Shown: in pieces, positions 1 to 64,000 of the stretch | How positions within the stretch are numbered: position 1 is the first letter of the stretch | Layout: each line of letters begins with the position of its first letter | NCBI GenBank assembly: GCA_026390575.1 | Contig: JAPLFR010000002.1 | Span: 62,001 to 126,000 of the forward strand | Source: Ignavibacteriales bacterium | GTDB taxonomy: Bacteria; Bacteroidota; Ignavibacteria; UBA10030 | Direction: 5' to 3' | Length of the DNA stretch: 64,000 nucleotides | Notes under the pieces: generated by a model | Databases searched by the model: none | What the model saw: only the letters and a program-made list of their open reading frames with translations | What the model was told of the DNA's origin: nothing | Made by a program: the position numbers and the translations under genes

Positions 1-177
1 CCGATCATCTGAATATACCGCGCATATAGTACCATTACCAAGAATTGAATACCCTTTCCACGGTCTTTTTGAAAGTGAAATATCAGTATTTTCCAATTTT
101 TGGGCGACAATTGATATCTCCCAAAAAGGAATCGAAAAACAATAGAATCCAATTAGAAAAATGCTTTTCATTTTCAT
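1..177 (-). CDS. Exported protein, N-terminal fragment (runs off the left edge)
   Basis: The first 59 codons are open from an ATG at 177 to the window edge. A good Shine-Dalgarno (GAGGAAT) lies three bases upstream and a near-consensus promoter further up. The product starts MKMKSIFLIGFYCFSIPF, a signal-peptide-like stretch ending near IVAQ. The mature start contains RPWKGYSILGNGTICAVY. A Trp-containing stretch followed by GNG is reminiscent of the N-terminal domain of GH65/GH95-type six-hairpin glycosidases, but 59 residues are too few to assign a family. The start and the export signal are well supported; the enzyme idea is only a guess. Confidence 0.7.
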   Translation of the reverse strand, partial: MKMKSIFLIGFYCFSIPFWEISIVAQKLENTDISLSKRPWKGYSILGNGTICAVYSDDR

Positions 178-265
178 ATAATTCCTCTTGCTAGAATCGA
201 TAAAATATTGGATTTAGAAGTAAACAAACTTGCGATTTGGTTTTTTTTCTTTTCACCATTGAACA

Positions 266-294
266 ATTATATCAGAATCACGGTAAAGCGTCAA
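266..294 (-). promoter_or_regulatory. Sigma70-like promoter for the left-edge gene
   Basis: On the minus strand TTGACG (294-289) and TATAAT (271-266) are 17 bases apart, almost the sigma70 consensus. The predicted transcript would start near 259 and carry a leader of about 80 bases before the ATG at 177. Confidence 0.75.
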
Positions 295-554
295 GAGAAT
301 TCAAACGATACTGTCAACTGTGGTATTCACATTCAATGATCCACCAAGTCAACTGCATACCTCGTGGTAATTACTTTTTTATTTTGATTTCAGAAGTGGA
401 GTTGTTGATTTGCCCTCGGAAAACTCCTATTTAAATTGTCGTATTCATTTTCAGTACGGAATACATTTTTGAAGGTTACATATTCAATCTATAGAAAACA
501 ATCCTTATTCCATTAATTAGAAATCGGTATACCATATCCAACAATCTATCGATA
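295..554. other. AT-rich intergenic stretch, nothing recognised
   Basis: Between the left-edge promoter and the frr stop codon I see no convincing gene, RNA or repeat. A 65-codon frame across 237-434 on the plus strand has no family signature and overlaps the promoter. Confidence 0.5.
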
Positions 555-1118
555 TCATACTTCCATTATTTCTTTTTCTTTCATAGCAAGATGATTGTCG
601 ATATCTTTAATGTGTTTATCTGTAAGCTTTTGTGTATCTTGCTCACCGCGTTTTCGTTCATCTTCAGACATGTGTTCGCCTTTTTCAGCTTTTTTGAGAT
701 GCTCGATGGCATCACGGCGGATATTGCGTATAGCAATCTTTCCATCTTCACCGAACTTTTTTACTAACTTCACCAGATCACGACGACGCTCTTCATTCAG
801 CGCAGGAATTGGAACACGCACGATTGTTCCATCTGAAACCGGATTGAGACCAAGATTGGCTACCAGAATTGCCTTCTCAATGATCGGGATAATATTTTTT
901 TCCCACGGTTGAACGGCAACCGTATGCACATCCGGTATGCTAACGTTTGCGACTTTATTCAGCGGAGTCATAGTGCCGTAGTAATCAATTTTAATTCCGT
1001 CTAACAGTGCTGTGGTTGCTTTGCCTGTGCGGACTTTTATAAGTTCTTCCCGTACAACTTCCACGGCTTTCTTCATTCTGTCTTCTGCTTGTTTCAGAAT
1101 ATCTTTTGAGTTTGTCAT
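555..1118 (-). CDS. frr: Ribosome recycling factor
   Basis: A 187-residue protein of full family length. RRF works with EF-G to split the post-termination ribosome. The N-terminus carries the long helix with VREELIKVRTGKATTALLDG, and the centre has the RRF pattern VPIPALNEERRRDLVKLVKK. It lies 36 bases downstream of pyrH on the same strand, the pyrH-frr order common in bacteria. No strong terminator is visible after the stop codon. Confidence 0.97.
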   Translation of the reverse strand: MTNSKDILKQAEDRMKKAVEVVREELIKVRTGKATTALLDGIKIDYYGTMTPLNKVANVSIPDVHTVAVQPWEKNIIPIIEKAILVANLGLNPVSDGTIVRVPIPALNEERRRDLVKLVKKFGEDGKIAIRNIRRDAIEHLKKAEKGEHMSEDERKRGEQDTQKLTDKHIKDIDNHLAMKEKEIMEV

Positions 1119-1154
1119 AGGCGTCCCATCAATTAGTGAATTGGATGAATGATG

Positions 1155-1889
1155 TTACGATTTTTGTGTCGATATTTCAACTATTTTTGATCCAACCGCT
1201 TCTCCACAGACCACACGCTTCAAATTCCCGTGAATATTCATATTGAATATGACCAGCGGAAGGTTATTCTCTTTAGAAAGAGTGATTGCAGTGAGATCCA
1301 TAACCTGAAGGTCTTTTTTTAAAACGTCTGCATAAGAGATTTCGGGAAGATGGATAGCTGCAGGGTTCTTTTCTGGATCGCAATCATACACACCATCAAC
1401 GCGCGTTCCTTTGATGATCACATTCGCTTCTATTTCGATTGCACGCAGTACCGCGGCAGTATCGGTGGTAAAATAGGGATTTCCTGTACCTGCTGCAAAA
1501 ATAACCACACGGCCCTTTTCCAAATGACGGATAGCGCGCCGCCGAATAAACGGCTCGGCAATGCGTTGCATATCGATTGCACTCAAACAGCGTGTTTTTA
1601 ATCCCTTGTGCTCCAGCGAATTTTGTAACGCTAGTGCATTGATAACGGTTGCCAGCATTCCCATTTGGTCGCCGGTCACCTTATCTATACCGTCTGTGGA
1701 TCCTTCCATACCGCGATAAATGTTTCCGCCGCCGATCACTATACCGATTTGCACGCCAAGCTTTGCAATCGATGCAATCTCCTCAGCATAACGAGTCACT
1801 ACTTTAGGATCGATCCCGTACTCTCGATCGCCCATAAGTGATTCCCCACTGAGTTTTAAGAGAACACGGTTGTATTTGAGGTCTGCCAT
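1155..1889 (-). CDS. pyrH: UMP kinase
   Basis: Makes UDP from UMP with ATP in pyrimidine nucleotide synthesis; the bacterial enzyme is a hexameric amino-acid-kinase-fold protein. Visible features are LLKLSGESL at the N-terminus, the glycine-rich [10 protein letters not shown] loop and the [17 protein letters not shown] motif of UMP kinases. I place the start at the ATG at 1889, behind a GGGGGTGG Shine-Dalgarno; a GTG two codons upstream is less likely. A hairpin terminator separates it from tsf, so pyrH-frr may be partly uncoupled from rpsB-tsf. Confidence 0.96.
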
Positions 1890-1901
1890 ACCCACCCCCG
1901 C

Positions 1902-1932
1902 AAAAAAAATCCCGAATTGTTTTCGGGATTTT
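1902..1932 (-). terminator. Rho-independent terminator after tsf
   Basis: On the minus strand the stem AATCCCGAA / TTCGGGATT is followed by eight T residues. It lies between the tsf stop and the pyrH start, so it either ends the rpsB-tsf transcript or attenuates read-through into pyrH-frr. Confidence 0.85.
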
Positions 1933-1937
1933 GATTT

Positions 1938-2540
1938 TTAATTTGATTCACCAAGATGATAACGAAGGAATCGACGAACAGTGATTTTTTCGCCAACCTT
2001 CGCCGTCTCTTCATCAATAATATCTTTAATAGTTTTACCAGAATCCTTGATAAAACTTTGCTCTATCAACACTGTTTCTTGATAGAATTTTTCAAGGCGC
2101 CCCTGCGAAATCTTTTCTGCAATCTGCGCCGGTTTGCCTTCATTCTGCGCTTGTATTTTATAGATTTCCAATTCCTTTTCGATAACCGCCTGCGGAATTT
2201 GTTCACGAGATACATAGAGCGGAGTCATTGCAGCAACTTGCATGGCAATATCATGCGCCAATTGTTTGAATCCAGCGGTCTTTGCGACAAAATCTGTCTC
2301 GCAGTTTAACTCTACCATTGCACCAATTCTCCCGCCGGCGTGAATGTATGCTTCCACTACGCCTTGGTTCGTTTCACGATCGGCACGTTTTGCAGCAACT
2401 GCAGCTCCTTTTTTACGGAGATAATCGATAGCGAGTTCCATATCGCCTTTGGTTTCCGTAAGAGCATTTTTGCAATCCATCATGCCCGCGCCGGTTATAT
2501 CTCGAAGTTTCTTTACTACGTCACTAGAAATTACTGCCAT
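1938..2540 (-). CDS. tsf: Elongation factor Ts
   Basis: A 200-residue nucleotide exchange factor for EF-Tu, the short form of the family. The N-terminus VVKKLRDITGAGMMDCKNAL is the UBA-like TDVGFD-type helix, followed by KGAAVAAKRADRETNQG and the core motif MVELNCETDFVAKTAGF. It is 23 bases downstream of rpsB on the same strand, the classic rpsB-tsf pair, and is followed by a terminator-like hairpin. Confidence 0.97.
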   Translation of the reverse strand: MAVISSDVVKKLRDITGAGMMDCKNALTETKGDMELAIDYLRKKGAAVAAKRADRETNQGVVEAYIHAGGRIGAMVELNCETDFVAKTAGFKQLAHDIAMQVAAMTPLYVSREQIPQAVIEKELEIYKIQAQNEGKPAQIAEKISQGRLEKFYQETVLIEQSFIKDSGKTIKDIIDEETAKVGEKITVRRFLRYHLGESN

Positions 2541-2563
2541 ACGAATTCACTTCCTTCTTTCAA

Positions 2564-3322
2564 TTATTTTTTTTCTGAAGCTTTCTCTGCGGCATCTGCT
2601 GTTGCGCGCTCTTCCGCTTCTGCTTGTTGTTTTGCAGATGCGCGCTCAACACCATCGAGCACTGCGTCGGCAATAGCTTTCGCAATCAATTGTACTGATT
2701 TAAGGGCATCATCGTTCGCTGGAATTGGATAATCAATTGGATCGGGATCGGTGTTCGTATCCACGATGGCAACGACCGGAATGCCCAGACGTTTCGCTTC
2801 CTTCACCGCAATGGCTTCTTTTTTTATATCGACAACGAATACAATACCGGGCAGACGCGACATTTCAACAACGCCGGACAGCACTGCTTGAAGTTTGTCG
2901 CGCTCGCGAGTTAAGAAGAGCCGTTCTTTCTTCGTAATGTTTTCGAAAGTGCCGTCAGTCTCCATCTTCTCGATATTGGTAAGACGCTTCACACTTTTTC
3001 GGATGGTGCTGAAATTTGTCAGCATACCGCCCAGCCAGCGTTCCGTCACGTAATGCGCATGGCATCGCTGTGCTTCCTGCTTCATGACATCACTTGCCTG
3101 CTGTTTCGTACCGACGAAGAGCGGTTTCTTCCCTTCAGCAATGCTATTCGAAACAGCGTTGCATGCTGTTTCGAGCATCTCTTGGGTTTTCTTTAAATCG
3201 ATAATATGAATCCCGTTGCGCTCCATGAAAATATAGGGCTTCATTTTGGGATTCCAACGGCGGGTCAAGTGTCCGAAATGGGCACCGGATTGAAGCAACG
3301 CATCGAGTTCTACACGAGGCAT
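2564..3322 (-). CDS. rpsB: 30S ribosomal protein S2
   Basis: Small-subunit protein S2, 252 residues from the preferred ATG at 3322, which has an AAAGGA Shine-Dalgarno at good spacing; a TTG two codons upstream is less likely. It shows LLQSGAHFGHLTRRWNPKM at the N-terminus, plus GTKQQA and RWLGGMLTNFSTI. The C-terminus ends in an Ala/Glu/Lys-rich tail. It heads the rpsB-tsf unit, and its upstream region carries a strong hairpin described separately. Confidence 0.97.
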   Translation of the reverse strand: MPRVELDALLQSGAHFGHLTRRWNPKMKPYIFMERNGIHIIDLKKTQEMLETACNAVSNSIAEGKKPLFVGTKQQASDVMKQEAQRCHAHYVTERWLGGMLTNFSTIRKSVKRLTNIEKMETDGTFENITKKERLFLTRERDKLQAVLSGVVEMSRLPGIVFVVDIKKEAIAVKEAKRLGIPVVAIVDTNTDPDPIDYPIPANDDALKSVQLIAKAIADAVLDGVERASAKQQAEAEERATADAAEKASEKK

Positions 3323-3367
3323 AATCAAACATCCTTTCAGTTAGACTGCTATTCTCGTCCTCTTCTT

Positions 3368-3407
3368 CCGGAATCCCGATGAACTGGATTCATCGGGACA
3401 CTGCCGG
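3368..3407 (-). promoter_or_regulatory. Hairpin in the rpsB upstream region
   Basis: The arms TCCCGATGAA (3374-3383) and TTCATCGGGA (3389-3398) pair perfectly around a five-base loop, with outer CCGG/CCGG arms at 3368-3371 and 3404-3407. No T-run follows, so it is not a simple terminator. Position upstream of rpsB fits an S2 autoregulatory leader, a role known for rpsB leaders elsewhere, but it could equally be a dispersed palindrome. Confidence 0.5.
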
Positions 3408-3481
3408 TCGAATCAGAGAATATGATTTGTGATTAAACTTCTGCTCTAGCCAAACGGACCATCGCAGATTGAAAATACAAA

Positions 3482-3880
3482 TTAACGTTTGGAGAACTGG
3501 AACCGTTTGCGGGCTTTTTTCTGTCCGTATTTTTTTCGTTCTACCATACGCGGATCGCGTGTAAGAAGTCCGGCACCGCGAAGCGCCGTGCGGGCATCTT
3601 CGTCAAGTGCGACTAACGAACGCGCAATGCCAAGCCGTACTGCTCCAGCTTGTCCGTTAGGACCGCCGCCGTTGACGCGTATCATGACATCGTACCGCCC
3701 CATCGTGTCGGTGACCTTAAACGGTTTCATGATTTCATCCCGCTGAATCTCCAGTGGGAAATAATTTTCAAATTCTCGTTTGTTCACTGTGATTTTACCG
3801 GAACCATCGATCAGCTTTACTCGAGCAATGGCATTTTTTCTACGGCCAACTGTAGTTCTTGGTTGCATGGAGTCGTTCAT
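3482..3880 (-). CDS. rpsI: 30S ribosomal protein S9
   Basis: A 132-residue S9 protein. It has the N-terminal [12 protein letters not shown] motif, the central [20 protein letters not shown] stretch and the Lys/Arg-rich end finishing in FSKR, the tail that reaches the ribosomal P site. It starts seven bases after rplM, forming the conserved L13-S9 pair. Confidence 0.97.
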
Positions 3881-3887
3881 TCCTTAC

Positions 3888-4328
3888 TCAAAAAGAAATC
3901 GGTTCTGGTTGCTGTGCAGCGTGGGGATGTTGCGCTCCCCGGTATACTTTCAATTTCTTAAACATCTGACGTCCTAAACGGTTATGCGGTAACATACCTT
4001 TTACAGCATGCTCCATTACCTTCTCTGGATTCGTTTTTATTAAATCTTTAAAGGATTCAAAACGTGCGCCGCCTGGATAACCTGTGTTATGAAAAAGTTC
4101 TTTCAACTCAGGCCGTTTTCCGGTCATCTTCACTTTTTCGATATTAACAATCACGACAAAATCTCCTAAGTCGTGATTCGGCGTAAATTCCGGTTTATGC
4201 TTGCCGCGCAGAATATGGGCAACGTGCGACGCAATACGGCCTAATGTTTTTCCGTCTGCATCAACAAGAAACCATTTCTGATTGATTTCCTCTGGTTTAA
4301 AAAACCGTGTTTTCGGTGACGTGTTCAA
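3888..4328 (-). CDS. rplM: 50S ribosomal protein L13
   Basis: A 146-residue L13. Family features are WFLVDADGKTLGRIASHVA at the start, LRGKHKPEFTPNHDLGDFV, and KGMLPHNRLGRQMFKKLKVY near the end. It leads the rplM-rpsI pair; its 5' region runs back toward the decayed tRNA copy and tRNA-Lys. Confidence 0.97.
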   Translation of the reverse strand: MNTSPKTRFFKPEEINQKWFLVDADGKTLGRIASHVAHILRGKHKPEFTPNHDLGDFVVIVNIEKVKMTGKRPELKELFHNTGYPGGARFESFKDLIKTNPEKVMEHAVKGMLPHNRLGRQMFKKLKVYRGAQHPHAAQQPEPISF

Positions 4329-4424
4329 TCGAATTCTCCTACTCTAAATCTTTATTCAATAATATTTTTTGCGTCCAGAAGGTTTTTCCGCTTACATAAC
4401 AACAACGAGTCCATTGCTCCATGG

Positions 4425-4527
4425 TGCACCCACCAGGACTCTCCGCCAGAGGCGGATGCGCCTTCGGCGCAGAACCTGGATCCCATCTTTCACTCTGACC
4501 GCTCTACAATGAATCCACTGTTACTTC
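4425..4527 (-). pseudogene. Decayed tRNA-Lys-like gene with an insertion in the T-loop
   Basis: Reading the minus strand, this region repeats the intact neighbouring tRNA-Lys: GTAGAGC of the D arm, then GGGATCCAGGTTC, then GAGTCCTGGTGGGTGCA at the 3' end. The 5' acceptor strand and the anticodon stem no longer pair. The T-loop sequence TTC-GAGTC is cut by exactly 30 bases (4442-4471). It is a non-functional copy. Just beyond it, GCACCATGGAGCAATGG (minus strand, near 4427-4411) resembles yet another tRNA 5' half. Confidence 0.7.
4442..4471. repeat. 30-bp double palindrome inserted in the tRNA copy
   Basis: Two abutting hairpins: TCCGCC-AGA-GGCGGA (4442-4456) and TGCGCC-TTC-GGCGCA (4457-4471). 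Removing them restores GGACTCGAACCTGGA, identical to the intact tRNA-Lys at 4530-4602. The insertion is therefore exact and without target duplication. Confidence 0.85.
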
Positions 4528-4529
4528 AG

Positions 4530-4602
4530 TGCACCCACCAGGACTCGAACCTGGAACCCACTGATTAAGAGTCAGTTGCTCTACCAATTGAGCCATGGGT
4601 GC
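4530..4602 (-). tRNA. tRNA-Lys (anticodon CUU)
   Basis: A 73-base cloverleaf on the minus strand. The acceptor arms GCACCCA / TGGGTGC pair with discriminator A, the anticodon loop is CTCTTAA giving CUU, and the T-loop is TTCGAGTC. The CCA end is not encoded. Its 5' end lies six bases after the secG stop, so it is probably cotranscribed with secG. Confidence 0.95.
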
Positions 4603-4608
4603 AAATGA

Positions 4609-4941
4609 TTACTTGCTACCCGGTATTGGTGCTTCTGGTACTTGCTGTGCTGGTGGTAACGCTGCCGGAGGAGGACCAGATTGAATAACACTTTCTTTCT
4701 TTATCTCACCACGCGGCAATAGCCATAAGTTGATAACCAACGCAAGGACCATGAAAACGCCGGCCATCCATTGTGTCAACTTGGTGAGAAAATCCGAAGT
4801 GCGCCGGACGCCAAAGACAGCGCCCATGTTGGCACCGCCAAAACCTCCAGCCAATCCACCACCTTTGCTCGACTGCATTAGAATCGCGAGCATCAATAAA
4901 ATTCCAATAATGACTTCAATAATGATTGCAAATGTGTACAT
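4609..4941 (-). CDS. secG: Preprotein translocase subunit SecG
   Basis: Auxiliary membrane subunit of the SecYEG channel, 110 residues. Two membrane segments are visible (about residues 3-22 and 52-74). The loop between them carries MQSSKGGGLAGGFGGANMGAVFG, the Gly-rich SecG signature, shown here in part as SSKGGGLAGGFGG. A Pro-rich tail follows. A terminator sits just upstream and tRNA-Lys just downstream. Confidence 0.93.
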   Translation of the reverse strand: MYTFAIIIEVIIGILLMLAILMQSSKGGGLAGGFGGANMGAVFGVRRTSDFLTKLTQWMAGVFMVLALVINLWLLPRGEIKKESVIQSGPPPAALPPAQQVPEAPIPGSK

Positions 4942-4960
4942 TGACGTCGTTCCTCAAGCG

Positions 4961-4985
4961 AAAAAAATCCCCACCAACAGTGGGG
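4961..4985 (-). terminator. Rho-independent terminator after ribE
   Basis: On the minus strand CCCCAC / GTGGGG with a five-base loop is followed by A then seven T residues. It sits between the ribE stop and the secG start and closes the riboflavin transcript. Confidence 0.88.
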
Positions 4986-5046
4986 CTTGCGGTCTATAGT
5001 ATAAAAAAAAATGGCTCGAAATGCAAGAACGAAAGTTCGATCACAA

Positions 5047-5655
5047 TTATTTCTTTATCGAAATCCTTCTTACCTCAAATAGGCGTTCTACATACTTGCC
5101 GAGAACGTCAAATTCAAGGTTGACTGCGGCTCCCGGTCGAAGCAATTTGAATGTTGTCACTTCCATTGTATGTGGAATAATGGAAACAGCGAAAGAATTA
5201 CTTTTTACTTCAGCCATTGTTAAACTTACACCGTTGACAGCTATGGAACCGACAGGTACAAGGTGATGGGCAAATTTTTTCGGCACCTGAATCCAGAAAA
5301 TCCAACTGCTTTCACGATATTCCAGCCCTGCCACTTTGCCCATGCCATCCACGTGTCCAAGAACAAAGTGCCCGCCAATCCGGTCCGATGGCAATAACGG
5401 CCGTTCTAAATTGATAGAGCTACCTGCCCGCAATTTGCCAAGCGTCGTTTTTTTCAATGTCTCTTCCACAGCCTGTACGTCGAATGTCTTTGCAGTTCTT
5501 TTCATCACTGTCAAACAAACACCTTCCACCGCGATGCTGTGATCGATACGCAAAGTTTTAGCAGTTTTTTTTCCTTGAATAGTGAAGACAACACTGCCCC
5601 CTTTTTGTTTCATTGATTTGACGGTTCCAGTTTCCTCAACTAATCCTGTGAACAT
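5047..5655 (-). CDS. ribE: Riboflavin synthase, alpha subunit
   Basis: Converts two lumazine molecules to riboflavin and a pyrimidinedione. The family start is MFTGLVEETGTV, so I use the ATG at 5655 with a GAAAGAAG Shine-Dalgarno rather than an upstream frame start. The two tandem lumazine-binding halves are visible: the first with GVCLTV and GGHFVLGHVDG, the second with VNGVSLTMAEV. The length of 202 residues is normal. It lies 13 bases after ribD. Confidence 0.96.
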   Translation of the reverse strand: MFTGLVEETGTVKSMKQKGGSVVFTIQGKKTAKTLRIDHSIAVEGVCLTVMKRTAKTFDVQAVEETLKKTTLGKLRAGSSINLERPLLPSDRIGGHFVLGHVDGMGKVAGLEYRESSWIFWIQVPKKFAHHLVPVGSIAVNGVSLTMAEVKSNSFAVSIIPHTMEVTTFKLLRPGAAVNLEFDVLGKYVERLFEVRRISIKK

Positions 5656-5668
5656 ACTCGTTCTTCTT

Positions 5669-6769
5669 TCAATCGTGAATAAACTTTGCTTCAATGAGTA
5701 CATCTTCTCCAACGAGCGTACTTTTTATCATCTTCAGCATTATTGGTTTGCGGAGAAATCTCGGCGTTTTAAAGCAGAATCCATTCAGACCATCTCCCAA
5801 AATTTTTGGTGCAACAAACAGATACAGCTTATCAGCAAGAGACCGATTGACAAACCCGCCAACAGTATGAGCACCGCCCTCTATGAGCACAGAAGAAACG
5901 CCCTCAGCCGCAAGTGAGCGGAGTATGGATTCCGCGTCGATACGGTAAGCAGATGAAACCGGAAGCACACGTACGCCCTGCGAAACAAGCTTCTGCACTT
6001 TTTGAATATTTGCTATCACTGCTTTTGCGGATGTCAGCAGCCACGTTGGCGCAGCTGTTGTATTGAAGAGTGCTTGAGATGTCGGAAGCGAAAGACGTCC
6101 ATCAACGACAACACGCACAGGATTCCTTCCATTCACAAGCCGGACCGTCAACTCTGGATTATCCTGGAGAACGGTATTCGCTCCAACAAAAACCGCGTCA
6201 AAATCATTGCGCAGGCGATGTACTTCTTTTCGCGCGGTTTGAGATGTAATCCATTTTGATTTTCCCGCAACATCAGCAATTCTTCCATCGAGTGTTTGTG
6301 CAAGTTTGATGCCGACAAACGGTAATCCGGTTTTCATAAACTTAAAGAATTTTTCATTCAGCAGTTCAGCTTCTTTCTGCAGTACTCCAACGTTTACCTG
6401 AATGCCTGCTCTGCGCAGTCGCCGTATTCCCTTCCCGCTGACAAGAGGATTTGGATCCTTCGACGCAATCACCACTTGGGAAATTCCAGCTTGAATGATT
6501 GCATCGGTGCACGGCGGTGTCTTTCCGAAATGCGCGCACGGTTCCAAGCTGACATACAATGCTGCACCCTTCGTTTTTTCCCCGGCGTGTTTCAGCGCAA
6601 GAATTTCAGCGTGCGGCCCGCCAAATTTCTTGTGGAATCCTTCTCCCACAATTTTACCGTTTCGTACTATCACGCATCCCACCATCGGATTGGGATTGAC
6701 CATACCTGCACCTTTCCGTGCAAGTTCAAGACAACGGCGCATCATGACATGTTCGTTGAATGTTTTCAT
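5669..6769 (-). CDS. ribD: Bifunctional riboflavin deaminase/reductase RibD
   Basis: Carries out the second and third steps of riboflavin synthesis. The N-terminal deaminase zinc site is seen as HAEILAL and LEPCAHFGKTPPCTDAI. The C-terminal reductase domain begins near GIKLAQTLDGRIA and includes LIEGGAHTVGGF. The ATG at 6769 overlaps the upstream gene's stop as ATGA, so translation is likely coupled. Length is 366 residues. No FMN riboswitch is apparent upstream. Confidence 0.96.
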   Translation of the reverse strand: MKTFNEHVMMRRCLELARKGAGMVNPNPMVGCVIVRNGKIVGEGFHKKFGGPHAEILALKHAGEKTKGAALYVSLEPCAHFGKTPPCTDAIIQAGISQVVIASKDPNPLVSGKGIRRLRRAGIQVNVGVLQKEAELLNEKFFKFMKTGLPFVGIKLAQTLDGRIADVAGKSKWITSQTARKEVHRLRNDFDAVFVGANTVLQDNPELTVRLVNGRNPVRVVVDGRLSLPTSQALFNTTAAPTWLLTSAKAVIANIQKVQKLVSQGVRVLPVSSAYRIDAESILRSLAAEGVSSVLIEGGAHTVGGFVNRSLADKLYLFVAPKILGDGLNGFCFKTPRFLRKPIMLKMIKSTLVGEDVLIEAKFIHD

Positions 6770-7611
6770 CGCCAATACACTTTTAATTTCGAATCGAGTG
6801 TAGCGTGCAGAAGATGTGCAGCACTATTTTTTTTTGCTGATATCTCTACCAAACCGTTGCTGCCCACGATGAGACACGGAGTATTTTCCGGAGCTTCATC
6901 ATAAAATCGAATCCATTTGCTCACCATATTACTGCCGATCGATACGGTTTGTATCTCCTTCATGCTTTTTTCCAATTCAAAAGACCGGAGGTTTGTTATA
7001 ATGTTCCCATAGCTATCAATATGCAAAATACACATCGGTACAACGTCCCTCCGAGAACTCACAAAAGGCGAAAGAATTACCGGCAGTGAATACGGTATAC
7101 CAAATTGTTTGATCGGCACGTTGTCGGAAATATATGCAGCGAGCGGTGCGATGAGATCGCGTCCATGGAATGTTGATGAGATATCGCCAATAGCGTATTT
7201 TTTGAGAGATGATGGTGTCACCTCAACCGCTGATACACTCTTTTCTTGATATAAAACGAAGTCCAACAATCCGTTATCAGGAGCTATAAATGTATACTTC
7301 TTTGTATTCATCACAATGATACGCCTTCCACTACCGACCCCGGGATCTACTACATTTACAAAAATTGTATTCTTTGGAAAATAATTGTACACAGACCAAA
7401 GCATATACGCAGCTTGATGAATTCTATAAGGTTGAATTTCGTGAGTGATATCAATAATATTCATCGTTGCATTGATGGACAACATTACTGCTTTCATCGA
7501 TGCCACATATTGATCCTGTTGTCCGAAGTCGGTGAGGAGCGCGATGATTGGAGCAGATACCTTTCCTGTAGGATGATAAGATCGCGCAGCACGCTTTGTC
7601 GAAGAGGTCAT
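6766..7611 (-). CDS. SAM hydroxide adenosyltransferase family protein (DUF62)
   Basis: A 281-residue member of the fluorinase/chlorinase-like family whose ordinary members hydrolyse S-adenosylmethionine to adenosine and methionine. Motifs include LLTDFGQQDQYVASMKAV, IIDITHEIQPY, VNVVDPGVGSGRR and APDNGLLDFVL. It is translationally coupled to ribD through a four-base overlap; whether the enzyme has any link to riboflavin is not known. It begins after a Ser/Thr/Arg-rich stretch of about 20 residues. Confidence 0.88.
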   Translation of the reverse strand: MTSSTKRAARSYHPTGKVSAPIIALLTDFGQQDQYVASMKAVMLSINATMNIIDITHEIQPYRIHQAAYMLWSVYNYFPKNTIFVNVVDPGVGSGRRIIVMNTKKYTFIAPDNGLLDFVLYQEKSVSAVEVTPSSLKKYAIGDISSTFHGRDLIAPLAAYISDNVPIKQFGIPYSLPVILSPFVSSRRDVVPMCILHIDSYGNIITNLRSFELEKSMKEIQTVSIGSNMVSKWIRFYDEAPENTPCLIVGSNGLVEISAKKNSAAHLLHATLDSKLKVYWR

Positions 7612-7628
7612 TGATATTCTTACAAGAG

Positions 7629-8611
7629 CTACTTTATTGCAACAGCTTTGCCGCGTTTGGCAGATTTATAAATTAATTCTAAAATCTTCATCCGTTGCAC
7701 AGCTTCATCGCCGTTAGAAATAATCGAATGCAATCCACGCAACGCGCCAATCCAATGCTTTAGTTCGTTTTCGTATGATTTGCGATAAAGACTCTGCGGC
7801 GTTTCGATCGAAGCAGGTGCAACATTGACAAGATTATCGTGCATACGTTTGATGATACGAAACGGATTGAGCGATCCGCTTCCATCCGTACCAAAACAAT
7901 CGCAGTAGAAAAAGTCCGACGTTGATTCAAACGACCAGCTTGCTTCAATAGTTAAGGTGGAGCCGTTCTTCATTTTGAGGAACGCGATCGATGAATCCTC
8001 TACATCTTTTGTATGATGCGAATAATTTGTTGCCGACACTTCTCGCACCTCTGGAAATCCCATCATCCAAAAAGCAAGATCGAGCAGCCGCCTCCGGATT
8101 GGGTTTTCTTGGTCAGCCAGGCACTCTCCGCATTCAGCTTCTTGAACCATCCGGCCTTCGTATAGAAGAGTTTACCAAGCGCATTATCTTCTATAAAACT
8201 TTTAAGAATCATGGCATCCGGGCGGAAGCGATTGTTCATGCCAACCATCAATGTTTGATGATATTTCCTTGCTGCAGCGGCAATTTCTTCTGCTTCCATT
8301 GCAGTTCGTGCTAAAGGTTTTTCAATGAGAACGTTATTCTTCTCCGCGAGGGCCGCAATCGCCATGTCTTTGTGCAATAGCGTCGGCGTACAGATGTCAA
8401 ATCCATCGAGATCTTGTTCGATCGCAAGCATTTTCTCGAAGTTGTTGTAGTAACGCCGCACTTTAAATTTATCAGCGACAAATTGCGCCTTTGCCCTATC
8501 GAGATCGCAAACTGCTACAATTTCGACATCCGGAAATTTACTGAGGATCGGAAGATGAATTGTCTGTGCAATAGATCCAAGTCCAACGATACCAATACGT
8601 GCTTTTTCCAT
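7629..8611 (-). pseudogene. Gfo/Idh/MocA-family oxidoreductase, frameshifted
   Basis: Two overlapping frames make one gene. The 5' part (8611 to about 8090) has the NAD-binding IGIVGLGSIAQTIHLP, ICTPTLLH and the catalytic EKPLA motif. The 3' part (about 8090 to 7629) has FWMMGFPEVREV and the remaining beta-sheet domain. The reading frame breaks at about 8086-8092, just after the glycines of TQSGGG. The family's usual D-x-G-x-H segment expected right after them is absent, so a deletion of roughly 20-odd bases is more likely than a one-base sequencing error. It lies downstream of dxs on the same strand. Confidence 0.8.
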
Positions 8612-8630
8612 ACAAGGTCCGGTATGATAG

Positions 8631-10565
8631 TTACGTGGTATGCAACGCGGAATTTCCGCGAGTAATTTTCAAATGTTCTTTCGCCACTTCAGCAATCCCG
8701 TCAGCATCAAGCTTCACCATTTGATGTAATTCACTTGGCGAACCATGCTCAATGAATTCATCCGGCAGTCCGTGTACTTTGACAGAAACATCGGAGATGC
8801 CGCAATGACTGAACGCTTCCAATACTCCAGCCCCGAATCCGCCATGAACGACATTCTCTTCGATTGTAACAAATGTATTGATTCGTTGGGCCAACGATTT
8901 TAACATTTCTTCATCAATCGGTTTCGCAAATCTCATATTCACAACTTCTGCTTCAACACCTTCATTACTCAATACGTCTGCCGCTGCGAGTGCATTCGGC
9001 ACCATATTCCCGATGGCAAGCAGAGCAATATCCCTCCCTGAGCGTACTGTTTCGGCTTTACCGATTTCTAACTTCTGAAATCCATTGCGCACAGAAACAC
9101 CAAGCGCATGACCGCGAGGATACCGAAGAGCAATCGGTCCTTGTTTATACTCAACAGCTGTAAAGAGCATATCGCGCAATTCCTGTTCATCTTTCGGCGC
9201 CATGATAACCATACCGGGAATGCAGCGTAAGAAAGAAAAATCTAATGCACCGTGATGCGTAGCACCATCAGCACCAACTAATCCGCCGCGATCCATCGCC
9301 AAAACGACGTGTAATTTCTGAATCGCACAGTCGTGTACTACCTGATCGAAAGCACGCTGCATAAAAGTAGAATAAATTGCAACAACCGGAATGTATCCTT
9401 CTGTTGCCATCCCCGCCGCAAAGGTCACGGCATGCTGTTCAGCTATACCAACATCAAAAAAACGTTCAGGCATTTCTTCGTGGAGTTGAATGAGGCCCGT
9501 TCCATCCGACATCGCAGCGGTAACACCAACAACTTTTGTATTCTGTTTGCAGATTTCCACCAGAGCTTTACCGAAGATATCCGTGTACGCCGGCGGTTGA
9601 CCATTTTTCTTTGGAGAGATACCGGTAATTTTATCGAAGGGCGTCACTCCATGCAAACGTGTCACCTCGCGCTCCGCCGGCGCATATCCTTTCCCTTTTT
9701 CAGTGATCACGTGAATGAGAATAGGACCGTTTAAATCCTTGACTTGCCGAAATATTTCTACCAGCTTTACGACATTATGTCCATTGATCGGGCCGAAGTA
9801 ACGAAAACCAAGTGCCTCGAAGAGCATGCCCGGAGTTACAACGGCTTTAATTCCTTTCTCCATTTGTTGCGCAACCATGCGAAGTCGATCGCCGAATGTA
9901 TCCAATTTGCCAGTCAAGTCCCACACATTTGCTTTGAACTTGTTGTATGTCGGATGTGTCAACATCTTTGTAAAATAATTGTGGAATGACCAGACACTGG
10001 GTTCTAACGATGAAAGCGAACCCATTTGGTTGTCATTGAGTACAACGATAAGATTTTTTTTCAGCACTCCGGCGTTGTTCATTGCCTCGTACACCATACC
10101 GCCGGTCATAGAGCCATCACCGACGATGGCCGCAACTTTGAAATTCTTTTTTTCTAAATCACGAGCCGCTGCAATACCAAGCGCTGCGGAGATTGCCGTG
10201 CTTGCATGTCCAGCGCCGAATGTATCGTATTCGCTTTCAGTACGCTTCAGAAAACCGCTCAATCCGCCCAACGTGCGGATTGTTTCCATTCTGTTTTTTC
10301 GTCCGGTCAGAATTTTATGCGGATATGCTTGATGTCCGACATCCCATATCAGTTTATCTTCCGGCGTATGAAAAACATAATGAAGCGCTACGGTAAGTTC
10401 CACCGCACCAAGTCCGGCACCAAGATGACCGCCTGTTTTCGAAACACAATCGATCAGATACTCTCGTACCTCGGCACAGACGGTCCGGAGTTCTTGAACA
10501 TCCAGCTTGCGTAAATCTTCCGGAAGATTAATGGAATCAAGAAATTGAAAATTAAATTCGTTCAT
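8631..10565 (-). CDS. dxs: 1-deoxy-D-xylulose-5-phosphate synthase
   Basis: First enzyme of the non-mevalonate isoprenoid pathway; a 644-residue thiamine-diphosphate transketolase-like protein. The N-terminal domain has TGGHLGAGLGAVELT, the metal/ThDP motif GDGSMTGGMVYEAMNNAG, and the central domain has FDVGIAEQHAVTFAAGMA. The C-terminal transketolase domain follows. It overlaps xseB by four bases (ATGA), giving an xseA-xseB-dxs unit, a common bacterial arrangement. Confidence 0.98.
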   Translation of the reverse strand: MNEFNFQFLDSINLPEDLRKLDVQELRTVCAEVREYLIDCVSKTGGHLGAGLGAVELTVALHYVFHTPEDKLIWDVGHQAYPHKILTGRKNRMETIRTLGGLSGFLKRTESEYDTFGAGHASTAISAALGIAAARDLEKKNFKVAAIVGDGSMTGGMVYEAMNNAGVLKKNLIVVLNDNQMGSLSSLEPSVWSFHNYFTKMLTHPTYNKFKANVWDLTGKLDTFGDRLRMVAQQMEKGIKAVVTPGMLFEALGFRYFGPINGHNVVKLVEIFRQVKDLNGPILIHVITEKGKGYAPAEREVTRLHGVTPFDKITGISPKKNGQPPAYTDIFGKALVEICKQNTKVVGVTAAMSDGTGLIQLHEEMPERFFDVGIAEQHAVTFAAGMATEGYIPVVAIYSTFMQRAFDQVVHDCAIQKLHVVLAMDRGGLVGADGATHHGALDFSFLRCIPGMVIMAPKDEQELRDMLFTAVEYKQGPIALRYPRGHALGVSVRNGFQKLEIGKAETVRSGRDIALLAIGNMVPNALAAADVLSNEGVEAEVVNMRFAKPIDEEMLKSLAQRINTFVTIEENVVHGGFGAGVLEAFSHCGISDVSVKVHGLPDEFIEHGSPSELHQMVKLDADGIAEVAKEHLKITRGNSALHTT

Positions 10566-10804
10566 GCTTCTTCAGACTCATTCAGTGTAAATTGCCCGTC
10601 AATCTCTTTTGATAACTTTTTTATTTTCAATTCGGCGGCTTTCAATTTTTCAGCACATCCTTTTGAAATCTGAACTCCCTCTTCATATAAAACCACAGCG
10701 TCATCGAGTGGTGTCTCACCGCGCTCCAGCGTTTCCACAATTTCCTCAAGCCGCTTGAGAGAACTTTCTAATGAATTCTTCACTGCTTTCTTCGTCGTCA
10801 TCAT
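10562..10804 (-). CDS. xseB: Exodeoxyribonuclease VII small subunit
   Basis: An 80-residue helical protein with the XseB pattern SSLKRLEEIVETLERGETPLDD followed by YEEGVQISKGCAEKL, quoted here as ESSLKRLEEIVETLERGE. It forms multimers around the XseA subunit. It overlaps xseA and dxs by four bases each. Confidence 0.95.
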   Translation of the reverse strand: MMTTKKAVKNSLESSLKRLEEIVETLERGETPLDDAVVLYEEGVQISKGCAEKLKAAELKIKKLSKEIDGQFTLNESEEA

Positions 10805-12000
10805 GAATGTCCTTTTTCTACTTTCACACCAACACTACCATCGTGGAATTGAATATCAGCTTCGTCATCGTACCCCAGCATCGTTGCACTCGAAACAATC
10901 CGTCCTTCCTTCCTCACAATTGCATACCCGCGTTTGAGCACACCGCCCGGATTCAACGCCTGTAATTGCCGTTGAAGCGAATTATATTTTTGACGCACTG
11001 TCTGAGCACTATGCGCAAAAGAAATTCCAAGACTGCGTTCAAGTTCATCCACACGCTGGGAAAATTCCCGGACCAAATCTTTGGGACGATTAAAAGAATA
11101 ACTGGTCACCAAACCCACTATTCGCTCACGAAGCCCGGACACTTGATTGTCGAATGCGCCGCGCATAGTATAGCACATGTTGGCAATATCTTCAAGAAGT
11201 TCTGAACGGTCGCGAACGGCTAATTCTGCCGCCGCCGAGGGTGTTGGTGCACGCAAATCAGCGACAAAATCCGCTATGCTGAAATCAATTTCGTGCCCGA
11301 CAGCACTTATGATTGGAATTTTTGATGCGTAGATCGCACGAGCGACAACTTCTTCATTGAACGCCCACAAATCTTCCAGCGAACCGCCGCCGCGTCCAAC
11401 AATCAGCACATCACTACCGCCGTATTGATTCAGGTCTTTGATCGCATCGGCAATTTCCTCCGCAGCACCTGTACCCTGCACGCTCACCGGTGCAAGAATT
11501 ACGTGGACAGATGGATGGCGGCGCGAAAGCACGCTTCGAATATCCTGCAGTGCTGCGCCTGTCTCCGATGTGACAAGGCCTATGCATTCGGGAAATTCCG
11601 GAATTGGTTTCTTATGTTCAGCATCGAACAGCCCTTCTCTTTCCAACTTTTGTTTTAGACGCTCAAACGCAACCTGAAGTTCTCCAAGTCCGATCGGTTG
11701 AATCTGATCTACATCAAGTTGATAATTGCCGCGCGGCGGATACACGGTAATTGAACCGCGGGCGATTACCTTCATTCCATCTTCCGGTTGAAACGTGAGA
11801 TTCGCAACACGGCTCCTCCACATCAGCGCGGAAAGCTGAGCGCCTTCATCTTTCAATGTAAAATACAGATGCCCGGATGTATGCTGCTTGAAGTTCGATA
11901 TTTCACCTTCAACCCACACGCGTGGGAAACTCGATTCCAGCGAAAATTTAATTTGCCGCGTTAATTCGGTAATGGTAATTACATTTTTTTCGATCGCCAT
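10801..12000 (-). CDS. xseA: Exodeoxyribonuclease VII large subunit
   Basis: Catalytic subunit of the single-strand DNA exonuclease. From the ATG at 12000 (GGAG seven bases upstream) it is 399 residues. The N-terminal OB-fold shows VWVEGEISNFKQHTSGHLYF, and the nuclease domain shows GLVTSETGAALQDI, IVGRGGGSLEDLWAFNEE and ISAVGHEIDFSIAD. A frame start 14 codons upstream lacks any conserved residues. It is divergent from bshB1. Confidence 0.97.
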   Translation of the reverse strand: MAIEKNVITITELTRQIKFSLESSFPRVWVEGEISNFKQHTSGHLYFTLKDEGAQLSALMWRSRVANLTFQPEDGMKVIARGSITVYPPRGNYQLDVDQIQPIGLGELQVAFERLKQKLEREGLFDAEHKKPIPEFPECIGLVTSETGAALQDIRSVLSRRHPSVHVILAPVSVQGTGAAEEIADAIKDLNQYGGSDVLIVGRGGGSLEDLWAFNEEVVARAIYASKIPIISAVGHEIDFSIADFVADLRAPTPSAAAELAVRDRSELLEDIANMCYTMRGAFDNQVSGLRERIVGLVTSYSFNRPKDLVREFSQRVDELERSLGISFAHSAQTVRQKYNSLQRQLQALNPGGVLKRGYAIVRKEGRIVSSATMLGYDDEADIQFHDGSVGVKVEKGHS

Positions 12001-12114
12001 GCAGTGACTCCATTCCCAAAGTACCGAATGTTGGCACCACATTCAACTCTGGAAAATGACAATACATTAATCCTGCATGGATTTGATCGCCTTCAATTTT
12101 CTGATTTGTTCTCC

Positions 12115-12143
12115 TTGTCTTTCCCTCTTCTCTTGTCTATATT
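12115..12143 (+). promoter_or_regulatory. Sigma70-like promoter for bshB1
   Basis: TTGTCT (12115-12120) and TATATT (12138-12143) are 17 bases apart, 25 bases before the bshB1 ATG. Confidence 0.65.
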
Positions 12144-12168
12144 TCATTAACACATTTGAGGAATATCT

Positions 12169-12897
12169 ATGAACGTTGACGTATTAGCAATTGGCGCACA
12201 TCCCGACGATATTGAACTCGCTTGCGGCGGAACAGTCGCTCACTTAGTTCAGCAAGGTTCTAAAGTTGCTCTTTGCGATCTGACACAGGGCGAGCTTGGC
12301 ACGCGCGGCACAAAAGAGATTAGAAGAGAAGAAGCTCAGCAGGCGGCAATAATTCTTGGCGCTGTAACGCGACGGAATCTGCAAATCCCCGATGGAAACG
12401 TTGAAGTAAGTAGAAAGAACCTTTTAAAGATTATCACACTCATTCGCGAGCTCCGCCCCGCTCTCCTTATTATTCCTTATGGTGTTGAGCGGCATCCAGA
12501 TCATGTGCATACAAGCGACCTTTGCCGTGAAGCCTGGTACTACAGCGGTTTGGAAAAGATGAAAACAATGCTCAACGGCAAAGTACAGGAACGCCATCGA
12601 CCGCATCACTACTTTGAGTTTATGCAATGGATGGAATTCGAGCCGACATTTATTGTGGACATTAGCAGTTCATTTGACTTGAAAATGAAGTCTGTGCGCG
12701 CACATGCCTCGCAATTCTTCAATCCGGAAAGCAAAGAAAGCGAGACGAAGTTGAGCAGACCTGATTTTTTAGAAGTGATCGAAACTCGATGCCGATATTT
12801 CGGCTCCAAGATCGGCGTTAAATATGGCGAGCCGTTTATATCAAAATGGTCGCTCGGGATTGATAATCCATTCAACTTTATTGTGAACAGGGGATAA
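12169..12897 (+). CDS. bshB1: Bacillithiol N-acetylglucosaminyl-malate deacetylase
   Basis: Zinc deacetylase that makes GlcN-malate in bacillithiol synthesis. The LmbE/PIG-L-type motif AIGAHPDDIELACGG carries zinc ligands, and RHPDHVHTSDL gives the second His pair. LTQGELGTRGT is typical of BshB1. Length of 242 residues is normal and TTGAGGAATATCT precedes the ATG. It is transcribed alone, away from xseA, with decayed genes directly after its stop. Confidence 0.93.
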   Translation: MNVDVLAIGAHPDDIELACGGTVAHLVQQGSKVALCDLTQGELGTRGTKEIRREEAQQAAIILGAVTRRNLQIPDGNVEVSRKNLLKIITLIRELRPALLIIPYGVERHPDHVHTSDLCREAWYYSGLEKMKTMLNGKVQERHRPHHYFEFMQWMEFEPTFIVDISSSFDLKMKSVRAHASQFFNPESKESETKLSRPDFLEVIETRCRYFGSKIGVKYGEPFISKWSLGIDNPFNFIVNRG

Positions 12898-12898
12898 G

Positions 12899-13047
12899 AT
12901 TCATTCGGACTTTATGTTTGAGCTCACCGAGGTAGAGAAATCCTATGTGGTCGCAAATTGCGACTGCATAGCCATGAAGAGTTTAACATGTTGATGTTCC
13001 AATTTGGAACATCAAGTTAGAGTGGCACACGGAAGCTTCTCTATGCA
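12899..13047 (+). pseudogene. Remnant of an ORF6N-domain gene
   Basis: No open frame remains, but translation in shifting frames gives pieces in the family order: DFMFELTEVE (frame of 12899), WSQIATA near 12946-12970, then FQFGTSS, a stop where Trp is usual, and SGTRKLLYA (12994-13047). ORF6N proteins, DNA-binding proteins of phages and accessory regions, typically read FMFQLT, then one or two (L)RxQ-ATS segments, then GGTRKLPYAF. At least two frameshifts and two stops are present. Confidence 0.6.
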
Positions 13048-13189
13048 CAGCGAAAAAAGTAAAGCAATGAAAATGAGTTCACAGCATTTCAACGCGCCCT
13101 CATTCGTCCATGCAAACTAAATTGGTTGGATAACTATAATGTGTTATTAAGTTGTAGAAAATAATGTTTTTTAAAATTAAGGTATAAAT

Positions 13190-13308
13190 ATGGTAAATCT
13201 TGGTAAGACTATTCAAATCTACCTTCCAGATGGAAATCCGCGCGGATTGAAGTTGGCTGAAATCAAGGATTGACTTGTTTCTCAGGTATAGTAGATTTTA
13301 CGAGGTAA
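13190..13308 (+). pseudogene. N-terminal stub, possibly of a GIY-YIG nuclease-family gene
   Basis: An ATG behind AAGG opens a 27-residue frame MVNLGKTIQIYLPDGNPRG, continuing LKLAEIKD and stopping at 13273. The pattern TIQI-LPDGNPRG--AEI is the usual start of a group of GIY-YIG nuclease-family proteins, as I recall them. Adding one base at the stop would continue as DWTCFSGIVDFTR to a stop at 13308, suggesting a frameshifted relic. The family call is from memory of the motif only. Confidence 0.45.
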
Positions 13309-13344
13309 TTCTTTTATAGGGACATTTAGCGGAACGAGGATATG

Positions 13345-13406
13345 CAGGGATTTGATTCATCAAATCCCTGTGTAGAAGGGGGCTCAAAAGTACGTGATAA
13401 ATCACG
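13345..13406. repeat. Pair of dispersed palindromes
   Basis: CAGGGATTTGATTCATCAAATCCCTG is represented by arms CAGGGATTTGA and TCAAATCCCTG (13345-13370), followed by CGTGATAAATCACG (13393-13406). The same two cores (ATTTGATNNATCAAAT and GTGATNNATCAC) recur at 37801-37858. Further up, a third palindrome with arms TTGATGTTCC / GGAACATCAA lies at 12991-13015, though it overlaps the ORF6N relic. Confidence 0.75.
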
Positions 13407-13421
13407 GGCATACAACGAACA

Positions 13422-13811
13422 TCAAGATTGTTTTTTCATCACACCGATCTTACCTTCGTACTTTGACGGGCATTTGGTCAGCACTTCTGTAGCATGGAAG
13501 TAATTGTCTACATACTTCCCTTTGATAACGACGCTGGTTGCAAGATCGAAATTATTTGGTTTGGCGCCGTCTAAAACGACCTTAAGAATCTCGCCACTGT
13601 CGTCCTTCAAGAAAAAAGTATATTGAATTTTCTGTGCATCGAAAGAGCTCTCGCGGTCTTTGACCCATTCGCCTTTCACCTGAATTTTTTTCTGCGTTTT
13701 TTTCGCCAGGGCGAAATCGCCGTACTCGACATTTGAATCGAAGAAATTTACTACTCCCAGCACAATGCCGAACACAATAATCAAACCACCGACCACCACT
13801 TTTACATTCAT
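13422..13811 (-). CDS. ccmE: Cytochrome c maturation heme chaperone CcmE (CxxxY type)
   Basis: Membrane-anchored periplasmic heme carrier, 129 residues. One N-terminal membrane segment (about 5-23) is followed by the OB-fold domain with VKGEWVKDRESS and VVIKGKYVDNYFHATEVLTK. The heme-binding position reads C114-PSK-Y118, that is CxxxY rather than the HxxxY of Escherichia coli; Cys versions are known from Desulfovibrio and archaea. It is one base after ccmD. Confidence 0.88.
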   Translation of the reverse strand: MNVKVVVGGLIIVFGIVLGVVNFFDSNVEYGDFALAKKTQKKIQVKGEWVKDRESSFDAQKIQYTFFLKDDSGEILKVVLDGAKPNNFDLATSVVIKGKYVDNYFHATEVLTKCPSKYEGKIGVMKKQS

Positions 13812-13812
13812 C

Positions 13813-13953
13813 TCATTTATCCTTCTTTAAACGTTTTTCGATCTGTCCAATCTTTTTATCAATACGCACCAGATACCAGATGATGCCGGACCAGATGAGC
13901 AGCGTGATAACAAGAACGATGTACATTTGGTTTTGATTTAAGAATTCGTACAT
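13813..13953 (-). CDS. ccmD: CcmD-like small membrane protein
   Basis: A 46-residue protein: a single membrane segment (YIVLVITLLIWSGIIWYLV) after a short MYEFLNQNQM start, then a charged tail rich in Lys. Size, topology and position between ccmC and ccmE match CcmD, which helps release holo-CcmE from the CcmABC complex. Sequence conservation in CcmD is low, so the call rests mainly on context. Confidence 0.8.
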   Translation of the reverse strand: MYEFLNQNQMYIVLVITLLIWSGIIWYLVRIDKKIGQIEKRLKKDK

Positions 13954-13960
13954 AACTCCC

Positions 13961-14665
13961 TCAATTCTCTTTTTTTGAAAGTTGATATTCTATCCGTGCA
14001 GCACGGACGCGCACATTGTGAAGCCACACAAATAATAAACTGAACCCGATTATTCCGATGAAGAACACAAAGCGCATATTGGGCGGCATGTGAAGCTGTG
14101 CCACCGGTGTGGAACCCGCTGTATCACCTTTTGCACCGGGATGTAATCCGCCAACAATGCGCGGCATGATGAAAATAAAGAATGGAGCTGTTAATCCTGC
14201 AAGTATGGAATAGACTGCCGATAAACGCGCGCGAACTTCGTCCGAGCCGAGCGCTGAACGAAGCGCGAAGTACGCTCCGTAAATAAGAAGAAGAATAAAG
14301 ATGGAAGTCTCACGTGGGTCCCAATTCCAGAAAGAACCCCAGTTGAACTTAGCCCAAAGAGAGCCGGTCACTGTCGCAAGCATGCAGAACACCATTCCAA
14401 GTCCTGCTGCAGAGACAGACTTTATGTCATAATCGAAATCCTTTGTCCGAAGATAACGAAATCCGTAGTAGAGTGCGAATAAAAATCCAAGCACCGCTGC
14501 CCACGCAACCGGCACGTGAAAGAAAATATTCCGCGCTTTATCTTCGAGCCCGGGAATGATTGGAAATTCCAGCCAGCTTTGCGGCTGCGGTACCATCGGT
14601 ATCGCAATACCTGCAACAATCACGAATGTGATGAATACAATGGATGAGTATTTAATAAACCTCAT
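13961..14665 (-). CDS. ccmC: Heme exporter/ligase subunit CcmC
   Basis: Polytopic membrane protein that loads heme onto CcmE. The tryptophan-rich WGSFWNWDPRET motif is present, with His residues in IFFHVPVAW and GGLHPG as likely heme ligands. Six membrane segments can be drawn. The ATG at 14665 has GGAAGGA upstream and follows the ccmB stop by two bases; the alternative ATG at 14680 lies inside ccmB. Confidence 0.94.
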   Translation of the reverse strand: MRFIKYSSIVFITFVIVAGIAIPMVPQPQSWLEFPIIPGLEDKARNIFFHVPVAWAAVLGFLFALYYGFRYLRTKDFDYDIKSVSAAGLGMVFCMLATVTGSLWAKFNWGSFWNWDPRETSIFILLLIYGAYFALRSALGSDEVRARLSAVYSILAGLTAPFFIFIMPRIVGGLHPGAKGDTAGSTPVAQLHMPPNMRFVFFIGIIGFSLLFVWLHNVRVRAARIEYQLSKKEN

Positions 14666-14667
14666 GC

Positions 14668-15339
14668 TTATTCCTTCCATACATAATCAAACAAGAGATA
14701 CGAGCCGGCAATCATGATCATCAAATAGGAAACAAGAATCTGGAATTCGCCCAGCGCCGCAATGAACAGTTCGCCGTCGAGAGCACGGGCAGTTGACTTC
14801 ATCACTGTCATGAGCAATGGAATCAGAATTGGAAACGACAGCACGGGGTACAAAGTTCCTTTTGAATTCGCCTTGGCAATGATAGCCGCAATAATAGTCG
14901 CGGCAGCGGCAAATCCAAGACTTCCCAGAAAGATTGTCAGCGTAAAGATTGCCATCGACTTGATAATAAACGTCGGAAACGCTGCTACGTATAAAACAGT
15001 AACCGCCAATGAAAGTGCAAGCGTCAAACCGCTGTTGAATATCAACTTTCCGAAATAGACTACGGAAGGTGAAGCAACAAGCTGGAGTGTCAGTGTTGTC
15101 CCGCGTTCCTCTTCGCTGACAAATATTCGAGAAAGTCCAGACATTGCCGTAAAAAAAATAACCACCCAGAACATTCCGGAGAGGACTTCTGTGCTTACTT
15201 CATCGTCTCGAAGAGCAAATAAAATTGTTGCCACCGAGGTAACAACAAACATCAAGAGTGCGTTCATTGCATAACGTGTCCGCAGTTCCGAACGAACATC
15301 TTTCGAGACAATCGTCAATGTGCTTGTAATGAAATTCAC
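14668..15339 (-). CDS. ccmB: Heme exporter membrane subunit CcmB
   Basis: ABC-2-like permease partnering CcmA. Similarity starts around TSTLTIVSKDVRSELRTRY, so I use a GTG at 15339, giving 223 residues, the family norm. The longer open frame to 15504 runs through a repeat element and is not coding. FVSEEERGTTLTLQLVASP and six hydrophobic stretches are typical. No clear Shine-Dalgarno precedes the GTG, so the start is uncertain by a few codons. Confidence 0.9.
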   Translation of the reverse strand: MNFITSTLTIVSKDVRSELRTRYAMNALLMFVVTSVATILFALRDDEVSTEVLSGMFWVVIFFTAMSGLSRIFVSEEERGTTLTLQLVASPSVVYFGKLIFNSGLTLALSLAVTVLYVAAFPTFIIKSMAIFTLTIFLGSLGFAAAATIIAAIIAKANSKGTLYPVLSFPILIPLLMTVMKSTARALDGELFIAALGEFQILVSYLMIMIAGSYLLFDYVWKE

Positions 15340-15390
15340 GGTTTTTTCATAAGTGTTAATACTGATATTACACACAATACAATAAAATAT

Positions 15391-15560
15391 TGCCAAGACC
15401 TTTGGCAACGCCATCCCTTCGGGACAGGTCGTGGTATTAATATTTACCAAAAATCTGGGCTTTTCCCAAAGGGATGGCTTTTTGCCAAGCCCAAAGCGAT
15501 TCAAAATATGGCTAAAGCCGATGCTACTTCATTCTTCTGTCCACGACGTAAACGTCGTGG
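15391..15560. repeat. Composite palindromic element between ccmA and ccmB
   Basis: Arms GCCATCCCTT (15410-15419) and AAGGGATGGC (15469-15478) pair over 49 bases. Nested or adjacent hairpins are TTGCCAA/TTGGCAA (15391-15408) and CCACGACG-TAAA-CGTCGTGG (15541-15560). It looks like one or two dispersed repeat units inserted inside the ccm gene run, leaving about 230 bases between ccmA and ccmB where the other ccm genes nearly touch. Confidence 0.7.
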
Positions 15561-15568
15561 CTATAAAT

Positions 15569-16204
15569 TTACTGCTGTATTGTCCCAACTTGAATTTGTT
15601 GTGCACACCAATGAGCTTCTTCTTTGTTGTTCGTTGCGATAATCAGAATGTTCGTTTCCTTTTGTTTCCGTACGATTTCCTTGACAACTTCGATGCCTTC
15701 TGTGTCGAGGTTGCTTGTCGGCTCATCGAGAATCAAGACCGCCGGATGATGAAGGAGGGCAAATGCATACTTCAGCCGCTGTTTCATTCCCGAAGAAAAT
15801 GTACCTACACTATCATTCCGGCGATTCCATAATCCCACAGTCACAAGCAGTTCTTTTATTCTTTCGTCATTTTCTTGAGCTGCAGCTCGAATGCGGGAAA
15901 GGAACTGAAGATTTTCTAATGCCGTGAACTCGTCGTATAAATTCAAGTACGGCGAAACAAATCCGATGTGATGTTTGAATTCCTCAATTCCAATTTGCTT
16001 CTCATCTGCCGAATACGTGATAGATCCGCGTGTTGAACTTAATAAACCGGCAAGAATTTTTGAAAGCGTTGATTTCCCCGCGCCATTTTTTCCCGTAATA
16101 GACAGCGATGCCGGTGATGCCAGGGAGAACGAAATATCTTTGAAGATGGAACTCCGGTTAAAGTCTTTCGATAGTCCAGTCACTGTAATGGATATCGAAT
16201 TCAT
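15569..16204 (-). CDS. ccmA: Heme exporter ATP-binding subunit CcmA
   Basis: ABC ATPase that powers release of heme-CcmE. Walker A is GKNGAGKST, the signature is FSSGMKQRLKYA and Walker B is VLILDEPTSNLD. The ATG at 16204 forms an ATGA overlap with the stop of the upstream metalloprotease gene, so I prefer it over an in-frame ATG at 16225. Length is 211 residues. Confidence 0.92.
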   Translation of the reverse strand: MNSISITVTGLSKDFNRSSIFKDISFSLASPASLSITGKNGAGKSTLSKILAGLLSSTRGSITYSADEKQIGIEEFKHHIGFVSPYLNLYDEFTALENLQFLSRIRAAAQENDERIKELLVTVGLWNRRNDSVGTFSSGMKQRLKYAFALLHHPAVLILDEPTSNLDTEGIEVVKEIVRKQKETNILIIATNNKEEAHWCAQQIQVGTIQQ

Positions 16205-17949
16205 CGGATCACCGCCAATTTCCATTTGTAACTCTTGTTTACCGTTTTTGCAAGAATGAAATAGATTCCGGAAGAAAGTTTTGATTTAATTGCCGATGCC
16301 GGCACTTCGATAACGTATGTACCTCCGTTTTCATAGAACGAAGAATGGAATTGTCCGGAGTATGCCAGATCAAAAGTCGAGTTGTAGATGTACACATCTG
16401 CCAATGATGCATTGTCTTCATTAATGGGAAGATATAATTTCTGCGCTTCAGCCAGCCGGAAAGGATTTGGCGCCGCATCAAACTGCAAACGCTGTATCGG
16501 GACTGCCTCCTGCATAAAGAACGGGCGCCAAAGAGACAGATTATCAACAGCAATTTTAACTTTCAATCCATTTGCCAATTCTATATATGGTTGAGAAAGA
16601 GATTGTGAAGAAAGTGTGACATCAATCTTTTGCTGCGTTGTATTTCTCATTATTGCATTGCCAATATCCACGTTCGCGATAACAGCGGTGATCGTATCCT
16701 GCTGCAAATTAAACTCGTACATTGAAGATGAAAACGGTTCAACATTACCACTTGTTGTCGATGACGTATTAAAATATGCTATTTTCTGAAGCGGTTGGAA
16801 ACGCGGATAATGATTTCCTTCCGAGTAGTAATTTATCGTATCGGCACGATCCCATGTAAAATAGTTCCACTTCGTGAATATGGAAAATGCTGTCTGGAGC
16901 GTTGTGTCCATATTGGCAAGTACTGCAGCGTTGCTTTCAAGAAAAACATCTACATCCGCCTGATAAGGACTATTCCGCATTGCTTCCCACACCGAGCGCA
17001 TCACGTTCGCACTAAACTGTTTTGCCATAAAAAGCGCCCAGACACAACGCTCGTACCCGCCGGTACCAGGATTGGAGTTAAACGCACGTCCATCACTGAA
17101 TCGTCCAAAGTAATCAGGTAGGTAATTATAATAATCATTTACATCAGTATAGACTACATCTTCCATCCAAGTTGAAGTCAATTCGTGAACATATCTATAT
17201 TTATCAATATCGAAAAGACCATAGGAACCCATTTGAATAGCATGATGGAATTCATGGGCTGCTGTTACTTCCAATCCCCTTATACCAAAAGTTGTGAAAC
17301 CACGGTAATCATTATCGATAGTAATGTAACTGGTATATCTTGGTGGATACTCAGATCCATTTATCTGCAGGATTGGTGTAGTCGATCCATATTCACCTGT
17401 CACATTCGTTACAAAAATGTTGTAATACGATTGACCGCTTTCAAATGGCGGTGCTGAATAACCCATTTGATCGACTTCAACGTCCCAAACGTGATTGAAT
17501 ATTTGAGCGACATATTGTATATATGCTTTCGCAGTCCCTAGAATCCGCTGATTAATACTATCCAGCAATGCCGGTTCGTTGATTCCAGTCGTATCGTAGA
17601 AAATATGGAAATGCCCGGCAATTGTATCGCTTTGCGTCACATTGGCTTTCATCAGCAATGACAACTCAGCACGCTGCTCCTGCGAAAATTCTTGCCATCG
17701 ATTAATCACCTGAGCTCGAATTCCGAACCCGCACTTTCCATCTTGGATTGATCCGTCAGATACCGCAGGTTGAAGAGAAGGATTTTTGATTGAACGTAAA
17801 TGGTTAAGGAGCTGTTCAGTCGTGAGCCGCTTTGAATTCCCCTTATCTTCCGCTGCAGCCCAATTTGAAACGGTAGAAAAGAGAAGAACAATAAGCGACA
17901 AATATTTGAGCCAGCGCCAGGTCATGTTTTTCTTATTAATTTTATTCAA
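16201..17949 (-). CDS. Secreted MXAN_6640-type metalloprotease with T9SS-like tail
   Basis: A 582-residue exported protein. A signal peptide ends near WAAAEDKG. The catalytic zinc motif is AAHEFHHAIQMG, with TSTWMEDVVY after it, as in the MXAN_6640 family of putative metalloproteases; TSYITIDNDY upstream also fits. The last 90 or so residues carry DAAPNPF and end in SSGIYFILAK and WKLAVIR, the pattern of a type IX secretion sorting domain. It is translationally coupled to ccmA, but a functional link is doubtful. Confidence 0.8.
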   Translation of the reverse strand: MNKINKKNMTWRWLKYLSLIVLLFSTVSNWAAAEDKGNSKRLTTEQLLNHLRSIKNPSLQPAVSDGSIQDGKCGFGIRAQVINRWQEFSQEQRAELSLLMKANVTQSDTIAGHFHIFYDTTGINEPALLDSINQRILGTAKAYIQYVAQIFNHVWDVEVDQMGYSAPPFESGQSYYNIFVTNVTGEYGSTTPILQINGSEYPPRYTSYITIDNDYRGFTTFGIRGLEVTAAHEFHHAIQMGSYGLFDIDKYRYVHELTSTWMEDVVYTDVNDYYNYLPDYFGRFSDGRAFNSNPGTGGYERCVWALFMAKQFSANVMRSVWEAMRNSPYQADVDVFLESNAAVLANMDTTLQTAFSIFTKWNYFTWDRADTINYYSEGNHYPRFQPLQKIAYFNTSSTTSGNVEPFSSSMYEFNLQQDTITAVIANVDIGNAIMRNTTQQKIDVTLSSQSLSQPYIELANGLKVKIAVDNLSLWRPFFMQEAVPIQRLQFDAAPNPFRLAEAQKLYLPINEDNASLADVYIYNSTFDLAYSGQFHSSFYENGGTYVIEVPASAIKSKLSSGIYFILAKTVNKSYKWKLAVIR

Positions 17950-17995
17950 GAAGTTATGTATTAATTCTCTTTTTGCAATTATGAGGCATAGTTTT

Positions 17996-20245
17996 CTATT
18001 TGTTTATCTCAGATCGAAAAGGAAGCCGTTTACCATTAATAATTTTCAAAATACCTTTCTTCCCAAGCGTCATCGCTAAATCCTTCACACCATCAGCATC
18101 GACATCGGCAACAGCGTAATGGCTCAAGTCAGGTTGTGTCGCCAATGTTTGATCGGCGCCAAAGTTGCAATCGCCCCGGTTGCGAAACCAATCCACGCGC
18201 CCAAGCTTTTGTGAGCCAATGACAATATCGGGAAAACCATCGCCATCTACATCAACAATTTGCAGGTTCGACCGTTCTTCAATCGGTAAGCCGCTTGTGA
18301 TAATTTTAGGATCGTAAAAAAGGCCGTTTCCCTTCCCTTTGGCAACCATGAGATAGTCCACGGGAGATCCTGCTTGCATCAGAAAATCGAGAACACCGTT
18401 ATTATCAAAGTCGGCCAGCCAAATGAAAACTTGCTTGACGTCGGGAAGCGCAAATTCTCGCGAGACAATGCGATGTTTCATGGAATACGCGGAGTCGCCA
18501 TACGCTACTCCTAGTTCTACTAGCGAAGTATCACCGGTTCGGTATGCATAGATAATACCCGGAAACCCGTCTTGATTCAAATCTGCAATCGAAGCTCCTA
18601 ATAAAAAATCCGGCGGAAGGAGGCGAAACGTACGCTCGATAAATGTTACCGGACCAAGTTGTTCATAAAAGCTTAATGAATTTCCTTCCGGTGACATTGT
18701 ATTCCATGTAACGAATTCTGACTGATGGTTCTGATTTATGGAAGCAGAGAGCAGTTGCGCATCTCCCTCGCATCCTATGAAAGCATTAGAGACAGAATTA
18801 TTTGCGGCATCAAGTGTGAAGTACGAAATTTGATGCGTCTGCGGAAATGTAAGTACAAGCTGTAATGTCGTATCCGTTGATGAATGAAACGCGAGATGAT
18901 TTGGCTCACCAGTCAATAAATACGAAAGTGGTCCAAAAGGAATAGTACCTTTTTGACCCCAATAGAGCGAAACAGATTGACTTTTTGTATTGAGCAATGC
19001 AATGTCCATAACACTATCTCGATTAAAATCATTCACAATGATTTCAGTCGGAGAGACACCCGTCGCAAGCTGAATGGAATCTGTCATCGAACTCGGCTTC
19101 GCGGCATTCCTGTAAACAATCAATTGGTTACCGTTCCTGTCAAAGACAATACAATTTCCTTGCGGCATGACGACAATATCTTGAGGATCATCACCAGAGG
19201 CATATTCCATGCGATCAGTAAATGCATCTATATCATTATTGAACAAAACTTGCAGGGAGGCAGGATTCGTGGACATGACAATGTCATTTAAACCATCATG
19301 ATTCACGTCAACAAAACAGAAATCTGTAATATGCTCTTCACAAGGAAGATGATTTTTTATTTGAAAATCGCCGAAATCGTTTCCTTCCCAGACTTGAAAC
19401 TCGGACGGCTTAGTCATCTTCAACATTAAATCAAGTGCATGGTCACGAATCATCGATATTGCCGTAAGTGATTTCACTTCGCCTTGTACCGGAAATGTAC
19501 TCTGATCTATGAATCTTCCATTCCCGGCTCCATACAGCACATGGAGTTCGCTTTTGACCCAATCCCACAGAACAATGTCTGTTAGATTATCATTGTTCAC
19601 CTGAGCAAAATCGGCGGCGCCAACTGCGTTGTCCTGTGCGATAATTCTACCACGCGTAAAGTACCCTTTACCGTTGCCAATGAGAGGAAGAATGCCGGGC
19701 GTTTTACGTGCATACACCAGGATATCGATATGCTTATCATTGTTGTAATCACCCATGAGTATTTGTTCAGGTTCGAATGGAATCTTCATCGTACTCGTTA
19801 TTTGAAGAGAATCCGGTTTCAGATTCAGCACGAACGAAATCAATTTCTCATGGTTGTTCACCAGCATGAAATCCGGCAATCCGTCGCTATTGAAATCCGC
19901 CGCATAGAGATTATCAAACTCAACCGCCGTGTGTTTCATGGTGTACGTAACAGATGTCTCCGTTGTGTCAAATGTCGCTAAGAGAATTTCGCCGCGATGT
20001 CCGGACCACAACGCAAGTGTCGTCACCTGCTGGTGATTTGATGAAACCTGAGTACTCTTTTCAAATTGTGCAGGAAGCGGGAAGAAGTGTACTTCTCCAA
20101 AAGCAGATTCATTCGTTTGCGCCGAAACCGTACGGATAGCAAGCCAGAAAACAAATGAAGTAGAACTGAGCACATGTGCAAAGCGATGGCGCCGAGAAGG
20201 ATCGCTGCAATTGAATGTGTTGTCTTTCCCCGGAATGATAATCAA
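17996..20245 (-). CDS. Exported FG-GAP/VCBS-repeat beta-propeller protein
   Basis: A 749-residue protein with a hydrophobic export signal at about 25-43 (ending AIRTVSAQ). It contains many Asp-rich calcium loops of the FG-GAP/VCBS kind: DFNSDGLPDF, DYNNDKHIDI, DVNHDGLNDI, DFNRDSVMDI, DFDNNGVLDF, DVDGDGFPDI and DVDADGVKDL. Such repeats build seven-bladed propellers that bind ligands outside the cell. Substrate is unknown. Its start overlaps the thioesterase stop by four bases. No sorting tail is clear at the C-terminus. Confidence 0.82.
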   Translation of the reverse strand: MIIIPGKDNTFNCSDPSRRHRFAHVLSSTSFVFWLAIRTVSAQTNESAFGEVHFFPLPAQFEKSTQVSSNHQQVTTLALWSGHRGEILLATFDTTETSVTYTMKHTAVEFDNLYAADFNSDGLPDFMLVNNHEKLISFVLNLKPDSLQITSTMKIPFEPEQILMGDYNNDKHIDILVYARKTPGILPLIGNGKGYFTRGRIIAQDNAVGAADFAQVNNDNLTDIVLWDWVKSELHVLYGAGNGRFIDQSTFPVQGEVKSLTAISMIRDHALDLMLKMTKPSEFQVWEGNDFGDFQIKNHLPCEEHITDFCFVDVNHDGLNDIVMSTNPASLQVLFNNDIDAFTDRMEYASGDDPQDIVVMPQGNCIVFDRNGNQLIVYRNAAKPSSMTDSIQLATGVSPTEIIVNDFNRDSVMDIALLNTKSQSVSLYWGQKGTIPFGPLSYLLTGEPNHLAFHSSTDTTLQLVLTFPQTHQISYFTLDAANNSVSNAFIGCEGDAQLLSASINQNHQSEFVTWNTMSPEGNSLSFYEQLGPVTFIERTFRLLPPDFLLGASIADLNQDGFPGIIYAYRTGDTSLVELGVAYGDSAYSMKHRIVSREFALPDVKQVFIWLADFDNNGVLDFLMQAGSPVDYLMVAKGKGNGLFYDPKIITSGLPIEERSNLQIVDVDGDGFPDIVIGSQKLGRVDWFRNRGDCNFGADQTLATQPDLSHYAVADVDADGVKDLAMTLGKKGILKIINGKRLPFRSEINK

Positions 20246-20721
20246 CCTCGCTGACGATGCAACAATCGCAACTTCCTGCGGTACCCTGCTTCACGGAAAC
20301 GCCTTTTTTCTACATTTTTCACCGGCTTCACAGGATTCGCGGGCACTGGTTGACCATCATCATCGATTGCAACGAACATCAGATATGCGCTGTTTGTGTG
20401 CTGCCGTTCACCTGTAAGAAGATTTTCTTTTGTGACACGCACTCCAACTTCGAGGGATGTGCGGAACACTCGGTTCACCGACGCCTGCAAGATCACAACC
20501 TCACCCTGCCTGACCGGATGATGGAAATGCAATTCATCCAGCGATGCGGTGACGCAGACACGATTCGTGTGCCGAGATGCGGCAATGGCAGCAGCGATGT
20601 CGATCCAATGCATCAATCGTCCGCCGAGAAGATTTCCCAGCCGGTTTGTATCATTCGGAATAACTAATTCGGTCATCTCTACTTGTGAGGCACTGACCGG
20701 CTTTGCTTTCAGTATCTGCAT
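20242..20721 (-). CDS. Acyl-CoA thioesterase, hotdog fold
   Basis: A 159-residue single-hotdog thioesterase hydrolysing acyl-CoA. The family motif NRLGNLLGGRLMHWIDIAAA, with DELHFHHPVRQGEVV after it, matches the YciA/BACH group. The C-terminal 25 residues are rich in Lys and Arg. It is two bases downstream of bamD's stop and overlaps the propeller gene. Confidence 0.88.
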   Translation of the reverse strand: MQILKAKPVSASQVEMTELVIPNDTNRLGNLLGGRLMHWIDIAAAIAASRHTNRVCVTASLDELHFHHPVRQGEVVILQASVNRVFRTSLEVGVRVTKENLLTGERQHTNSAYLMFVAIDDDGQPVPANPVKPVKNVEKRRFREAGYRRKLRLLHRQRG

Positions 20722-20722
20722 G

Positions 20723-21583
20723 TTATTTTCCCGGTTGAGGCACTGGCTTGCTGGTGTCTTTCATCGACTCCAGCGCTTTTTGATTCTTCGTTTTCTCGGC
20801 ACGAAGTCCTGCTTCAATATCAGAATCCAACCTATCAGCATCCGACTTCAAAACGCTCGACGGATATTTCTCACGGAACTTCTGCAGTGCTTCTTTTGCA
20901 TCAGCATATTTCTTACGACTTGTTAATGCTTCGGCTTTCTTGAGCGTTGCTGGTTCTGCATATTGCGTGTCGTGATATTTATCCAGGACAAGATCGAAAT
21001 AATAAGTTGCGGCTTTGTAATATTCCATGTGCATATATGTGATACCATTCTCGAAATCTTTCTGTGCCAGCTTTGTATTTAGTTCATTAATCCTTTGTTC
21101 TGCCAAAGATACTAGTGTGTCGGTAGGGTGGTATTCCAAGAATGCTTGGTATTCATCTATCGCTTTTCGGGAATAATTTTGATCTAAAATAAATTTTGGC
21201 GAGAGGTTATAGAAACATGTAGCACGTCGAAAACGGGCACGGGATACAAAGATGCTGGAAGGCATTGTGCGTATCAAGACATCGTATTCAAACGCGGCAA
21301 GTATATATTCCTCTCGGAGGAACCTGCATTCAGCCATAGAGAACTGCGCCGAATCGGCAACTTTGCTTCCTTGGTACTGCAGCGATACGACCTTGAATTC
21401 TTCAATCGCCGCTAAATAATCTTCGCCTTTAAATGCTTTCATGCCGAGCGCGTACCGCTCTTCAGCGCTCAGCTGCTTCGTCGCTTGATCAGAACCACAT
21501 CCCGCAATAAAGGTTGAGAGTGTTATACAAGAAAAAAGAATGAAAAAACTATTGAGATGCTTTTCCAACAGACGGTTTAACAA
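20723..21583 (-). CDS. bamD: Outer membrane assembly lipoprotein BamD
   Basis: TPR lipoprotein of the BAM complex, 286 residues. The lipobox is FIAGC after a membrane-spanning signal. TPR-like helix pairs begin ERYALGMKAFKGEDYLAAIEE and include the BamD-type RARFRRATCFYNLSPKFILDQ, quoted here in part as RATCFYNLSPKF. The C-terminal tail is Lys-rich. Its start overlaps the CapA-like gene by 35 bases. Confidence 0.88.
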   Translation of the reverse strand: MLNRLLEKHLNSFFILFSCITLSTFIAGCGSDQATKQLSAEERYALGMKAFKGEDYLAAIEEFKVVSLQYQGSKVADSAQFSMAECRFLREEYILAAFEYDVLIRTMPSSIFVSRARFRRATCFYNLSPKFILDQNYSRKAIDEYQAFLEYHPTDTLVSLAEQRINELNTKLAQKDFENGITYMHMEYYKAATYYFDLVLDKYHDTQYAEPATLKKAEALTSRKKYADAKEALQKFREKYPSSVLKSDADRLDSDIEAGLRAEKTKNQKALESMKDTSKPVPQPGK

Positions 21584-22604
21584 AGTAACCTCGCTCTGTG
21601 TGTGTGATAGAAACTGTTGATAACATTTGAATCCGATTCATCAATTCCTCTATTTCGTTCTCGTTCAAATCTGTGCTTGGCTGATACCCGGGATGAAATG
21701 GAATCAATTCTATAGACGATATTTTTTTCTGACCGTTCCTCTTTTCAAATTCCAAAAGTGGGGTAAATGACCTCTGTGTCCAGAACCGTTGCGGCTGATT
21801 GAACACCGCATTGCCTAGTGAATGGAATATCCAGCATCCACGATACATTTCAATACCATTTGGTACATGTGGATGATGCCCAAAAATAATATCAGCACCA
21901 AAATCTGCCAGAAGTTTCATATCCCGATCAGCGGAAGCTCCGGGGACATCTTTATACTCATCACCGCCGTGATAACTTGCAATCACGAAATCCACTTGCG
22001 GTTTCAGTGTATGGATTTCGCGCCATGCTCTTGCTGAATCAAAGACAGAAATGAATCCATGCCATCTTGTATGAAAATTAACGGTTTGTGTGTATGCTAA
22101 GATACCAAATTTTATTCCATTTCGTTCGATAATGGCCGGCGTAAATTCTTCTCCAGCATTCATGACCGTTCCCGTGAACCGGATGCTGTCTTTTTGCAAA
22201 AACCTGATCGTTTCTTGAAGACCTTTCACACCATAATCAAACGCATGATTGTTTGCCGTTGAAACAACTGTTACACCAGCGCGCCGCAGCGTTGCCCCAG
22301 CGTTCGGCGGTGCACAAAAAATTACGTTCGATTTTGGACTTTGCGTTTCGCCATTCTGATCCGTCACAGGACATTCAAGATTCGCAAACACAACTTCGGC
22401 ACGAGCAAGGACGCTGTCAAATTTTTCAAATGGAAAATCCGTTTTGCCTTTCAGAATTTCCTGTCCGACCGAACGTCCGAGATTAACATCACCCAACGCA
22501 AGCAGCGATACACTCATCACAGAATCAGAATTCTGTGTGAATACTCTTGACGCTGGTTGAACAATCAACAGACCGACGATCAACAGCGTAAACTTATATC
22601 TCAA
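21549..22604 (-). CDS. CapA-family (PGA_cap) metallophosphatase-like protein
   Basis: A 351-residue exported protein. A signal peptide ends near RVFTQ. The core is a calcineurin-like fold of the PGA_cap type: LLALGDVNLGR, FANLECPVTD, VVSTANNHAFDYG, ASYHGGDEYKD and GADIIFGHHPHV. These supply the metal ligands. CapA proteins act in poly-gamma-glutamate or other surface polymer handling, but no other capsule gene is nearby, so the substrate is unknown. Confidence 0.85.
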   Translation of the reverse strand: MRYKFTLLIVGLLIVQPASRVFTQNSDSVMSVSLLALGDVNLGRSVGQEILKGKTDFPFEKFDSVLARAEVVFANLECPVTDQNGETQSPKSNVIFCAPPNAGATLRRAGVTVVSTANNHAFDYGVKGLQETIRFLQKDSIRFTGTVMNAGEEFTPAIIERNGIKFGILAYTQTVNFHTRWHGFISVFDSARAWREIHTLKPQVDFVIASYHGGDEYKDVPGASADRDMKLLADFGADIIFGHHPHVPNGIEMYRGCWIFHSLGNAVFNQPQRFWTQRSFTPLLEFEKRNGQKKISSIELIPFHPGYQPSTDLNENEIEELMNRIQMLSTVSITHTERGYFVKPSVGKASQ

Positions 22605-23197
22605 CTTCTCACCGTAAAGAACAAATAGACAATCACGATCGCGCCGCCAACAACGATGAATGGCGTCAACATACGTTGAAGAATTCCATTTTCATCACTT
22701 TTCTGAGCTGGCGGAAGCATTCCAGCCGTGACTACCTGTGCAGTATCTTTTGTTTCCCTCTGAAAAGTGCCGAGCAGTCGTACTTCACGTTCAACGCCTT
22801 TTACCGTTCTCGCTTCCAGAATTGTTCGGATATTCCGTTCTGATACCTTTGCATTCAACTCCTTTGCTGTAATTTCGGTGTTGAGAAGAAACACTTGAAG
22901 CGTTTGATTTGTTGCTGTGGTATCGATAACCACCGAAGTGTAATTACGTTTTTGAAGCGCCTCGATGAACGCATTCTCCGCCAACGTTCGTGGTCCTTCA
23001 CCTTCTACTAAAACAGCAACGCGCCCTTTTACATCAAACTTCGCTGAATCGAGAACCTCATCGGCAATACTTTGCAGTTGTGATAGAACAATGGACGTAC
23101 TGTTGACTCCAGTGGTATCTTTTGCAAAAGACACTGCATCTGATCCCGCTAAAAGTATCATCCATGCAGCACACCAGATTGATCGAGTAAGTTTCAA
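22601..23197 (-). CDS. Hypothetical exported protein with C-terminal membrane anchor
   Basis: Not recognised. I choose a TTG start at 23197 with AAAGG seven bases upstream, which begins just after htpX and yields a signal peptide (to about SFAKD). A larger frame reading back through htpX is unlikely. The middle has a soluble alpha/beta region (RVAVLVEGEGPRTLAENAF) faintly like the CsgG/LpoB fold. One membrane helix lies near the end (FIVVGGAIVIVYLFFTV). The stop overlaps the CapA-like start (ATGA). Confidence 0.6.
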   Translation of the reverse strand: MKLTRSIWCAAWMILLAGSDAVSFAKDTTGVNSTSIVLSQLQSIADEVLDSAKFDVKGRVAVLVEGEGPRTLAENAFIEALQKRNYTSVVIDTTATNQTLQVFLLNTEITAKELNAKVSERNIRTILEARTVKGVEREVRLLGTFQRETKDTAQVVTAGMLPPAQKSDENGILQRMLTPFIVVGGAIVIVYLFFTVRS

Positions 23198-23207
23198 GTG
23201 GATGCCT

Positions 23208-24065
23208 TTAGCGAATACCGCCCATTGCGAGTTGTTCAAGCCGCGCGATGCGTTCTTCCGTCGGTGGATGCGTGGAAAACAACTTAGTAATTCCACCGCC
23301 GAACAATGGATTGACGATAAACATGTGCGCAGTTGCTGTGCCTGCATTTTGCATCGGAATTTGTTCTACGCCTTTCTCAAGTTTACGCAACGCGTTGGCA
23401 AGACTCAATGGCCGTTGACAAATTTGTGCGCCCCCTTCATCTGCGGCAAATTCCCGCGAACGTGATACGGCAAATTGAATAAGCATTGCCGCGATAGGTG
23501 CAAGAATGATAAGAAGAATTTGACCGATGGGATTAGAATCCTCCCGGTCCCTGCTTCCACCGCCGAAGAATGAAGCGTACATCGCCATGCGAGCAACAAA
23601 GGTAATCGTTCCAGCCATCGTCGCTACAAGCGTCGCAATCAAAATATCCCGATGTTTCACGTGTGCCAGCTCATGCGCAATCACACCCTCCAATTCATCA
23701 TCAGAAAGTATGCGGAGAATTCCCTCAGTTGCCGCAACGGCAGCATGTTCCGGATTGCGTCCGGTCGCAAATGCGTTTGGCGAATCACCGGGAATAATGT
23801 ACACCTTCGGCATTGGCAATTGCGCTTGTGCGGCAAGACGATGCACAATGCCGGTCAGGCGTGGTGCCTCCGCTTCCGTCACTTCTCTTGCACCGTACGT
23901 CATCAACACAATCTTACTGGAAAACCAATACATACCAAAGTTCATCAGCAATGAGAATATAAATGCCATAACCAGACCTTGTTCGCCGCCAAGCCAATCT
24001 CCAAGGAACAGCAGCAAGCCCATCATAAGAGCCATCAGCAGAATCGTTTTTAGTGAATTTGTCAT
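23208..24065 (-). CDS. htpX: Membrane zinc metalloprotease HtpX
   Basis: M48 protease for membrane protein quality control, 285 residues. The zinc motif is HELAH with EFAADEGGA giving the third ligand. Four membrane segments are seen, two at the N-terminus and two flanking the region after the active site. [17 protein letters not shown] is typical. It has its own upstream promoter and is followed by an unrecognised exported protein. Confidence 0.96.
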
Positions 24066-24106
24066 TTTCAGTGTCCTTTCAAAACATTTTCAGAGTGAAT
24101 CATTGA

Positions 24107-24135
24107 AATCTACGAAAAAGTGTGCGGAGTTTCAA
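24107..24135 (-). promoter_or_regulatory. Sigma70-like promoter for htpX
   Basis: TTGAAA (24135-24130) and TAGATT (24112-24107) are 17 bases apart on the minus strand, about 42 bases before the htpX ATG. Confidence 0.55.
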
Positions 24136-24198
24136 CTTGAGCAATGGAAGAAGAAGAGAGGAAATTTTATGAATGCGAACGAAATTCTAAGGATGTTT

Positions 24199-25047
24199 CT
24201 ACTTTCTTTTTAGCTGGCGGCGAAGCGTTTCAAGTACCAATTCCGGTCGCTCATCGAGGAAGTGCCGCGAAAATCGTCTTGCGCGCTGCACATCGTTGGA
24301 ATCAAGTTCGGCGTAGATCAGGCATTCTTCCTGCAGCTTCGCGCTGGATATCATCTCTCCGCCGGGGGATGTAATGTTGGAACCGCCCCAGAAGTTCACA
24401 CCGTCTTCAAATCCAACTCTGTTGCTGAACAGGATGTAAATATTGAGCAGCCGCGCAAATGTGCGGTGATGTTCATAATTCACTACTTGATTATCAAACT
24501 GCGTTCCTTCGCCGGAAAGCCGTGTCGGGCTTGCGGTCAAGCAGAGAATCGCTTCCGCTCCATCAAGTGCCAGCAAGTACGGCAGTGATACATGCCAAAG
24601 GTCTTCACAAACGAGCATGCCGAGACGGCCAAGTTTTGAATCGAACGCTGTAACAGTCTTTCCGAAACCAAAGTATCTGCCTTCTTCAAACATTCCGTAT
24701 GTCGGCGGATAGATCTTGCGATGAATGTGTTTGATTTCCCCATCTTCTAAAAACATTGCGCTGTTGTAGATACCATAATGTGTACCGCTTTCAACAAATC
24801 CGGCAGCAATGGAAATCTTGCGGCTTCTTTCAAGTAATGGAGCAATGATTTTATTTTGAAAAGGATTCATGGCGACATCCCATGCTAAATCCCGCAGAGT
24901 ATAACCTGTAAGACTTAGTTCCGGGAAGAGGACAAGCTTCGCTCCTTCGGCGATGGCGTGATCAATAAATTCAAGATGGCGATTGAGGTTATGTTCGAAC
25001 GCTCCGACACGACAGTCAATTTGCGCTATGGCAGCTTTGAACTTCAT
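24199..25047 (-). CDS. Carbon-nitrogen hydrolase (nitrilase superfamily)
   Basis: A 282-residue amidohydrolase. The Glu-Lys-Cys triad appears as FPELSLTGY, RKIYPPTYG and MLVCEDLWH. FPELSLTGYTLRDL and TYGMFEEGRYF resemble the glutaminase-like domain of NAD synthetases, but no synthetase domain is attached. The actual amide or nitrile substrate cannot be told. It ends the lemA-to-nitrilase gene run. Confidence 0.82.
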   Translation of the reverse strand: MKFKAAIAQIDCRVGAFEHNLNRHLEFIDHAIAEGAKLVLFPELSLTGYTLRDLAWDVAMNPFQNKIIAPLLERSRKISIAAGFVESGTHYGIYNSAMFLEDGEIKHIHRKIYPPTYGMFEEGRYFGFGKTVTAFDSKLGRLGMLVCEDLWHVSLPYLLALDGAEAILCLTASPTRLSGEGTQFDNQVVNYEHHRTFARLLNIYILFSNRVGFEDGVNFWGGSNITSPGGEMISSAKLQEECLIYAELDSNDVQRARRFSRHFLDERPELVLETLRRQLKRK

Positions 25048-25083
25048 TGCCGTAAAAAAGAAGATCTATGAACTTCTAAAGTT

Positions 25084-25539
25084 TTACTGCACATGCACAT
25101 CATTAGGCAGCTCATTTGTATCGTCGGATTTTCTTGGAAAGAATTTTGAAAGTTCCACACCAACTGAATGGACTCCGTGAATAATGCCAAGGCGAAATTT
25201 TTTCTGAGAGAAATGATTCGACATTTCATTTGCAATCATGTCCCACGTACCATTTTCAACCTTTGAGTGAATTCCATTATCAGCGAGGATAAAGAATTTT
25301 TTATCTTCCAGTAAGAGAAAGATCAGGATACCCGTACGGTCCTTTGTCTTTGTCATGCCCAATACACGAAATTCTTGACGTGCCATTTCTTCGATGGTAA
25401 GTTTTCTTTCCCGCCACTTCCGCTTCTGGCGGATGCTGACACGAATTTCTCCAGCTGTTGTTTTTTCCGCCTCACCTATTGCCGATGCAATTGCAGAAAG
25501 GTCTTCTTTTGTGAACATGTGCTTTACAAGGTTTTTCAT
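25084..25539 (-). CDS. TPM-domain protein without signal peptide
   Basis: A 151-residue TPM (TLP18.3/Psb32/MOLO-1) domain: IGEAEKTTAGEIRVSIRQ, RTGILIFLLLEDKKFFILAD and a conserved GIH. It has no export signal, unlike the neighbouring TPM protein at 26258-27013, so it may act in the cytoplasm. The two TPM genes bracket a receiver-like gene. Confidence 0.78.
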   Translation of the reverse strand: MKNLVKHMFTKEDLSAIASAIGEAEKTTAGEIRVSIRQKRKWRERKLTIEEMARQEFRVLGMTKTKDRTGILIFLLLEDKKFFILADNGIHSKVENGTWDMIANEMSNHFSQKKFRLGIIHGVHSVGVELSKFFPRKSDDTNELPNDVHVQ

Positions 25540-25553
25540 GCGGTGCTACTCCG

Positions 25554-26228
25554 CTACGATAAGTCAATCATTTTAATATCTCTAATGTACTTTACTGTTT
25601 TATCTTCTTTCAAATTCCGAAGTTTTTCGAGCTTCAACTGCATCCGTTCCACATTGTCTTTGATCAGTTTTAAGTATTTCACAGCTTTTTCAGGTAACGA
25701 ATTCTGTTCAAGTTCACTGACGATCTTATTCATATCTTCAAGTGGTTCACTGATCTTATCGGAAATACTTACAACAATTTCCTGCATTGCTTCCAAGCGT
25801 TTTCGCTTCATTTCCAATTTATCCTGTTCTTGCTTCAGATATCCCTTCTCTACGACCCTGAGAAGTGTTTGCGGAAAAACGTGTGTGACAACATCTTCTT
25901 TCAGCAAATAGTCTTTCACACCCATCCGCATCACTTCAACTGCAAAATTCACATCTTTGCTCGTTGTAAGAAACACAACAGGAATGTCGTATTTCAAGTC
26001 CTTCAACTTGTGAGTGAATTCTACGCCGCTCATTCCCTGCAGAACGTCTTCGGTCACGATCACATCGACAGCGTTTTGTTCCTCAAGAAATAGTATCGCC
26101 TTTTCAGCACTTGGCTGCCAAATAATATCAAAACGTGCACCCTCAAATTTTGAAAGACGTTCGCTCATAGATTGAACATCTTGCTCGGTCCCGTTCACAT
26201 AGAGTACTCGTATTTTTTCGTTACTCAT
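25554..26228 (-). CDS. Receiver plus HisKA-like hybrid lacking both phospho-acceptors
   Basis: A 224-residue protein in two parts. Residues 1-120 have the receiver fold, but the acidic pocket reads V11-N12-G13 instead of VDD, and the phospho-acceptor position is E60 (VTEDVLQGMSG aligned to a usual TDxxMPGMSG). T88/T89 and K110 remain. Residues about 140-220 resemble a HisKA dimerisation region whose usual VNHEINNPL reads ISDKISEPL, putting D157 where His is expected. It probably works as a phosphorylation-independent scaffold; this is inference. It sits between two TPM genes downstream of lemA. Confidence 0.72.
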   Translation of the reverse strand: MSNEKIRVLYVNGTEQDVQSMSERLSKFEGARFDIIWQPSAEKAILFLEEQNAVDVIVTEDVLQGMSGVEFTHKLKDLKYDIPVVFLTTSKDVNFAVEVMRMGVKDYLLKEDVVTHVFPQTLLRVVEKGYLKQEQDKLEMKRKRLEAMQEIVVSISDKISEPLEDMNKIVSELEQNSLPEKAVKYLKLIKDNVERMQLKLEKLRNLKEDKTVKYIRDIKMIDLS

Positions 26229-26257
26229 ATGGCACTCACTCTACTTCCCGCTCTTCA

Positions 26258-27013
26258 TTACCAGCTGCCGGAGGCACCGCCGCCGCCAGACATTCCACCA
26301 CCGCCGCTAAATCCACCGCCGCCGCCAAATCCACCTCCACCAAATCCGCCACTGCCAAAACCGCCACCATAGCCCCAACCGGAAAAATAGCTATGACCGC
26401 CTGAACCGATAATCGATCGTCGCCGTGACGTCATCATCGGCATGAGAACGAAGATAACAAAGAGGATGACTAATGTCACAAGTCCAGCTGATGCGGCAGG
26501 TGCTCTTTTCCCTTTATTGTCTGCATGATACTCGCCGGCGGTTGCGCGCATAATCGCATCAACACCGGTGACGATGCCGCCGAAATAATTATCAGCTTTA
26601 AAGTACGGAGTAATTTCCTGGCGGATGATCTGCGATGTTATAGCATCAGTGAGCACGCCTTCCAATCCATAGCCTACTTCTATTCTCATTGCATGATCTT
26701 GTTTTGCAATGAGAAGCAGCACGCCATTATCCTTCTTCGCTTGACCAATCTTGTTTTCTGTAAAAGTTTTATTGGCATACTCTTCAATACTCTCGCCTTC
26801 GAGCGAACGAATCATGAGAACAACAACCTGCGTAGAGGTTGAATCCTCAAAGCTTTTCAGCAATTGATCCAACTGCTGCCATTCCTGAAAGCTCAGTGTG
26901 TTTGTGAAGTCTGAAACACGTTGTTCAAGCTTCGGGATTTTCGTTTCTGCAGCAGCAAATGCACTGCATATAACGATCAAAAGAACAAGAACAACCCAGC
27001 GAAAATTTTTCAT
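26258..27013 (-). CDS. YgcG-like TPM-domain membrane protein
   Basis: A 251-residue exported TPM protein. The signal peptide is MKNFRWVVLVLLIVICSAFA. The TPM domain includes RVSDFTNTLS, STQVVVLMIRSLEG, KDNGVLLLIAK and EVGYGLEGVLTD. A membrane helix (about 178-195) is followed by a Gly/Ser/Phe-rich tail ending GASGSW. It follows lemA by nine bases; LemA and YgcG-type proteins are commonly neighbours. Confidence 0.88.
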   Translation of the reverse strand: MKNFRWVVLVLLIVICSAFAAAETKIPKLEQRVSDFTNTLSFQEWQQLDQLLKSFEDSTSTQVVVLMIRSLEGESIEEYANKTFTENKIGQAKKDNGVLLLIAKQDHAMRIEVGYGLEGVLTDAITSQIIRQEITPYFKADNYFGGIVTGVDAIMRATAGEYHADNKGKRAPAASAGLVTLVILFVIFVLMPMMTSRRRSIIGSGGHSYFSGWGYGGGFGSGGFGGGGFGGGGGFSGGGGMSGGGGASGSW

Positions 27014-27021
27014 AGGGATAC

Positions 27022-27627
27022 TCAGAATTTTACTTGCGGTGCCTTTTCAGACCCTGCAATGGATTTAAAATATTGTGCTTCACGGAATCCGCCAAAACCC
27101 GCTATCATCGATGCGGGGAACCGGCGAATCATGACATTAAATTCCTGCACTGTTTCGTTAAAACGGCGGCGCTCTACCGCGATGCGATTTTCGGTGCCTT
27201 CCAATTGCGACTGGAGTTCAAGAAAATTTTGATTGGATTTTAAATCAGGATATTTTTCTACAATAACCATCAAGCGCGACAATGCCGCACCTAATCCGTC
27301 TTGTGCCTGTTGGAAATGCTGAAATGCCTGGGGATCGCGCAAAACTTCTGGTGTCACTTTCATTTGGCCAACACTGGCGCGTGCTTCCGTTACACCAATA
27401 AGCACGTCTTTTTCCTGCTTTGCATACCCTTTCACTGTTTCAACAAGATTCGGTATCAGATCGTAACGACGCTGGTATTGGTTCTCGACTTGGCTCCAAC
27501 CATTTTTCACGCCTTCATCTGCGCTGACAATTTTGTTATAGACACCAACACCCCAGCCAATTGTTAAAAAGATAACCAATAGCAAACCGCCAAGAATCGA
27601 TAACGTGATAATCAATCCTTTACTCAT
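27022..27627 (-). CDS. lemA: LemA family protein
   Basis: A 201-residue protein with an N-terminal membrane segment and helical bundle. The motifs NGWSQVENQYQRRYDLIPNL and VKGYAKQEKDVL are diagnostic, as is RRRFNETVQEFNVMIRRFP. Function of LemA is not settled. It leads a run with two TPM genes, the receiver hybrid and the nitrilase. Confidence 0.94.
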   Translation of the reverse strand: MSKGLIITLSILGGLLLVIFLTIGWGVGVYNKIVSADEGVKNGWSQVENQYQRRYDLIPNLVETVKGYAKQEKDVLIGVTEARASVGQMKVTPEVLRDPQAFQHFQQAQDGLGAALSRLMVIVEKYPDLKSNQNFLELQSQLEGTENRIAVERRRFNETVQEFNVMIRRFPASMIAGFGGFREAQYFKSIAGSEKAPQVKF

Positions 27628-27665
27628 TTTATTCTCCTCATATTTTTTCGATTAAATTGTATGTT

Positions 27666-27694
27666 ATTGTACCAAATCTTCGTGCCAAAAACAA
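27666..27694 (-). promoter_or_regulatory. Sigma70-like promoter for lemA
   Basis: TTGTTT (27694-27689) and TACAAT (27671-27666) are 17 bases apart on the minus strand, about 39 bases before the lemA ATG. Confidence 0.6.
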
Positions 27695-27778
27695 CAAAGC
27701 CAAATGATGATCCAAGACCTTTGCAAATTCAATGACTTGTGAGTACTTTGCAGGGAACAATGGAACAGGAATGTATCT

Positions 27779-28156
27779 ATGCGGATTTATCTTCATTCAA
27801 AAATCCATAAAGCAACAATCACAAACGCAAATCTTCATTACGTTGGTTCTATTACAATCGATGAACGATTAATGAAGCTGGCCGATTTGTGTGAGTACGA
27901 AAAAGTGCTCGTCGTTGATAATACCAACGGCCAACGGCTCGAGACTTACGTCATCAAGGGAAAGAAAGACTCCGGTGTCATCGGCATCAATGGCGCAGCC
28001 GCTCACCTTATGCACAAAGGCGATGAAGTAATCATTATGTCGTTTCAGATTTCTGACCGCCCTAAGAAACCTGTCAACATTCTTGTTGATCGTAAGAATC
28101 AATTTATAAAATATCTCAAAGAAAAGTCCGAGATGCGGGATGCAGATGGATGTTAA
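27779..28156 (+). CDS. panD: Aspartate 1-decarboxylase
   Basis: Makes beta-alanine for pantothenate and CoA. The 125-residue precursor self-cleaves between Gly23 and Ser24 (HYVGSITID) to expose a pyruvoyl group. SKIHKATIT and [18 protein letters not shown] are typical. It is a lone plus-strand gene between lemA and rho; I see only a weak promoter candidate upstream (TTGCAA, 17 bases, TACTTT). Confidence 0.96.
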
Positions 28157-28311
28157 ATCAATGGAACAGTGTTCCATGAGCAGTGATGATTGAGGAGTTA
28201 CGTTTTTAGCTTTTCTTTCAAAAAGTATATCTGATAAAAATTGCTACTGCATCTTAAGGAAGAACACCATAAAGTTCTTTCCTTCAATCCGAAAAAATTA
28301 CCAGTCTCCCC

Positions 28312-28353
28312 AAAAACAACAGAGCCACGAATTTCTTTCGATCATCGTGGCTC
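28312..28353 (-). terminator. Terminator after rho
   Basis: On the minus strand the nine-base stem GAGCCACGA / TCGTGGCTC is followed by TGTTGTTTTTGG. It lies between the convergent rho and panD genes. Confidence 0.65.
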
Positions 28354-28360
28354 GATTCAG

Positions 28361-29614
28361 TTAGCTATTCATCACCTTGAGGAATTCTTTGTTTGTTTTT
28401 GTACCTCGCATTTTATCAAGCAAGAGTTCCATTGCTTCATTTGGTTCTAAATCACTCAAGAACTTGCGAAGAATCCAGACACGATTCAAATCATCAGGTT
28501 CGAACAGTATTTCTTCCTTGCGTGTGCCAGACCGATTCACATTAATCGCTGGGAAAATACGTTTATCACTTAAACCGCGATCCAGTACAATTTCCATGTT
28601 GCCGGTGCCTTTGAATTCTTCAAAGATTACTTCATCCATACGACTGCCGGTTTCCACCAGCGCAGTGGCAATAATAGTAAGACTTCCGCCTTCTTCAATA
28701 TTTCGCGCAGCACCAAAGAATCGTTTTGGACGATGCAATGCATTTGCATCAACACCGCCGGAAAGAATCTTGCCGCTATGCGGAACAACCGTGTTGTGTG
28801 CGCGTGCCAGGCGTGTAATGCTGTCGAGAAGAATAACAACATCCTTTTTTGCCTCAACTAACCGCTTTGCTTTATCCAATACCATATCCGCAACTTGCAC
28901 GTGCCGCTCTGGCGGTTCATCAAATGTGGAACTTACTACTTCTGCGCTGACCGAACGTTCCATGTCCGTTACTTCTTCCGGTCGCTCGTCGATCAGCAAA
29001 ACAATGAGTTTCACTTCCGGATGATTGCGGGTGATGCTGTTTGCCATCTTTTGGAGAAGGATCGTCTTCCCAGCTTTTGGAGGAGATACGATCATGCCAC
29101 GCTGGCCCTTTCCCACCGGCGCAAGCAAATCGAGAATGCGCATCGCATATTCGCCGGGAATGGTTTCCAACTTTATTCTCTGTGCCGGATACATCGGTGT
29201 CAGATTCTCAAACAAGACGCGTTCACGAATCAAATCCGGATGATCATCATTCACAGCCTCAACACGAAGCAGCGCAAAAAACCGTTCGCCTTCCTTCGGT
29301 GGGCGGACTTGACCACTCACTGTATCGCCCGTACGCAATCCAAATTTCTTAATCTGCGAAGGCGACACATAGATATCGTCAGGTGACGGCAAATAATTAT
29401 AATCAACCGAGCGGAGAAATCCGTATCCATCTGGCAGCACCTCGAGCACACCTTTACTAAACCCCAACCCATCTTTTTGGGTCTGTGCTTCGAGAATTTT
29501 AAAAATGAGATCCTGTTTGCGAAGATCGCTATAGCCAGTGATGTTGAGCTCTTTGGCAATCGCGTTCAACTCGGCAATTTTTTTAGTTTTTAATTCTGTG
29601 ATGTCCATTGGCAT
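28361..29614 (-). CDS. rho: Transcription termination factor Rho
   Basis: Hexameric RNA helicase, 417 residues. The N-terminal Rho-N helix region ([19 protein letters not shown]) leads into the RNA-binding cold-shock-like fold (GYGFLRS). The ATPase has Walker [12 protein letters not shown] and [13 protein letters not shown], and the R-loop [10 protein letters not shown]. There is no large insertion between the Rho-N and RNA-binding regions. The upstream promoter implies a leader of about 170 bases. Confidence 0.97.
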
Positions 29615-29791
29615 GGAAAGTATACCTCGATGTTAGTTTGATAGAATGAGAAGAGAAAATATATTTGATGATCGTATGATAAAATGCGAGTACAATATTT
29701 TTTATAAATAATTAGATCGGAACAAAATTTCTTGAAGTAACCTTGGTTGGGTATATAGGAAATGAATATTTCTCTACCAACTTGCACTTCT

Positions 29792-29820
29792 ATGATACTC
29801 GATTATTGGTTTATTGTCAA
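29792..29820 (-). promoter_or_regulatory. Promoter for rho, overlapping the end of folC
   Basis: TTGACA (29820-29815) and TATCAT (29797-29792) are 17 bases apart on the minus strand; the -35 box lies in the last codons of folC. The predicted leader of about 170 bases is AT-rich and long enough for attenuation, the way rho is self-controlled in Escherichia coli. Confidence 0.72.
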
Positions 29821-31104
29821 GTATTTTTCCTTATTGAGGAACGCGACCGCCTCACCAATGACAAAGTGAGAACCTGTTATCAGTATTGGCGCGCCATCAC
29901 GCTGGCTCAGTGCCGATGCAACGCCATCGGCAACAGTATGAAATTCCTTCACAGACAATCCGACTCGGCGAATTTCCCGAGCTATCTCAGCGGTACTTCG
30001 TGATCGTTCTGTCTGCGCTTCTACTATGAAAACACTTTTTGCAATCTGCCGAAGCTCTGAGATAATAGTCAGATAATTCTTATCTTGCATCAAACCAAAA
30101 ACAATATGAATTTTTCCAAGGTGTAATCTTTTCAGTGACGCACACAGTACGCGCACCGCTTCCGGGTTATGCGCAACATCGGCAAGGACAAGAGGATTTC
30201 TCTGAACAACCGACAGGCGTGCTTGAATTCCTGAAAACCGTTTGATATCCGCCAATCCTTCACGAATTGCCTTTTCATCAACCGTAAAATTACTTCGCTG
30301 AACAGCAACGGTGACTGCATGAAGAGCAAGAAGCGCATTCATTGCTTGATGCATGCCTGCCAGCGATATGCGCACATTTTTAAAATTTTTCCCCGCTACA
30401 TCACAATCCACCAAAAGTCCATCGAGAGAGGATTGATGAATAAGAACTCTATTCGGGCGGACACGAATGAATTGCGATTTTTTTTTGATACAGATATCAC
30501 TAAGAACTTGAACTGCTTTCTGCGATTTCACGCCTGTAATGCAGGGAACTCCTTTCTTGACAATTCCTCCTTTTTCGAAAGCAATCTTTTCCAGACTCGT
30601 ACCGAGAATCTGTGTGTGTTCCAAACCGATAGTTGTAATGACAGAAACTAACGGCAGAAGAGTATTTGTTGCATCTAATCTGCCGCCCAAACCGGTTTCC
30701 ACAACAGCGATATCCACATGAGATTCGGCAAAGTATTTGAATGCCATTGCAGTCACCGCTTCAAAAAAAGTATAGTGTTTCTTTTCTACCTGAGAACGAA
30801 TTGCAGTTGCGAGCCGCGCTGCTGCTCGCGAAGAGATTGCTTTTCCGTTGACTCTTATTCTTTCATTAAACCTGACAATATGCGGCGAAGTGTAAAGTCC
30901 TGTTTTGTAGCCTGCTGCCGTAAATATTGAAGCTATCATCGAAGCGGTAGATCCTTTACCGTTCGTACCGGCAACGTGGATTGAAGAAAATTGTTTTTCC
31001 GGATGATCAAGAGAAGTAAGTAATGTTCGGATTCCATGCAATCCGAATTTCATTCCAAACTTCTGGAGACCGTAAAGAAATCTGATAGATGCAGTGTACG
31101 TCAA
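29803..31104 (-). CDS. folC: Folylpolyglutamate/dihydrofolate synthase
   Basis: A Mur-ligase-fold enzyme that adds glutamate to folates, 433 residues. The P-loop is HVAGTNGKGSTASMIA and the second motif is TSPHIVRFNERIRVNG; VETGLGGRLDATN is diagnostic. The start is a TTG with no clear Shine-Dalgarno, so a few codons are uncertain. folE, another folate-pathway gene, lies four genes upstream on the same strand. Confidence 0.94.
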   Translation of the reverse strand: MTYTASIRFLYGLQKFGMKFGLHGIRTLLTSLDHPEKQFSSIHVAGTNGKGSTASMIASIFTAAGYKTGLYTSPHIVRFNERIRVNGKAISSRAAARLATAIRSQVEKKHYTFFEAVTAMAFKYFAESHVDIAVVETGLGGRLDATNTLLPLVSVITTIGLEHTQILGTSLEKIAFEKGGIVKKGVPCITGVKSQKAVQVLSDICIKKKSQFIRVRPNRVLIHQSSLDGLLVDCDVAGKNFKNVRISLAGMHQAMNALLALHAVTVAVQRSNFTVDEKAIREGLADIKRFSGIQARLSVVQRNPLVLADVAHNPEAVRVLCASLKRLHLGKIHIVFGLMQDKNYLTIISELRQIAKSVFIVEAQTERSRSTAEIAREIRRVGLSVKEFHTVADGVASALSQRDGAPILITGSHFVIGEAVAFLNKEKYLTINQ

Positions 31105-31146
31105 CGTAATGTTACGCGGAAATAAGTAATGCGATTTTCTGGTATT

Positions 31147-32115
31147 TCACATCCACGATTGAAGGACCGAAAACTTAATATCGGCATCAAGCGCACCAAC
31201 CAGTGTGCTGATGTCCGAAATGTTATTTTCACGGGCATAATTTTCCAATCCTTTTGCGATCTTTACGGAAATTGCGGGATCGATAAAGTTCATTGTACCG
31301 ATTTGCACCGCAGTTGCCCCCACGAGCAGGAATTCAATTGCATCTTCGGTACTGGCAATTCCGCCGATGCCAAATACCGGAATTTTTACTGCCTGGGCAA
31401 CTTCATAAACCTTCGCCAGTGCAACCGGTTTAATAGCTGGTCCAGAGAGACCGCCAGTGACGGTGGAAAGTTTTGGTTTGCGTGTTTTAATGTCAACCGC
31501 CATTCCGATGAGTGTATTCATTACAGAAACAGCGTCCGCTCCTGCCGACTCCGCGGCGCGTGCAAATTCTGAAATATGTGTTACATTTGGTGTCAACTTA
31601 AGAATGAGCGGTTTGGTCGTTAATTTGCGAAGATGTGAAGTGATTTCCGCCGTCATGTTACAGTCGGTTCCGAAGCTCATTCCGCCTTCTTTAACATTCG
31701 GGCACGAAACATTGATTTCATAACCCGAAATTCCAACTTGTTCTTCCAGCACGCTCAGAACATCACAGAATTCTTTAAGCGAGCTTGCAGCAATGTTCAC
31801 AAGAATGCGAGTATTGAGTGTGCGGAGGTAAGGAAGTCTCTGCTCGATAAACGATTGGACACCGATATTAGCAAGTCCGATTGAGTTGAGCATGCCGCTT
31901 GCCGTTTCAGTAATGCGCTGCGGAGGATTGCCGGAACGTGGTTTCCATGAAAGCGACTTAGTAAAGATTCCACCTAACTGATTCACATCTACCAAATCGC
32001 GAACTTCATCACCATATCCAAACGTGCCAGAAGCGACAAACACGCGGTTCTTGAATTCCACACCACAAAGTGTGAACGATGTTTTTATTCCGCTCGCCGG
32101 TGAGGACGTTGTCAT
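31147..32115 (-). CDS. pyrD: Dihydroorotate dehydrogenase, catalytic subunit (class 1B)
   Basis: Oxidises dihydroorotate in UMP synthesis. The active-site loop is NVSCPNVKEGG with the catalytic Cys. FMN-site features VFVASGTFGYGDE and FGIGGIAS are present. Length is 322 residues. The overlap with pyrK by four bases marks a class 1B enzyme that passes electrons through PyrK to NAD. Confidence 0.95.
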   Translation of the reverse strand: MTTSSPASGIKTSFTLCGVEFKNRVFVASGTFGYGDEVRDLVDVNQLGGIFTKSLSWKPRSGNPPQRITETASGMLNSIGLANIGVQSFIEQRLPYLRTLNTRILVNIAASSLKEFCDVLSVLEEQVGISGYEINVSCPNVKEGGMSFGTDCNMTAEITSHLRKLTTKPLILKLTPNVTHISEFARAAESAGADAVSVMNTLIGMAVDIKTRKPKLSTVTGGLSGPAIKPVALAKVYEVAQAVKIPVFGIGGIASTEDAIEFLLVGATAVQIGTMNFIDPAISVKIAKGLENYARENNISDISTLVGALDADIKFSVLQSWM

Positions 32116-32888
32116 AAATTCACTTCCGTTGAAAGAAATGCGGGTCCATCTTTACAGACGAGTGCATATTTTGCAGGTCCTTCTGTCCGTTCTACTGCAC
32201 AACCTTGACAAATACCGAAACCACAAGCCATCTGTCCTTCCAGCGACATTTCACAGCAGATGTTCTTACAACGAGCAAGTTCTGTAAGTGCCTTCAACAT
32301 GACTGTTGGACCGCAGGCAAATATTTTCGCTTTGCCAAAATTGTTTTGAACAAGAGATGACTCAAGAAGTTGGACGACATTTCCATGAAATCCATTGCTG
32401 CCGTCATCCGTCGCTATGCGGACATTTTGCAGGTGCTCAGTAAAAACCTGTTCTGTATTTCTGTATCCTATAAATGTCTCAATTCGCTTGCCCCGTTTCA
32501 ACAATTCGTCTGTCAGAAAAGGAAACGGTGCTACACCGATTCCACCCGCAACAAGCAGTGCAGTGTCATACTCGGCGTTCCCATGGAACGGCTCGCCAAG
32601 CGGACCTACAATATCAACCCAATCTCCAAGGTGTTTCCGAGAAAGCAGATTTGTGCCAATTCCAACAACGTGAAAAATTATTTCAAGGATGTCATCCTCA
32701 ATACGAGAGATGCTAAACGGCCTTCGCAAGAACGGTCCTTCTCCAGTTTCAGCGGCAAGTATGTTGACAAATTGTCCGGGTTGCGCTGAAGCGGCAATTT
32801 CTGGCGATTTGAATCGGAAGAGAAATGTCTTCGCGGCAACTTCACGACAAGATTGCACTGGGGATAATTGTTGAACTATCATACTCAC
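32112..32888 (-). CDS. pyrK: Dihydroorotate dehydrogenase electron transfer subunit
   Basis: FAD and 2Fe-2S subunit of class 1B dihydroorotate dehydrogenase, 258 residues. The flavin site is FLRRPFSISRIED, the NAD domain has LLVAGGIGVAPFPFL, and the cluster ligands lie in CGFGICQGC with a fourth Cys in LVCKDGPAF. It is directly upstream of pyrD and translationally coupled to it. Confidence 0.95.
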   Translation of the reverse strand: MSMIVQQLSPVQSCREVAAKTFLFRFKSPEIAASAQPGQFVNILAAETGEGPFLRRPFSISRIEDDILEIIFHVVGIGTNLLSRKHLGDWVDIVGPLGEPFHGNAEYDTALLVAGGIGVAPFPFLTDELLKRGKRIETFIGYRNTEQVFTEHLQNVRIATDDGSNGFHGNVVQLLESSLVQNNFGKAKIFACGPTVMLKALTELARCKNICCEMSLEGQMACGFGICQGCAVERTEGPAKYALVCKDGPAFLSTEVNL

Positions 32889-32895
32889 TGAAATT

Positions 32896-35235
32896 CTATT
32901 CCTTGTCGAGAGAGTCCGGTTTCAGCACAGGGTTTTTCCTTTGTTCATTCTCTTTATCGATTCGCGGAAAAATCGGCTGATGTTTCACTGTATCCTTTTC
33001 AAATCTCATTGTATTTCTTTGAACACTGTCTGGACCAAACGATTTTTGTGGCGGAGACATCGGCAGATGTTTCACTGTATCCTTTTCAAATCTCGTTGTA
33101 TTTCTTTGAACACTGTCTGGACCAAACGATTTTTGTGGCGGAGACATCGGCAGATGTTTCACTGTATCCTTTTCAAATCTCGCTGCGTTTTTCTGAATAC
33201 TGTCTGAACTGAACGATTTTATGATTTGTGGGTTATTTTTCGTTTTCATTGTATCAATCTTTATCGTATCAGATTGCTGAACTTCTAAGGATCGTTTTGA
33301 CGCAGCAAGCGCATACATTGTGCCTTTGTGATCATTTATTACCCGCTTGTATTGTATTATCGCACTATCCGGTTGTGCAAGACGATTTTCCATGATCCAT
33401 CCAATCGCATATTCACTCTTAGCTGCAAATGGTGATTTTGGAAATAATTGTATAATAGAACGGAGTGTTTCAATTGCTTTTTCGTATAGTTGAGCATCAA
33501 CTTGTTTTTCGGATCGTGCATAGTATTCCGAGGCAGAATCCGTTTTCACCGTTGAATTTGTTTTTCGAAGGAATCGACGCGCTTCATCTGCATAAATCGA
33601 CTCAGGAAAATCGCGATCAAGACGCAAATGGTATTCTTCTGGTGCAGGGAGTTTCTTTTCCGGATTAATTCTAGAAAGCTCTGCAAGTATGTAAAGAATA
33701 CGCGGACTGCGGGAATGATTATAACTCCATACAAGAGACTGATTATACCAAGTGAATGCTGAATCCGGCACCACAACTTCTGAATAGAATATATCACCTA
33801 GCTCCTGCGCAGCAATAGACTTGAGTATACGAAGCGAGTCAGCGCTTGGGAGCACAGGCTGGACAACAACTTGTACGGGTTTCCGCTTTGTTGTATCTGA
33901 GACAACATTCTTTGTCTTAAGGGAATCGATATGGGAAATTACAGAGAGCGAATCAACGCGTGTAACTTTTCGATGTGTTGAATCAGCAGCTATGGTATTG
34001 AGCGTGTCGAGAACTATTTTGTGCGTAGTATCACTGAGAACGAATAACAAACTATCCGCTGTATTCAATCGATGCCATGCATCAAAATAGCGGGTGAGCG
34101 CTATAAATTTTCTACGCCCCTCTGCTATAACGCTTGGTCCTGTTGCAGCGTTCACTTCTGAATAATATTTCAGCGCTTGCTGGTAATTACCAATCTCCTT
34201 CTCGAACATTGATCCGAGTTGATATGCAGAACGTACAGCGTACTCGGTGCGAGCGTACGTCGTGTCCACATAAATATATTCGGCAATTGCATCGGCTCGT
34301 CTTCCGCTTGCGGCATAGTTATTCGCTCGCTCAAAGAGTAAAGCCGCCAAATATTCCTTATTACGGAAATCATCAATCATGGAATTAACCAGAGCCAACC
34401 CTTTGTTCTGCTCTCCCATTGTACGATAGGCGATTGACGCTTGCAATTTGCTGTAATAGTTTAAATAAATATCAGAAGTGTATTCTTCAGTTCGGAGATA
34501 CACTTCTACCGCCTTTTTATATTGACCATCTGTAAAATAAATATCTCCCACACTTCTCAGCGCATCACATTTGTCAGCATTACTATTTGCAATGGAGATC
34601 GCTTTTTCGTACTCGGCAATTGATTTATCCGTTTGGTTCATCCGGCGATAAAGTACACCGAGCAGTACGTGTCCTTGAGTTTCTATTTCATTTTCATTGC
34701 TCGTCTGAGCAGCAAGTATCACTGCATCACTCTCACGAACGCCATCATTCAATTTTCCCAATTTCTCTGCCGATCGCGCGTACCAAAGCTGTGCTTCTAA
34801 CGCCAGCGAACTGTTTGGAAATTGCGCTAGCAATTCGGCAAATTTTCGTTCTGCCTTGAGGTATTCCGCTTGATAGAAAAAGGATTTTCCAATAAGCAGG
34901 AGTGAATTATCGACTAAACTGCTGGTAGAATGAAATGCAAGAATATAGGAACATTTATCAATAACCTGTCCAAGCTTCTGTTTTGCTGTTGCAGGAATCT
35001 GATTAGCTTGCGCAGCAGGAACTTCTTTTCCCCGCGCCTGAAGAGCTGCTGTTGTGATTTCCTCTTCTGCATCACTGAACAATTTTTTTGCATTATAGTA
35101 TCCATTAAAGTACGTAACCATGTTTTCGTACCCCAACGAAATAGTATTGCCAATAGAACAGCCGTTACAGAAGAATGCCATTACAAGAAAAAAGACGGCC
35201 AGGCATAATCGGACGTAGTGTAGGTGTTTCTTCAT
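32896..35235 (-). CDS. TPR lipoprotein, PorW/SprE-like
   Basis: About 779 residues from the ATG at 35235. The signal ends in a lipobox FFCNGC. A YENMVTYFNGYYNAKKLFSD stretch right after it resembles the start of T9SS-associated PorW/SprE lipoproteins. Many TPR helix pairs follow (for example LGVLYRRMNQTDKSIAEYEKA and AYQLGSMFEKEIGNYQQALKYY, quoted in part as NYQQALKYYSEVN). The C-terminal part carries 29-residue repeats and is Lys/Pro-rich. Function is inferred; the T9SS link is supported by the sorting-tail protein at 16201-17949. Confidence 0.65.
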   Translation of the reverse strand: MKKHLHYVRLCLAVFFLVMAFFCNGCSIGNTISLGYENMVTYFNGYYNAKKLFSDAEEEITTAALQARGKEVPAAQANQIPATAKQKLGQVIDKCSYILAFHSTSSLVDNSLLLIGKSFFYQAEYLKAERKFAELLAQFPNSSLALEAQLWYARSAEKLGKLNDGVRESDAVILAAQTSNENEIETQGHVLLGVLYRRMNQTDKSIAEYEKAISIANSNADKCDALRSVGDIYFTDGQYKKAVEVYLRTEEYTSDIYLNYYSKLQASIAYRTMGEQNKGLALVNSMIDDFRNKEYLAALLFERANNYAASGRRADAIAEYIYVDTTYARTEYAVRSAYQLGSMFEKEIGNYQQALKYYSEVNAATGPSVIAEGRRKFIALTRYFDAWHRLNTADSLLFVLSDTTHKIVLDTLNTIAADSTHRKVTRVDSLSVISHIDSLKTKNVVSDTTKRKPVQVVVQPVLPSADSLRILKSIAAQELGDIFYSEVVVPDSAFTWYNQSLVWSYNHSRSPRILYILAELSRINPEKKLPAPEEYHLRLDRDFPESIYADEARRFLRKTNSTVKTDSASEYYARSEKQVDAQLYEKAIETLRSIIQLFPKSPFAAKSEYAIGWIMENRLAQPDSAIIQYKRVINDHKGTMYALAASKRSLEVQQSDTIKIDTMKTKNNPQIIKSFSSDSIQKNAARFEKDTVKHLPMSPPQKSFGPDSVQRNTTRFEKDTVKHLPMSPPQKSFGPDSVQRNTMRFEKDTVKHQPIFPRIDKENEQRKNPVLKPDSLDKE
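32981..33241. repeat. 87-bp tandem repeats inside the PorW-like gene
   Basis: Units start at 32981, 33068 and 33155. The first two are nearly identical and the third is divergent and partial. Each encodes 29 residues containing FEKDTVKH, SPPQKSFGPDS and VQRNT. The unit keeps frame, so copy number can vary without breaking the protein. Confidence 0.9.
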
Positions 35236-35242
35236 TGCTATC

Positions 35243-35271
35243 AATATATTAAATGGTGATCAGTGTATCAA
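35243..35271 (-). promoter_or_regulatory. Promoter abutting the PorW-like start codon
   Basis: TTGATA (35271-35266) and TATATT (35248-35243) are 17 bases apart. Only seven bases separate the -10 box from the ATG at 35235 and there is no Shine-Dalgarno, so the transcript should be leaderless. Confidence 0.6.
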
Positions 35272-35390
35272 GATGCAGCAACACGTCGTGCGGACTCAAG
35301 AACCGCTTCTTGAAAATATCCTTAAAACGTCGTCATACAATAAAGCACGTCGAGACTGCACAGTAGCAATAAAGAATTATTTTGCCTCCA

Positions 35391-35969
35391 TTAGCTTTTT
35401 GAATTCCTGTTGATCAATGTGAGAAATTCGCTCCGTGTCTTCACATCATTTCGAAACGCGCCGAGCATTGCACTCGTCGTCGCAGTGGAATTGAGTTTCT
35501 CGACACCGCGCATAATCATGCACAAATGTTGTGCTTCCATTACGACAGCAACGCCCATCGGATTGAGATGCTGATACAGCGTATCAGCAATCTGTTGCGT
35601 CATCCGCTCTTGAACTTGAAGGCGCCGTGCAAACACTTCTACAATCCGCGGCATTTTGCTCAGGCCAACAATGCGGCCATTGGGAATGTATGCGATATGG
35701 CACTTACCAAAGAATGGAACGAGGTGATGCTCGCACAGAGAGAAGAAATCGATATCTTTCACGATGACCATTTCGCTGTATTTTTCCTCAAAGACCGCGC
35801 CATTCATTACTTCGCCAATGTCTTGTTGATATCCTTTCGTCAAAAATTCGTACATCCGCGCTACACGATCCGGAGTTTTCAACAACCCTTCTCGTTGTGG
35901 ATCCTCACCGAGTTCTATAAGAAACTCTTTGATGAGCGTTTCTTTCCGACCGCTGTGTCCAGTCGTCAT
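35391..35969 (-). CDS. folE: GTP cyclohydrolase I
   Basis: Converts GTP to dihydroneopterin triphosphate, 192 residues. Zinc and catalytic residues appear in [20 protein letters not shown] and [31 protein letters not shown] is the usual N-terminal helix. It overlaps the QueD-type gene by four bases, so its product likely feeds that enzyme as well as folate. Confidence 0.96.
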
Positions 35970-36382
35970 TCTTCACCTCGATATTCTACCATATTATTTT
36001 CTGTTTCATGCAGGCGAATGGCATAGAGTATCGCTTCGCCGTTTTTCGATTCCAGTACGCGCCAAAACGCACGGACGATGTTCTCCGCCGTTGGGATGAT
36101 ACCCTGTAAGAAATCGACATCATAATTTAAATGTTTATGATCAACCTTTTCAATGATCTCTGTTCGTACAAGGTTCTTCAGTTTTTTGAAATCAACAGCA
36201 AATCCACTATCGCCTTTCACATTTCCAGCAACAGTCACTTCAAGAATAAAATTATGTCCATGGCCATGTGGATTTGCGCACTTGTCGTACAATTCGAAAT
36301 TCTGCTCATGAGACAATTCTTGATTCCAAAGGCGGTGTGACGCACTAAAAACTTCTCTCCGAGTGAGATACATCTTCGCCAT
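35966..36382 (-). CDS. queD: 6-pyruvoyl/6-carboxy-tetrahydropterin synthase family protein
   Basis: A 138-residue T-fold enzyme. Zinc ligands lie in FSASHRL and [18 protein letters not shown] supplies the catalytic Cys in the CxxxHGH pattern of QueD (queuosine precursor synthesis). The rest ([20 protein letters not shown]) is shared with eukaryotic-type PTPS. Coupling to folE fits either queuosine or a pterin; I favour QueD without certainty. Confidence 0.82.
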
Positions 36383-36399
36383 AAATCATTGTCCTCCTC

Positions 36400-36852
36400 T
36401 TATAGTACAGCAATCACTTCATCGGTGTGGCCGTCTACCTTCACCTTATTGAAGATCTGCCGGACAATTCCCTTCTCATCGATTACGACGGTTGTACGTT
36501 CAATACCAAAATATTTCTTGCCGTACATCGATTTTTCTTTCCAGACACCATACGATTTGACGATTTCTTTCTTCTCATCGCTGAGTAACGGAAAGCTTAA
36601 CCCATACTTCTGAGCAAACTTCATATGCGAGTCAACACTATCCGCACTCACACCGATGACTACTGCACCTTTTTTCTTAATTACCTTAAGATTACTCTCA
36701 AACGAGCATGCTTCCTTTGTGCAGCCGGAAGTATTATCTTTCGGATAGAAGTAAAGAACGATCTTCTTGCCAGCAAAATCTTTGAGGTTCAGAGTTTTTC
36801 CCTCGCCGGACGCAAGAGTGAAGTCAGGTGCCTTTTGACCAATCTTGAGCAT
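36400..36852 (-). CDS. bcp: Thioredoxin-dependent peroxiredoxin Bcp
   Basis: A 150-residue PrxQ-type peroxidase. The peroxidatic and resolving cysteines are five apart in SGCTKEACSFE. YFYPKDNTSGCT and GVSADSVDSHMKF are typical. It reduces hydroperoxides in the cytoplasm. It is followed closely by the QueD gene and preceded by another peroxiredoxin. Confidence 0.94.
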   Translation of the reverse strand: MLKIGQKAPDFTLASGEGKTLNLKDFAGKKIVLYFYPKDNTSGCTKEACSFESNLKVIKKKGAVVIGVSADSVDSHMKFAQKYGLSFPLLSDEKKEIVKSYGVWKEKSMYGKKYFGIERTTVVIDEKGIVRQIFNKVKVDGHTDEVIAVL

Positions 36853-36917
36853 AATTTTTCCTTAGTAATAGAATAGGGATAATCTGATTGAAATTCAAAA
36901 GAGATTTATAAGATTTT

Positions 36918-37382
36918 TCACTTGAGCGCTTGTGTGACCGCAGTGTAATCCGGTTCCACACCTGGATTTTCCGAAACCCAAGCATATTTCACGGTGCCGT
37001 TCGTGTCAATGATGAATACTGCACGTTTCGAAGCGCTGTATCCTTTCATTCCGGCAAAATCTTCATGCACGCCGCCGTATTGTTTGCTCACTTCGCGCGT
37101 GTAATCACTCAGTAACGGAAACTGTAGATTGTTTTGTGTTGCAAATGCTTTATTTGCGAACGGCGCATCCACACTGATTCCAACGACCTGCGCATGAAGA
37201 TCGTTAAAATTCGACATCGCGTCGCGGAACGCACAAAGTTCTTTCGTGCATACTCCTGTAAACGCGCCGGGGAAAAAGGCGAGAACAACTTTCTTTCCGA
37301 GGAACTCGGAGAGAGAACGGGATTTCTTATCTGCGTCAAATAAAGTGAATTCTGGTGCTTTACTTCCTACATTGATTGCCAT
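36918..37382 (-). CDS. AhpE/redoxin-type peroxiredoxin
   Basis: A 154-residue peroxiredoxin. The active site is FPGAFTGVCTKELCAFRD, with the peroxidatic Cys in TGVCTKE and a second Cys five residues on. LLSDYTREVSKQYG and AVFIIDTNGTVKY follow. It differs from the neighbouring Bcp, so two types of peroxidase are encoded side by side. AGGAGG precedes the start. Confidence 0.9.
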   Translation of the reverse strand: MAINVGSKAPEFTLFDADKKSRSLSEFLGKKVVLAFFPGAFTGVCTKELCAFRDAMSNFNDLHAQVVGISVDAPFANKAFATQNNLQFPLLSDYTREVSKQYGGVHEDFAGMKGYSASKRAVFIIDTNGTVKYAWVSENPGVEPDYTAVTQALK

Positions 37383-37464
37383 AGTGATATCCTCCTATTT
37401 CTTTTATCGTGATTTCAGAGATAAGAACATTCTTTCGAAGTAAAAGGTTTCATCGGCACATCTT

Positions 37465-37493
37465 TTGAATTCATTACGCTTTTTCTGTATATT
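37465..37493 (+). promoter_or_regulatory. Sigma70-like promoter for the tRNA-Ser pair
   Basis: TTGAAT (37465-37470) and TATATT (37488-37493) are 17 bases apart, 21 bases before the first tRNA-Ser. Confidence 0.68.
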
Positions 37494-37514
37494 TGAATCT
37501 CAGAGACCAAACTC

Positions 37515-37601
37515 GGAGAGGTGCGAGAGTGGTTGAATCGACCGGTCTCGAAAACCGGAATAGCCGCAAGGTTATCGAGGGTTCGAATCCCTCCCTCTCC
37601 G
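37515..37601 (+). tRNA. tRNA-Ser (anticodon CGA)
   Basis: An 87-base class II tRNA. Acceptor arms GGAGAGG / CCTCTCC pair with discriminator G. The anticodon stem CCGGT/ACCGG encloses CTCGAAA, giving CGA. A long variable arm (AGCCGCAAGGTT) and T-loop TTCGAAT confirm Ser. CCA is not encoded. Confidence 0.96.
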
Positions 37602-37656
37602 CTTTTTCAAGCAACAATTTGGAAATGAGATAATAGATTAGGATATTTGATTAATT

Positions 37657-37743
37657 GGAGAGATGCAAGAGTGGTTGAATTGGCTACCCTGGAAAGGTAG
37701 TGTATCCGTAAGGGTACCGTGGGTTCGAATCCCACTCTCTCCG
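37657..37743 (+). tRNA. tRNA-Ser (anticodon GGA)
   Basis: An 87-base class II tRNA. Acceptor arms GGAGAGA / TCTCTCC pair, discriminator G. The anticodon stem CTACC/GGTAG encloses CTGGAAA, giving GGA. It has a long variable arm and T-loop TTCGAAT. It lies 55 bases after the tRNA-Ser(CGA) and ends in a shared terminator. Confidence 0.96.
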
Positions 37744-37753
37744 CATAAAACAC

Positions 37754-37785
37754 AAAAGCCGATTCTTTTGAATCGGCTTTTTTAT
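37754..37785 (+). terminator. Rho-independent terminator of the tRNA-Ser transcript
   Basis: The arms AAAGCCGATTC and GAATCGGCTTT with a TTTT loop are followed by TTTATT. Confidence 0.9.
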
Positions 37786-37786
37786 T

Positions 37787-37900
37787 AGGTTTTTGCTTTT
37801 GTAGGGACGTGATTTATCACGTCCTCCTCCACAGAGATTTGATAAATCAAATCCCTACGAGGGTTTTCCTTCCACAATATTTATCTCTTCCCCAACGCAT
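37787..37900 (-). repeat. Relic unit 1: twin palindromes plus restriction-modification tail
   Basis: Within GTAGGGA...TCCCTAC (37801-37858) are two palindromes, GGACGTGA-TT-TATCACGTCC (37805-37824) and GATTTGATAAATCAAATC (37836-37853). Directly beyond, the minus strand encodes EEINIVEGKPS and a stop (37900-37855). That matches the C-terminal tail of Eco57I/TaqI-type restriction-modification proteins seen better in unit 3. Preceding TTTTTGCTTTTGT is shared with unit 2. Confidence 0.6.
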
Positions 37901-37961
37901 CATTTTTCACCCATGCTCGGATTGGTTCTCCTAACTTGGATCTGTGGCGGCAGCCGTCACA

Positions 37962-38411
37962 TCAACATGCTTTTTCAATCTGCTCTAATGCTTTTAGAAC
38001 AATCTCCAGATCGGTAACTCCTGTAAACCCACTAAATCCAACAGAAAGTTTTGTTCCGTCTTTTAAAATGATGGGTTGTCCACCTTCCCAGCCAATGAAG
38101 TCTGGCTTACTTATTCCAGCAATTTCTTCGGCAATTTCATTATTATAAATTTTCTTTTCATACTCTCCTGTTTTCATTCCGGTGAGCCATACTTGGCTTG
38201 CCTTTATCCATGCGACTCTAAATGATTCGCGTGCTCGTATTTTGTTATTGTGGATAAACACTTTTCCAAATACTCCGCCTGCTTCATCAATGATGCAGAT
38301 AGCAACATTACCATTCGATATACCTTTATCTTCATCCTTCTTCATGTAAAGAGGAATTAACTCTTCCATCTTTTGAATAAGGTGTTCAATGCGTTTCTGA
38401 GGGTTATTCAT
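37962..38411 (-). CDS. GlcG/HbpS-type (DUF336) heme-binding-like protein
   Basis: A 149-residue protein from the ATG at 38411 (GGAG eight bases upstream). Motifs fit the DUF336 fold: VAICIIDEAGGVFGK, RVAWIKASQVWLTGMKTGEY, FIGWEGGQPII and VGFSGFTGVTDLEIV. Relatives bind heme or act beside glycolate oxidase; the job here is unknown. It stands alone between two groups of relic repeats and could be part of a formerly mobile region. Confidence 0.75.
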   Translation of the reverse strand: MNNPQKRIEHLIQKMEELIPLYMKKDEDKGISNGNVAICIIDEAGGVFGKVFIHNNKIRARESFRVAWIKASQVWLTGMKTGEYEKKIYNNEIAEEIAGISKPDFIGWEGGQPIILKDGTKLSVGFSGFTGVTDLEIVLKALEQIEKAC

Positions 38412-38558
38412 TATTTTAACTCCAATGTTTTTATGCAACAATTATGTATGATTATGGTATCACAGATTTCTATTTGCTCTACAATAATATTTTCAATTAC
38501 ACAAAGTCTGGATGCCCGCTTATCCGCCAAAAAGACGACGGAATGACTATGGTGTAAC

Positions 38559-38679
38559 GGTTTTTGCTTTTGTTGGGATGTATGGCGATACGTCCCTACA
38601 AGGATTTTCCCTCCACAGTCTTTCTCTCTTCCTCCGTCAACCCGTACAGCTTATACACCGCTTCGTAAATTCGGCGCTC
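38559..38679 (-). repeat. Relic unit 2: palindrome plus restriction-modification tail
   Basis: TTTTTGCTTTTGT leads into GGGATGTAT-GGCG-ATACGTCCC (38575-38596) and CTAC. The minus strand from 38679 to 38596 reads RIYEAVYKLYGLTEEERK then TVEGKSL and a TAG stop. VYKLYGLTEEE is the typical end of type II restriction-modification enzymes of the Eco57I/TaqI-like group. Confidence 0.65.
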
Positions 38680-38688
38680 TTTTCATTT

Positions 38689-38850
38689 GTAGAATCCGAT
38701 CACAGATCGGATTGTTCACCCGCAATCGTCCGATGTAATCATCGGACTCTACGCTTTTCCCTCCACAATCTTTATCTCTTCCTCACTCAACCGATACAAC
38801 TTATTAACCAATTCATCAATCTCGTTATCTGTTGTTTCGATTGTTTTTTA
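38689..38850 (-). repeat. Relic unit 3: twin palindromes plus restriction-modification tail
   Basis: GTAGA...TCTAC bounds two hairpins: AATCCGATC-ACA-GATCGGATT (38693-38713) and GTCCGATG-TAAT-CATCGGAC (38728-38747). The minus strand from about 38850 to 38749 reads KTIETTDNEIDELVNKLY then RLSEEEIKIVEGKA and a TAG stop, an intact-looking C-terminal tail of an Eco57I/TaqI-type enzyme with no gene body before it. Confidence 0.7.
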
Positions 38851-38897
38851 TCCATGTGTCACGAATTTAAACAATTACCATAGTAAATGAAAGCCTT

Positions 38898-38926
38898 TTG
38901 CTATTTGACCGCTCTTTGCTTATCTT
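38898..38926 (+). promoter_or_regulatory. Possible promoter for the nfeD run
   Basis: TTGCTA (38898-38903) and TATCTT (38921-38926) are 17 bases apart, about 118 bases before the nfeD ATG. It matches the other promoters in spacing but is weaker in sequence. Confidence 0.45.
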
Positions 38927-39044
38927 TCTAACGAATAGGAGATTGAAAAAGGTCTTCCCTTATAGTTTATTCCGGCAACGGTATATATCTTCTTCAAAAA
39001 ACGCGAGTTTGACAAACACCTGCACCGGATGGAGGAATATTAAA

Positions 39045-40337
39045 ATGCTCCACCGTTTATTCATACTTTCAATTTTCATTATTATCCTTCCTACTGTCAT
39101 CTTTTCGCAACAAGTTGTTTTGCTGAAAATTGATGGTGCTATTAATCCGGCATCATCGGCTTTAATCGAACGCGGCATCGAAAGATCTGCTGAAAAAAAC
39201 GCGGAGTGTCTCATCATCCAACTTAACACACCCGGCGGATTGCTTACATCTACACGTATCATTGTGAGTGCAATTCTGGAATCCAAAATTCCTATCGTGG
39301 TCTATGTTGCTCCAGGCGGAGCGCATGCAGGTTCGGCTGGTGTTTTTATTACAATGGCGGCGCACATTGCAGCGATGGCTCCAGGCACAAACATCGGCGC
39401 TGCCCATCCTGTGGAAATGGAAGGGAAAATGGATTCGGTGATGGGTGAAAAAGTCACTAATGATGCCGCAGCATTTATCCGCACGATCGCCGAAAAACGA
39501 AACCGTAACCTGAAGTGGGCTGAAGATGCTGTCCGGAAAAGCCAAGCTATTACAGAAACAGAGGCGCTCGACACAAATGTTATTGATCTCATTGCGAAGA
39601 ATGTCGACGAATTGCTTACGCAAATTGACGGCAAACAAGTTGAGACCATCACCGGAACAACAACGCTCCATACAAAAGGCGCGCGGATCGAACAGATGGA
39701 GATGGGATGGGCCGAAAAGTTATTGGATCTTTTAAGCAATCCGAATATCGCCCTCATTCTTTTTCAACTCGGCACGATCGGCCTAATACTTGAGTTGTAT
39801 AATCCGGGTTCCATCTTTCCCGGTATCGTTGGCGTGATTAGTCTCGTGCTTGCGTTTTATTCCATGCATACACTCCCCATCAACTATGCCGGACTCGCAC
39901 TGATCATTTTTGGAATCATACTCTTCCTCTTGGAGATAAAAATAATCAGCCACGGCATGCTGGCAATCGGCGGGGCTGTATCAACTTTTATAGGATCAAT
40001 TATGCTTATTCGTACATCAAGTGTTCTTGAGTTTGTGGAATTATCGTGGTCGGTCATCGTTGCATCGGTCTTGATAACCACCTTCTTTTTTGTCGTCATC
40101 CTCGGATTAGGAATTAAAGCTCAACGACGAAAGCCGACAACGGGTATTGAAGGATTGAACGGAGAGATGGGAGATGTTATCGAAACACTGAAGCCGGAAG
40201 GTGTTGTCCGTATCCAAGGTGAGATCTGGAATGCAGAATCACTCTCAGGGACAATTCAAAAAGGCAAGCGCGTACGAGTTGTTAAAATCAACGGATTAAA
40301 ATTGTTAGTCGAACCATCCACAACATCTAAGGAGTGA
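39045..40337 (+). CDS. NfeD-type membrane serine protease (long form)
   Basis: A 430-residue protein from the ATG at 39045 (GGAGGAATA upstream); a longer open frame upstream is not conserved. A signal segment leads to a ClpP-like domain with [12 protein letters not shown] and [13 protein letters not shown], the latter carrying the catalytic Ser. Four to five membrane segments (from about 230 to 370) and a C-terminal OB-fold ([16 protein letters not shown]) follow. It overlaps the slipin gene by four bases, the usual NfeD-stomatin pairing. Confidence 0.92.
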
Positions 40338-41110
40338 CTATGGAACCAGGATTTGTTTACATATTTCTTTTAGTATTTGCCTTTTTTCTTCTCGCAGTCA
40401 ATTCAATAAAAATTTTACGCGAATATGATCGCGGTGTCATATTCCGTTTAGGACGATTGTTAGGAGTAAAGGGACCAGGACTTGTCTGGTTATGGCCCGG
40501 TATTGATAGAATGGTAAGAGTGAGTCTGCGAACAGTCGTTATGGATGTTCCTCCGCAGGATATCATAACACAGGACAACGTTTCGCTTAAAGTGAATGCT
40601 GTCGTATATTTTCGCGTGATGCAGCCAGAAAAAGCAGTTGTCTCGGTTGAGAATTATTTATTTGCCACGTCACAACTATCACAAACAACGTTACGAAGTG
40701 TGTTGGGACAGTCTGAATTAGATGATCTTCTTTCGCAACGCGACAAGATCAACCAAAAGCTCCAGCAAATTATCGACAGCCATACCGAGCCCTGGGGCGT
40801 GAAGGTTTCCAATGTCGAAGTGAAGCAGATCGATTTACCGCAGGAGATGCAGCGAGCGATGGCAAAACAGGCGGAAGCAGAACGTGAACGCCGCTCGAAA
40901 GTTATCGCAGCAGAAGGAGAATTCCAGGCATCACAACGCTTGTCCGATGCAGCAAAAGTCCTTAGCGAACAACCTAGCGCACTGACATTGCGTTACCTGC
41001 AAACGCTTCGTGAAATCGCTACGGAAAATAATTCTACGACAATCTTCCCAGTGCCTATCGATTTATTGAGGCCGTTTATGAATATGAATCTTGATAAGCC
41101 TAAGAAATGA
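40334..41110 (+). CDS. Slipin (SPFH/stomatin family protein)
   Basis: A 258-residue membrane protein of the prokaryotic stomatin type. A membrane hairpin at the N-terminus ([15 protein letters not shown]) precedes the SPFH domain: [46 protein letters not shown]. NfeD proteases cleave stomatin partners in archaea, as known for the family. It is translationally coupled to nfeD. Confidence 0.94.
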
Positions 41111-41113
41111 TGA

Positions 41114-43465
41114 ATGGACAAGCTGCTCTATGGATATAATACCGAAGAGCGCATCGTCGCTGTCCAACAGCTGAACGATCAGACAATCAGACTCTACAAA
41201 CGAGTTGAAGGGAAGGTTCTCCATCAAGATGTAGAATTCTTCCCTTTCTTTTTTCTGTCCGATGAATCGCTGATCAAAGACTACCCCAAAAAAATCTGGT
41301 TGAAGGAGCTTGCCGGCGGAAATTTTTACCGTTACATCGCTGCCTTCACGCGCTGGAGTGAGATGTGGGAAGCAGTACATTTCATTCTGCGTCAATATAA
41401 CAAAACACATTCCTCTCGTGTGTCATCGTATCAGGAATTTAAAGAAATTCTTGTCCGCGCAGACGCCGTGCGCCAGTTTCTTCTGCAATCCGGTATCACA
41501 TTATTCAAAGGGATGGAGTTTGAAGAACTCGTGCGGCTTCATGTGGATGTTCAGTTCGCCGCCGCAGCAGGGAAAAAACGGAATAGAAAAAGTTCAGAAG
41601 AACAAATTCTTGTTATCACGCTCGCCGCCAGCGATGGAAGTGAATATATATTCAGTACTGATAAGCACAATGAGCAAACGGTATTAAAACATTGTATTGA
41701 CCGTATAAACATAATCAATCCGGATGTGATCGAAGGGTACGATTTGTTTGGAATGATTTTGCCAGCGCTCAGCCGTGCTTGCGAGCGCTCACAAATCCCG
41801 CTCGCGATTGGTAGAGATGGCAGCAACATACGAACTCCAACCGGATATGGCGCCGCTAGTACCGGAGAAAGTGAATGGTTTTCTTTTGATGTTTTCGGCA
41901 GACATCTCGTTGACTTGTTAACATTGGCAGAAACGGAAATCGACACGAAAAGAATTGAACAATCATTTACGCTCATTTCATTGGCAAAACATTTTGAAAT
42001 TCCAATCGATACAGAGAAATCTGTTCCCCCACAACGAATAGCGGAAGAATGGAATCGTCAGCCGGAGAATATTATAAATCAATCTCTTCGCAATATTCGC
42101 ATTGCACGCGATCTTTATAACTATCTTTCACCGCCGCTGTTCTATCTCGCGCAGATGTGTCCATTCAACTATCGAATGCTGACTCAGCTCAGTGCAGCTT
42201 CACGAATCGAATCTCTGATGCTTCGAGAATATGTCCGCCAGCGGCATTCAGTCCCACGAGCAAACGATAATTCCCGATCCATGACAACTCCATCGGAGAT
42301 ATTTCACGCCGGCGTTTTCTCCGACGTACTGTATGTTGAGTTAGCAGGAGTTCACTCTTCCATTTTACTCCGTCAGAACATCAAGCCAAGGACAGATGAA
42401 TTAGATGTTTTTATTCAACTTCTTACACAACTCTCCGCGTTGCAGCGAGAGACATCCGGCCCGACGAACAACGAAACACTACACTCCCAAGATTCGGACC
42501 ACCGATTGAAAGCGGTGCAACGTCTTCTTGATTCATTTCATCTCTATCTCGGCTCTGCGCGCGGATTATACAACGATCCTGAACAAGCAGAAGTTGTCTT
42601 GACCGCATATCACGAAATTCTGAAAGAAATTCTGGGCCAGATTGAACGCTTCAACGCGACCATCATTCAATCTGATGGTGAGGGTTTTTTTCTTCTCTCT
42701 CCAAACAATATTGTCGGCGAAGTAAATCAGAAGAATTTTGTCGAACGGCTCTCAAATACATTGCCGGAAGAAACCACGCTTGTCTTATCACATCGTTACA
42801 AGCAAATGTTCAGCTATCGGAAAAATAATTACGCCTTACTGGATCAGAACAACAATGTTCTTATCAAAGGAAACAATCTTTTCTCCCGCGGGATAGAACG
42901 TTTCCTAAGAGTATTTATTCAGCGGATGATTGAATGCCTGATGACAAACGATTTAAAACGGCTGCACCATGCGTATGCGACGGCACATACTCAAGTGCAG
43001 CAGCACAAATGGACTCCGGGAGATTTTTGTCGCACAGATATTGTCCGTATGGATACAGAAACGTATCAGAAGGAAGTGCTTTCTGGTCAAATCACAGCAT
43101 CACCAGCGATGGAAGCTCTCGTACGATCAAGTCTCTTTGTTAAAGCGAATTCAAAAGTCTCTTATTACATAACCGGAAACGATACGGGTATTGCGCTTAC
43201 TCGATCCTCTCGTTTAGTTGATGAATGGGACCCACATCAGCCAGACGAAAACACCGCCTATTATCTTGCTCGTTTGCATGAAACCATAGGCAAATTCCGG
43301 GAGTTTTTTGAACCGGCAGCATTTGAGCGACTATGTACGTTAGATGAAATGTTTCCTTTTTCCGATGAAGGCATCCACATCTTGACTCGAAGAATTACAC
43401 CGGAAGGAGCAGAACCCAAGATCGAAACTGAGGAATATGGCATCTGGCTGGCAGACGAAGAGTAA
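41114..43465 (+). CDS. Family B DNA polymerase homologue, apparently inactivated
   Basis: A 783-residue PolB-like protein. The Exo I site reads HVDVQF (about 143-148) where DIE is expected. Exo II reads GYDLFGMILPAL (about 209-220) instead of GYNxFxFDLPYL. Motif A reads YVELAGVHSSIL where DxxSLYPS is usual (about 405-416). Motif B reads LLDSFHLYLGS instead of K-xxx-NSxYG, and motif C reads SDGEGF instead of DTDS. The fold is kept while every catalytic position is changed. It follows slipin by three bases on the same strand. Inactivated bacterial PolB2-type proteins are known. Confidence 0.78.
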   Translation: MDKLLYGYNTEERIVAVQQLNDQTIRLYKRVEGKVLHQDVEFFPFFFLSDESLIKDYPKKIWLKELAGGNFYRYIAAFTRWSEMWEAVHFILRQYNKTHSSRVSSYQEFKEILVRADAVRQFLLQSGITLFKGMEFEELVRLHVDVQFAAAAGKKRNRKSSEEQILVITLAASDGSEYIFSTDKHNEQTVLKHCIDRINIINPDVIEGYDLFGMILPALSRACERSQIPLAIGRDGSNIRTPTGYGAASTGESEWFSFDVFGRHLVDLLTLAETEIDTKRIEQSFTLISLAKHFEIPIDTEKSVPPQRIAEEWNRQPENIINQSLRNIRIARDLYNYLSPPLFYLAQMCPFNYRMLTQLSAASRIESLMLREYVRQRHSVPRANDNSRSMTTPSEIFHAGVFSDVLYVELAGVHSSILLRQNIKPRTDELDVFIQLLTQLSALQRETSGPTNNETLHSQDSDHRLKAVQRLLDSFHLYLGSARGLYNDPEQAEVVLTAYHEILKEILGQIERFNATIIQSDGEGFFLLSPNNIVGEVNQKNFVERLSNTLPEETTLVLSHRYKQMFSYRKNNYALLDQNNNVLIKGNNLFSRGIERFLRVFIQRMIECLMTNDLKRLHHAYATAHTQVQQHKWTPGDFCRTDIVRMDTETYQKEVLSGQITASPAMEALVRSSLFVKANSKVSYYITGNDTGIALTRSSRLVDEWDPHQPDENTAYYLARLHETIGKFREFFEPAAFERLCTLDEMFPFSDEGIHILTRRITPEGAEPKIETEEYGIWLADEE

Positions 43466-43496
43466 GAAGATAAAGTGAAACACATGGTCTCACCAC

Positions 43497-43525
43497 TTGC
43501 ATTTTAATGCACGAAATTGTAATAT
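43497..43525 (+). promoter_or_regulatory. Promoter for the cold-shock gene
   Basis: TTGCAT (43497-43502) and TAATAT (43520-43525) are 17 bases apart. The resulting leader of about 190 bases to the csp ATG is long, as is usual for temperature-controlled csp genes. I see no other gene in 43466-43719. Confidence 0.6.
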
Positions 43526-43719
43526 TTGATCGTAGTTCACTGCACCGATTTTGTTTCATCGTTATTTGTTTTAGCTGTCGCGTCGCCCGTTGTTCATTCG
43601 ACTGTGTGGATCCGATGCTTGGAAGCTGAGCAAGACAGGTGTAAAGCACTCGATGCACCTTTTTCGTTGAGAGACAAAGTTGCGGTGTGATGTTCAATGC
43701 ATCAAGGGGATGAACCCGT

Positions 43720-43923
43720 ATGGAACAGGGTACAGTAAAGTGGTTCAACAATACAAAAGGTTATGGCTTCATCAAACGGGAAAGTGGTGAAGACGTGTTC
43801 GTGCATTACAAGTCCATCAACGGAGACGGCTACAAAACGCTCAACGAAGGCGACAAAGTAGAGTTCGAAGTTGAACAGGGTCCCAAAGGGTTGCAGGCCG
43901 TCAAAGTTGCAAAACCTGCTTAA
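43720..43923 (+). CDS. Cold-shock domain protein
   Basis: A 67-residue single cold-shock domain that binds single-stranded nucleic acid. RNP1 is KGYGFIKRE and RNP2 is [24 protein letters not shown] is the diagnostic start. An AAGGGG Shine-Dalgarno lies upstream. It is monocistronic, with a promoter and long leader before it and a strong terminator after it. Confidence 0.97.
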
Positions 43924-43941
43924 AACAACTTTAACAACACA

Positions 43942-43976
43942 AAACCCGTTGAGTGATTCTTAACGGGTTTTTTATT
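43942..43976 (+). terminator. Rho-independent terminator after csp
   Basis: Arms AAACCCGTT and AACGGGTTT around an 11-base loop are followed by TTTTATT. Confidence 0.9.
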
Positions 43977-44013
43977 GTACTCAATCCATTCTTATACTGT
44001 ATCATTTTCGATT

Positions 44014-44613
44014 TTATAGTTTTCTTACCTGGGGAGTTTCTAAATCAATTATAAATCGTTGCAATGTTGAATAGAAACGCGCAAGCGGGAATCCAACGAC
44101 ATTATAGAAACATCCGTTCACTCGCTCGATGAAGACAGCCCCAAAGTCATCCTGAATTCCATAGGCACCTGCTTTATCCATCGGCGAACCGCTATTAACA
44201 TAGTCAGCAATTTCTTTCTCGGTTAATTTACGAAAACGGACTTTTGTTTCTTCCACGCCTGCTGTATGCTTTCCAGTTTCCACATCTTTTAATGCAAAGC
44301 CGGTAAAGACCGAATGCTCGCGTCCGCTTAACAATCTCAGCATCCGTTTGGCATCATCTTTGGATTTCGGTTTGCCGAGAACGTGATGATCGAGAACAAC
44401 AATGGTATCTGCACCAATGACAATTCCTTTTCGCAAATGGGCAGCAACATCTATTGCCTTTTCCAAAGCAATGCGTTGAGCATTCTCACCTGGACTCTGG
44501 TGAGGAGAGATCACCTCTGCCGTTCGGCTTGGAACAACACGGAACTTCATCCCAATCTGATTGAGCAGATTTTTTCTCCGTGGTGATTGAGATGCAAGAA
44601 TCAAAGGTTTCAT
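44014..44613 (-). CDS. maf: Maf-family nucleotide pyrophosphatase
   Basis: A 199-residue Maf/YhdE-type enzyme that hydrolyses unwanted nucleoside triphosphates such as dTTP or UTP. LILASQSPRRKNLLNQIG, VIGADTIVVL and GSPMDKAGAYGIQDDFGA are characteristic, the last quoted here as MDKAGAYGIQDDFGA. It follows the terminator of the fibronectin-like gene and reads toward the convergent csp gene. Confidence 0.95.
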   Translation of the reverse strand: MKPLILASQSPRRKNLLNQIGMKFRVVPSRTAEVISPHQSPGENAQRIALEKAIDVAAHLRKGIVIGADTIVVLDHHVLGKPKSKDDAKRMLRLLSGREHSVFTGFALKDVETGKHTAGVEETKVRFRKLTEKEIADYVNSGSPMDKAGAYGIQDDFGAVFIERVNGCFYNVVGFPLARFYSTLQRFIIDLETPQVRKL

Positions 44614-44629
44614 TCAAACGCCTATAAAC

Positions 44630-44656
44630 AAAAAAAGCGATGCAAAACGATCGCTT
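44630..44656 (-). terminator. Rho-independent terminator after the small exported gene
   Basis: On the minus strand AAGCGAT / ATCGCTT is followed by seven T residues, just before the maf start. Confidence 0.82.
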
Positions 44657-44683
44657 GATAAAAATTTTAGATATTCACTCAGC

Positions 44684-45094
44684 TCAACGGAACATTGCTT
44701 TGATGCTGCCCCACGTGCGTTTTGCCGCCGAGCTTGTGCTGCTGTAGGATGCGCCAACTTCACTCTGACATACGATAGTTGCATCCGCACGCAATGCTAG
44801 TACTTTATAGCGAAAATATTTTCCGGAAGTCTTGAATAAATCATTATCGCTGAAAGAGTAAGTTCCGCGAGGTACTTCTCCGATATGGCTGAATTGTCCG
44901 GTATTACCGGTACTTCTAAATATTGCATAATGGTCAATTCCGTCCTCTGACCCAATTGACCAGCTGATTTTCATTGTACCATCGTTTTCTTGTTTAACAC
45001 CTATATTCATCGTTGTGGAAGTTTGCGCGAACATCATCCCGCTCACAATGATAATTAGAGCAACAAGAAGAAAATATTTTTGTCCTGCTTTCAT
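44684..45094 (-). CDS. Small exported protein with fibronectin III-like domain
   Basis: A 136-residue protein. The signal peptide runs to about MMFAQ. The rest looks like one fibronectin type III domain: MKISWSIGSEDGIDHYAIFR, SFSDNDLFKTSGKYFRYKVLAL. The C-terminus is Ser-rich then basic. Function unknown. It has its own promoter and terminator and so is transcribed alone. Confidence 0.7.
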   Translation of the reverse strand: MKAGQKYFLLVALIIIVSGMMFAQTSTTMNIGVKQENDGTMKISWSIGSEDGIDHYAIFRSTGNTGQFSHIGEVPRGTYSFSDNDLFKTSGKYFRYKVLALRADATIVCQSEVGASYSSTSSAAKRTWGSIKAMFR

Positions 45095-45102
45095 CTGCCT
45101 CC

Positions 45103-45131
45103 AATATACTTTTTGGTCATGACTTACGCAA
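45103..45131 (-). promoter_or_regulatory. Promoter close to the fibronectin-like gene start
   Basis: TTGCGT (45131-45126) and TATATT (45108-45103) are 17 bases apart. Only eight bases, including GGAGG, separate the -10 box from the ATG, so the transcript would be nearly leaderless and the Shine-Dalgarno at or before the start point. Confidence 0.5.
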
Positions 45132-45228
45132 GTACTGAATTATTAATTTTTACTCTGTAACGCATTTTTTCGCGTCTTTTGATACAGGTCACTCAATCTT
45201 TATTCTATGCTGATTTATGCGATTAATT

Positions 45229-46125
45229 TCATTGCACTTCTTTGTTCTTGCGCGTGAAAATATCATCCGATAATTCAGATACTATCAAACCAAACAGAAT
45301 CAGTATTCCTCCAATGACTCCCATCATCCCAATTTGTTCGCCAATAATAAAGAAGGCAAAGAGTGCAGCAAAGGGTGGTTCCATTGAATAAATAATTGCA
45401 CTCCGTGTCGGCGTAGTATACTTCTGATATTTTGCCATCACATAGAGCGCGACAACGGTCGGCATCACCGCTAAATATGCAAGGTTCAAGAGGAAGTTGA
45501 AAGTCATATTCAGATGTGCCGTTTCTAAAAAAGGAATTGCCATGAAGGCAAATATTGCTGTAAAAACAAACTGGATAAAAGTTAAATGTGCTGGGTCATG
45601 GTCTTTGCCATACACACCGAGATACACGGTGTATATGCTGAACAAAACAGCGCACACGAGAGTCAGCGCATCACCAAAATTAAATTCTGATCCTTGGGGA
45701 GATGTTAAGAGATACAATCCAATGGCAACGAGCGCAACTCCGATCATATTTCCAATCTTTGGTGCTTTACGCTCGATGATGAGTTGAAATAGTGGCGTGA
45801 AGACAACCATGAGTCCGGTGATGAACGCAGATTTTGAGGCGGTCGTGAATTTCATCCCGATCGTTTGCAGGATGAAGCCGAGAAAGAGCAGCACACCCAG
45901 CACCAAACCTTTCGCGATTCCATCCTTTGAGATTGTTCGCAGTCTTCGGAAGAAGAACGCACCGAATAAAAGTGACGCGATAAAAAAACGGAGCGCGACG
46001 TAGACAAGAGGTGAAGCATCCTCGAGGATGAATTTCGTCAGAACAAACGTACTGCCCCAGATAATCGTCAAGGAAAGCAGAAACGATTCGGCGCGTGTTC
46101 GTGATGTCAGCTGCATTGCATTCAC
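45229..46125 (-). CDS. EamA-family transporter (DMT superfamily)
   Basis: A 298-residue inner membrane protein with about ten hydrophobic segments, arranged as two EamA repeats. The first includes LTIIWGSTFVLTKFILE and the second carries a PTVVALYVMAKYQKYTTPTR stretch and IYSMEPPFAALFAF. Relatives export amino acids or other metabolites; the substrate cannot be read from sequence. It begins three bases after the DUF362 gene. Confidence 0.88.
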   Translation of the reverse strand: MNAMQLTSRTRAESFLLSLTIIWGSTFVLTKFILEDASPLVYVALRFFIASLLFGAFFFRRLRTISKDGIAKGLVLGVLLFLGFILQTIGMKFTTASKSAFITGLMVVFTPLFQLIIERKAPKIGNMIGVALVAIGLYLLTSPQGSEFNFGDALTLVCAVLFSIYTVYLGVYGKDHDPAHLTFIQFVFTAIFAFMAIPFLETAHLNMTFNFLLNLAYLAVMPTVVALYVMAKYQKYTTPTRSAIIYSMEPPFAALFAFFIIGEQIGMMGVIGGILILFGLIVSELSDDIFTRKNKEVQ

Positions 46126-46128
46126 CGA

Positions 46129-47274
46129 TTATGATCCGGTTGGCTGGTACGATGCAAAGAGTTGTCCCCATTGCGTTTTCGTAAGCCAGTGTTTGAACAC
46201 ACGTCTCTCTCGAAGCGGCCACCGGTAATAGTCGTGATAAAACTCCGAGGCAAAAATAAATACGTTGACAAGAGGTGTCCGGAAAAAAACACTTTGGAGC
46301 TTTTTCAAAAATCCAAACCACATCAGGTCACCCGCCCTGCTTGCTATATTATCACCAACCGTAAATTTCCAATTTTCGTTTGTAACGTCTTCTCCTACAA
46401 TAGTAATTCCGCGGGGGTCGCCGCATCCGAGGCCGCTTTGGTGCGCCAGGCTAATATATTTGATAGAGAGCGGATCAAATCCCATCATCTTTGCAGCAAC
46501 GGCATCAATCGCTACCTGATCGGCACTGGCAAGAATAAGATTTTTTTCAATGGGGAACATGGTTCGAGGTCCTGGACCGTTCCCTGCAGTTGTTCCGTCC
46601 ATGAGTGCGAAAACGCCCGAATGAATTTCTTTCTGAATGGCAAGCAAATCAACAAGTGTTTCATGAATCCATGTATGCGTATAGTGTCTATGCGTAGCCA
46701 GCAAACCACCAAATGCATTTTTCATTGCTCCGGTTGTTGTTGTATAGATATGGCATTTTACAGTTGGGAGATGAAGAACGTTCTTTCCAAAAAAATAATC
46801 TGGAATTGAGATGCCTTCCGGGAAGATTTGATCGAGCACCAGCATGGGTGATTTTGGTTTATACGCAGTCCACTTCATATCACTCTCTTGAAAGTTGAAG
46901 AGAACCGGAATCTGATATTTCTTAAACAGCGGCGAGTATTTATTTAAGTCCTCCCCTTTGAATGCATCCGTTACCACTGTTCTATTCTGTACACACACAA
47001 CATCGTTAAAACCATTCTTGTGTAAACCAAGAATCGCGCCCTCCAATTGCCATGGTGTTGTATTGGCGCCAGGGAAAGGGAAATGCCATGAGATGTTATC
47101 TTTCAGAATTGTAGGTGCATTTGTATGCAGCGTATTTTTCAATCCGGCAAGTTCCATTGCACGCTGCACATCTTCCAGCACTGTTTGCGGCGTCGTTTTC
47201 ACAACAGCTACTTTCGGTGTGCAGGATGGAAGACCCGTGATTGTAATTGGCAGTTTGGGTTCGGGCAATTTCAT
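46129..47274 (-). CDS. DUF362 domain protein
   Basis: A 381-residue soluble protein from the ATG at 47274, one base after the prenyltransferase stop; an upstream in-frame start lies inside that gene. It has VAVVKTTPQTVLEDVQRAME, LKDNISWHFPFPGANT and a conserved HLPTVKCHIYTTTTGAMKN, the core of DUF362, plus LMDGTTAGNGPGPRTM. No ferredoxin-like Cys cluster is present. Function unknown; gene order suggests a link with the UbiA-type enzyme. Confidence 0.8.
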   Translation of the reverse strand: MKLPEPKLPITITGLPSCTPKVAVVKTTPQTVLEDVQRAMELAGLKNTLHTNAPTILKDNISWHFPFPGANTTPWQLEGAILGLHKNGFNDVVCVQNRTVVTDAFKGEDLNKYSPLFKKYQIPVLFNFQESDMKWTAYKPKSPMLVLDQIFPEGISIPDYFFGKNVLHLPTVKCHIYTTTTGAMKNAFGGLLATHRHYTHTWIHETLVDLLAIQKEIHSGVFALMDGTTAGNGPGPRTMFPIEKNLILASADQVAIDAVAAKMMGFDPLSIKYISLAHQSGLGCGDPRGITIVGEDVTNENWKFTVGDNIASRAGDLMWFGFLKKLQSVFFRTPLVNVFIFASEFYHDYYRWPLRERRVFKHWLTKTQWGQLFASYQPTGS

Positions 47275-47275
47275 T

Positions 47276-48181
47276 TTAGAATATCCATCTGGATGTGTCA
47301 GGAAAATAAATAATGAATACACATGCAAGGAACCAGAGAAGAATGTTCACAACCAATGGCGTATCGCTGAGTAATAAATGCATCGGATTGTCGTCCGTTT
47401 TTCGTCCTCGCATAAGAAATAGGTACCTAAAAATGCCAAACAAGACAAACACTGACGTAAAGATAAGATTCTCTGTGCCAAAGATATTCACAGTACGTTC
47501 GGCAACAGTATAGAGCGCGTACGAAATTGCCATTCCAGACGCCGCTACTGTCATGATTTGATCCATGAACGCCACATCGTACTGCTTCAAAACCGGACGA
47601 GAAGCATAGGAATCGGTCGCGGCGCTGAGCAACAATTCGCCGCGCCGTTTGGAAATAGCAAGGAACACCGAGACGAAGAGTGTACAAAGTATTATCCACG
47701 AAGAAATCACAACCTCGATCGCGAAAACACCGGCAAGAACGCGCAGCATAAATCCCGCCGCAATGATGAAAACATCCACGATAACAACCTGCTTCAACCA
47801 GAACGAATATGCAAGGTTGAGAAATCCATACAGCGCAATGGTGTACCAAAACCGAATACTGAGATATGGTGTCAAACTGATGACAAACGCAAGCAAAATG
47901 AGAATAACGACGACGACATCAGATAAACGAAGAAGTCCCGATGCAAGCGGACGATTTCTTTTTATGGGGTGAAGTCTATCCGCTTCAAGATCTGCAATAT
48001 CGTTGATGGCGTATACAATACTGGAGACAAGACAAAAACCGGCGAACGCAAGTGCTTCCCGGCAGAAGTATGCCGGTTCGAAGAGATGTTTCGAGAAAAT
48101 AAGCGGGGCAAAGAGAAAAATATTTTTCATCCATTGGGTAGGACGCAATACATGAAACGCGCCGACAATTTTCTTCTTCAC
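47276..48181 (-). CDS. UbiA-family prenyltransferase, DPPR synthase-like
   Basis: A 301-residue integral membrane enzyme. The Asp-rich motif reads YAINDIADLEADRLHPIKR and continues NRPLASG, matching decaprenyl-phosphate phosphoribosyltransferases (LRPTQWMKNIFLFAPLIF at the N-terminus also fits). The second motif region is KQVVIVDVFIIAAGFMLRV. Eight to nine membrane helices. Decaprenylphospho-arabinose chemistry outside Actinobacteria is uncertain, so substrate is left open. Confidence 0.85.
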   Translation of the reverse strand: MKKKIVGAFHVLRPTQWMKNIFLFAPLIFSKHLFEPAYFCREALAFAGFCLVSSIVYAINDIADLEADRLHPIKRNRPLASGLLRLSDVVVVILILLAFVISLTPYLSIRFWYTIALYGFLNLAYSFWLKQVVIVDVFIIAAGFMLRVLAGVFAIEVVISSWIILCTLFVSVFLAISKRRGELLLSAATDSYASRPVLKQYDVAFMDQIMTVAASGMAISYALYTVAERTVNIFGTENLIFTSVFVLFGIFRYLFLMRGRKTDDNPMHLLLSDTPLVVNILLWFLACVFIIYFPDTSRWIF

Positions 48182-48241
48182 TGCTCCTCTCTCCTCATTC
48201 TCTTGAAAGGTGATTCATATCCATCGCGAAGACAAATTCTC

Positions 48242-50110
48242 TTACGTTCTCCCAAACCGCTTATCGAGTTCTTCTAATGGAATTTTCACAATCACCGGCC
48301 TGCCATGGGGGCATACGTAGGGCACTTTCGTAAGAAACAAATATTCGATCAGCACAACCATCTCTGTTACGTTCAACCTATCCCCCGTTTTAATCGCTGC
48401 TTTGCAAGCAAAAGATTTTGCCAGATTGTCCCGTACATCTTTCACACCGGAGTGTTCGTTGTTTTTGAATTCATCCAGCACTTCCTGCAAGATCTTTTTT
48501 TCGTTCCCAATTCGTACATCCGCTGGAATACCTTCTATCACAACCGTGTTTTTACCAAAGAGCCGCATATCAAATCCAAGACGTACAAGATCCGGCAGCA
48601 ATTCTTTTACTAAGGCATAGTCGCTTGCGCCCAGATCAACGGTTTCCGGAAACAGAAGCTGCTGCGATGATGGCAGAGTGTTCTCAAAATTCGCCATCAC
48701 ACGTTCATAGAGAATCCGTTCATGCGCAGCGTGCTGATCAATTATCATCAGTCCATTGTGAATCTGTGAAATGATATATTTATTGTGCGCTTGCCAAATA
48801 GGTCTGCTTTCCGGCATCTGCGATTGATCCAGCGCCGATCTTTGCCCAAGAATGCGATTGAGCGAGGATGAAGAGGCAGTCGCGTCAAACGGCAACCGAG
48901 ATTCTGAACTTGAAGCAGAAGATCGAATATCATCAAGACCGATTATATTCGGTGTTGTTGGCACTGAATGTTCGCCAGGCCGAACGTCGGGACGAAGTGG
49001 GAACACCGGTGCACCAGTTTGATCGATAACTCCTTGTTTCCATGCGTGTTCACTAAATTGGAATTTGGCATCAAACGGCGAAACCGCGTTTCCATCTCGA
49101 AACGCCATTGATGGAATCAAATCATTCGCCGCAAGCGCCTTCCGCACAACCGACAGGATAATGCGATAGACATTCGATTCGTTTTCAAACTTCACTTCCA
49201 TCTTCGATGGATGCACGTTGACATCAATTTTTTTCGGATCAATCGTAAGATTCAGAATAAAGAACGGAAATGATCCTTTTTCCAACAAATGTTCGTATGC
49301 TTGAAAAACCGCATGGTTCATCATTCTGCTGAAAATGAATCGCCGGTTAAGAAAAACAAATTGTTCTACGCGGCTCTTGCGCGCAAAGTTTGGTTTGCCG
49401 AGAAATCCGTTCACTGTCATCAATTCGTTGGTGTCGTCAAACTTGAACATCGAGCCAAATTGCGACTTGCCAAATACTTCCGCCACACGCCTTTCAACGT
49501 TTTGCGCTTTTACATCGAGCATGACTTCGTCGTCGCTTGCGTAGAACCATTCAACTTCAGGATATGCAATCGCCATTCTCACAATCACATCGGTTATGTT
49601 CTTAAGTTCGGTATGGCGGGTTTTTAGAAAATTGCGGCGCGCCGGAGTATTGTAGAACAAATTGCGTACTGTAATATTTGTACCGCGTTCCAGCGCTGAT
49701 TTGGATTTCTCAATGGTCTCGCTGCCCTCAATCCGGATGTGCGTTGCGAGATCATCAGCATCTGTTCGAGTTTTTAATTCCACTTGCGCAACCGCCGCTA
49801 TAGAGGCAAGCGCTTCGCCTCGAAATCCAAGCGTCCGGATTTCTTCCAGATCACTTGCCGAATGAATCTTGCTCGTTGCATGTCTCCGGAATGCGAGTGA
49901 CGCATCCTGTTCGGACATTCCTTCGCCGTCGTCCACTACTTGGATGAACGCTTTGCCTGCATCTTTAACGATAACGCTGATACGCGTCGCCTTGGCATCA
50001 AGTGAGTTCTCAATTAACTCTTTGACAACAGCTGCAGGACGCTGCACTACTTCACCTGCGGCAATTTTGTTGGATAACTCGGGTGATAATATGTGAATTT
50101 TAAAAGCCAC
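48242..50110 (-). CDS. mutL: DNA mismatch repair protein MutL
   Basis: A 622-residue MutL. The GHKL ATPase has KIAAGEVVQRPAAVVKELIE, DDGEGM and TLGFRGEALASIA. The C-terminal domain has the metal-binding endonuclease motif DQHAAHERILYE (DQHA-xx-E-xxxx-E) and CPHGRPVI, so it should nick DNA like the MutL of bacteria without MutH. Its promoter must lie in or beyond the inverted-repeat cassette directly upstream. Confidence 0.97.
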   Translation of the reverse strand: MAFKIHILSPELSNKIAAGEVVQRPAAVVKELIENSLDAKATRISVIVKDAGKAFIQVVDDGEGMSEQDASLAFRRHATSKIHSASDLEEIRTLGFRGEALASIAAVAQVELKTRTDADDLATHIRIEGSETIEKSKSALERGTNITVRNLFYNTPARRNFLKTRHTELKNITDVIVRMAIAYPEVEWFYASDDEVMLDVKAQNVERRVAEVFGKSQFGSMFKFDDTNELMTVNGFLGKPNFARKSRVEQFVFLNRRFIFSRMMNHAVFQAYEHLLEKGSFPFFILNLTIDPKKIDVNVHPSKMEVKFENESNVYRIILSVVRKALAANDLIPSMAFRDGNAVSPFDAKFQFSEHAWKQGVIDQTGAPVFPLRPDVRPGEHSVPTTPNIIGLDDIRSSASSSESRLPFDATASSSSLNRILGQRSALDQSQMPESRPIWQAHNKYIISQIHNGLMIIDQHAAHERILYERVMANFENTLPSSQQLLFPETVDLGASDYALVKELLPDLVRLGFDMRLFGKNTVVIEGIPADVRIGNEKKILQEVLDEFKNNEHSGVKDVRDNLAKSFACKAAIKTGDRLNVTEMVVLIEYLFLTKVPYVCPHGRPVIVKIPLEELDKRFGRT

Positions 50111-50115
50111 TTATA

Positions 50116-50570
50116 AATGATTTCCAATTTCCAAATGTCAATTGTCGATTAATGTGAATTATTTCCTATTCTGTTTTGCTGTTTTTGCTGATGCCGCAAA
50201 TATTGCAACAAGTTCATACACTTCTTTTAAAGGCGTTTCTCCCTTATCTTTTGCCACAATATTTAGTTCCAATAAGTATTCAATCCATAAGGCAGTCTCA
50301 TCAGCTTCTTCCTCTACAATACCAATTTTATTGATGAAATCAGCGCGAGATCGCGCTTTACATGCCGCACGATAGTTCGCAGCCACCGATGTTGCAGATC
50401 TAATTACTTGTCGTGAAAATATATCAACTTCTCTTGAGCGAGGCAATGAAGTAACCAATCGGATAACCGACAATGACATCTCTTTTGTTCGTCTTTTCAA
50501 TTCTTCGGAAGTCATATCATCTATGGCCTATGAAAAATTAGCAATTGGAAGTCGGCAATTGGCAATCATT
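50116..50570. mobile_element. Small cassette with terminal inverted repeats around a four-helix bundle gene
   Basis: The left end (50116-50150, AATGATTTCCAATTTCC...) and the reverse complement of the right end (50536-50570, AATGATTGCCAATTGCC...) agree at 26 of 35 positions by my alignment. The ends enclose a single gene, 50159-50515, and fill nearly all of the mutL-ftsY gap. No obvious target-site duplication is visible. It looks like a small non-autonomous mobile unit. Confidence 0.5.
50159..50515 (-). CDS. Four-helix bundle protein (S23/IVS-type)
   Basis: A 118-residue protein of the family found in 23S rRNA intervening sequences and scattered in Bacteroidota-like genomes. It has the usual VTSLPRSREVDIFSRQVIRS, then ATSVAANYRAACKARSRADF and KIGIVEEEADETALWIEYLL. 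Function unknown; homologues form pentamers. It carries the only gene inside the inverted-repeat cassette. Confidence 0.92.
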   Translation of the reverse strand: MTSEELKRRTKEMSLSVIRLVTSLPRSREVDIFSRQVIRSATSVAANYRAACKARSRADFINKIGIVEEEADETALWIEYLLELNIVAKDKGETPLKEVYELVAIFAASAKTAKQNRK

Positions 50571-50584
50571 AGCTCAACTGCTCA

Positions 50585-51526
50585 TTAACTCACCTCAAAC
50601 AAAGCATCGACAAATGCGCGGCGATCAAAGACTTGAAGGTCATCAATCTTTTCGCCAACACCGATAAACTTCACAGGCATCTTCATTTCATGACTGATGG
50701 CAAGCACAATCCCGCCTTTTGCAGTTCCATCAAGCTTTGTCAGCACAAGTCCGGTGAGCTCAACAGCTTCGTTAAAATGTTTCACTTGCTGCAGGCCGTT
50801 TTGTCCGGTCGTTGCATCGAGCACTAACAATACTTCGTGCGGAGCACCGGGCAGACGTTTTGCCATTACCCGCCTAATTTTTTTTAATTCTTCCATCAAA
50901 TTTGTTTTCGTATGCAGACGACCCGCTGTATCGATGATAACAACATCGGCTTGCTTCGAGAGTGCTGAGTTGATTGCATCAAATGCGACTGACGCCGGAT
51001 CTGCACCATGCGATTGTTGTACAATATCTACACCGGCACGTTGCGCCCAAATTTCGAGTTGTTCATTTGCCGCCGCGCGGAAAGTATCCGCCGCTCCGAT
51101 GACAACCTTATGGCCTGCTTGACGGTACTGATATGCCATCTTGCCAATCGTTGTCGTTTTACCCGCTCCATTCACTCCGACAACCATCACCACAAACGGC
51201 TTGGCCGATGCGGGCAGAATGTTCAAGGATGATTCTTTTCCGTCATCGACATGCAGAACCGTTCCAATTTCTTCCTTCAATAAAGAAATAAGCTGAGATG
51301 GTGATTCGTACTTCTCTTCTTTTACACGACGTTTCAGGTGAGACAAAATAACATCCGTCGTCTGCACACCAACATCGCCCGCTATCAAAATATCTTCCAA
51401 CTGACTGAGCAGTTCGTCGTCGATCGTACTCTTGCTTGCGGCAAGCTGCTGCACTTTGCTGACGATCGAATCCCGCGTCTTAGCAAGTCCGGCTTTAAGC
51501 TTGGAGAATGTATGAAAAAATCCCAT
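50585..51526 (-). CDS. ftsY: Signal recognition particle receptor FtsY
   Basis: SRP-type GTPase for membrane protein targeting, 313 residues, without the long acidic A domain of Escherichia coli. The N domain (residues 1-90) precedes the G domain: P-loop GVNGAGKTTTIGKMA, ADTFRAAANEQL, DTAGRLHTK, TKLDGTAKGG. It lies two bases downstream of pgsA on the same strand. Confidence 0.97.
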   Translation of the reverse strand: MGFFHTFSKLKAGLAKTRDSIVSKVQQLAASKSTIDDELLSQLEDILIAGDVGVQTTDVILSHLKRRVKEEKYESPSQLISLLKEEIGTVLHVDDGKESSLNILPASAKPFVVMVVGVNGAGKTTTIGKMAYQYRQAGHKVVIGAADTFRAAANEQLEIWAQRAGVDIVQQSHGADPASVAFDAINSALSKQADVVIIDTAGRLHTKTNLMEELKKIRRVMAKRLPGAPHEVLLVLDATTGQNGLQQVKHFNEAVELTGLVLTKLDGTAKGGIVLAISHEMKMPVKFIGVGEKIDDLQVFDRRAFVDALFEVS

Positions 51527-51528
51527 TG

Positions 51529-52080
51529 TTATTTCCCCGCTTCAATATTCCTGCCGATAAATAATCTTTGTGCGTAATTTACGAGCGATAAAAGCATCAT
51601 GATCATACTTGCCCATAGAGTGTAAGTAAAAAATGTGCTTAATGCATTCACTTGAATTGTCGCTAAAAAGAACACAACGCCAACAAGCGAGACAGCAATT
51701 TTACCGGGCCAATTTGATTGAGGTACGATATTTTTCTTGCGTTGAATGTAAACTCCTCCGCTAAATATGAGAAGATCTCTCAGAAGAACAAAAATAACAA
51801 ACCAGAAAGGCACATCTCCCGTCCAAGCCAACAACACCGCATAAATACCGATGCCAATTTTATCTGCGAGCGGATCAAGAATTTGACCGATGTCCGTTAC
51901 TTGATGCAATTTTCTTGCGAGGAATCCATCAAGCAAATCTGTCACAACAGCGATGACAATGATACCTGCAGTCCATAAACGATGATGGGGGAAATCCAGG
52001 ACAAGACAATATCCCATCGGAATCACCAAAAAGATGCGGCTCGCACTGAGAAAATTAGAAATTGTAAAATAGCGATGCAT
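51529..52080 (-). CDS. pgsA: CDP-alcohol phosphatidyltransferase (PgsA-type)
   Basis: A 183-residue membrane enzyme. The family motif is complete: DLLDGFLARKLHQVTDIGQ followed by ILDPLADK, giving D-xx-DG-xx-AR-(8)-G-xxx-D-xxx-D. About five membrane segments. Phosphatidylglycerophosphate synthase is the likeliest role. Its ATG overlaps the purF stop by one base (TAATG). Confidence 0.88.
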   Translation of the reverse strand: MHRYFTISNFLSASRIFLVIPMGYCLVLDFPHHRLWTAGIIVIAVVTDLLDGFLARKLHQVTDIGQILDPLADKIGIGIYAVLLAWTGDVPFWFVIFVLLRDLLIFSGGVYIQRKKNIVPQSNWPGKIAVSLVGVVFFLATIQVNALSTFFTYTLWASMIMMLLSLVNYAQRLFIGRNIEAGK

Positions 52081-53576
52081 TACTGATCGTTTTCGTTCTT
52101 TGCTGCTTCTGGGTCGATGGGTACCGGATAATTACCGCTGAAACAAGCGGTACAATAATGTTTGCCGTCTTCTGTCGGTGCTGACGCAAGAAGTTTTTCC
52201 ATCGGCAGATAGGAAAGACTGTCAACGCCTAATTCCTGCCGGATAGCTTCAATGTTACCATGTAATCTGTTTGCAACTAATTCCTCGCGGCTTGGAAAAT
52301 CCATTCCGTAGTAACACGGAAATTTAATGGGGGGACTGGAAATGCGAAAGTGCACTTCTTTTGGTTCGGCTTCCCGAATCATCTTCACTAACAATTTTGA
52401 TGTGGTTCCCCGAACAATTGAATCATCAACAATAATAACTTTCTTGCCTTTCAAGACTCCCTTCACCGTGTTAAATTTCACTTTCACTTTCAATTCGCGA
52501 TGATTCTGTTGCGGTTGTATAAATGTACGTCCAACGTAGTGATTGCGGATAAGACCGAGTTCCAGTTTTACATTCAATCCTTGTTTGTTGCTTTCGCTCA
52601 CATATCCCAGGGTGCAAGTGTTACTGGAATCAGGAACACTAATGACTATTATTTTATCGTCAGCAGATTCTTGGGTTATCGGATTTTCACTCGCAAGGAG
52701 CTTTCCTAACTTGCGGCGCACTTTGTCGACATTGACGCCGAAGACTTTGCTATCCGGGCGGGCAAAATAGATATATTCAAAAATGCAATGATGCGGCTGA
52801 GAAGATTTCTTGGAAACCCAATACGATTTTATATTTCCCGATGCAACTACTTCTTTGTCGATCACCACAATTTCACCAGGTGCAATATCACGGATGTATT
52901 CCGCACCGTTAATATCGAACGCACAAGTTTCTGAAGCAACGACGTACGCTCCATCCACTTTACCAAGCGCCAGAGGACGAAATCCGTGAGGATCGCGTGC
53001 TGCAATCAAACTATCATCCGTTAATATGACAAGTGAATAAGCACCTTCTACAACATCCAGAGCTTCTTTAATCTGCAGAATTTGCTCTTTCTGTTTGCTG
53101 TGAGCGATGAGATGCAAGATGATTTCGCTGTCGGACGTTGATTGGAAAATCGTTCCATCTTCCTGAAGCTGATGGCGGAGTAACCGGTAATTGGTCAGGT
53201 TCCCATTATGACCAAGTGCAAGATTACCGGTTTTGTAGTTCACAACAAAGGGTTGAATATTAGATTTGTTATCCGAAGAACCTGTCGTGGAGTACCTGTT
53301 GTGTCCAATGGCAGCATTGCCTTTGAGATCTTTGCGAAGGATGTCTTCATCTTTGAAAACATCTGCAACAAGCCCGACACCTTTTTGGATATTGAAGCGC
53401 CACTTTTTCTTATCCTCAAGCCACTCACTGGAAATGATACCGGCGGCTTCCTGCCCGCGATGCTGGAGGGCATGCAAACCATAGTAGCAAAAGACAGACG
53501 CTTCCGGATGACCAAAGACGCCAAAGACACCGCAATGGCAACGCGGCTTTCCTTCTACGAGAGCAAATTCTTTCAT
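52080..53576 (-). CDS. purF: Amidophosphoribosyltransferase
   Basis: First enzyme of purine synthesis, 498 residues from the ATG at 53576. A propeptide of about 14 residues precedes the catalytic Cys in CHCGVFGVFG, to be exposed by self-cleavage. ALQHRGQEAAG and GHNRYSTTGSS are the glutaminase motifs and VIIVDDSIVRGTT the PRPP site. The promoter and first 11 codons form a 77-bp sequence repeated exactly at 54405-54481. Confidence 0.97.
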   Translation of the reverse strand: MKEFALVEGKPRCHCGVFGVFGHPEASVFCYYGLHALQHRGQEAAGIISSEWLEDKKKWRFNIQKGVGLVADVFKDEDILRKDLKGNAAIGHNRYSTTGSSDNKSNIQPFVVNYKTGNLALGHNGNLTNYRLLRHQLQEDGTIFQSTSDSEIILHLIAHSKQKEQILQIKEALDVVEGAYSLVILTDDSLIAARDPHGFRPLALGKVDGAYVVASETCAFDINGAEYIRDIAPGEIVVIDKEVVASGNIKSYWVSKKSSQPHHCIFEYIYFARPDSKVFGVNVDKVRRKLGKLLASENPITQESADDKIIVISVPDSSNTCTLGYVSESNKQGLNVKLELGLIRNHYVGRTFIQPQQNHRELKVKVKFNTVKGVLKGKKVIIVDDSIVRGTTSKLLVKMIREAEPKEVHFRISSPPIKFPCYYGMDFPSREELVANRLHGNIEAIRQELGVDSLSYLPMEKLLASAPTEDGKHYCTACFSGNYPVPIDPEAAKNENDQ

Positions 53577-53619
53577 GGTAAATGTAAGATACAAAAAAAA
53601 TGGCGGGCTTCCAAAAACA
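53543..53619 (-). repeat. 77-bp duplicated purF start, copy 1 (native)
   Basis: The interval holds the first purF codons and a promoter: TTGGAA (53614-53609), 17 bases, TATCTT (53591-53586). Nine bases (no Shine-Dalgarno) separate the -10 box from the ATG, so purF mRNA should be nearly leaderless. All 77 bases recur unchanged at 54405-54481. Confidence 0.85.
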
Positions 53620-53689
53620 CAAAAATAATCTTGGAGTCACGAAGGAATGATATTCTTTTGAGAAAGAGAATAAAAACTAAGAGAAATAA

Positions 53690-53726
53690 TAAAAGGGAGA
53701 AAAACCAATTTTGTTTCTCTCCCTTT
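53690..53726 (-). terminator. Terminator after the first beta-barrel gene
   Basis: On the minus strand AAAGGGAGA / TCTCCCTTT is followed by TATTATTT. It isolates the beta-barrel gene from purF. Confidence 0.78.
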
Positions 53727-53750
53727 ATTAAAGAAAAGCTATTTTACAAA

Positions 53751-54266
53751 TTAAAAGTAGAATGTTAAGGCAGTACCTGAAAGAGTACGAATTACTGAAT
53801 ATTTTGCTCCGTTTGGGCCAATATTAAAATATTCCAATCCTATAAATGCCTGAATGGAGAAACGCGAACTGAACGCATACTCTGCACCAACTTTTGCTTG
53901 AATATCGACACCGTTCATGCTAGTTCCACTACCTGGGCTATATGTGAGATATCCAATCTGGGCACCAACTAAGGTGGAAAGATTGTCAGCTGAGTTAAGG
54001 TAATAATCAAAACCAGCGCCGATTTGAAAATCCGATGTGCTGGAACCGACACTTGGGGACACCGTTGCGAAACCAATACCAAATCCAACTCTTGTGTTTT
54101 GATTCACATTGTACAGAACACCCAGTGTTTTACCGCCAATATTATTAAACAGATCCTCACCACCCAGGACTCCGGTCTGAATTCCAAACGCCCCTTGCTT
54201 CAACTGTGCAGTAGCTAATGAGGCAATCATTGCGATTGCAACCAGAACTACGAAAAGTTTTTTCAT
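53751..54266 (-). CDS. Outer membrane beta-barrel protein A
   Basis: A 171-residue exported protein. The signal peptide MKKLFVVLVAIAMIASLATA matches that of protein B at 54607-55182. The remainder alternates in beta-barrel fashion (GFGIGFATVS, GAGFDYYL, VGAEYAFSSRFSIQAF) and ends in an aromatic residue, LTFYF. Likely a small porin-like barrel. The promoter at 54347-54375 is shared in form with that of protein B. Confidence 0.8.
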   Translation of the reverse strand: MKKLFVVLVAIAMIASLATAQLKQGAFGIQTGVLGGEDLFNNIGGKTLGVLYNVNQNTRVGFGIGFATVSPSVGSSTSDFQIGAGFDYYLNSADNLSTLVGAQIGYLTYSPGSGTSMNGVDIQAKVGAEYAFSSRFSIQAFIGLEYFNIGPNGAKYSVIRTLSGTALTFYF

Positions 54267-54346
54267 TGTATAGCTCCTTGTTAGATTAGTGAAGGGAAAT
54301 ACTGTGGTTCACCCACACGTAATACTGTCAGTCAAAACCCACGGAA

Positions 54347-54375
54347 AATATATGTTTACAGCGATCAAATGTCAA
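54347..54375 (-). promoter_or_regulatory. Strong sigma70-like promoter for beta-barrel gene A
   Basis: TTGACA (54375-54370), 17 bases, TATATT (54352-54347). The surrounding TTGACATTT and the shared GGAGCTATACA before the start match the promoter of gene B at 55266-55294. Confidence 0.8.
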
Positions 54376-54404
54376 ACGTTTTTTTCTCTATGAACACTGT
54401 CAGT

Positions 54405-54481
54405 GCGGCTTTCCTTCTACGAGAGCAAATTCTTTCATGGTAAATGTAAGATACAAAAAAAATGGCGGGCTTCCAAAAACA
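54405..54481 (-). repeat. 77-bp duplicated purF start, copy 2 (orphan)
   Basis: An exact second copy of 53543-53619: promoter boxes at 54448-54476, start codon at 54438, then MKEFALVEGKP, one His and a stop. No purF body follows. The copy points at beta-barrel gene A, so it may add a second promoter with a 12-codon leader peptide. Confidence 0.85.
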
Positions 54482-54533
54482 GAAACCTTGTCAAGGTTTC
54501 TTTGATTAACGTTGTAACCTTGACAAGGTCACA
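54482..54533. repeat. Short CCTTGtCAAGG palindromes
   Basis: GAAACCTTG-T-CAAGGTTTC (54482-54500) is followed by AACCTTGACAAGGT (around 54517-54530). Both share a CCTTGNCAAGG core and abut the orphan purF copy. Confidence 0.7.
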
Positions 54534-54540
54534 GAGAAAA

Positions 54541-54577
54541 ATAAAAAGGGAGAAAATCCTTTCAGACTTTCTCCCTT
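54541..54577 (-). terminator. Terminator after the second beta-barrel gene
   Basis: On the minus strand AAGGGAGAAA / TTTCTCCCTT is followed by TTTATTTTT. Confidence 0.82.
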
Positions 54578-54606
54578 GATTTTGCCAAAGAATGGCTAAG
54601 AGTTCA

Positions 54607-55182
54607 TTACAGCGGGAAAATATAAGCAACGTTCAACGCGAGGTTGCCAACATCACCGCTGAGCACATATTTCACAGATGCATCAATTGGTCCAAATTGA
54701 TAACCAACACCAGGAATGAAAACGAATCGGCTCTCTGTACCGGTAATATCCTGGGCGCCTGAGGCAGGGACAATTGTTACACCACCAAAGATAACAGCTG
54801 GGGATCCGGGGAAAGAAACAGTTGTAGATACTGAATAAATTCCAAGTTGAAGTTCTCCATAGAAGCCAGGAGTAACTGACTTACTCAAGTTATATTTACC
54901 ACCAACAAGAATTTCTAAGGAAGAACCACTGCTAATATCATTTTTCTTGGCCCATGAAGTATAGCCAACCTGACCGGTTGCTAAAATATCTTCATTAATG
55001 CCATATTGGAATAAGCCGAAACCTCCAATGCCTACACCAACAAAATCGCCCCAAGTTCCCATTGGTAATCCAAGCTCAGCACCAACGCCGGCGGACATTT
55101 TACCTTGTCCCCACACTGCTTGCGCAGAGGCAACCGATGCCACTAATGCAATAACAACTAAAACTGCGAATAATTTTTTCAT
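54607..55182 (-). CDS. Outer membrane beta-barrel protein B
   Basis: A 191-residue exported protein; signal MKKLFAVLVVIALVASVASA. Barrel-type strands include GVGAELGLPMGTWGDFVG, EILVGGKYNLSKSVTPGFYG and VAYIFPL at the end. It resembles protein A in signal peptide, length and promoter but has diverged in the mature part. Function unknown. Confidence 0.8.
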   Translation of the reverse strand: MKKLFAVLVVIALVASVASAQAVWGQGKMSAGVGAELGLPMGTWGDFVGVGIGGFGLFQYGINEDILATGQVGYTSWAKKNDISSGSSLEILVGGKYNLSKSVTPGFYGELQLGIYSVSTTVSFPGSPAVIFGGVTIVPASGAQDITGTESRFVFIPGVGYQFGPIDASVKYVLSGDVGNLALNVAYIFPL

Positions 55183-55265
55183 GTATAGCTCCTTGTATGA
55201 ATGTGTTTTGTTAGTTAGAAAAAAGGGATTCCCCCACTGTTAATTATCTTTAAAAAACCTCCGCA

Positions 55266-55294
55266 AATATAAACCTACAACGCCTAAATGTCAA
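55266..55294 (-). promoter_or_regulatory. Strong sigma70-like promoter for beta-barrel gene B
   Basis: TTGACA (55294-55289), 17 bases, TATATT (55271-55266), with TTGACATTT as in gene A. The rest of the gap, 55295-55501, shows nothing recognisable. Confidence 0.82.
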
Positions 55295-55501
55295 GCAATT
55301 TCTTGATAACCGAGCTGAATTTTATTGTTTAGTCATCCGTTTATTTCTCTTCTCTTATGTTCAAGTAATGTGCCAAAAAATGAACTCTTAAATTTTTTCA
55401 TTATAAAACAAATCATATTGATCTGTCGCATACAATAGACATAGAAGTATTCTTTTTCGTTGCTACTCTGCGACAATAATTGAAATTCTTAACTAGACAT
55501 C

Positions 55502-56050
55502 TCAAAAATACCACGTCAATCCTGTTGTAGCAGATGTGAAGACATCTGAAGCGGGCTTCTCTGCAATCTTATAGGAAGCTGAGACAAGACCAATATGACC
55601 AAACCAAGAGAAATGAGAATTAAACCAAAACTCAGCCCCAAAGAAACCGCTCACACTTACAAGACTGGTCCCAATGCCTGCGACATCCGTTGCGGAACCA
55701 AATCCCAACGCTCCGCCAAGAAAAGTAGAAATATTTTCGGCAGTATGGAGATAATACCACACATTCCCAGTGAACGTAAACTCAGAATTTTTCTCTCCGC
55801 TTGTGTCTGACCGTGATCTAAATCCTAATTCACTTCTTATACTGATACGATTTGACGGCATATATGCCATACCAATATTCAACGAGCCATTATTGGCGGA
55901 AATATTAGATGAGGACACAAATCCTTTGGAGATAGTCGTTGTAATACCATACTTCCCTTTCTTCGGTTGAGAATGTACCGTGACCGTGAAGAGTATAGCA
56001 AAGATGATAATACATAACAAATGGTACGTTTTAAGGTATGGCTTGATCAT
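55502..56050 (-). CDS. Outer membrane beta-barrel protein C
   Basis: A 182-residue protein with a signal peptide (LLCIIIFAILFTVTVHSQ) and barrel features (LNIGMAYMPSNRISIRSELG, GVWYY-type strands). It ends in the outer-membrane sorting pattern TGLTWYF. Similar in size to proteins A and B, but it reads on from the lytic transglycosylase gene 46 bases upstream. Confidence 0.75.
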   Translation of the reverse strand: MIKPYLKTYHLLCIIIFAILFTVTVHSQPKKGKYGITTTISKGFVSSSNISANNGSLNIGMAYMPSNRISIRSELGFRSRSDTSGEKNSEFTFTGNVWYYLHTAENISTFLGGALGFGSATDVAGIGTSLVSVSGFFGAEFWFNSHFSWFGHIGLVSASYKIAEKPASDVFTSATTGLTWYF

Positions 56051-56096
56051 ACAAGAATTTTATATGGAATGAAGCGAATTGTATTGATACGCAATG

Positions 56097-56858
56097 CTAC
56101 TTCAGTGCCAAGCTGTAACGGTCATAGCAACTCAGAATATTGTCGACATATTCAACTGTCTGCCGGGCACTATGTAAATATCCATTCGGCGGACAACCGT
56201 CACTCCAAACACGGCTATGCAGAGTGTAGTTCTTTTTTGAGAGAAAAGGAAGTGCAGCGCGAATAGAAGACCATTTGTGAGGATCGTTTCCCATATATGA
56301 GGCAATCTTTTGGGCATCCTGCACTCGCCCAAGTCCTGCATTATAGGCGGCAAGTGTAAGACATATTCTGTCTTCCCTCGGTATATTTCTAAACATCGCA
56401 AATAGCGATTTTAGATGATAAATGCCTACTTTGATATTATTACGTGGTGTTAACGCCTCTTCAACACCTATTTTTTCTGAAATTTCAATCTGTGTCATTG
56501 GCATAATTTGCATCAATCCGTATGCGCCTTTATAGCTCACTGCATCATGGTCGAATCTTGATTCCTGCTTCATTACAGCCAGTACCAATATCCAATCGAC
56601 TTTATACTCTTCTGAGTATTTTTTTACTAATGGAATATATTGATTCAAACCTGCCGTACTCATCGATGCGAACGGAGAAGGCTGTAAAGGAAGCGTACTT
56701 TCGGTTATATCCTCAATGGAAGATCCGGCTTTTTGAGCATACGTAGCGCTTGTTACTTGCTGAGAACAACCGAACAATATAAACGAACTCAGAATTAAAA
56801 GAATTACTGTTAAAAGACTACAAAAAATCTGTCCTTTTCCCTTTTCAGTAATAGTCAT
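56097..56858 (-). CDS. Lipoprotein lytic transglycosylase (SLT domain)
   Basis: A 253-residue murein hydrolase. The lipobox is SFILFGC after a hydrophobic start. The SLT domain holds the catalytic Glu in MKQESRFDHDAVSYKGAYG, then LMQIMPMTQIE and LAAYNAGLGRVQDA. This is the MltC/MltE-type order. It cleaves peptidoglycan to 1,6-anhydro products. Confidence 0.92.
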   Translation of the reverse strand: MTITEKGKGQIFCSLLTVILLILSSFILFGCSQQVTSATYAQKAGSSIEDITESTLPLQPSPFASMSTAGLNQYIPLVKKYSEEYKVDWILVLAVMKQESRFDHDAVSYKGAYGLMQIMPMTQIEISEKIGVEEALTPRNNIKVGIYHLKSLFAMFRNIPREDRICLTLAAYNAGLGRVQDAQKIASYMGNDPHKWSSIRAALPFLSKKNYTLHSRVWSDGCPPNGYLHSARQTVEYVDNILSCYDRYSLALK

Positions 56859-57031
56859 TAAATCTTCCGAAGTTGTTTAACATCAGTTGTTTTTGAAACA
56901 CTAAGAATTCCCTTTGCGTTCCATTGCAACAATATATCCAATTCTAATGTATGAATCAATATAAACATGAAAGTTTAAAAAAACACATGTGCGTTTTTCG
57001 CTCATTTTCGCCATATCAAATTTTATCTTCA

Positions 57032-57250
57032 TCACTCAACTTCAATAATCTTGTTCTTTCCTTTGAAACCAGAAACAATGGCAATGGATCGCTTGGGTTT
57101 ATTCAAATATTCGGCCAAAACTTCTATCACTCTTTCGTTCGCTTTCCCTTCAATTGGCGGTACATTGACGCGAATAACAAGCGAGCCATCGGCGGAGCGT
57201 GTAACCTCGTTCTTTCTTGCATTCGGTTTGACAGTGATTTTTAATTTCAT
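57032..57250 (-). CDS. DUF167 (YggU) family protein
   Basis: A 72-residue small protein with the YggU fold: KITVKPNARKNEVTRSADGS then LVIRVNVPPIEGKANERVIE, the last with the conserved P-x-G-KAN. Function is not known. A terminator-like hairpin lies between it and the RpiB-like gene upstream. Confidence 0.9.
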   Translation of the reverse strand: MKLKITVKPNARKNEVTRSADGSLVIRVNVPPIEGKANERVIEVLAEYLNKPKRSIAIVSGFKGKNKIIEVE

Positions 57251-57270
57251 TGAATTACTCTTTTTTAACG

Positions 57271-57303
57271 AAAAAACCGCCTTAACGAACTGTTAGCGGT
57301 TTT
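57271..57303 (-). terminator. Rho-independent terminator after the RpiB-like gene
   Basis: On the minus strand ACCGC-TAAC and TTA-GCGGT pair around TTCG and are followed by TTTTTT. Confidence 0.72.
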
Positions 57304-57332
57304 AGAGTTTAAAACTCATTTTTTTATCGGAA

Positions 57333-58007
57333 TTATTTCAGAAATCGCTTTTCAACATCACTGATCTTATTCACCCTGGGCAAATGCCTGCCGCCGCTAA
57401 AAGGAGTAGCGAGCCAAAGCTTGACGATTGTTTTCACCATCTCAATTCCCAACACTTTGCTGCCAAGTGTAAGAACATTGGCATTGTTATGCTCGCGGCT
57501 GCTGCGTGCCACAAACTCATCGTAACAAGGAACCGCACGCACACCCGGCACTTTATTGGCCACAATTGCCGATGCCACACCGACACTGTCAATCATAATA
57601 CCGCGTTCAGCTTTGTTTGAAGAAACCAGAGACGCAACGGCATAGGCAAAATCAGGATAATCGCATGCTTGTTCTGAATCGGTCCCAACATCGATGACTC
57701 GATTTCCTTGTTCCGCAAGATAAATTTTAAGAGCTTCCTTCATCGAGAAACCGCCATGATCAGAACCAAGTGCAATTGTCATTGTATTTTCGTGAGTTAT
57801 CCGGGGCGATGGTTCGGGAATTGTTTTTTGAGAAGCTGCCTGCGAGATAGTTGCACTTTGTGTTTGAATAGAAAATTTAATGTGTCGCTTCTGCGCTTCG
57901 TCTTGAGCGGCGGCAGTGATGATAGCATTTGATTGAATCATCAGCACTTTTATTCCATGCAGCGCAGCATCAACCACATCTCGTTCTGTAATCAAAGTAC
58001 GTTTCAA
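57333..58007 (-). CDS. RpiB/LacAB-family protein with extra N-terminal domain
   Basis: A 224-residue protein. Residues about 1-45 (ITERDVVDAALHGIKVLMI, SNAIITAAAQDEAQ) resemble an N-terminal module seen on microcompartment-associated proteins; a linker follows. From residue 77 it is RpiB-like: ALGSDHGGFSMKEALK, NKVPGVRAVPCYD and REHNNANVLTLGSKV. The usual catalytic ICGTG motif reads IDSVG, with D140 where Cys is expected. It may not be a ribose-5-phosphate isomerase; the substrate is open. Confidence 0.78.
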   Translation of the reverse strand: MKRTLITERDVVDAALHGIKVLMIQSNAIITAAAQDEAQKRHIKFSIQTQSATISQAASQKTIPEPSPRITHENTMTIALGSDHGGFSMKEALKIYLAEQGNRVIDVGTDSEQACDYPDFAYAVASLVSSNKAERGIMIDSVGVASAIVANKVPGVRAVPCYDEFVARSSREHNNANVLTLGSKVLGIEMVKTIVKLWLATPFSGGRHLPRVNKISDVEKRFLK

Positions 58008-58013
58008 GGTATT

Positions 58014-58493
58014 CTATTGTCCATTTCCCCATTCCAACACTTCCAGGCGCACGCGCGCCGTGCCGGTACGAATCAAATCTATTTCCTTCGCTGCACCCAT
58101 CGACAAATCCATCATCCGCCCTTCTACAAAGGGTCCGCGGTCGTTAACGCGCACAATGACGGTTTTGTTATTCTCCAAATTCGTCACACGTACTTTTGTC
58201 CCGAAAGGGAACGTTCGATGCGCAGCAGTTAGTGCATTCATATCAAAGATCTCGCCGTTCGATGTTTGTTTGCCATGAAAATCATGCGCATAGTAAGAAG
58301 CAATTCCTTCGAGTGTCAACAGAATTTTCCCCGAGTTCTGCTGCATTGGCCGTTCAGTTTGCACCGCCGGCCTGCGTTCGCCGGAATGCGACCCGCCTCG
58401 TTCCGCAAATCTGGGTGTCGAAGCACAGCTGACAAGCAGACAGGCTGCTGCGCAGCACAGAACACGAATCGTTAACTGCCTACAACAGTCCAT
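58014..58493 (-). CDS. rlpA: RlpA-like septal lipoprotein
   Basis: A lipoprotein of about 159 residues from the ATG at 58493, overlapping manC by 14 bases; an upstream start in manC is less likely. The lipobox is ACLLVSC. The double-psi beta-barrel has GIASYYAHDFHGKQTSNGE, FPFGTKVRVTNL and VRVNDRGPFVEGRMMDLS. RlpA cleaves stripped glycan strands; no SPOR domain is present. Confidence 0.9.
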   Translation of the reverse strand: MDCCRQLTIRVLCCAAACLLVSCASTPRFAERGGSHSGERRPAVQTERPMQQNSGKILLTLEGIASYYAHDFHGKQTSNGEIFDMNALTAAHRTFPFGTKVRVTNLENNKTVIVRVNDRGPFVEGRMMDLSMGAAKEIDLIRTGTARVRLEVLEWGNGQ

Positions 58494-59571
58494 TGATTTG
58501 TTTACGCCGGAGGTAATCCACAACCTCCTTAACATCTTGTGATCTTCCTTTTTTGCAGATCAACACAGCGTCATCTGTCACGACGACGATGGCATCTTCA
58601 ATGCCAATTGTCGCTACCACTTTGTTGCCCGCGTCAATATAGTTTCGATGCGAATCTTTTGCGATGACCGTTCCGCGCAGTGCGTTGCCTTCCCCATCGA
58701 TCGGTGTGAGACGAACCACTTCATCCCACGAGCCGACATCACTCCATCCGAAATCTCCTCTCGCTACAAAAACATTCGATGCCTTTTCCATCACGCCATA
58801 ATCGATGGAGATGCTGCGAATGACACCATAGACACGTTCAAGTGTCGCTTGGTAACTCTCTGTGCCGATCGTATGTTCTAACTTTATCAGTTGTTCACTC
58901 AGTTCTGGAATATATTTTTCAATTTCCTGTAGAATGACACTCGCCTTCCAGATAAACATCCCGCTGTTCCAAAGGAAATCGCCGCTCTTTAAAAACTTTT
59001 CTGCCGTTTCAAGATTTGGTTTCTCGGCAAACGTCTTCACGCGGTAAATGCTATCCGCCGCATACGGATTCTTATCTGACGTGTCTTCAAATTGGATATA
59101 CCCATATCCTGTTTCGGGGTGCGTTGGTTTGATACCTATCGTCACTAACGCGTTACTTTCCTGCGCTACGTGAGCTGCACGCCGAAGCACGCATAAAAAT
59201 TCTTCCGTATCCCGGATGATATGATCCGCCGGAAGGATGATCATAATAGCGTTTGGATCATTGCGGCTAATCCATTTCGCAGCAAGTCCGATGCACGGAG
59301 CCGTATTTCTTCCAAGCGGTTCCGTAAGAACATTTTGCAATGGCAGTGAAGGCACCTGGTTGTGGATGATATCTTTTTGAAGCTTGTTCGTCACCACCAG
59401 TACTTTATCCGATTGAACCAACGGCTGAATGCGTGCGATGGTATTGGATATCATAGAACCAGAGCCGACAATTTCAAGAACTTGTTTGGGTGATCGTTCA
59501 CGACTTTGAGGCCAGAAACGCGATCCTACACCACCCGCCATTATTACTGCGTAGATATTAGGTTGATTCAT
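58480..59571 (-). CDS. manC: Mannose-1-phosphate guanylyltransferase
   Basis: Makes GDP-mannose for polysaccharides and glycolipids. A 363-residue nucleotidyltransferase with MAGGVGSRFWPQSRERSPKQ, ILPADHIIRD and ETGYGYIQFED; AEKPNLETAEKFL and WNSGMFIWKAS follow. The short form lacks a phosphomannose isomerase domain. It overlaps rlpA. Confidence 0.94.
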   Translation of the reverse strand: MNQPNIYAVIMAGGVGSRFWPQSRERSPKQVLEIVGSGSMISNTIARIQPLVQSDKVLVVTNKLQKDIIHNQVPSLPLQNVLTEPLGRNTAPCIGLAAKWISRNDPNAIMIILPADHIIRDTEEFLCVLRRAAHVAQESNALVTIGIKPTHPETGYGYIQFEDTSDKNPYAADSIYRVKTFAEKPNLETAEKFLKSGDFLWNSGMFIWKASVILQEIEKYIPELSEQLIKLEHTIGTESYQATLERVYGVIRSISIDYGVMEKASNVFVARGDFGWSDVGSWDEVVRLTPIDGEGNALRGTVIAKDSHRNYIDAGNKVVATIGIEDAIVVVTDDAVLICKKGRSQDVKEVVDYLRRKQINGLL

Positions 59572-59576
59572 TTTTC

Positions 59577-60443
59577 TTATTCGAACATAGTTCTAAAATC
59601 ACGGAGAGTATCGTTTACCGTGCTCATGATGCCGGCTCGTTTGTCCGGCATACTTCGTGCCCATTGCGCAAACGGATCTTGAATATTGGAAAGGATATTC
59701 ATGACACGGACATCATCGAGGTACTGGTTATTTGAGATATACTCAAGAAATTCTATAAGCATCTTGCAAAATTGTTTGTAATCTTCAGCCGCAGAACCAG
59801 CGGTAATCACTGTATTGCATTCATCGATAATATCAGACAATAACTTTGTTCGGTCGTCATTACCGCTTTGCACGGACTCTAAAAACTTTTCCAGCAGCAG
59901 GGAAAACCTCTGTTCTTGTTCACTATCGGTTTTCGATCCACCGCCCGCAGATCGATTCAGTTCAGGAGAGTGTACCGTTGCACCAAATATTGAGTCTATT
60001 GTTGCCTCTGGTGTTGAAATTGATTCAAAACCCGGTGGTGAAGAAAGATTGAAGTCCGAATTCAATTCAGGTGTTGGCATTGATCCAGCTTCTTGTGAAC
60101 CAGAAAGATTAAACATCGTTCCTGCAGTACCCGATTCTGGCCCAGAAGGAGATTCATCTCCAATCGCCTGACGGAACTTGGAGAACACATGTGTCTCTTC
60201 ATCGATCGTTGATTCCTCCTTCGTAATATCCTTTTCTACCTTGTCCGCAATCCACATCAAGCTCAGGGCAAAATCGGCACATCCCTTTACTTGATATAGA
60301 GACCGAAGTTCCGCATAAATATCTGGAGTGGATGAAACTCGATCACGAATTCGATCGAGAATCGTTTGATGTTCGTACGAGCGAAGTTCATATTTCGGTA
60401 AACGCTCGAGAAGAAGGGAGATGTATTTCTGAGTGCGATTCAT
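59577..60443 (-). CDS. Unrecognised acidic protein, two helical parts and a disordered linker
   Basis: A 288-residue cytoplasmic protein I cannot assign. Residues 1-85 are helical (RIRDRVSSTPDIYAELRSLY) and residues about 175-288 are helical (LLEKFLESVQS, FLEYISNNQY, DPFAQWARSMPDK). Between lie about 80 Ser/Pro/Gly/Glu-rich residues that look unstructured. No signal peptide. It overlaps alr by four bases and precedes manC by five, so it is transcribed with cell envelope genes. Confidence 0.55.
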   Translation of the reverse strand: MNRTQKYISLLLERLPKYELRSYEHQTILDRIRDRVSSTPDIYAELRSLYQVKGCADFALSLMWIADKVEKDITKEESTIDEETHVFSKFRQAIGDESPSGPESGTAGTMFNLSGSQEAGSMPTPELNSDFNLSSPPGFESISTPEATIDSIFGATVHSPELNRSAGGGSKTDSEQEQRFSLLLEKFLESVQSGNDDRTKLLSDIIDECNTVITAGSAAEDYKQFCKMLIEFLEYISNNQYLDDVRVMNILSNIQDPFAQWARSMPDKRAGIMSTVNDTLRDFRTMFE

Positions 60444-61591
60444 ATTGTCCTATAGATTCGTGGAACACGTGAACTGATCCCGCACAGAAACTCATACGTG
60501 ATGGTCCCGATTTTATCGCAGAGAGATTCAAGCGGGATCGTACAGCCATCCATTTCACCAAAAAGTAAAACGTCATCTCCGTTATATGCCGTGCCATCCA
60601 TCCCAATATCTACCATACATTGATCCATGCAAATCGATCCTACCACCGGATATTTTTTTCCGCGTATGACGGCTACACCTTTATTCGAAAGCAGACGGAA
60701 GTATCCGTCGCCATATCCTATGGGAAGTGTGACGATGCGCGTTTGATCGTTGGTCCTATAGGTGTGGTTATAACTAATTCCGGTATGCGAAGGAACTACC
60801 TTAAAGTAAGAAACTTTTGTTTTCAGTGTCATGACCGGCTTCAACTTTTTACCGTCAAAAGTAACATCCGGCAGATATCCGTTCGGATTATATCCGTATA
60901 ACATGATACCAGGCCGTACCATGGAGTAATGTGAATTCTTATAATTCATGATCCCGGCAGAGTTGGCAATGTGAACGAATTCGGGGAGAAGCCTCTTTTT
61001 CTCCATGCTCTTCAATATCGATTCAAAACGACTCAGCTGTTGGGCCGTACAGTCAGTGTCCGATTCTGCTTTTGCCAGATGCGAGAATATACCTTTTATC
61101 TTGATTGATTCCAACTCGTATGATTTTTCGATGAACCGTTCAGCATTGTACCAGTGTACACCGATTCGCTCCATGCCAGTATCAATTTTTAAATGAACCG
61201 ATGCAACTTTCCGCATCTCTTTTGCTACAGCGGCAATGGCTATCGATTTATCAATTGATGAGCTTGTAATTTCAATATCATGAGTTATAAAATCAGCGAT
61301 CTGATCTGCATTGATGGGACCGAGCACAAGAATAGGAGCAGTAATTCCACGTTCCCGCAAATACACCCCCTCTTCGAGAACCGCAACGCCTAAATAGTCA
61401 ACCCCTTGTTTTAAAAGCTCACTGGATATTTCGTAAAGTCCGTGTCCATAGGCATTTGCTTTAACCATCGCCATTATTTTTACATCGTCGTGTATTAACG
61501 ATTTGACGATAGAAAAATTGCTGCGCAGGTTTTCGAAGGATATTTCTGCACGCGTAGGTCTGTTCTTATAGGTTTCAATTCCAGCAATCAT
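60440..61591 (-). CDS. alr: Alanine racemase
   Basis: Pyridoxal phosphate enzyme that makes D-alanine for peptidoglycan, 383 residues. The PLP lysine is in MAMVKANAYGHG, the second catalytic Tyr in ISYNHTYRT, and substrate loop LKIDTGMERIGVHW. It overlaps the unrecognised gene by four bases. It is separated from atpC by a terminator. Confidence 0.96.
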   Translation of the reverse strand: MIAGIETYKNRPTRAEISFENLRSNFSIVKSLIHDDVKIMAMVKANAYGHGLYEISSELLKQGVDYLGVAVLEEGVYLRERGITAPILVLGPINADQIADFITHDIEITSSSIDKSIAIAAVAKEMRKVASVHLKIDTGMERIGVHWYNAERFIEKSYELESIKIKGIFSHLAKAESDTDCTAQQLSRFESILKSMEKKRLLPEFVHIANSAGIMNYKNSHYSMVRPGIMLYGYNPNGYLPDVTFDGKKLKPVMTLKTKVSYFKVVPSHTGISYNHTYRTNDQTRIVTLPIGYGDGYFRLLSNKGVAVIRGKKYPVVGSICMDQCMVDIGMDGTAYNGDDVLLFGEMDGCTIPLESLCDKIGTITYEFLCGISSRVPRIYRTI

Positions 61592-61608
61592 TTCTGATCT
61601 CTACGAGT

Positions 61609-61640
61609 GAAAAACCTACTGATTGATTCAGTGGGTTTCT
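61609..61640 (-). terminator. Terminator after atpC
   Basis: On the minus strand AACCCACTGA / TCAGTAGGTT, with one G-T pair, is followed by TTT. It lies between atpC and alr. Confidence 0.75.
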
Positions 61641-61642
61641 AA

Positions 61643-62053
61643 TTACTCCACGCCGACAATCTTTAAGCGGTTCAGTGCACGATAGAGAGCAAGTTTTGCA
61701 CGTTCAATATTGGTCTCGGGATATTTCTCCGCTATCCGTTTCAACGCACGATCGCGCGCTGCTTTCACTCGCTCCACATCAATTTCATCGGTACGTTCAG
61801 CTGTCTCTGCAAGGAGAATGACATTGTTCTCTCTCACCTCTACAAACCCGCCTGAAGTAGCATATTGAAACTCGGTTCCGCTTGCATCAATAATTTTTAC
61901 TTTGCCAATCGTAATGGATGCAAGCAACGGCGCATGGCTGTGCAGTACTTGAAATCCCCCGTCAATACCCGGCGCACTAAAACTTGTGACTTCACCTTTA
62001 AACACGATGCGTTTTGGTGTCACAATTTCCAAATGGAAAGACTTATCTGTCAT
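61643..62053 (-). CDS. atpC: ATP synthase epsilon subunit
   Basis: A 136-residue F1 subunit: beta-sandwich with LEIVTPKRIVFKGEVTSFSA, PGIDGGFQVLHSHAPLLAS, then a C-terminal helical hairpin (RVKAARDRALKRIAEKYP). It couples and regulates rotation. It starts two bases after atpD; as in some relatives, alpha and gamma genes are not adjacent in this window. Confidence 0.95.
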   Translation of the reverse strand: MTDKSFHLEIVTPKRIVFKGEVTSFSAPGIDGGFQVLHSHAPLLASITIGKVKIIDASGTEFQYATSGGFVEVRENNVILLAETAERTDEIDVERVKAARDRALKRIAEKYPETNIERAKLALYRALNRLKIVGVE

Positions 62054-62055
62054 AA

Positions 62056-63474
<1,419 letters not shown>

Positions 63475-63572
63475 TCAGAGAAAAAAATGTTACAAAACTG
63501 AACTAAATTATGAAAAGATGCCCCCACAATCAATCGTTTTTTCGCATACGCTCTTTTAGCACATAGCAGTAC

Positions 63573-64000
63573 TCAGAGAGAAAAAATGTGAGCTAAAATA
63601 ATTCTGACACCAATAAGAATGAGTAAGACGCCTCCTATTTCCGCCGCTCTTTTGCCGAATTGTCTTGAAAACCTTTGACCAAGCAAAAGACCAATGAATG
63701 ACGTCGCACCAGTAACAACACCGATCACAACTGAGGGATACCAGATGGAAACACGTAGAAGTGCCAAACTTAATCCGATCGCTAATGCATCCAGACTCGT
63801 TGCAACCGAAAGCACGACCAACATCATTCCTCGACTCGGGTCTTGCTGCATAACGCCTTCATCATTTGCTCGCGCAGATTGAATCATGTGGACAGCAACC
63901 CATGTAAGCAATCCAAATACAATCCAATGATCGAAGGATTGAACATAGTGTTCAATGCTGAGACCTGCCAGCCAGCCAAGGATAGGCATAAGAAACTGGA
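63573..64000 (-). CDS. mntP: Manganese efflux pump MntP-like, C-terminal part
   Basis: Partial: the frame continues past the right edge (upstream codons read QFL before MPILGWLAG). Family pieces are FQFLMPILGW-type start, SVATSLDALAIGLSL and a last membrane helix. About 142 of the usual 180-190 residues are visible. The protein is a small integral membrane exporter; TSLDALAIG carries an acidic membrane residue used for metal. It is upstream of atpD with about 107 bases between. Confidence 0.85.
   Translation of the reverse strand, partial: QFLMPILGWLAGLSIEHYVQSFDHWIVFGLLTWVAVHMIQSARANDEGVMQQDPSRGMMLVVLSVATSLDALAIGLSLALLRVSIWYPSVVIGVVTGATSFIGLLLGQRFSRQFGKRAAEIGGVLLILIGVRIILAHIFSL

Follow-up and report, generated by a model that had tools for sequence, protein, structure and literature searches.

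An S23 gene between mutL and ftsY and its inverted heptad arms: a putative class of small mobile units in bacteria

Genes of the S23/IVP family are common and scattered in bacteria, and they have no known function. One of them stands between mutL and ftsY in the genome of an Ignavibacteriales bacterium, within the 64-kb stretch of DNA analyzed here (the window). Why should a lone gene of this kind sit in that spacer, and are the repeats on either side of it the ends of something that moves? The first-pass annotation of the window had proposed a miniature mobile unit, or a unit mobilised by a host enzyme.

The unit between mutL and ftsY

The 35-nt ends on the two sides of the gene had been described as imperfect inverted repeats. 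This holds exactly, with 26 of 35 positions matching when one end is compared, ungapped, with the reverse complement of the other, and the pair does enclose one gene alone (Table 1). The encoded protein belongs to the family PF05635 (23S_rRNA_IVP; E 2.8e-15, 56.9 bits versus a gathering score of 33.8), and it has a solved relative, 2rld, an entry of five chains with one sequence. The local inverted-repeat score of the ends is 28. Of 4,731 pairs with the same geometry placed elsewhere in the window, none scored as high; first-order shuffling of both flanks gave such a score in 10 of 5,000 trials, and the ungapped 26/35 match appeared in 0 of 400 flank shuffles. Tandem Repeats Finder reports 7-bp tandem arrays in both arms (ATTTCCA at 50120-50134 and AATTGGC at 50536-50566) and a single further 7-bp array in the whole 64 kb, of 2.1 copies, at 27924. 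Two repeats of other kinds were seen in the window: an 87-bp unit in three tandem copies, 92% matching, at 32964-33220, and a tandem array of CACCGCCGCCGCCAAATC type with periods of 18 and 15 at 26275-26368.

Table 1. Features at the mutL-ftsY spacer, in window coordinates
Feature	Position	Strand	Description
mutL, downstream neighbour	48242..50110	-	ORF; IAAGEV motif; strand shared with the S23 gene
Arm downstream of the S23 gene	50116..50150	none	degenerate heptads ATTTCCA ATTTCCA AATGTCA ATTGTCG; inverted relative to the other arm
S23/IVP four-helix-bundle gene	50159..50515	-	118 aa; PF05635
Arm upstream of the S23 gene	50536..50570	none	degenerate AATTGGC-type heptads; inverted relative to the other arm
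ftsY, upstream neighbour	50585..51526	-	ORF; strong matches in 41/41 genomes searched; strand shared with the S23 gene

In the predicted RNA of the unit, the arms pair with each other; the fold energy of the whole unit showed no greater stability than that of shuffles (z -1.14). No transposase was found in the unit, which carries the PF05635 gene only and so does not qualify as an insertion sequence. An Rfam scan of the region gave no credible match and no rRNA match; the unit, placed between mutL and ftsY, does not lie inside an rRNA gene.

Heptad arms at other S23 genes

About a dozen PF05635 genes are present in the genome of the window, and a relative of the window protein is encoded in 53 of 61 genomes, namely this genome and 60 relatives. 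The expectation that other four-helix bundle genes would have the same ends was borne out for the design and not for the letters: what they share is a degenerate 7-8 bp repeat architecture, not one fixed 35-bp sequence. On its upstream side the S23 gene has an array of a 7-8 bp unit, which returns downstream in roughly inverted form, and the repeat unit varies by gene, being AGTCTTTG at L009, GAGCAAT at L010 and GATTGCG in genome G024. We found this design in a set of 80 loci from about 18 phyla, on plasmids (of cyanobacteria, Chloroflexota and Bacteroidota), and in 33 loci mostly of another S23 subfamily. In searches of phage and plasmid databases, phages seldom had S23, and cyanobacterial plasmids often did.

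How specific is this architecture to S23 genes? Scored at one fixed threshold, at least one flank holds a 7- or 8-bp array at 135 of 157 S23 genes versus 49 of 3000 random positions, and both flanks do so at 80 of 157 versus 0 of 3000, the background being 3,000 random positions of C16, a contig of the genome of the window. Neither flank has a clear array at that threshold in the remaining 22 of the 157. These 157 genes come from about 18 phyla, and, with a few loci shared between sets, the figure of 157 slightly over-counts the distinct genes; gene starts at some loci were picked by rule. Autocorrelation of the flanks peaks at lags 7, 14 and 21, and at a distance of 400 bp these peaks have vanished or are strongly reduced. 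Moreover, the upstream and downstream arms of the same gene match each other better than mismatched pairs do: the mean score is 34.6 versus 17.9 at 75 loci (0/2000 permutations), 28.1 versus 17.3 at 48 loci, and 36.8 versus 16.5 at the 33 loci drawn mainly from the other subfamily, with no permutation reaching the observed mean in either of the latter sets.

The units are intergenic, and the genes on their two sides usually point the same way; both neighbours are co-oriented at 80 of 122 loci, with orientation judged from the longest ORFs. Some stand inside defence-type operons of plasmids (L078/L079, L080, L082 and L083), their places there being DISARM drmD / MmeI, cas6 / cas4 and DUF1156 / Swt1/HEPN genes. 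Across C16 (732 kb), strict 7/8-bp arrays occur six times, once at an S23 gene. Weak arrays alone were discarded as a signal because their count on C16 at the weak threshold equals that of the reversed-sequence control, which makes them uninformative. CAGTTAT/CTGATAA heptad arrays without S23 were noted at G000:C16 410237, 415284 and 589500; two of the three are no more than about 3 kb from the S23 gene C16:412103, whose arms are of similar dialect.

Do the arms belong to the gene or to the place? Across different sites, the more alike two S23 proteins are, the more alike their arm dialects (partial Mantel r 0.276 with GC controlled, 0/999 permutations; 113 distinct loci, pairs with a common neighbouring gene left out), and the association includes pairs from different phyla, for example L165 and L180. 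The length of the repeat unit, 7 or 8, follows the S23 tree of 112 rows with 6 changes versus 19.5 expected in shuffles (0/500), and 8-bp units are found at 15 of 18 loci of one S23 clade, picked after inspection, versus 2 of 62 elsewhere. Two related Mucilaginibacter units at different sites, L225 and L228, are homologous between the arms only, and their nearly identical arms are better conserved than their diverged gene. Likewise, the alignment of the window unit with L012, which occupies a different place in this genome, runs from arm to arm. Related units at unrelated sites with shared terminal inverted repeats (L225/L228, L012/L014 and the Mucilaginibacter pairs described below) resemble miniature inverted-repeat elements (MITEs) in this respect. 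In all these comparisons gene and arms co-vary as one unit, which shows co-inheritance and is no proof of binding.

Full, decayed and empty sites

Empty mutL-ftsY sites, which the first-pass annotation had named as a sign of mobility, are indeed present in congeners, one of which likely keeps a decayed remnant. In G001, G002 and a number of further relatives, about 50 nt separate the ftsY stop from a conserved mutL motif; the genome of the window has 519 nt there, and G005 has 197 nt with a likely S23 relict. A residual hairpin was suspected in the spacer of the closest congener, G004, and rejected after no convincing fold was obtained. Elsewhere, the site of L010 is empty in G004 and that of L015 in G004 and G005, each being full in another congener, and some congener sites retain the arms alone. 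A TGAACA-like direct repeat is seen at the L010 site, where the empty sites are too diverged for a target-site duplication to be compared.

Five congeners carry a unit between gatB and tpiA, where the dialect of both arms switches jointly and the protein switches along with the arms. There the S23 proteins of G000 and G001 are 95% identical (FtsY 82%), while those of G000 and G004 are 53% identical (FtsY 94%). The S23 identities run opposite to the FtsY similarities, which suggests that units have replaced one another horizontally at a site used repeatedly. Several losses of S23 at old sites are clear, and the patchy distribution is partly the work of deletion, not insertion; loss and homologous transfer account for part of the pattern.

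Mucilaginibacter genomes carry the arms in quantity. Their pyrR-pyrB spacer holds full units, arms-only forms and forms with an S23 tail, and also a second, unrelated S23 unit with arms of its own. In the same spacer (L332, L333, L335, L339 and L340) a separate palindromic repeat, CGTCATTGCGAGGTACGAAGCAATC ... GATTGCTTCGTACCTCGCAATGACG, stands between the arms of the S23 unit or replaces them. The arm core occurs in 6 to 85 copies per Mucilaginibacter genome, and the reversed pattern in 0. Among the 51 copies in G138 are 8 inverted places, 61-458 bp apart, versus 0.3 neighbours expected. Copies without S23 that have the same ends do exist: the sequenced Mucilaginibacter pairs are S23-less miniatures, sometimes nested. 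At positions 376-619 of L373, from G138, two forward arms are followed by two reverse arms, suggesting that one miniature was inserted into another. Furthermore, at single sites a miniature of one dialect gives way to a miniature of another between species that retain about 94-97% flank identity on one side or both.

Sites of the unit are found full, decayed, arms-only or empty, and S23-less miniature pairs are multicopy within genomes, as read from the assemblies. These observations support a unit, composed of gene and arms, that would spread and leave miniature copies. The proposal of a miniature mobile unit stands as far as copies with shared ends, empty sites and homology bounded near the arms are concerned; a target-site duplication and a dedicated enzyme were not found. 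No transposase or integrase belonging to the unit was detected at the units examined, the full-length unit encoding S23 alone, and among the sites compared there was no gain of a unit dated at nucleotide precision.

What else could produce such arms? Chance, or slippage in an AT-rich spacer, might yield an inverted repeat, and the arms do look like low-complexity tandem repeats, of a kind whose copy number varies between strains in heptad arrays (PMC4990558, PMC4692102). Yet shuffles and same-geometry controls fail to reproduce the match, and arm pairing is gene-specific in three data sets; we find this origin hardly credible. Another reading makes the arms a cis-acting device for RNA processing or autoregulation of the S23 gene, a long stem serving as a target for RNase III cleavage or S23 binding, with horizontal transfer, homologous recombination at shared intergenic sites and frequent loss in place of transposition. 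It would suit the reuse of the same sites by different S23 types (gatB-tpiA and pyrR-pyrB), the co-orientation of neighbours at 80 of 122 loci, the pairing of the arms in predicted RNA and the cleavage of the Coxiella IVS stem by RNase III (PMC4990558). However, a regulator bound to its gene would not be expected to give rise to miniature pairs that lack S23, nor to tens of copies of the arms in one Mucilaginibacter genome, and unrelated sites carry related units whose homology stops at the arms. We consider such a device unlikely to be the explanation.

The arms might instead be hairpins on which a host HUH (Y1/RAYT) transposase, or some other enzyme encoded on the chromosome, acts in trans to move them, with S23 as a passenger or accessory. 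REP/RAYT systems offer a precedent for the in-trans movement of small hairpin repeats, and the genome of the window has 13 matches to Y1_Tnp. On the other hand, the heptad-array arms are without REP-like features, no Y1 gene accompanies any of the units examined, and both the dialect of the arms and the length of their repeat unit go with the S23 protein, a link that a passenger would not need. We give this possibility little credence. The explanation that we favor, and regard as probable, is a widespread class of units, each an S23 gene with inverted 7/8-bp-repeat arms, in which recognition of its own arms by S23 would putatively be needed for spread. Since arm sequence and unit length co-vary with the protein, we infer that the heptads of a unit's arms, as DNA or as the RNA stem that the arms form, are recognised by the S23 oligomer encoded between them. 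This recognition would be required for the spread of the unit and of its miniature derivatives, while cutting and joining would be done by host enzymes or by another enzyme in trans.

Related elements and significance

In the open-access literature, subscription papers and preprints being outside the scope of the search, we found no general description of such units, which is no proof of novelty; the element type looks to have been described piecemeal only. The closest parallel is the intervening sequence (IVS) of 23S rRNA in Leptospira, Coxiella and others, about 430-450 nt long, in which an S23-family ORF lies within complementary, stem-forming ends, as it does in the window unit. In Coxiella, tandem GACAGAT heptads precede the S23 ORF and a 28-bp terminal stem is present (PMC4990558); with heptads and stem, the rRNA IVS is built in the same way and may be viewed as a unit inside rRNA. 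The origin of these sequences has lacked an explanation for over 25 years (PMC4990558), and their mobility is likewise unexplained. The present units differ in being placed between protein genes and in reaching many copies per genome; their dialects are specific to the type of S23, and they have S23-less miniatures.

Intergenic 7-bp tandem arrays like those of the window unit are also found as cyanobacterial STRRs and as the heptads of Xanthomonas and Nostoc. Xanthomonas has convergent inverted heptad pairs, GGGAATC (PMC4692102), and CCCCAAT arrays flank an S23 gene in Planktothrix (L078). STRRs, however, were described without a linked gene, and their tie to S23 units is our proposal. In the Nostoc tRNA-Leu intron, P6b hairpins are built on one of two heptad classes (TDNGATT and NNTGAGT), one class having been repeatedly replaced by the other (PMC4476775); unlike our units, these lie within a group I intron with no S23 gene, and the relation is by resemblance only. 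Planktothrix CCCCAAT, Xanthomonas GGGAATC and the Nostoc intron heptads may be relics of S23 units.

MITEs and REP/RAYT repeats are likewise short intergenic inverted-repeat units in many copies with no transposase of their own. They differ in that the arms described here are tandem heptads of varying sequence, and in that the full-length relative, which in MITEs encodes the mobilising transposase, encodes S23 only. Avd, of the diversity-generating retroelements, is a four-helix-bundle pentamer structurally related to S23 that binds nucleic acid and reverse transcriptase. By contrast, a reverse transcriptase is absent at the S23 unit: the two RVT_1 matches of the genome of the window are on contigs C10 and C1, whereas the unit is on C2, which sets it apart from a diversity-generating retroelement. 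None of the reverse transcriptases and Y1 transposases of this genome is linked to the unit.

How far might this extend? The 23S rRNA IVS would be the same unit lodged in rRNA, and solitary STRR-like heptad arrays would be relics of it. In its widest form, which we advance tentatively, S23 would define a mobile-element class of near pan-bacterial reach, overlooked until now: a small nucleic-acid-binding oligomer, free of nuclease and transposase domains, would spread itself and its miniature derivatives via inverted arms of tandem heptads, protein and arm code diversifying together, and IVSs, STRRs and the Nostoc P6b hairpins would be its products. The shared anatomy, a gene with inverted heptad arms whose code is tied to the protein clade, provides one testable explanation for both S23 genes and rRNA IVSs. 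Through it the heptad arms become candidate ligands of S23 proteins, and intergenic heptad repeats such as STRRs gain a possible source. The units sit in defence operons and in conserved operons, and their stems could influence how these operons are expressed.
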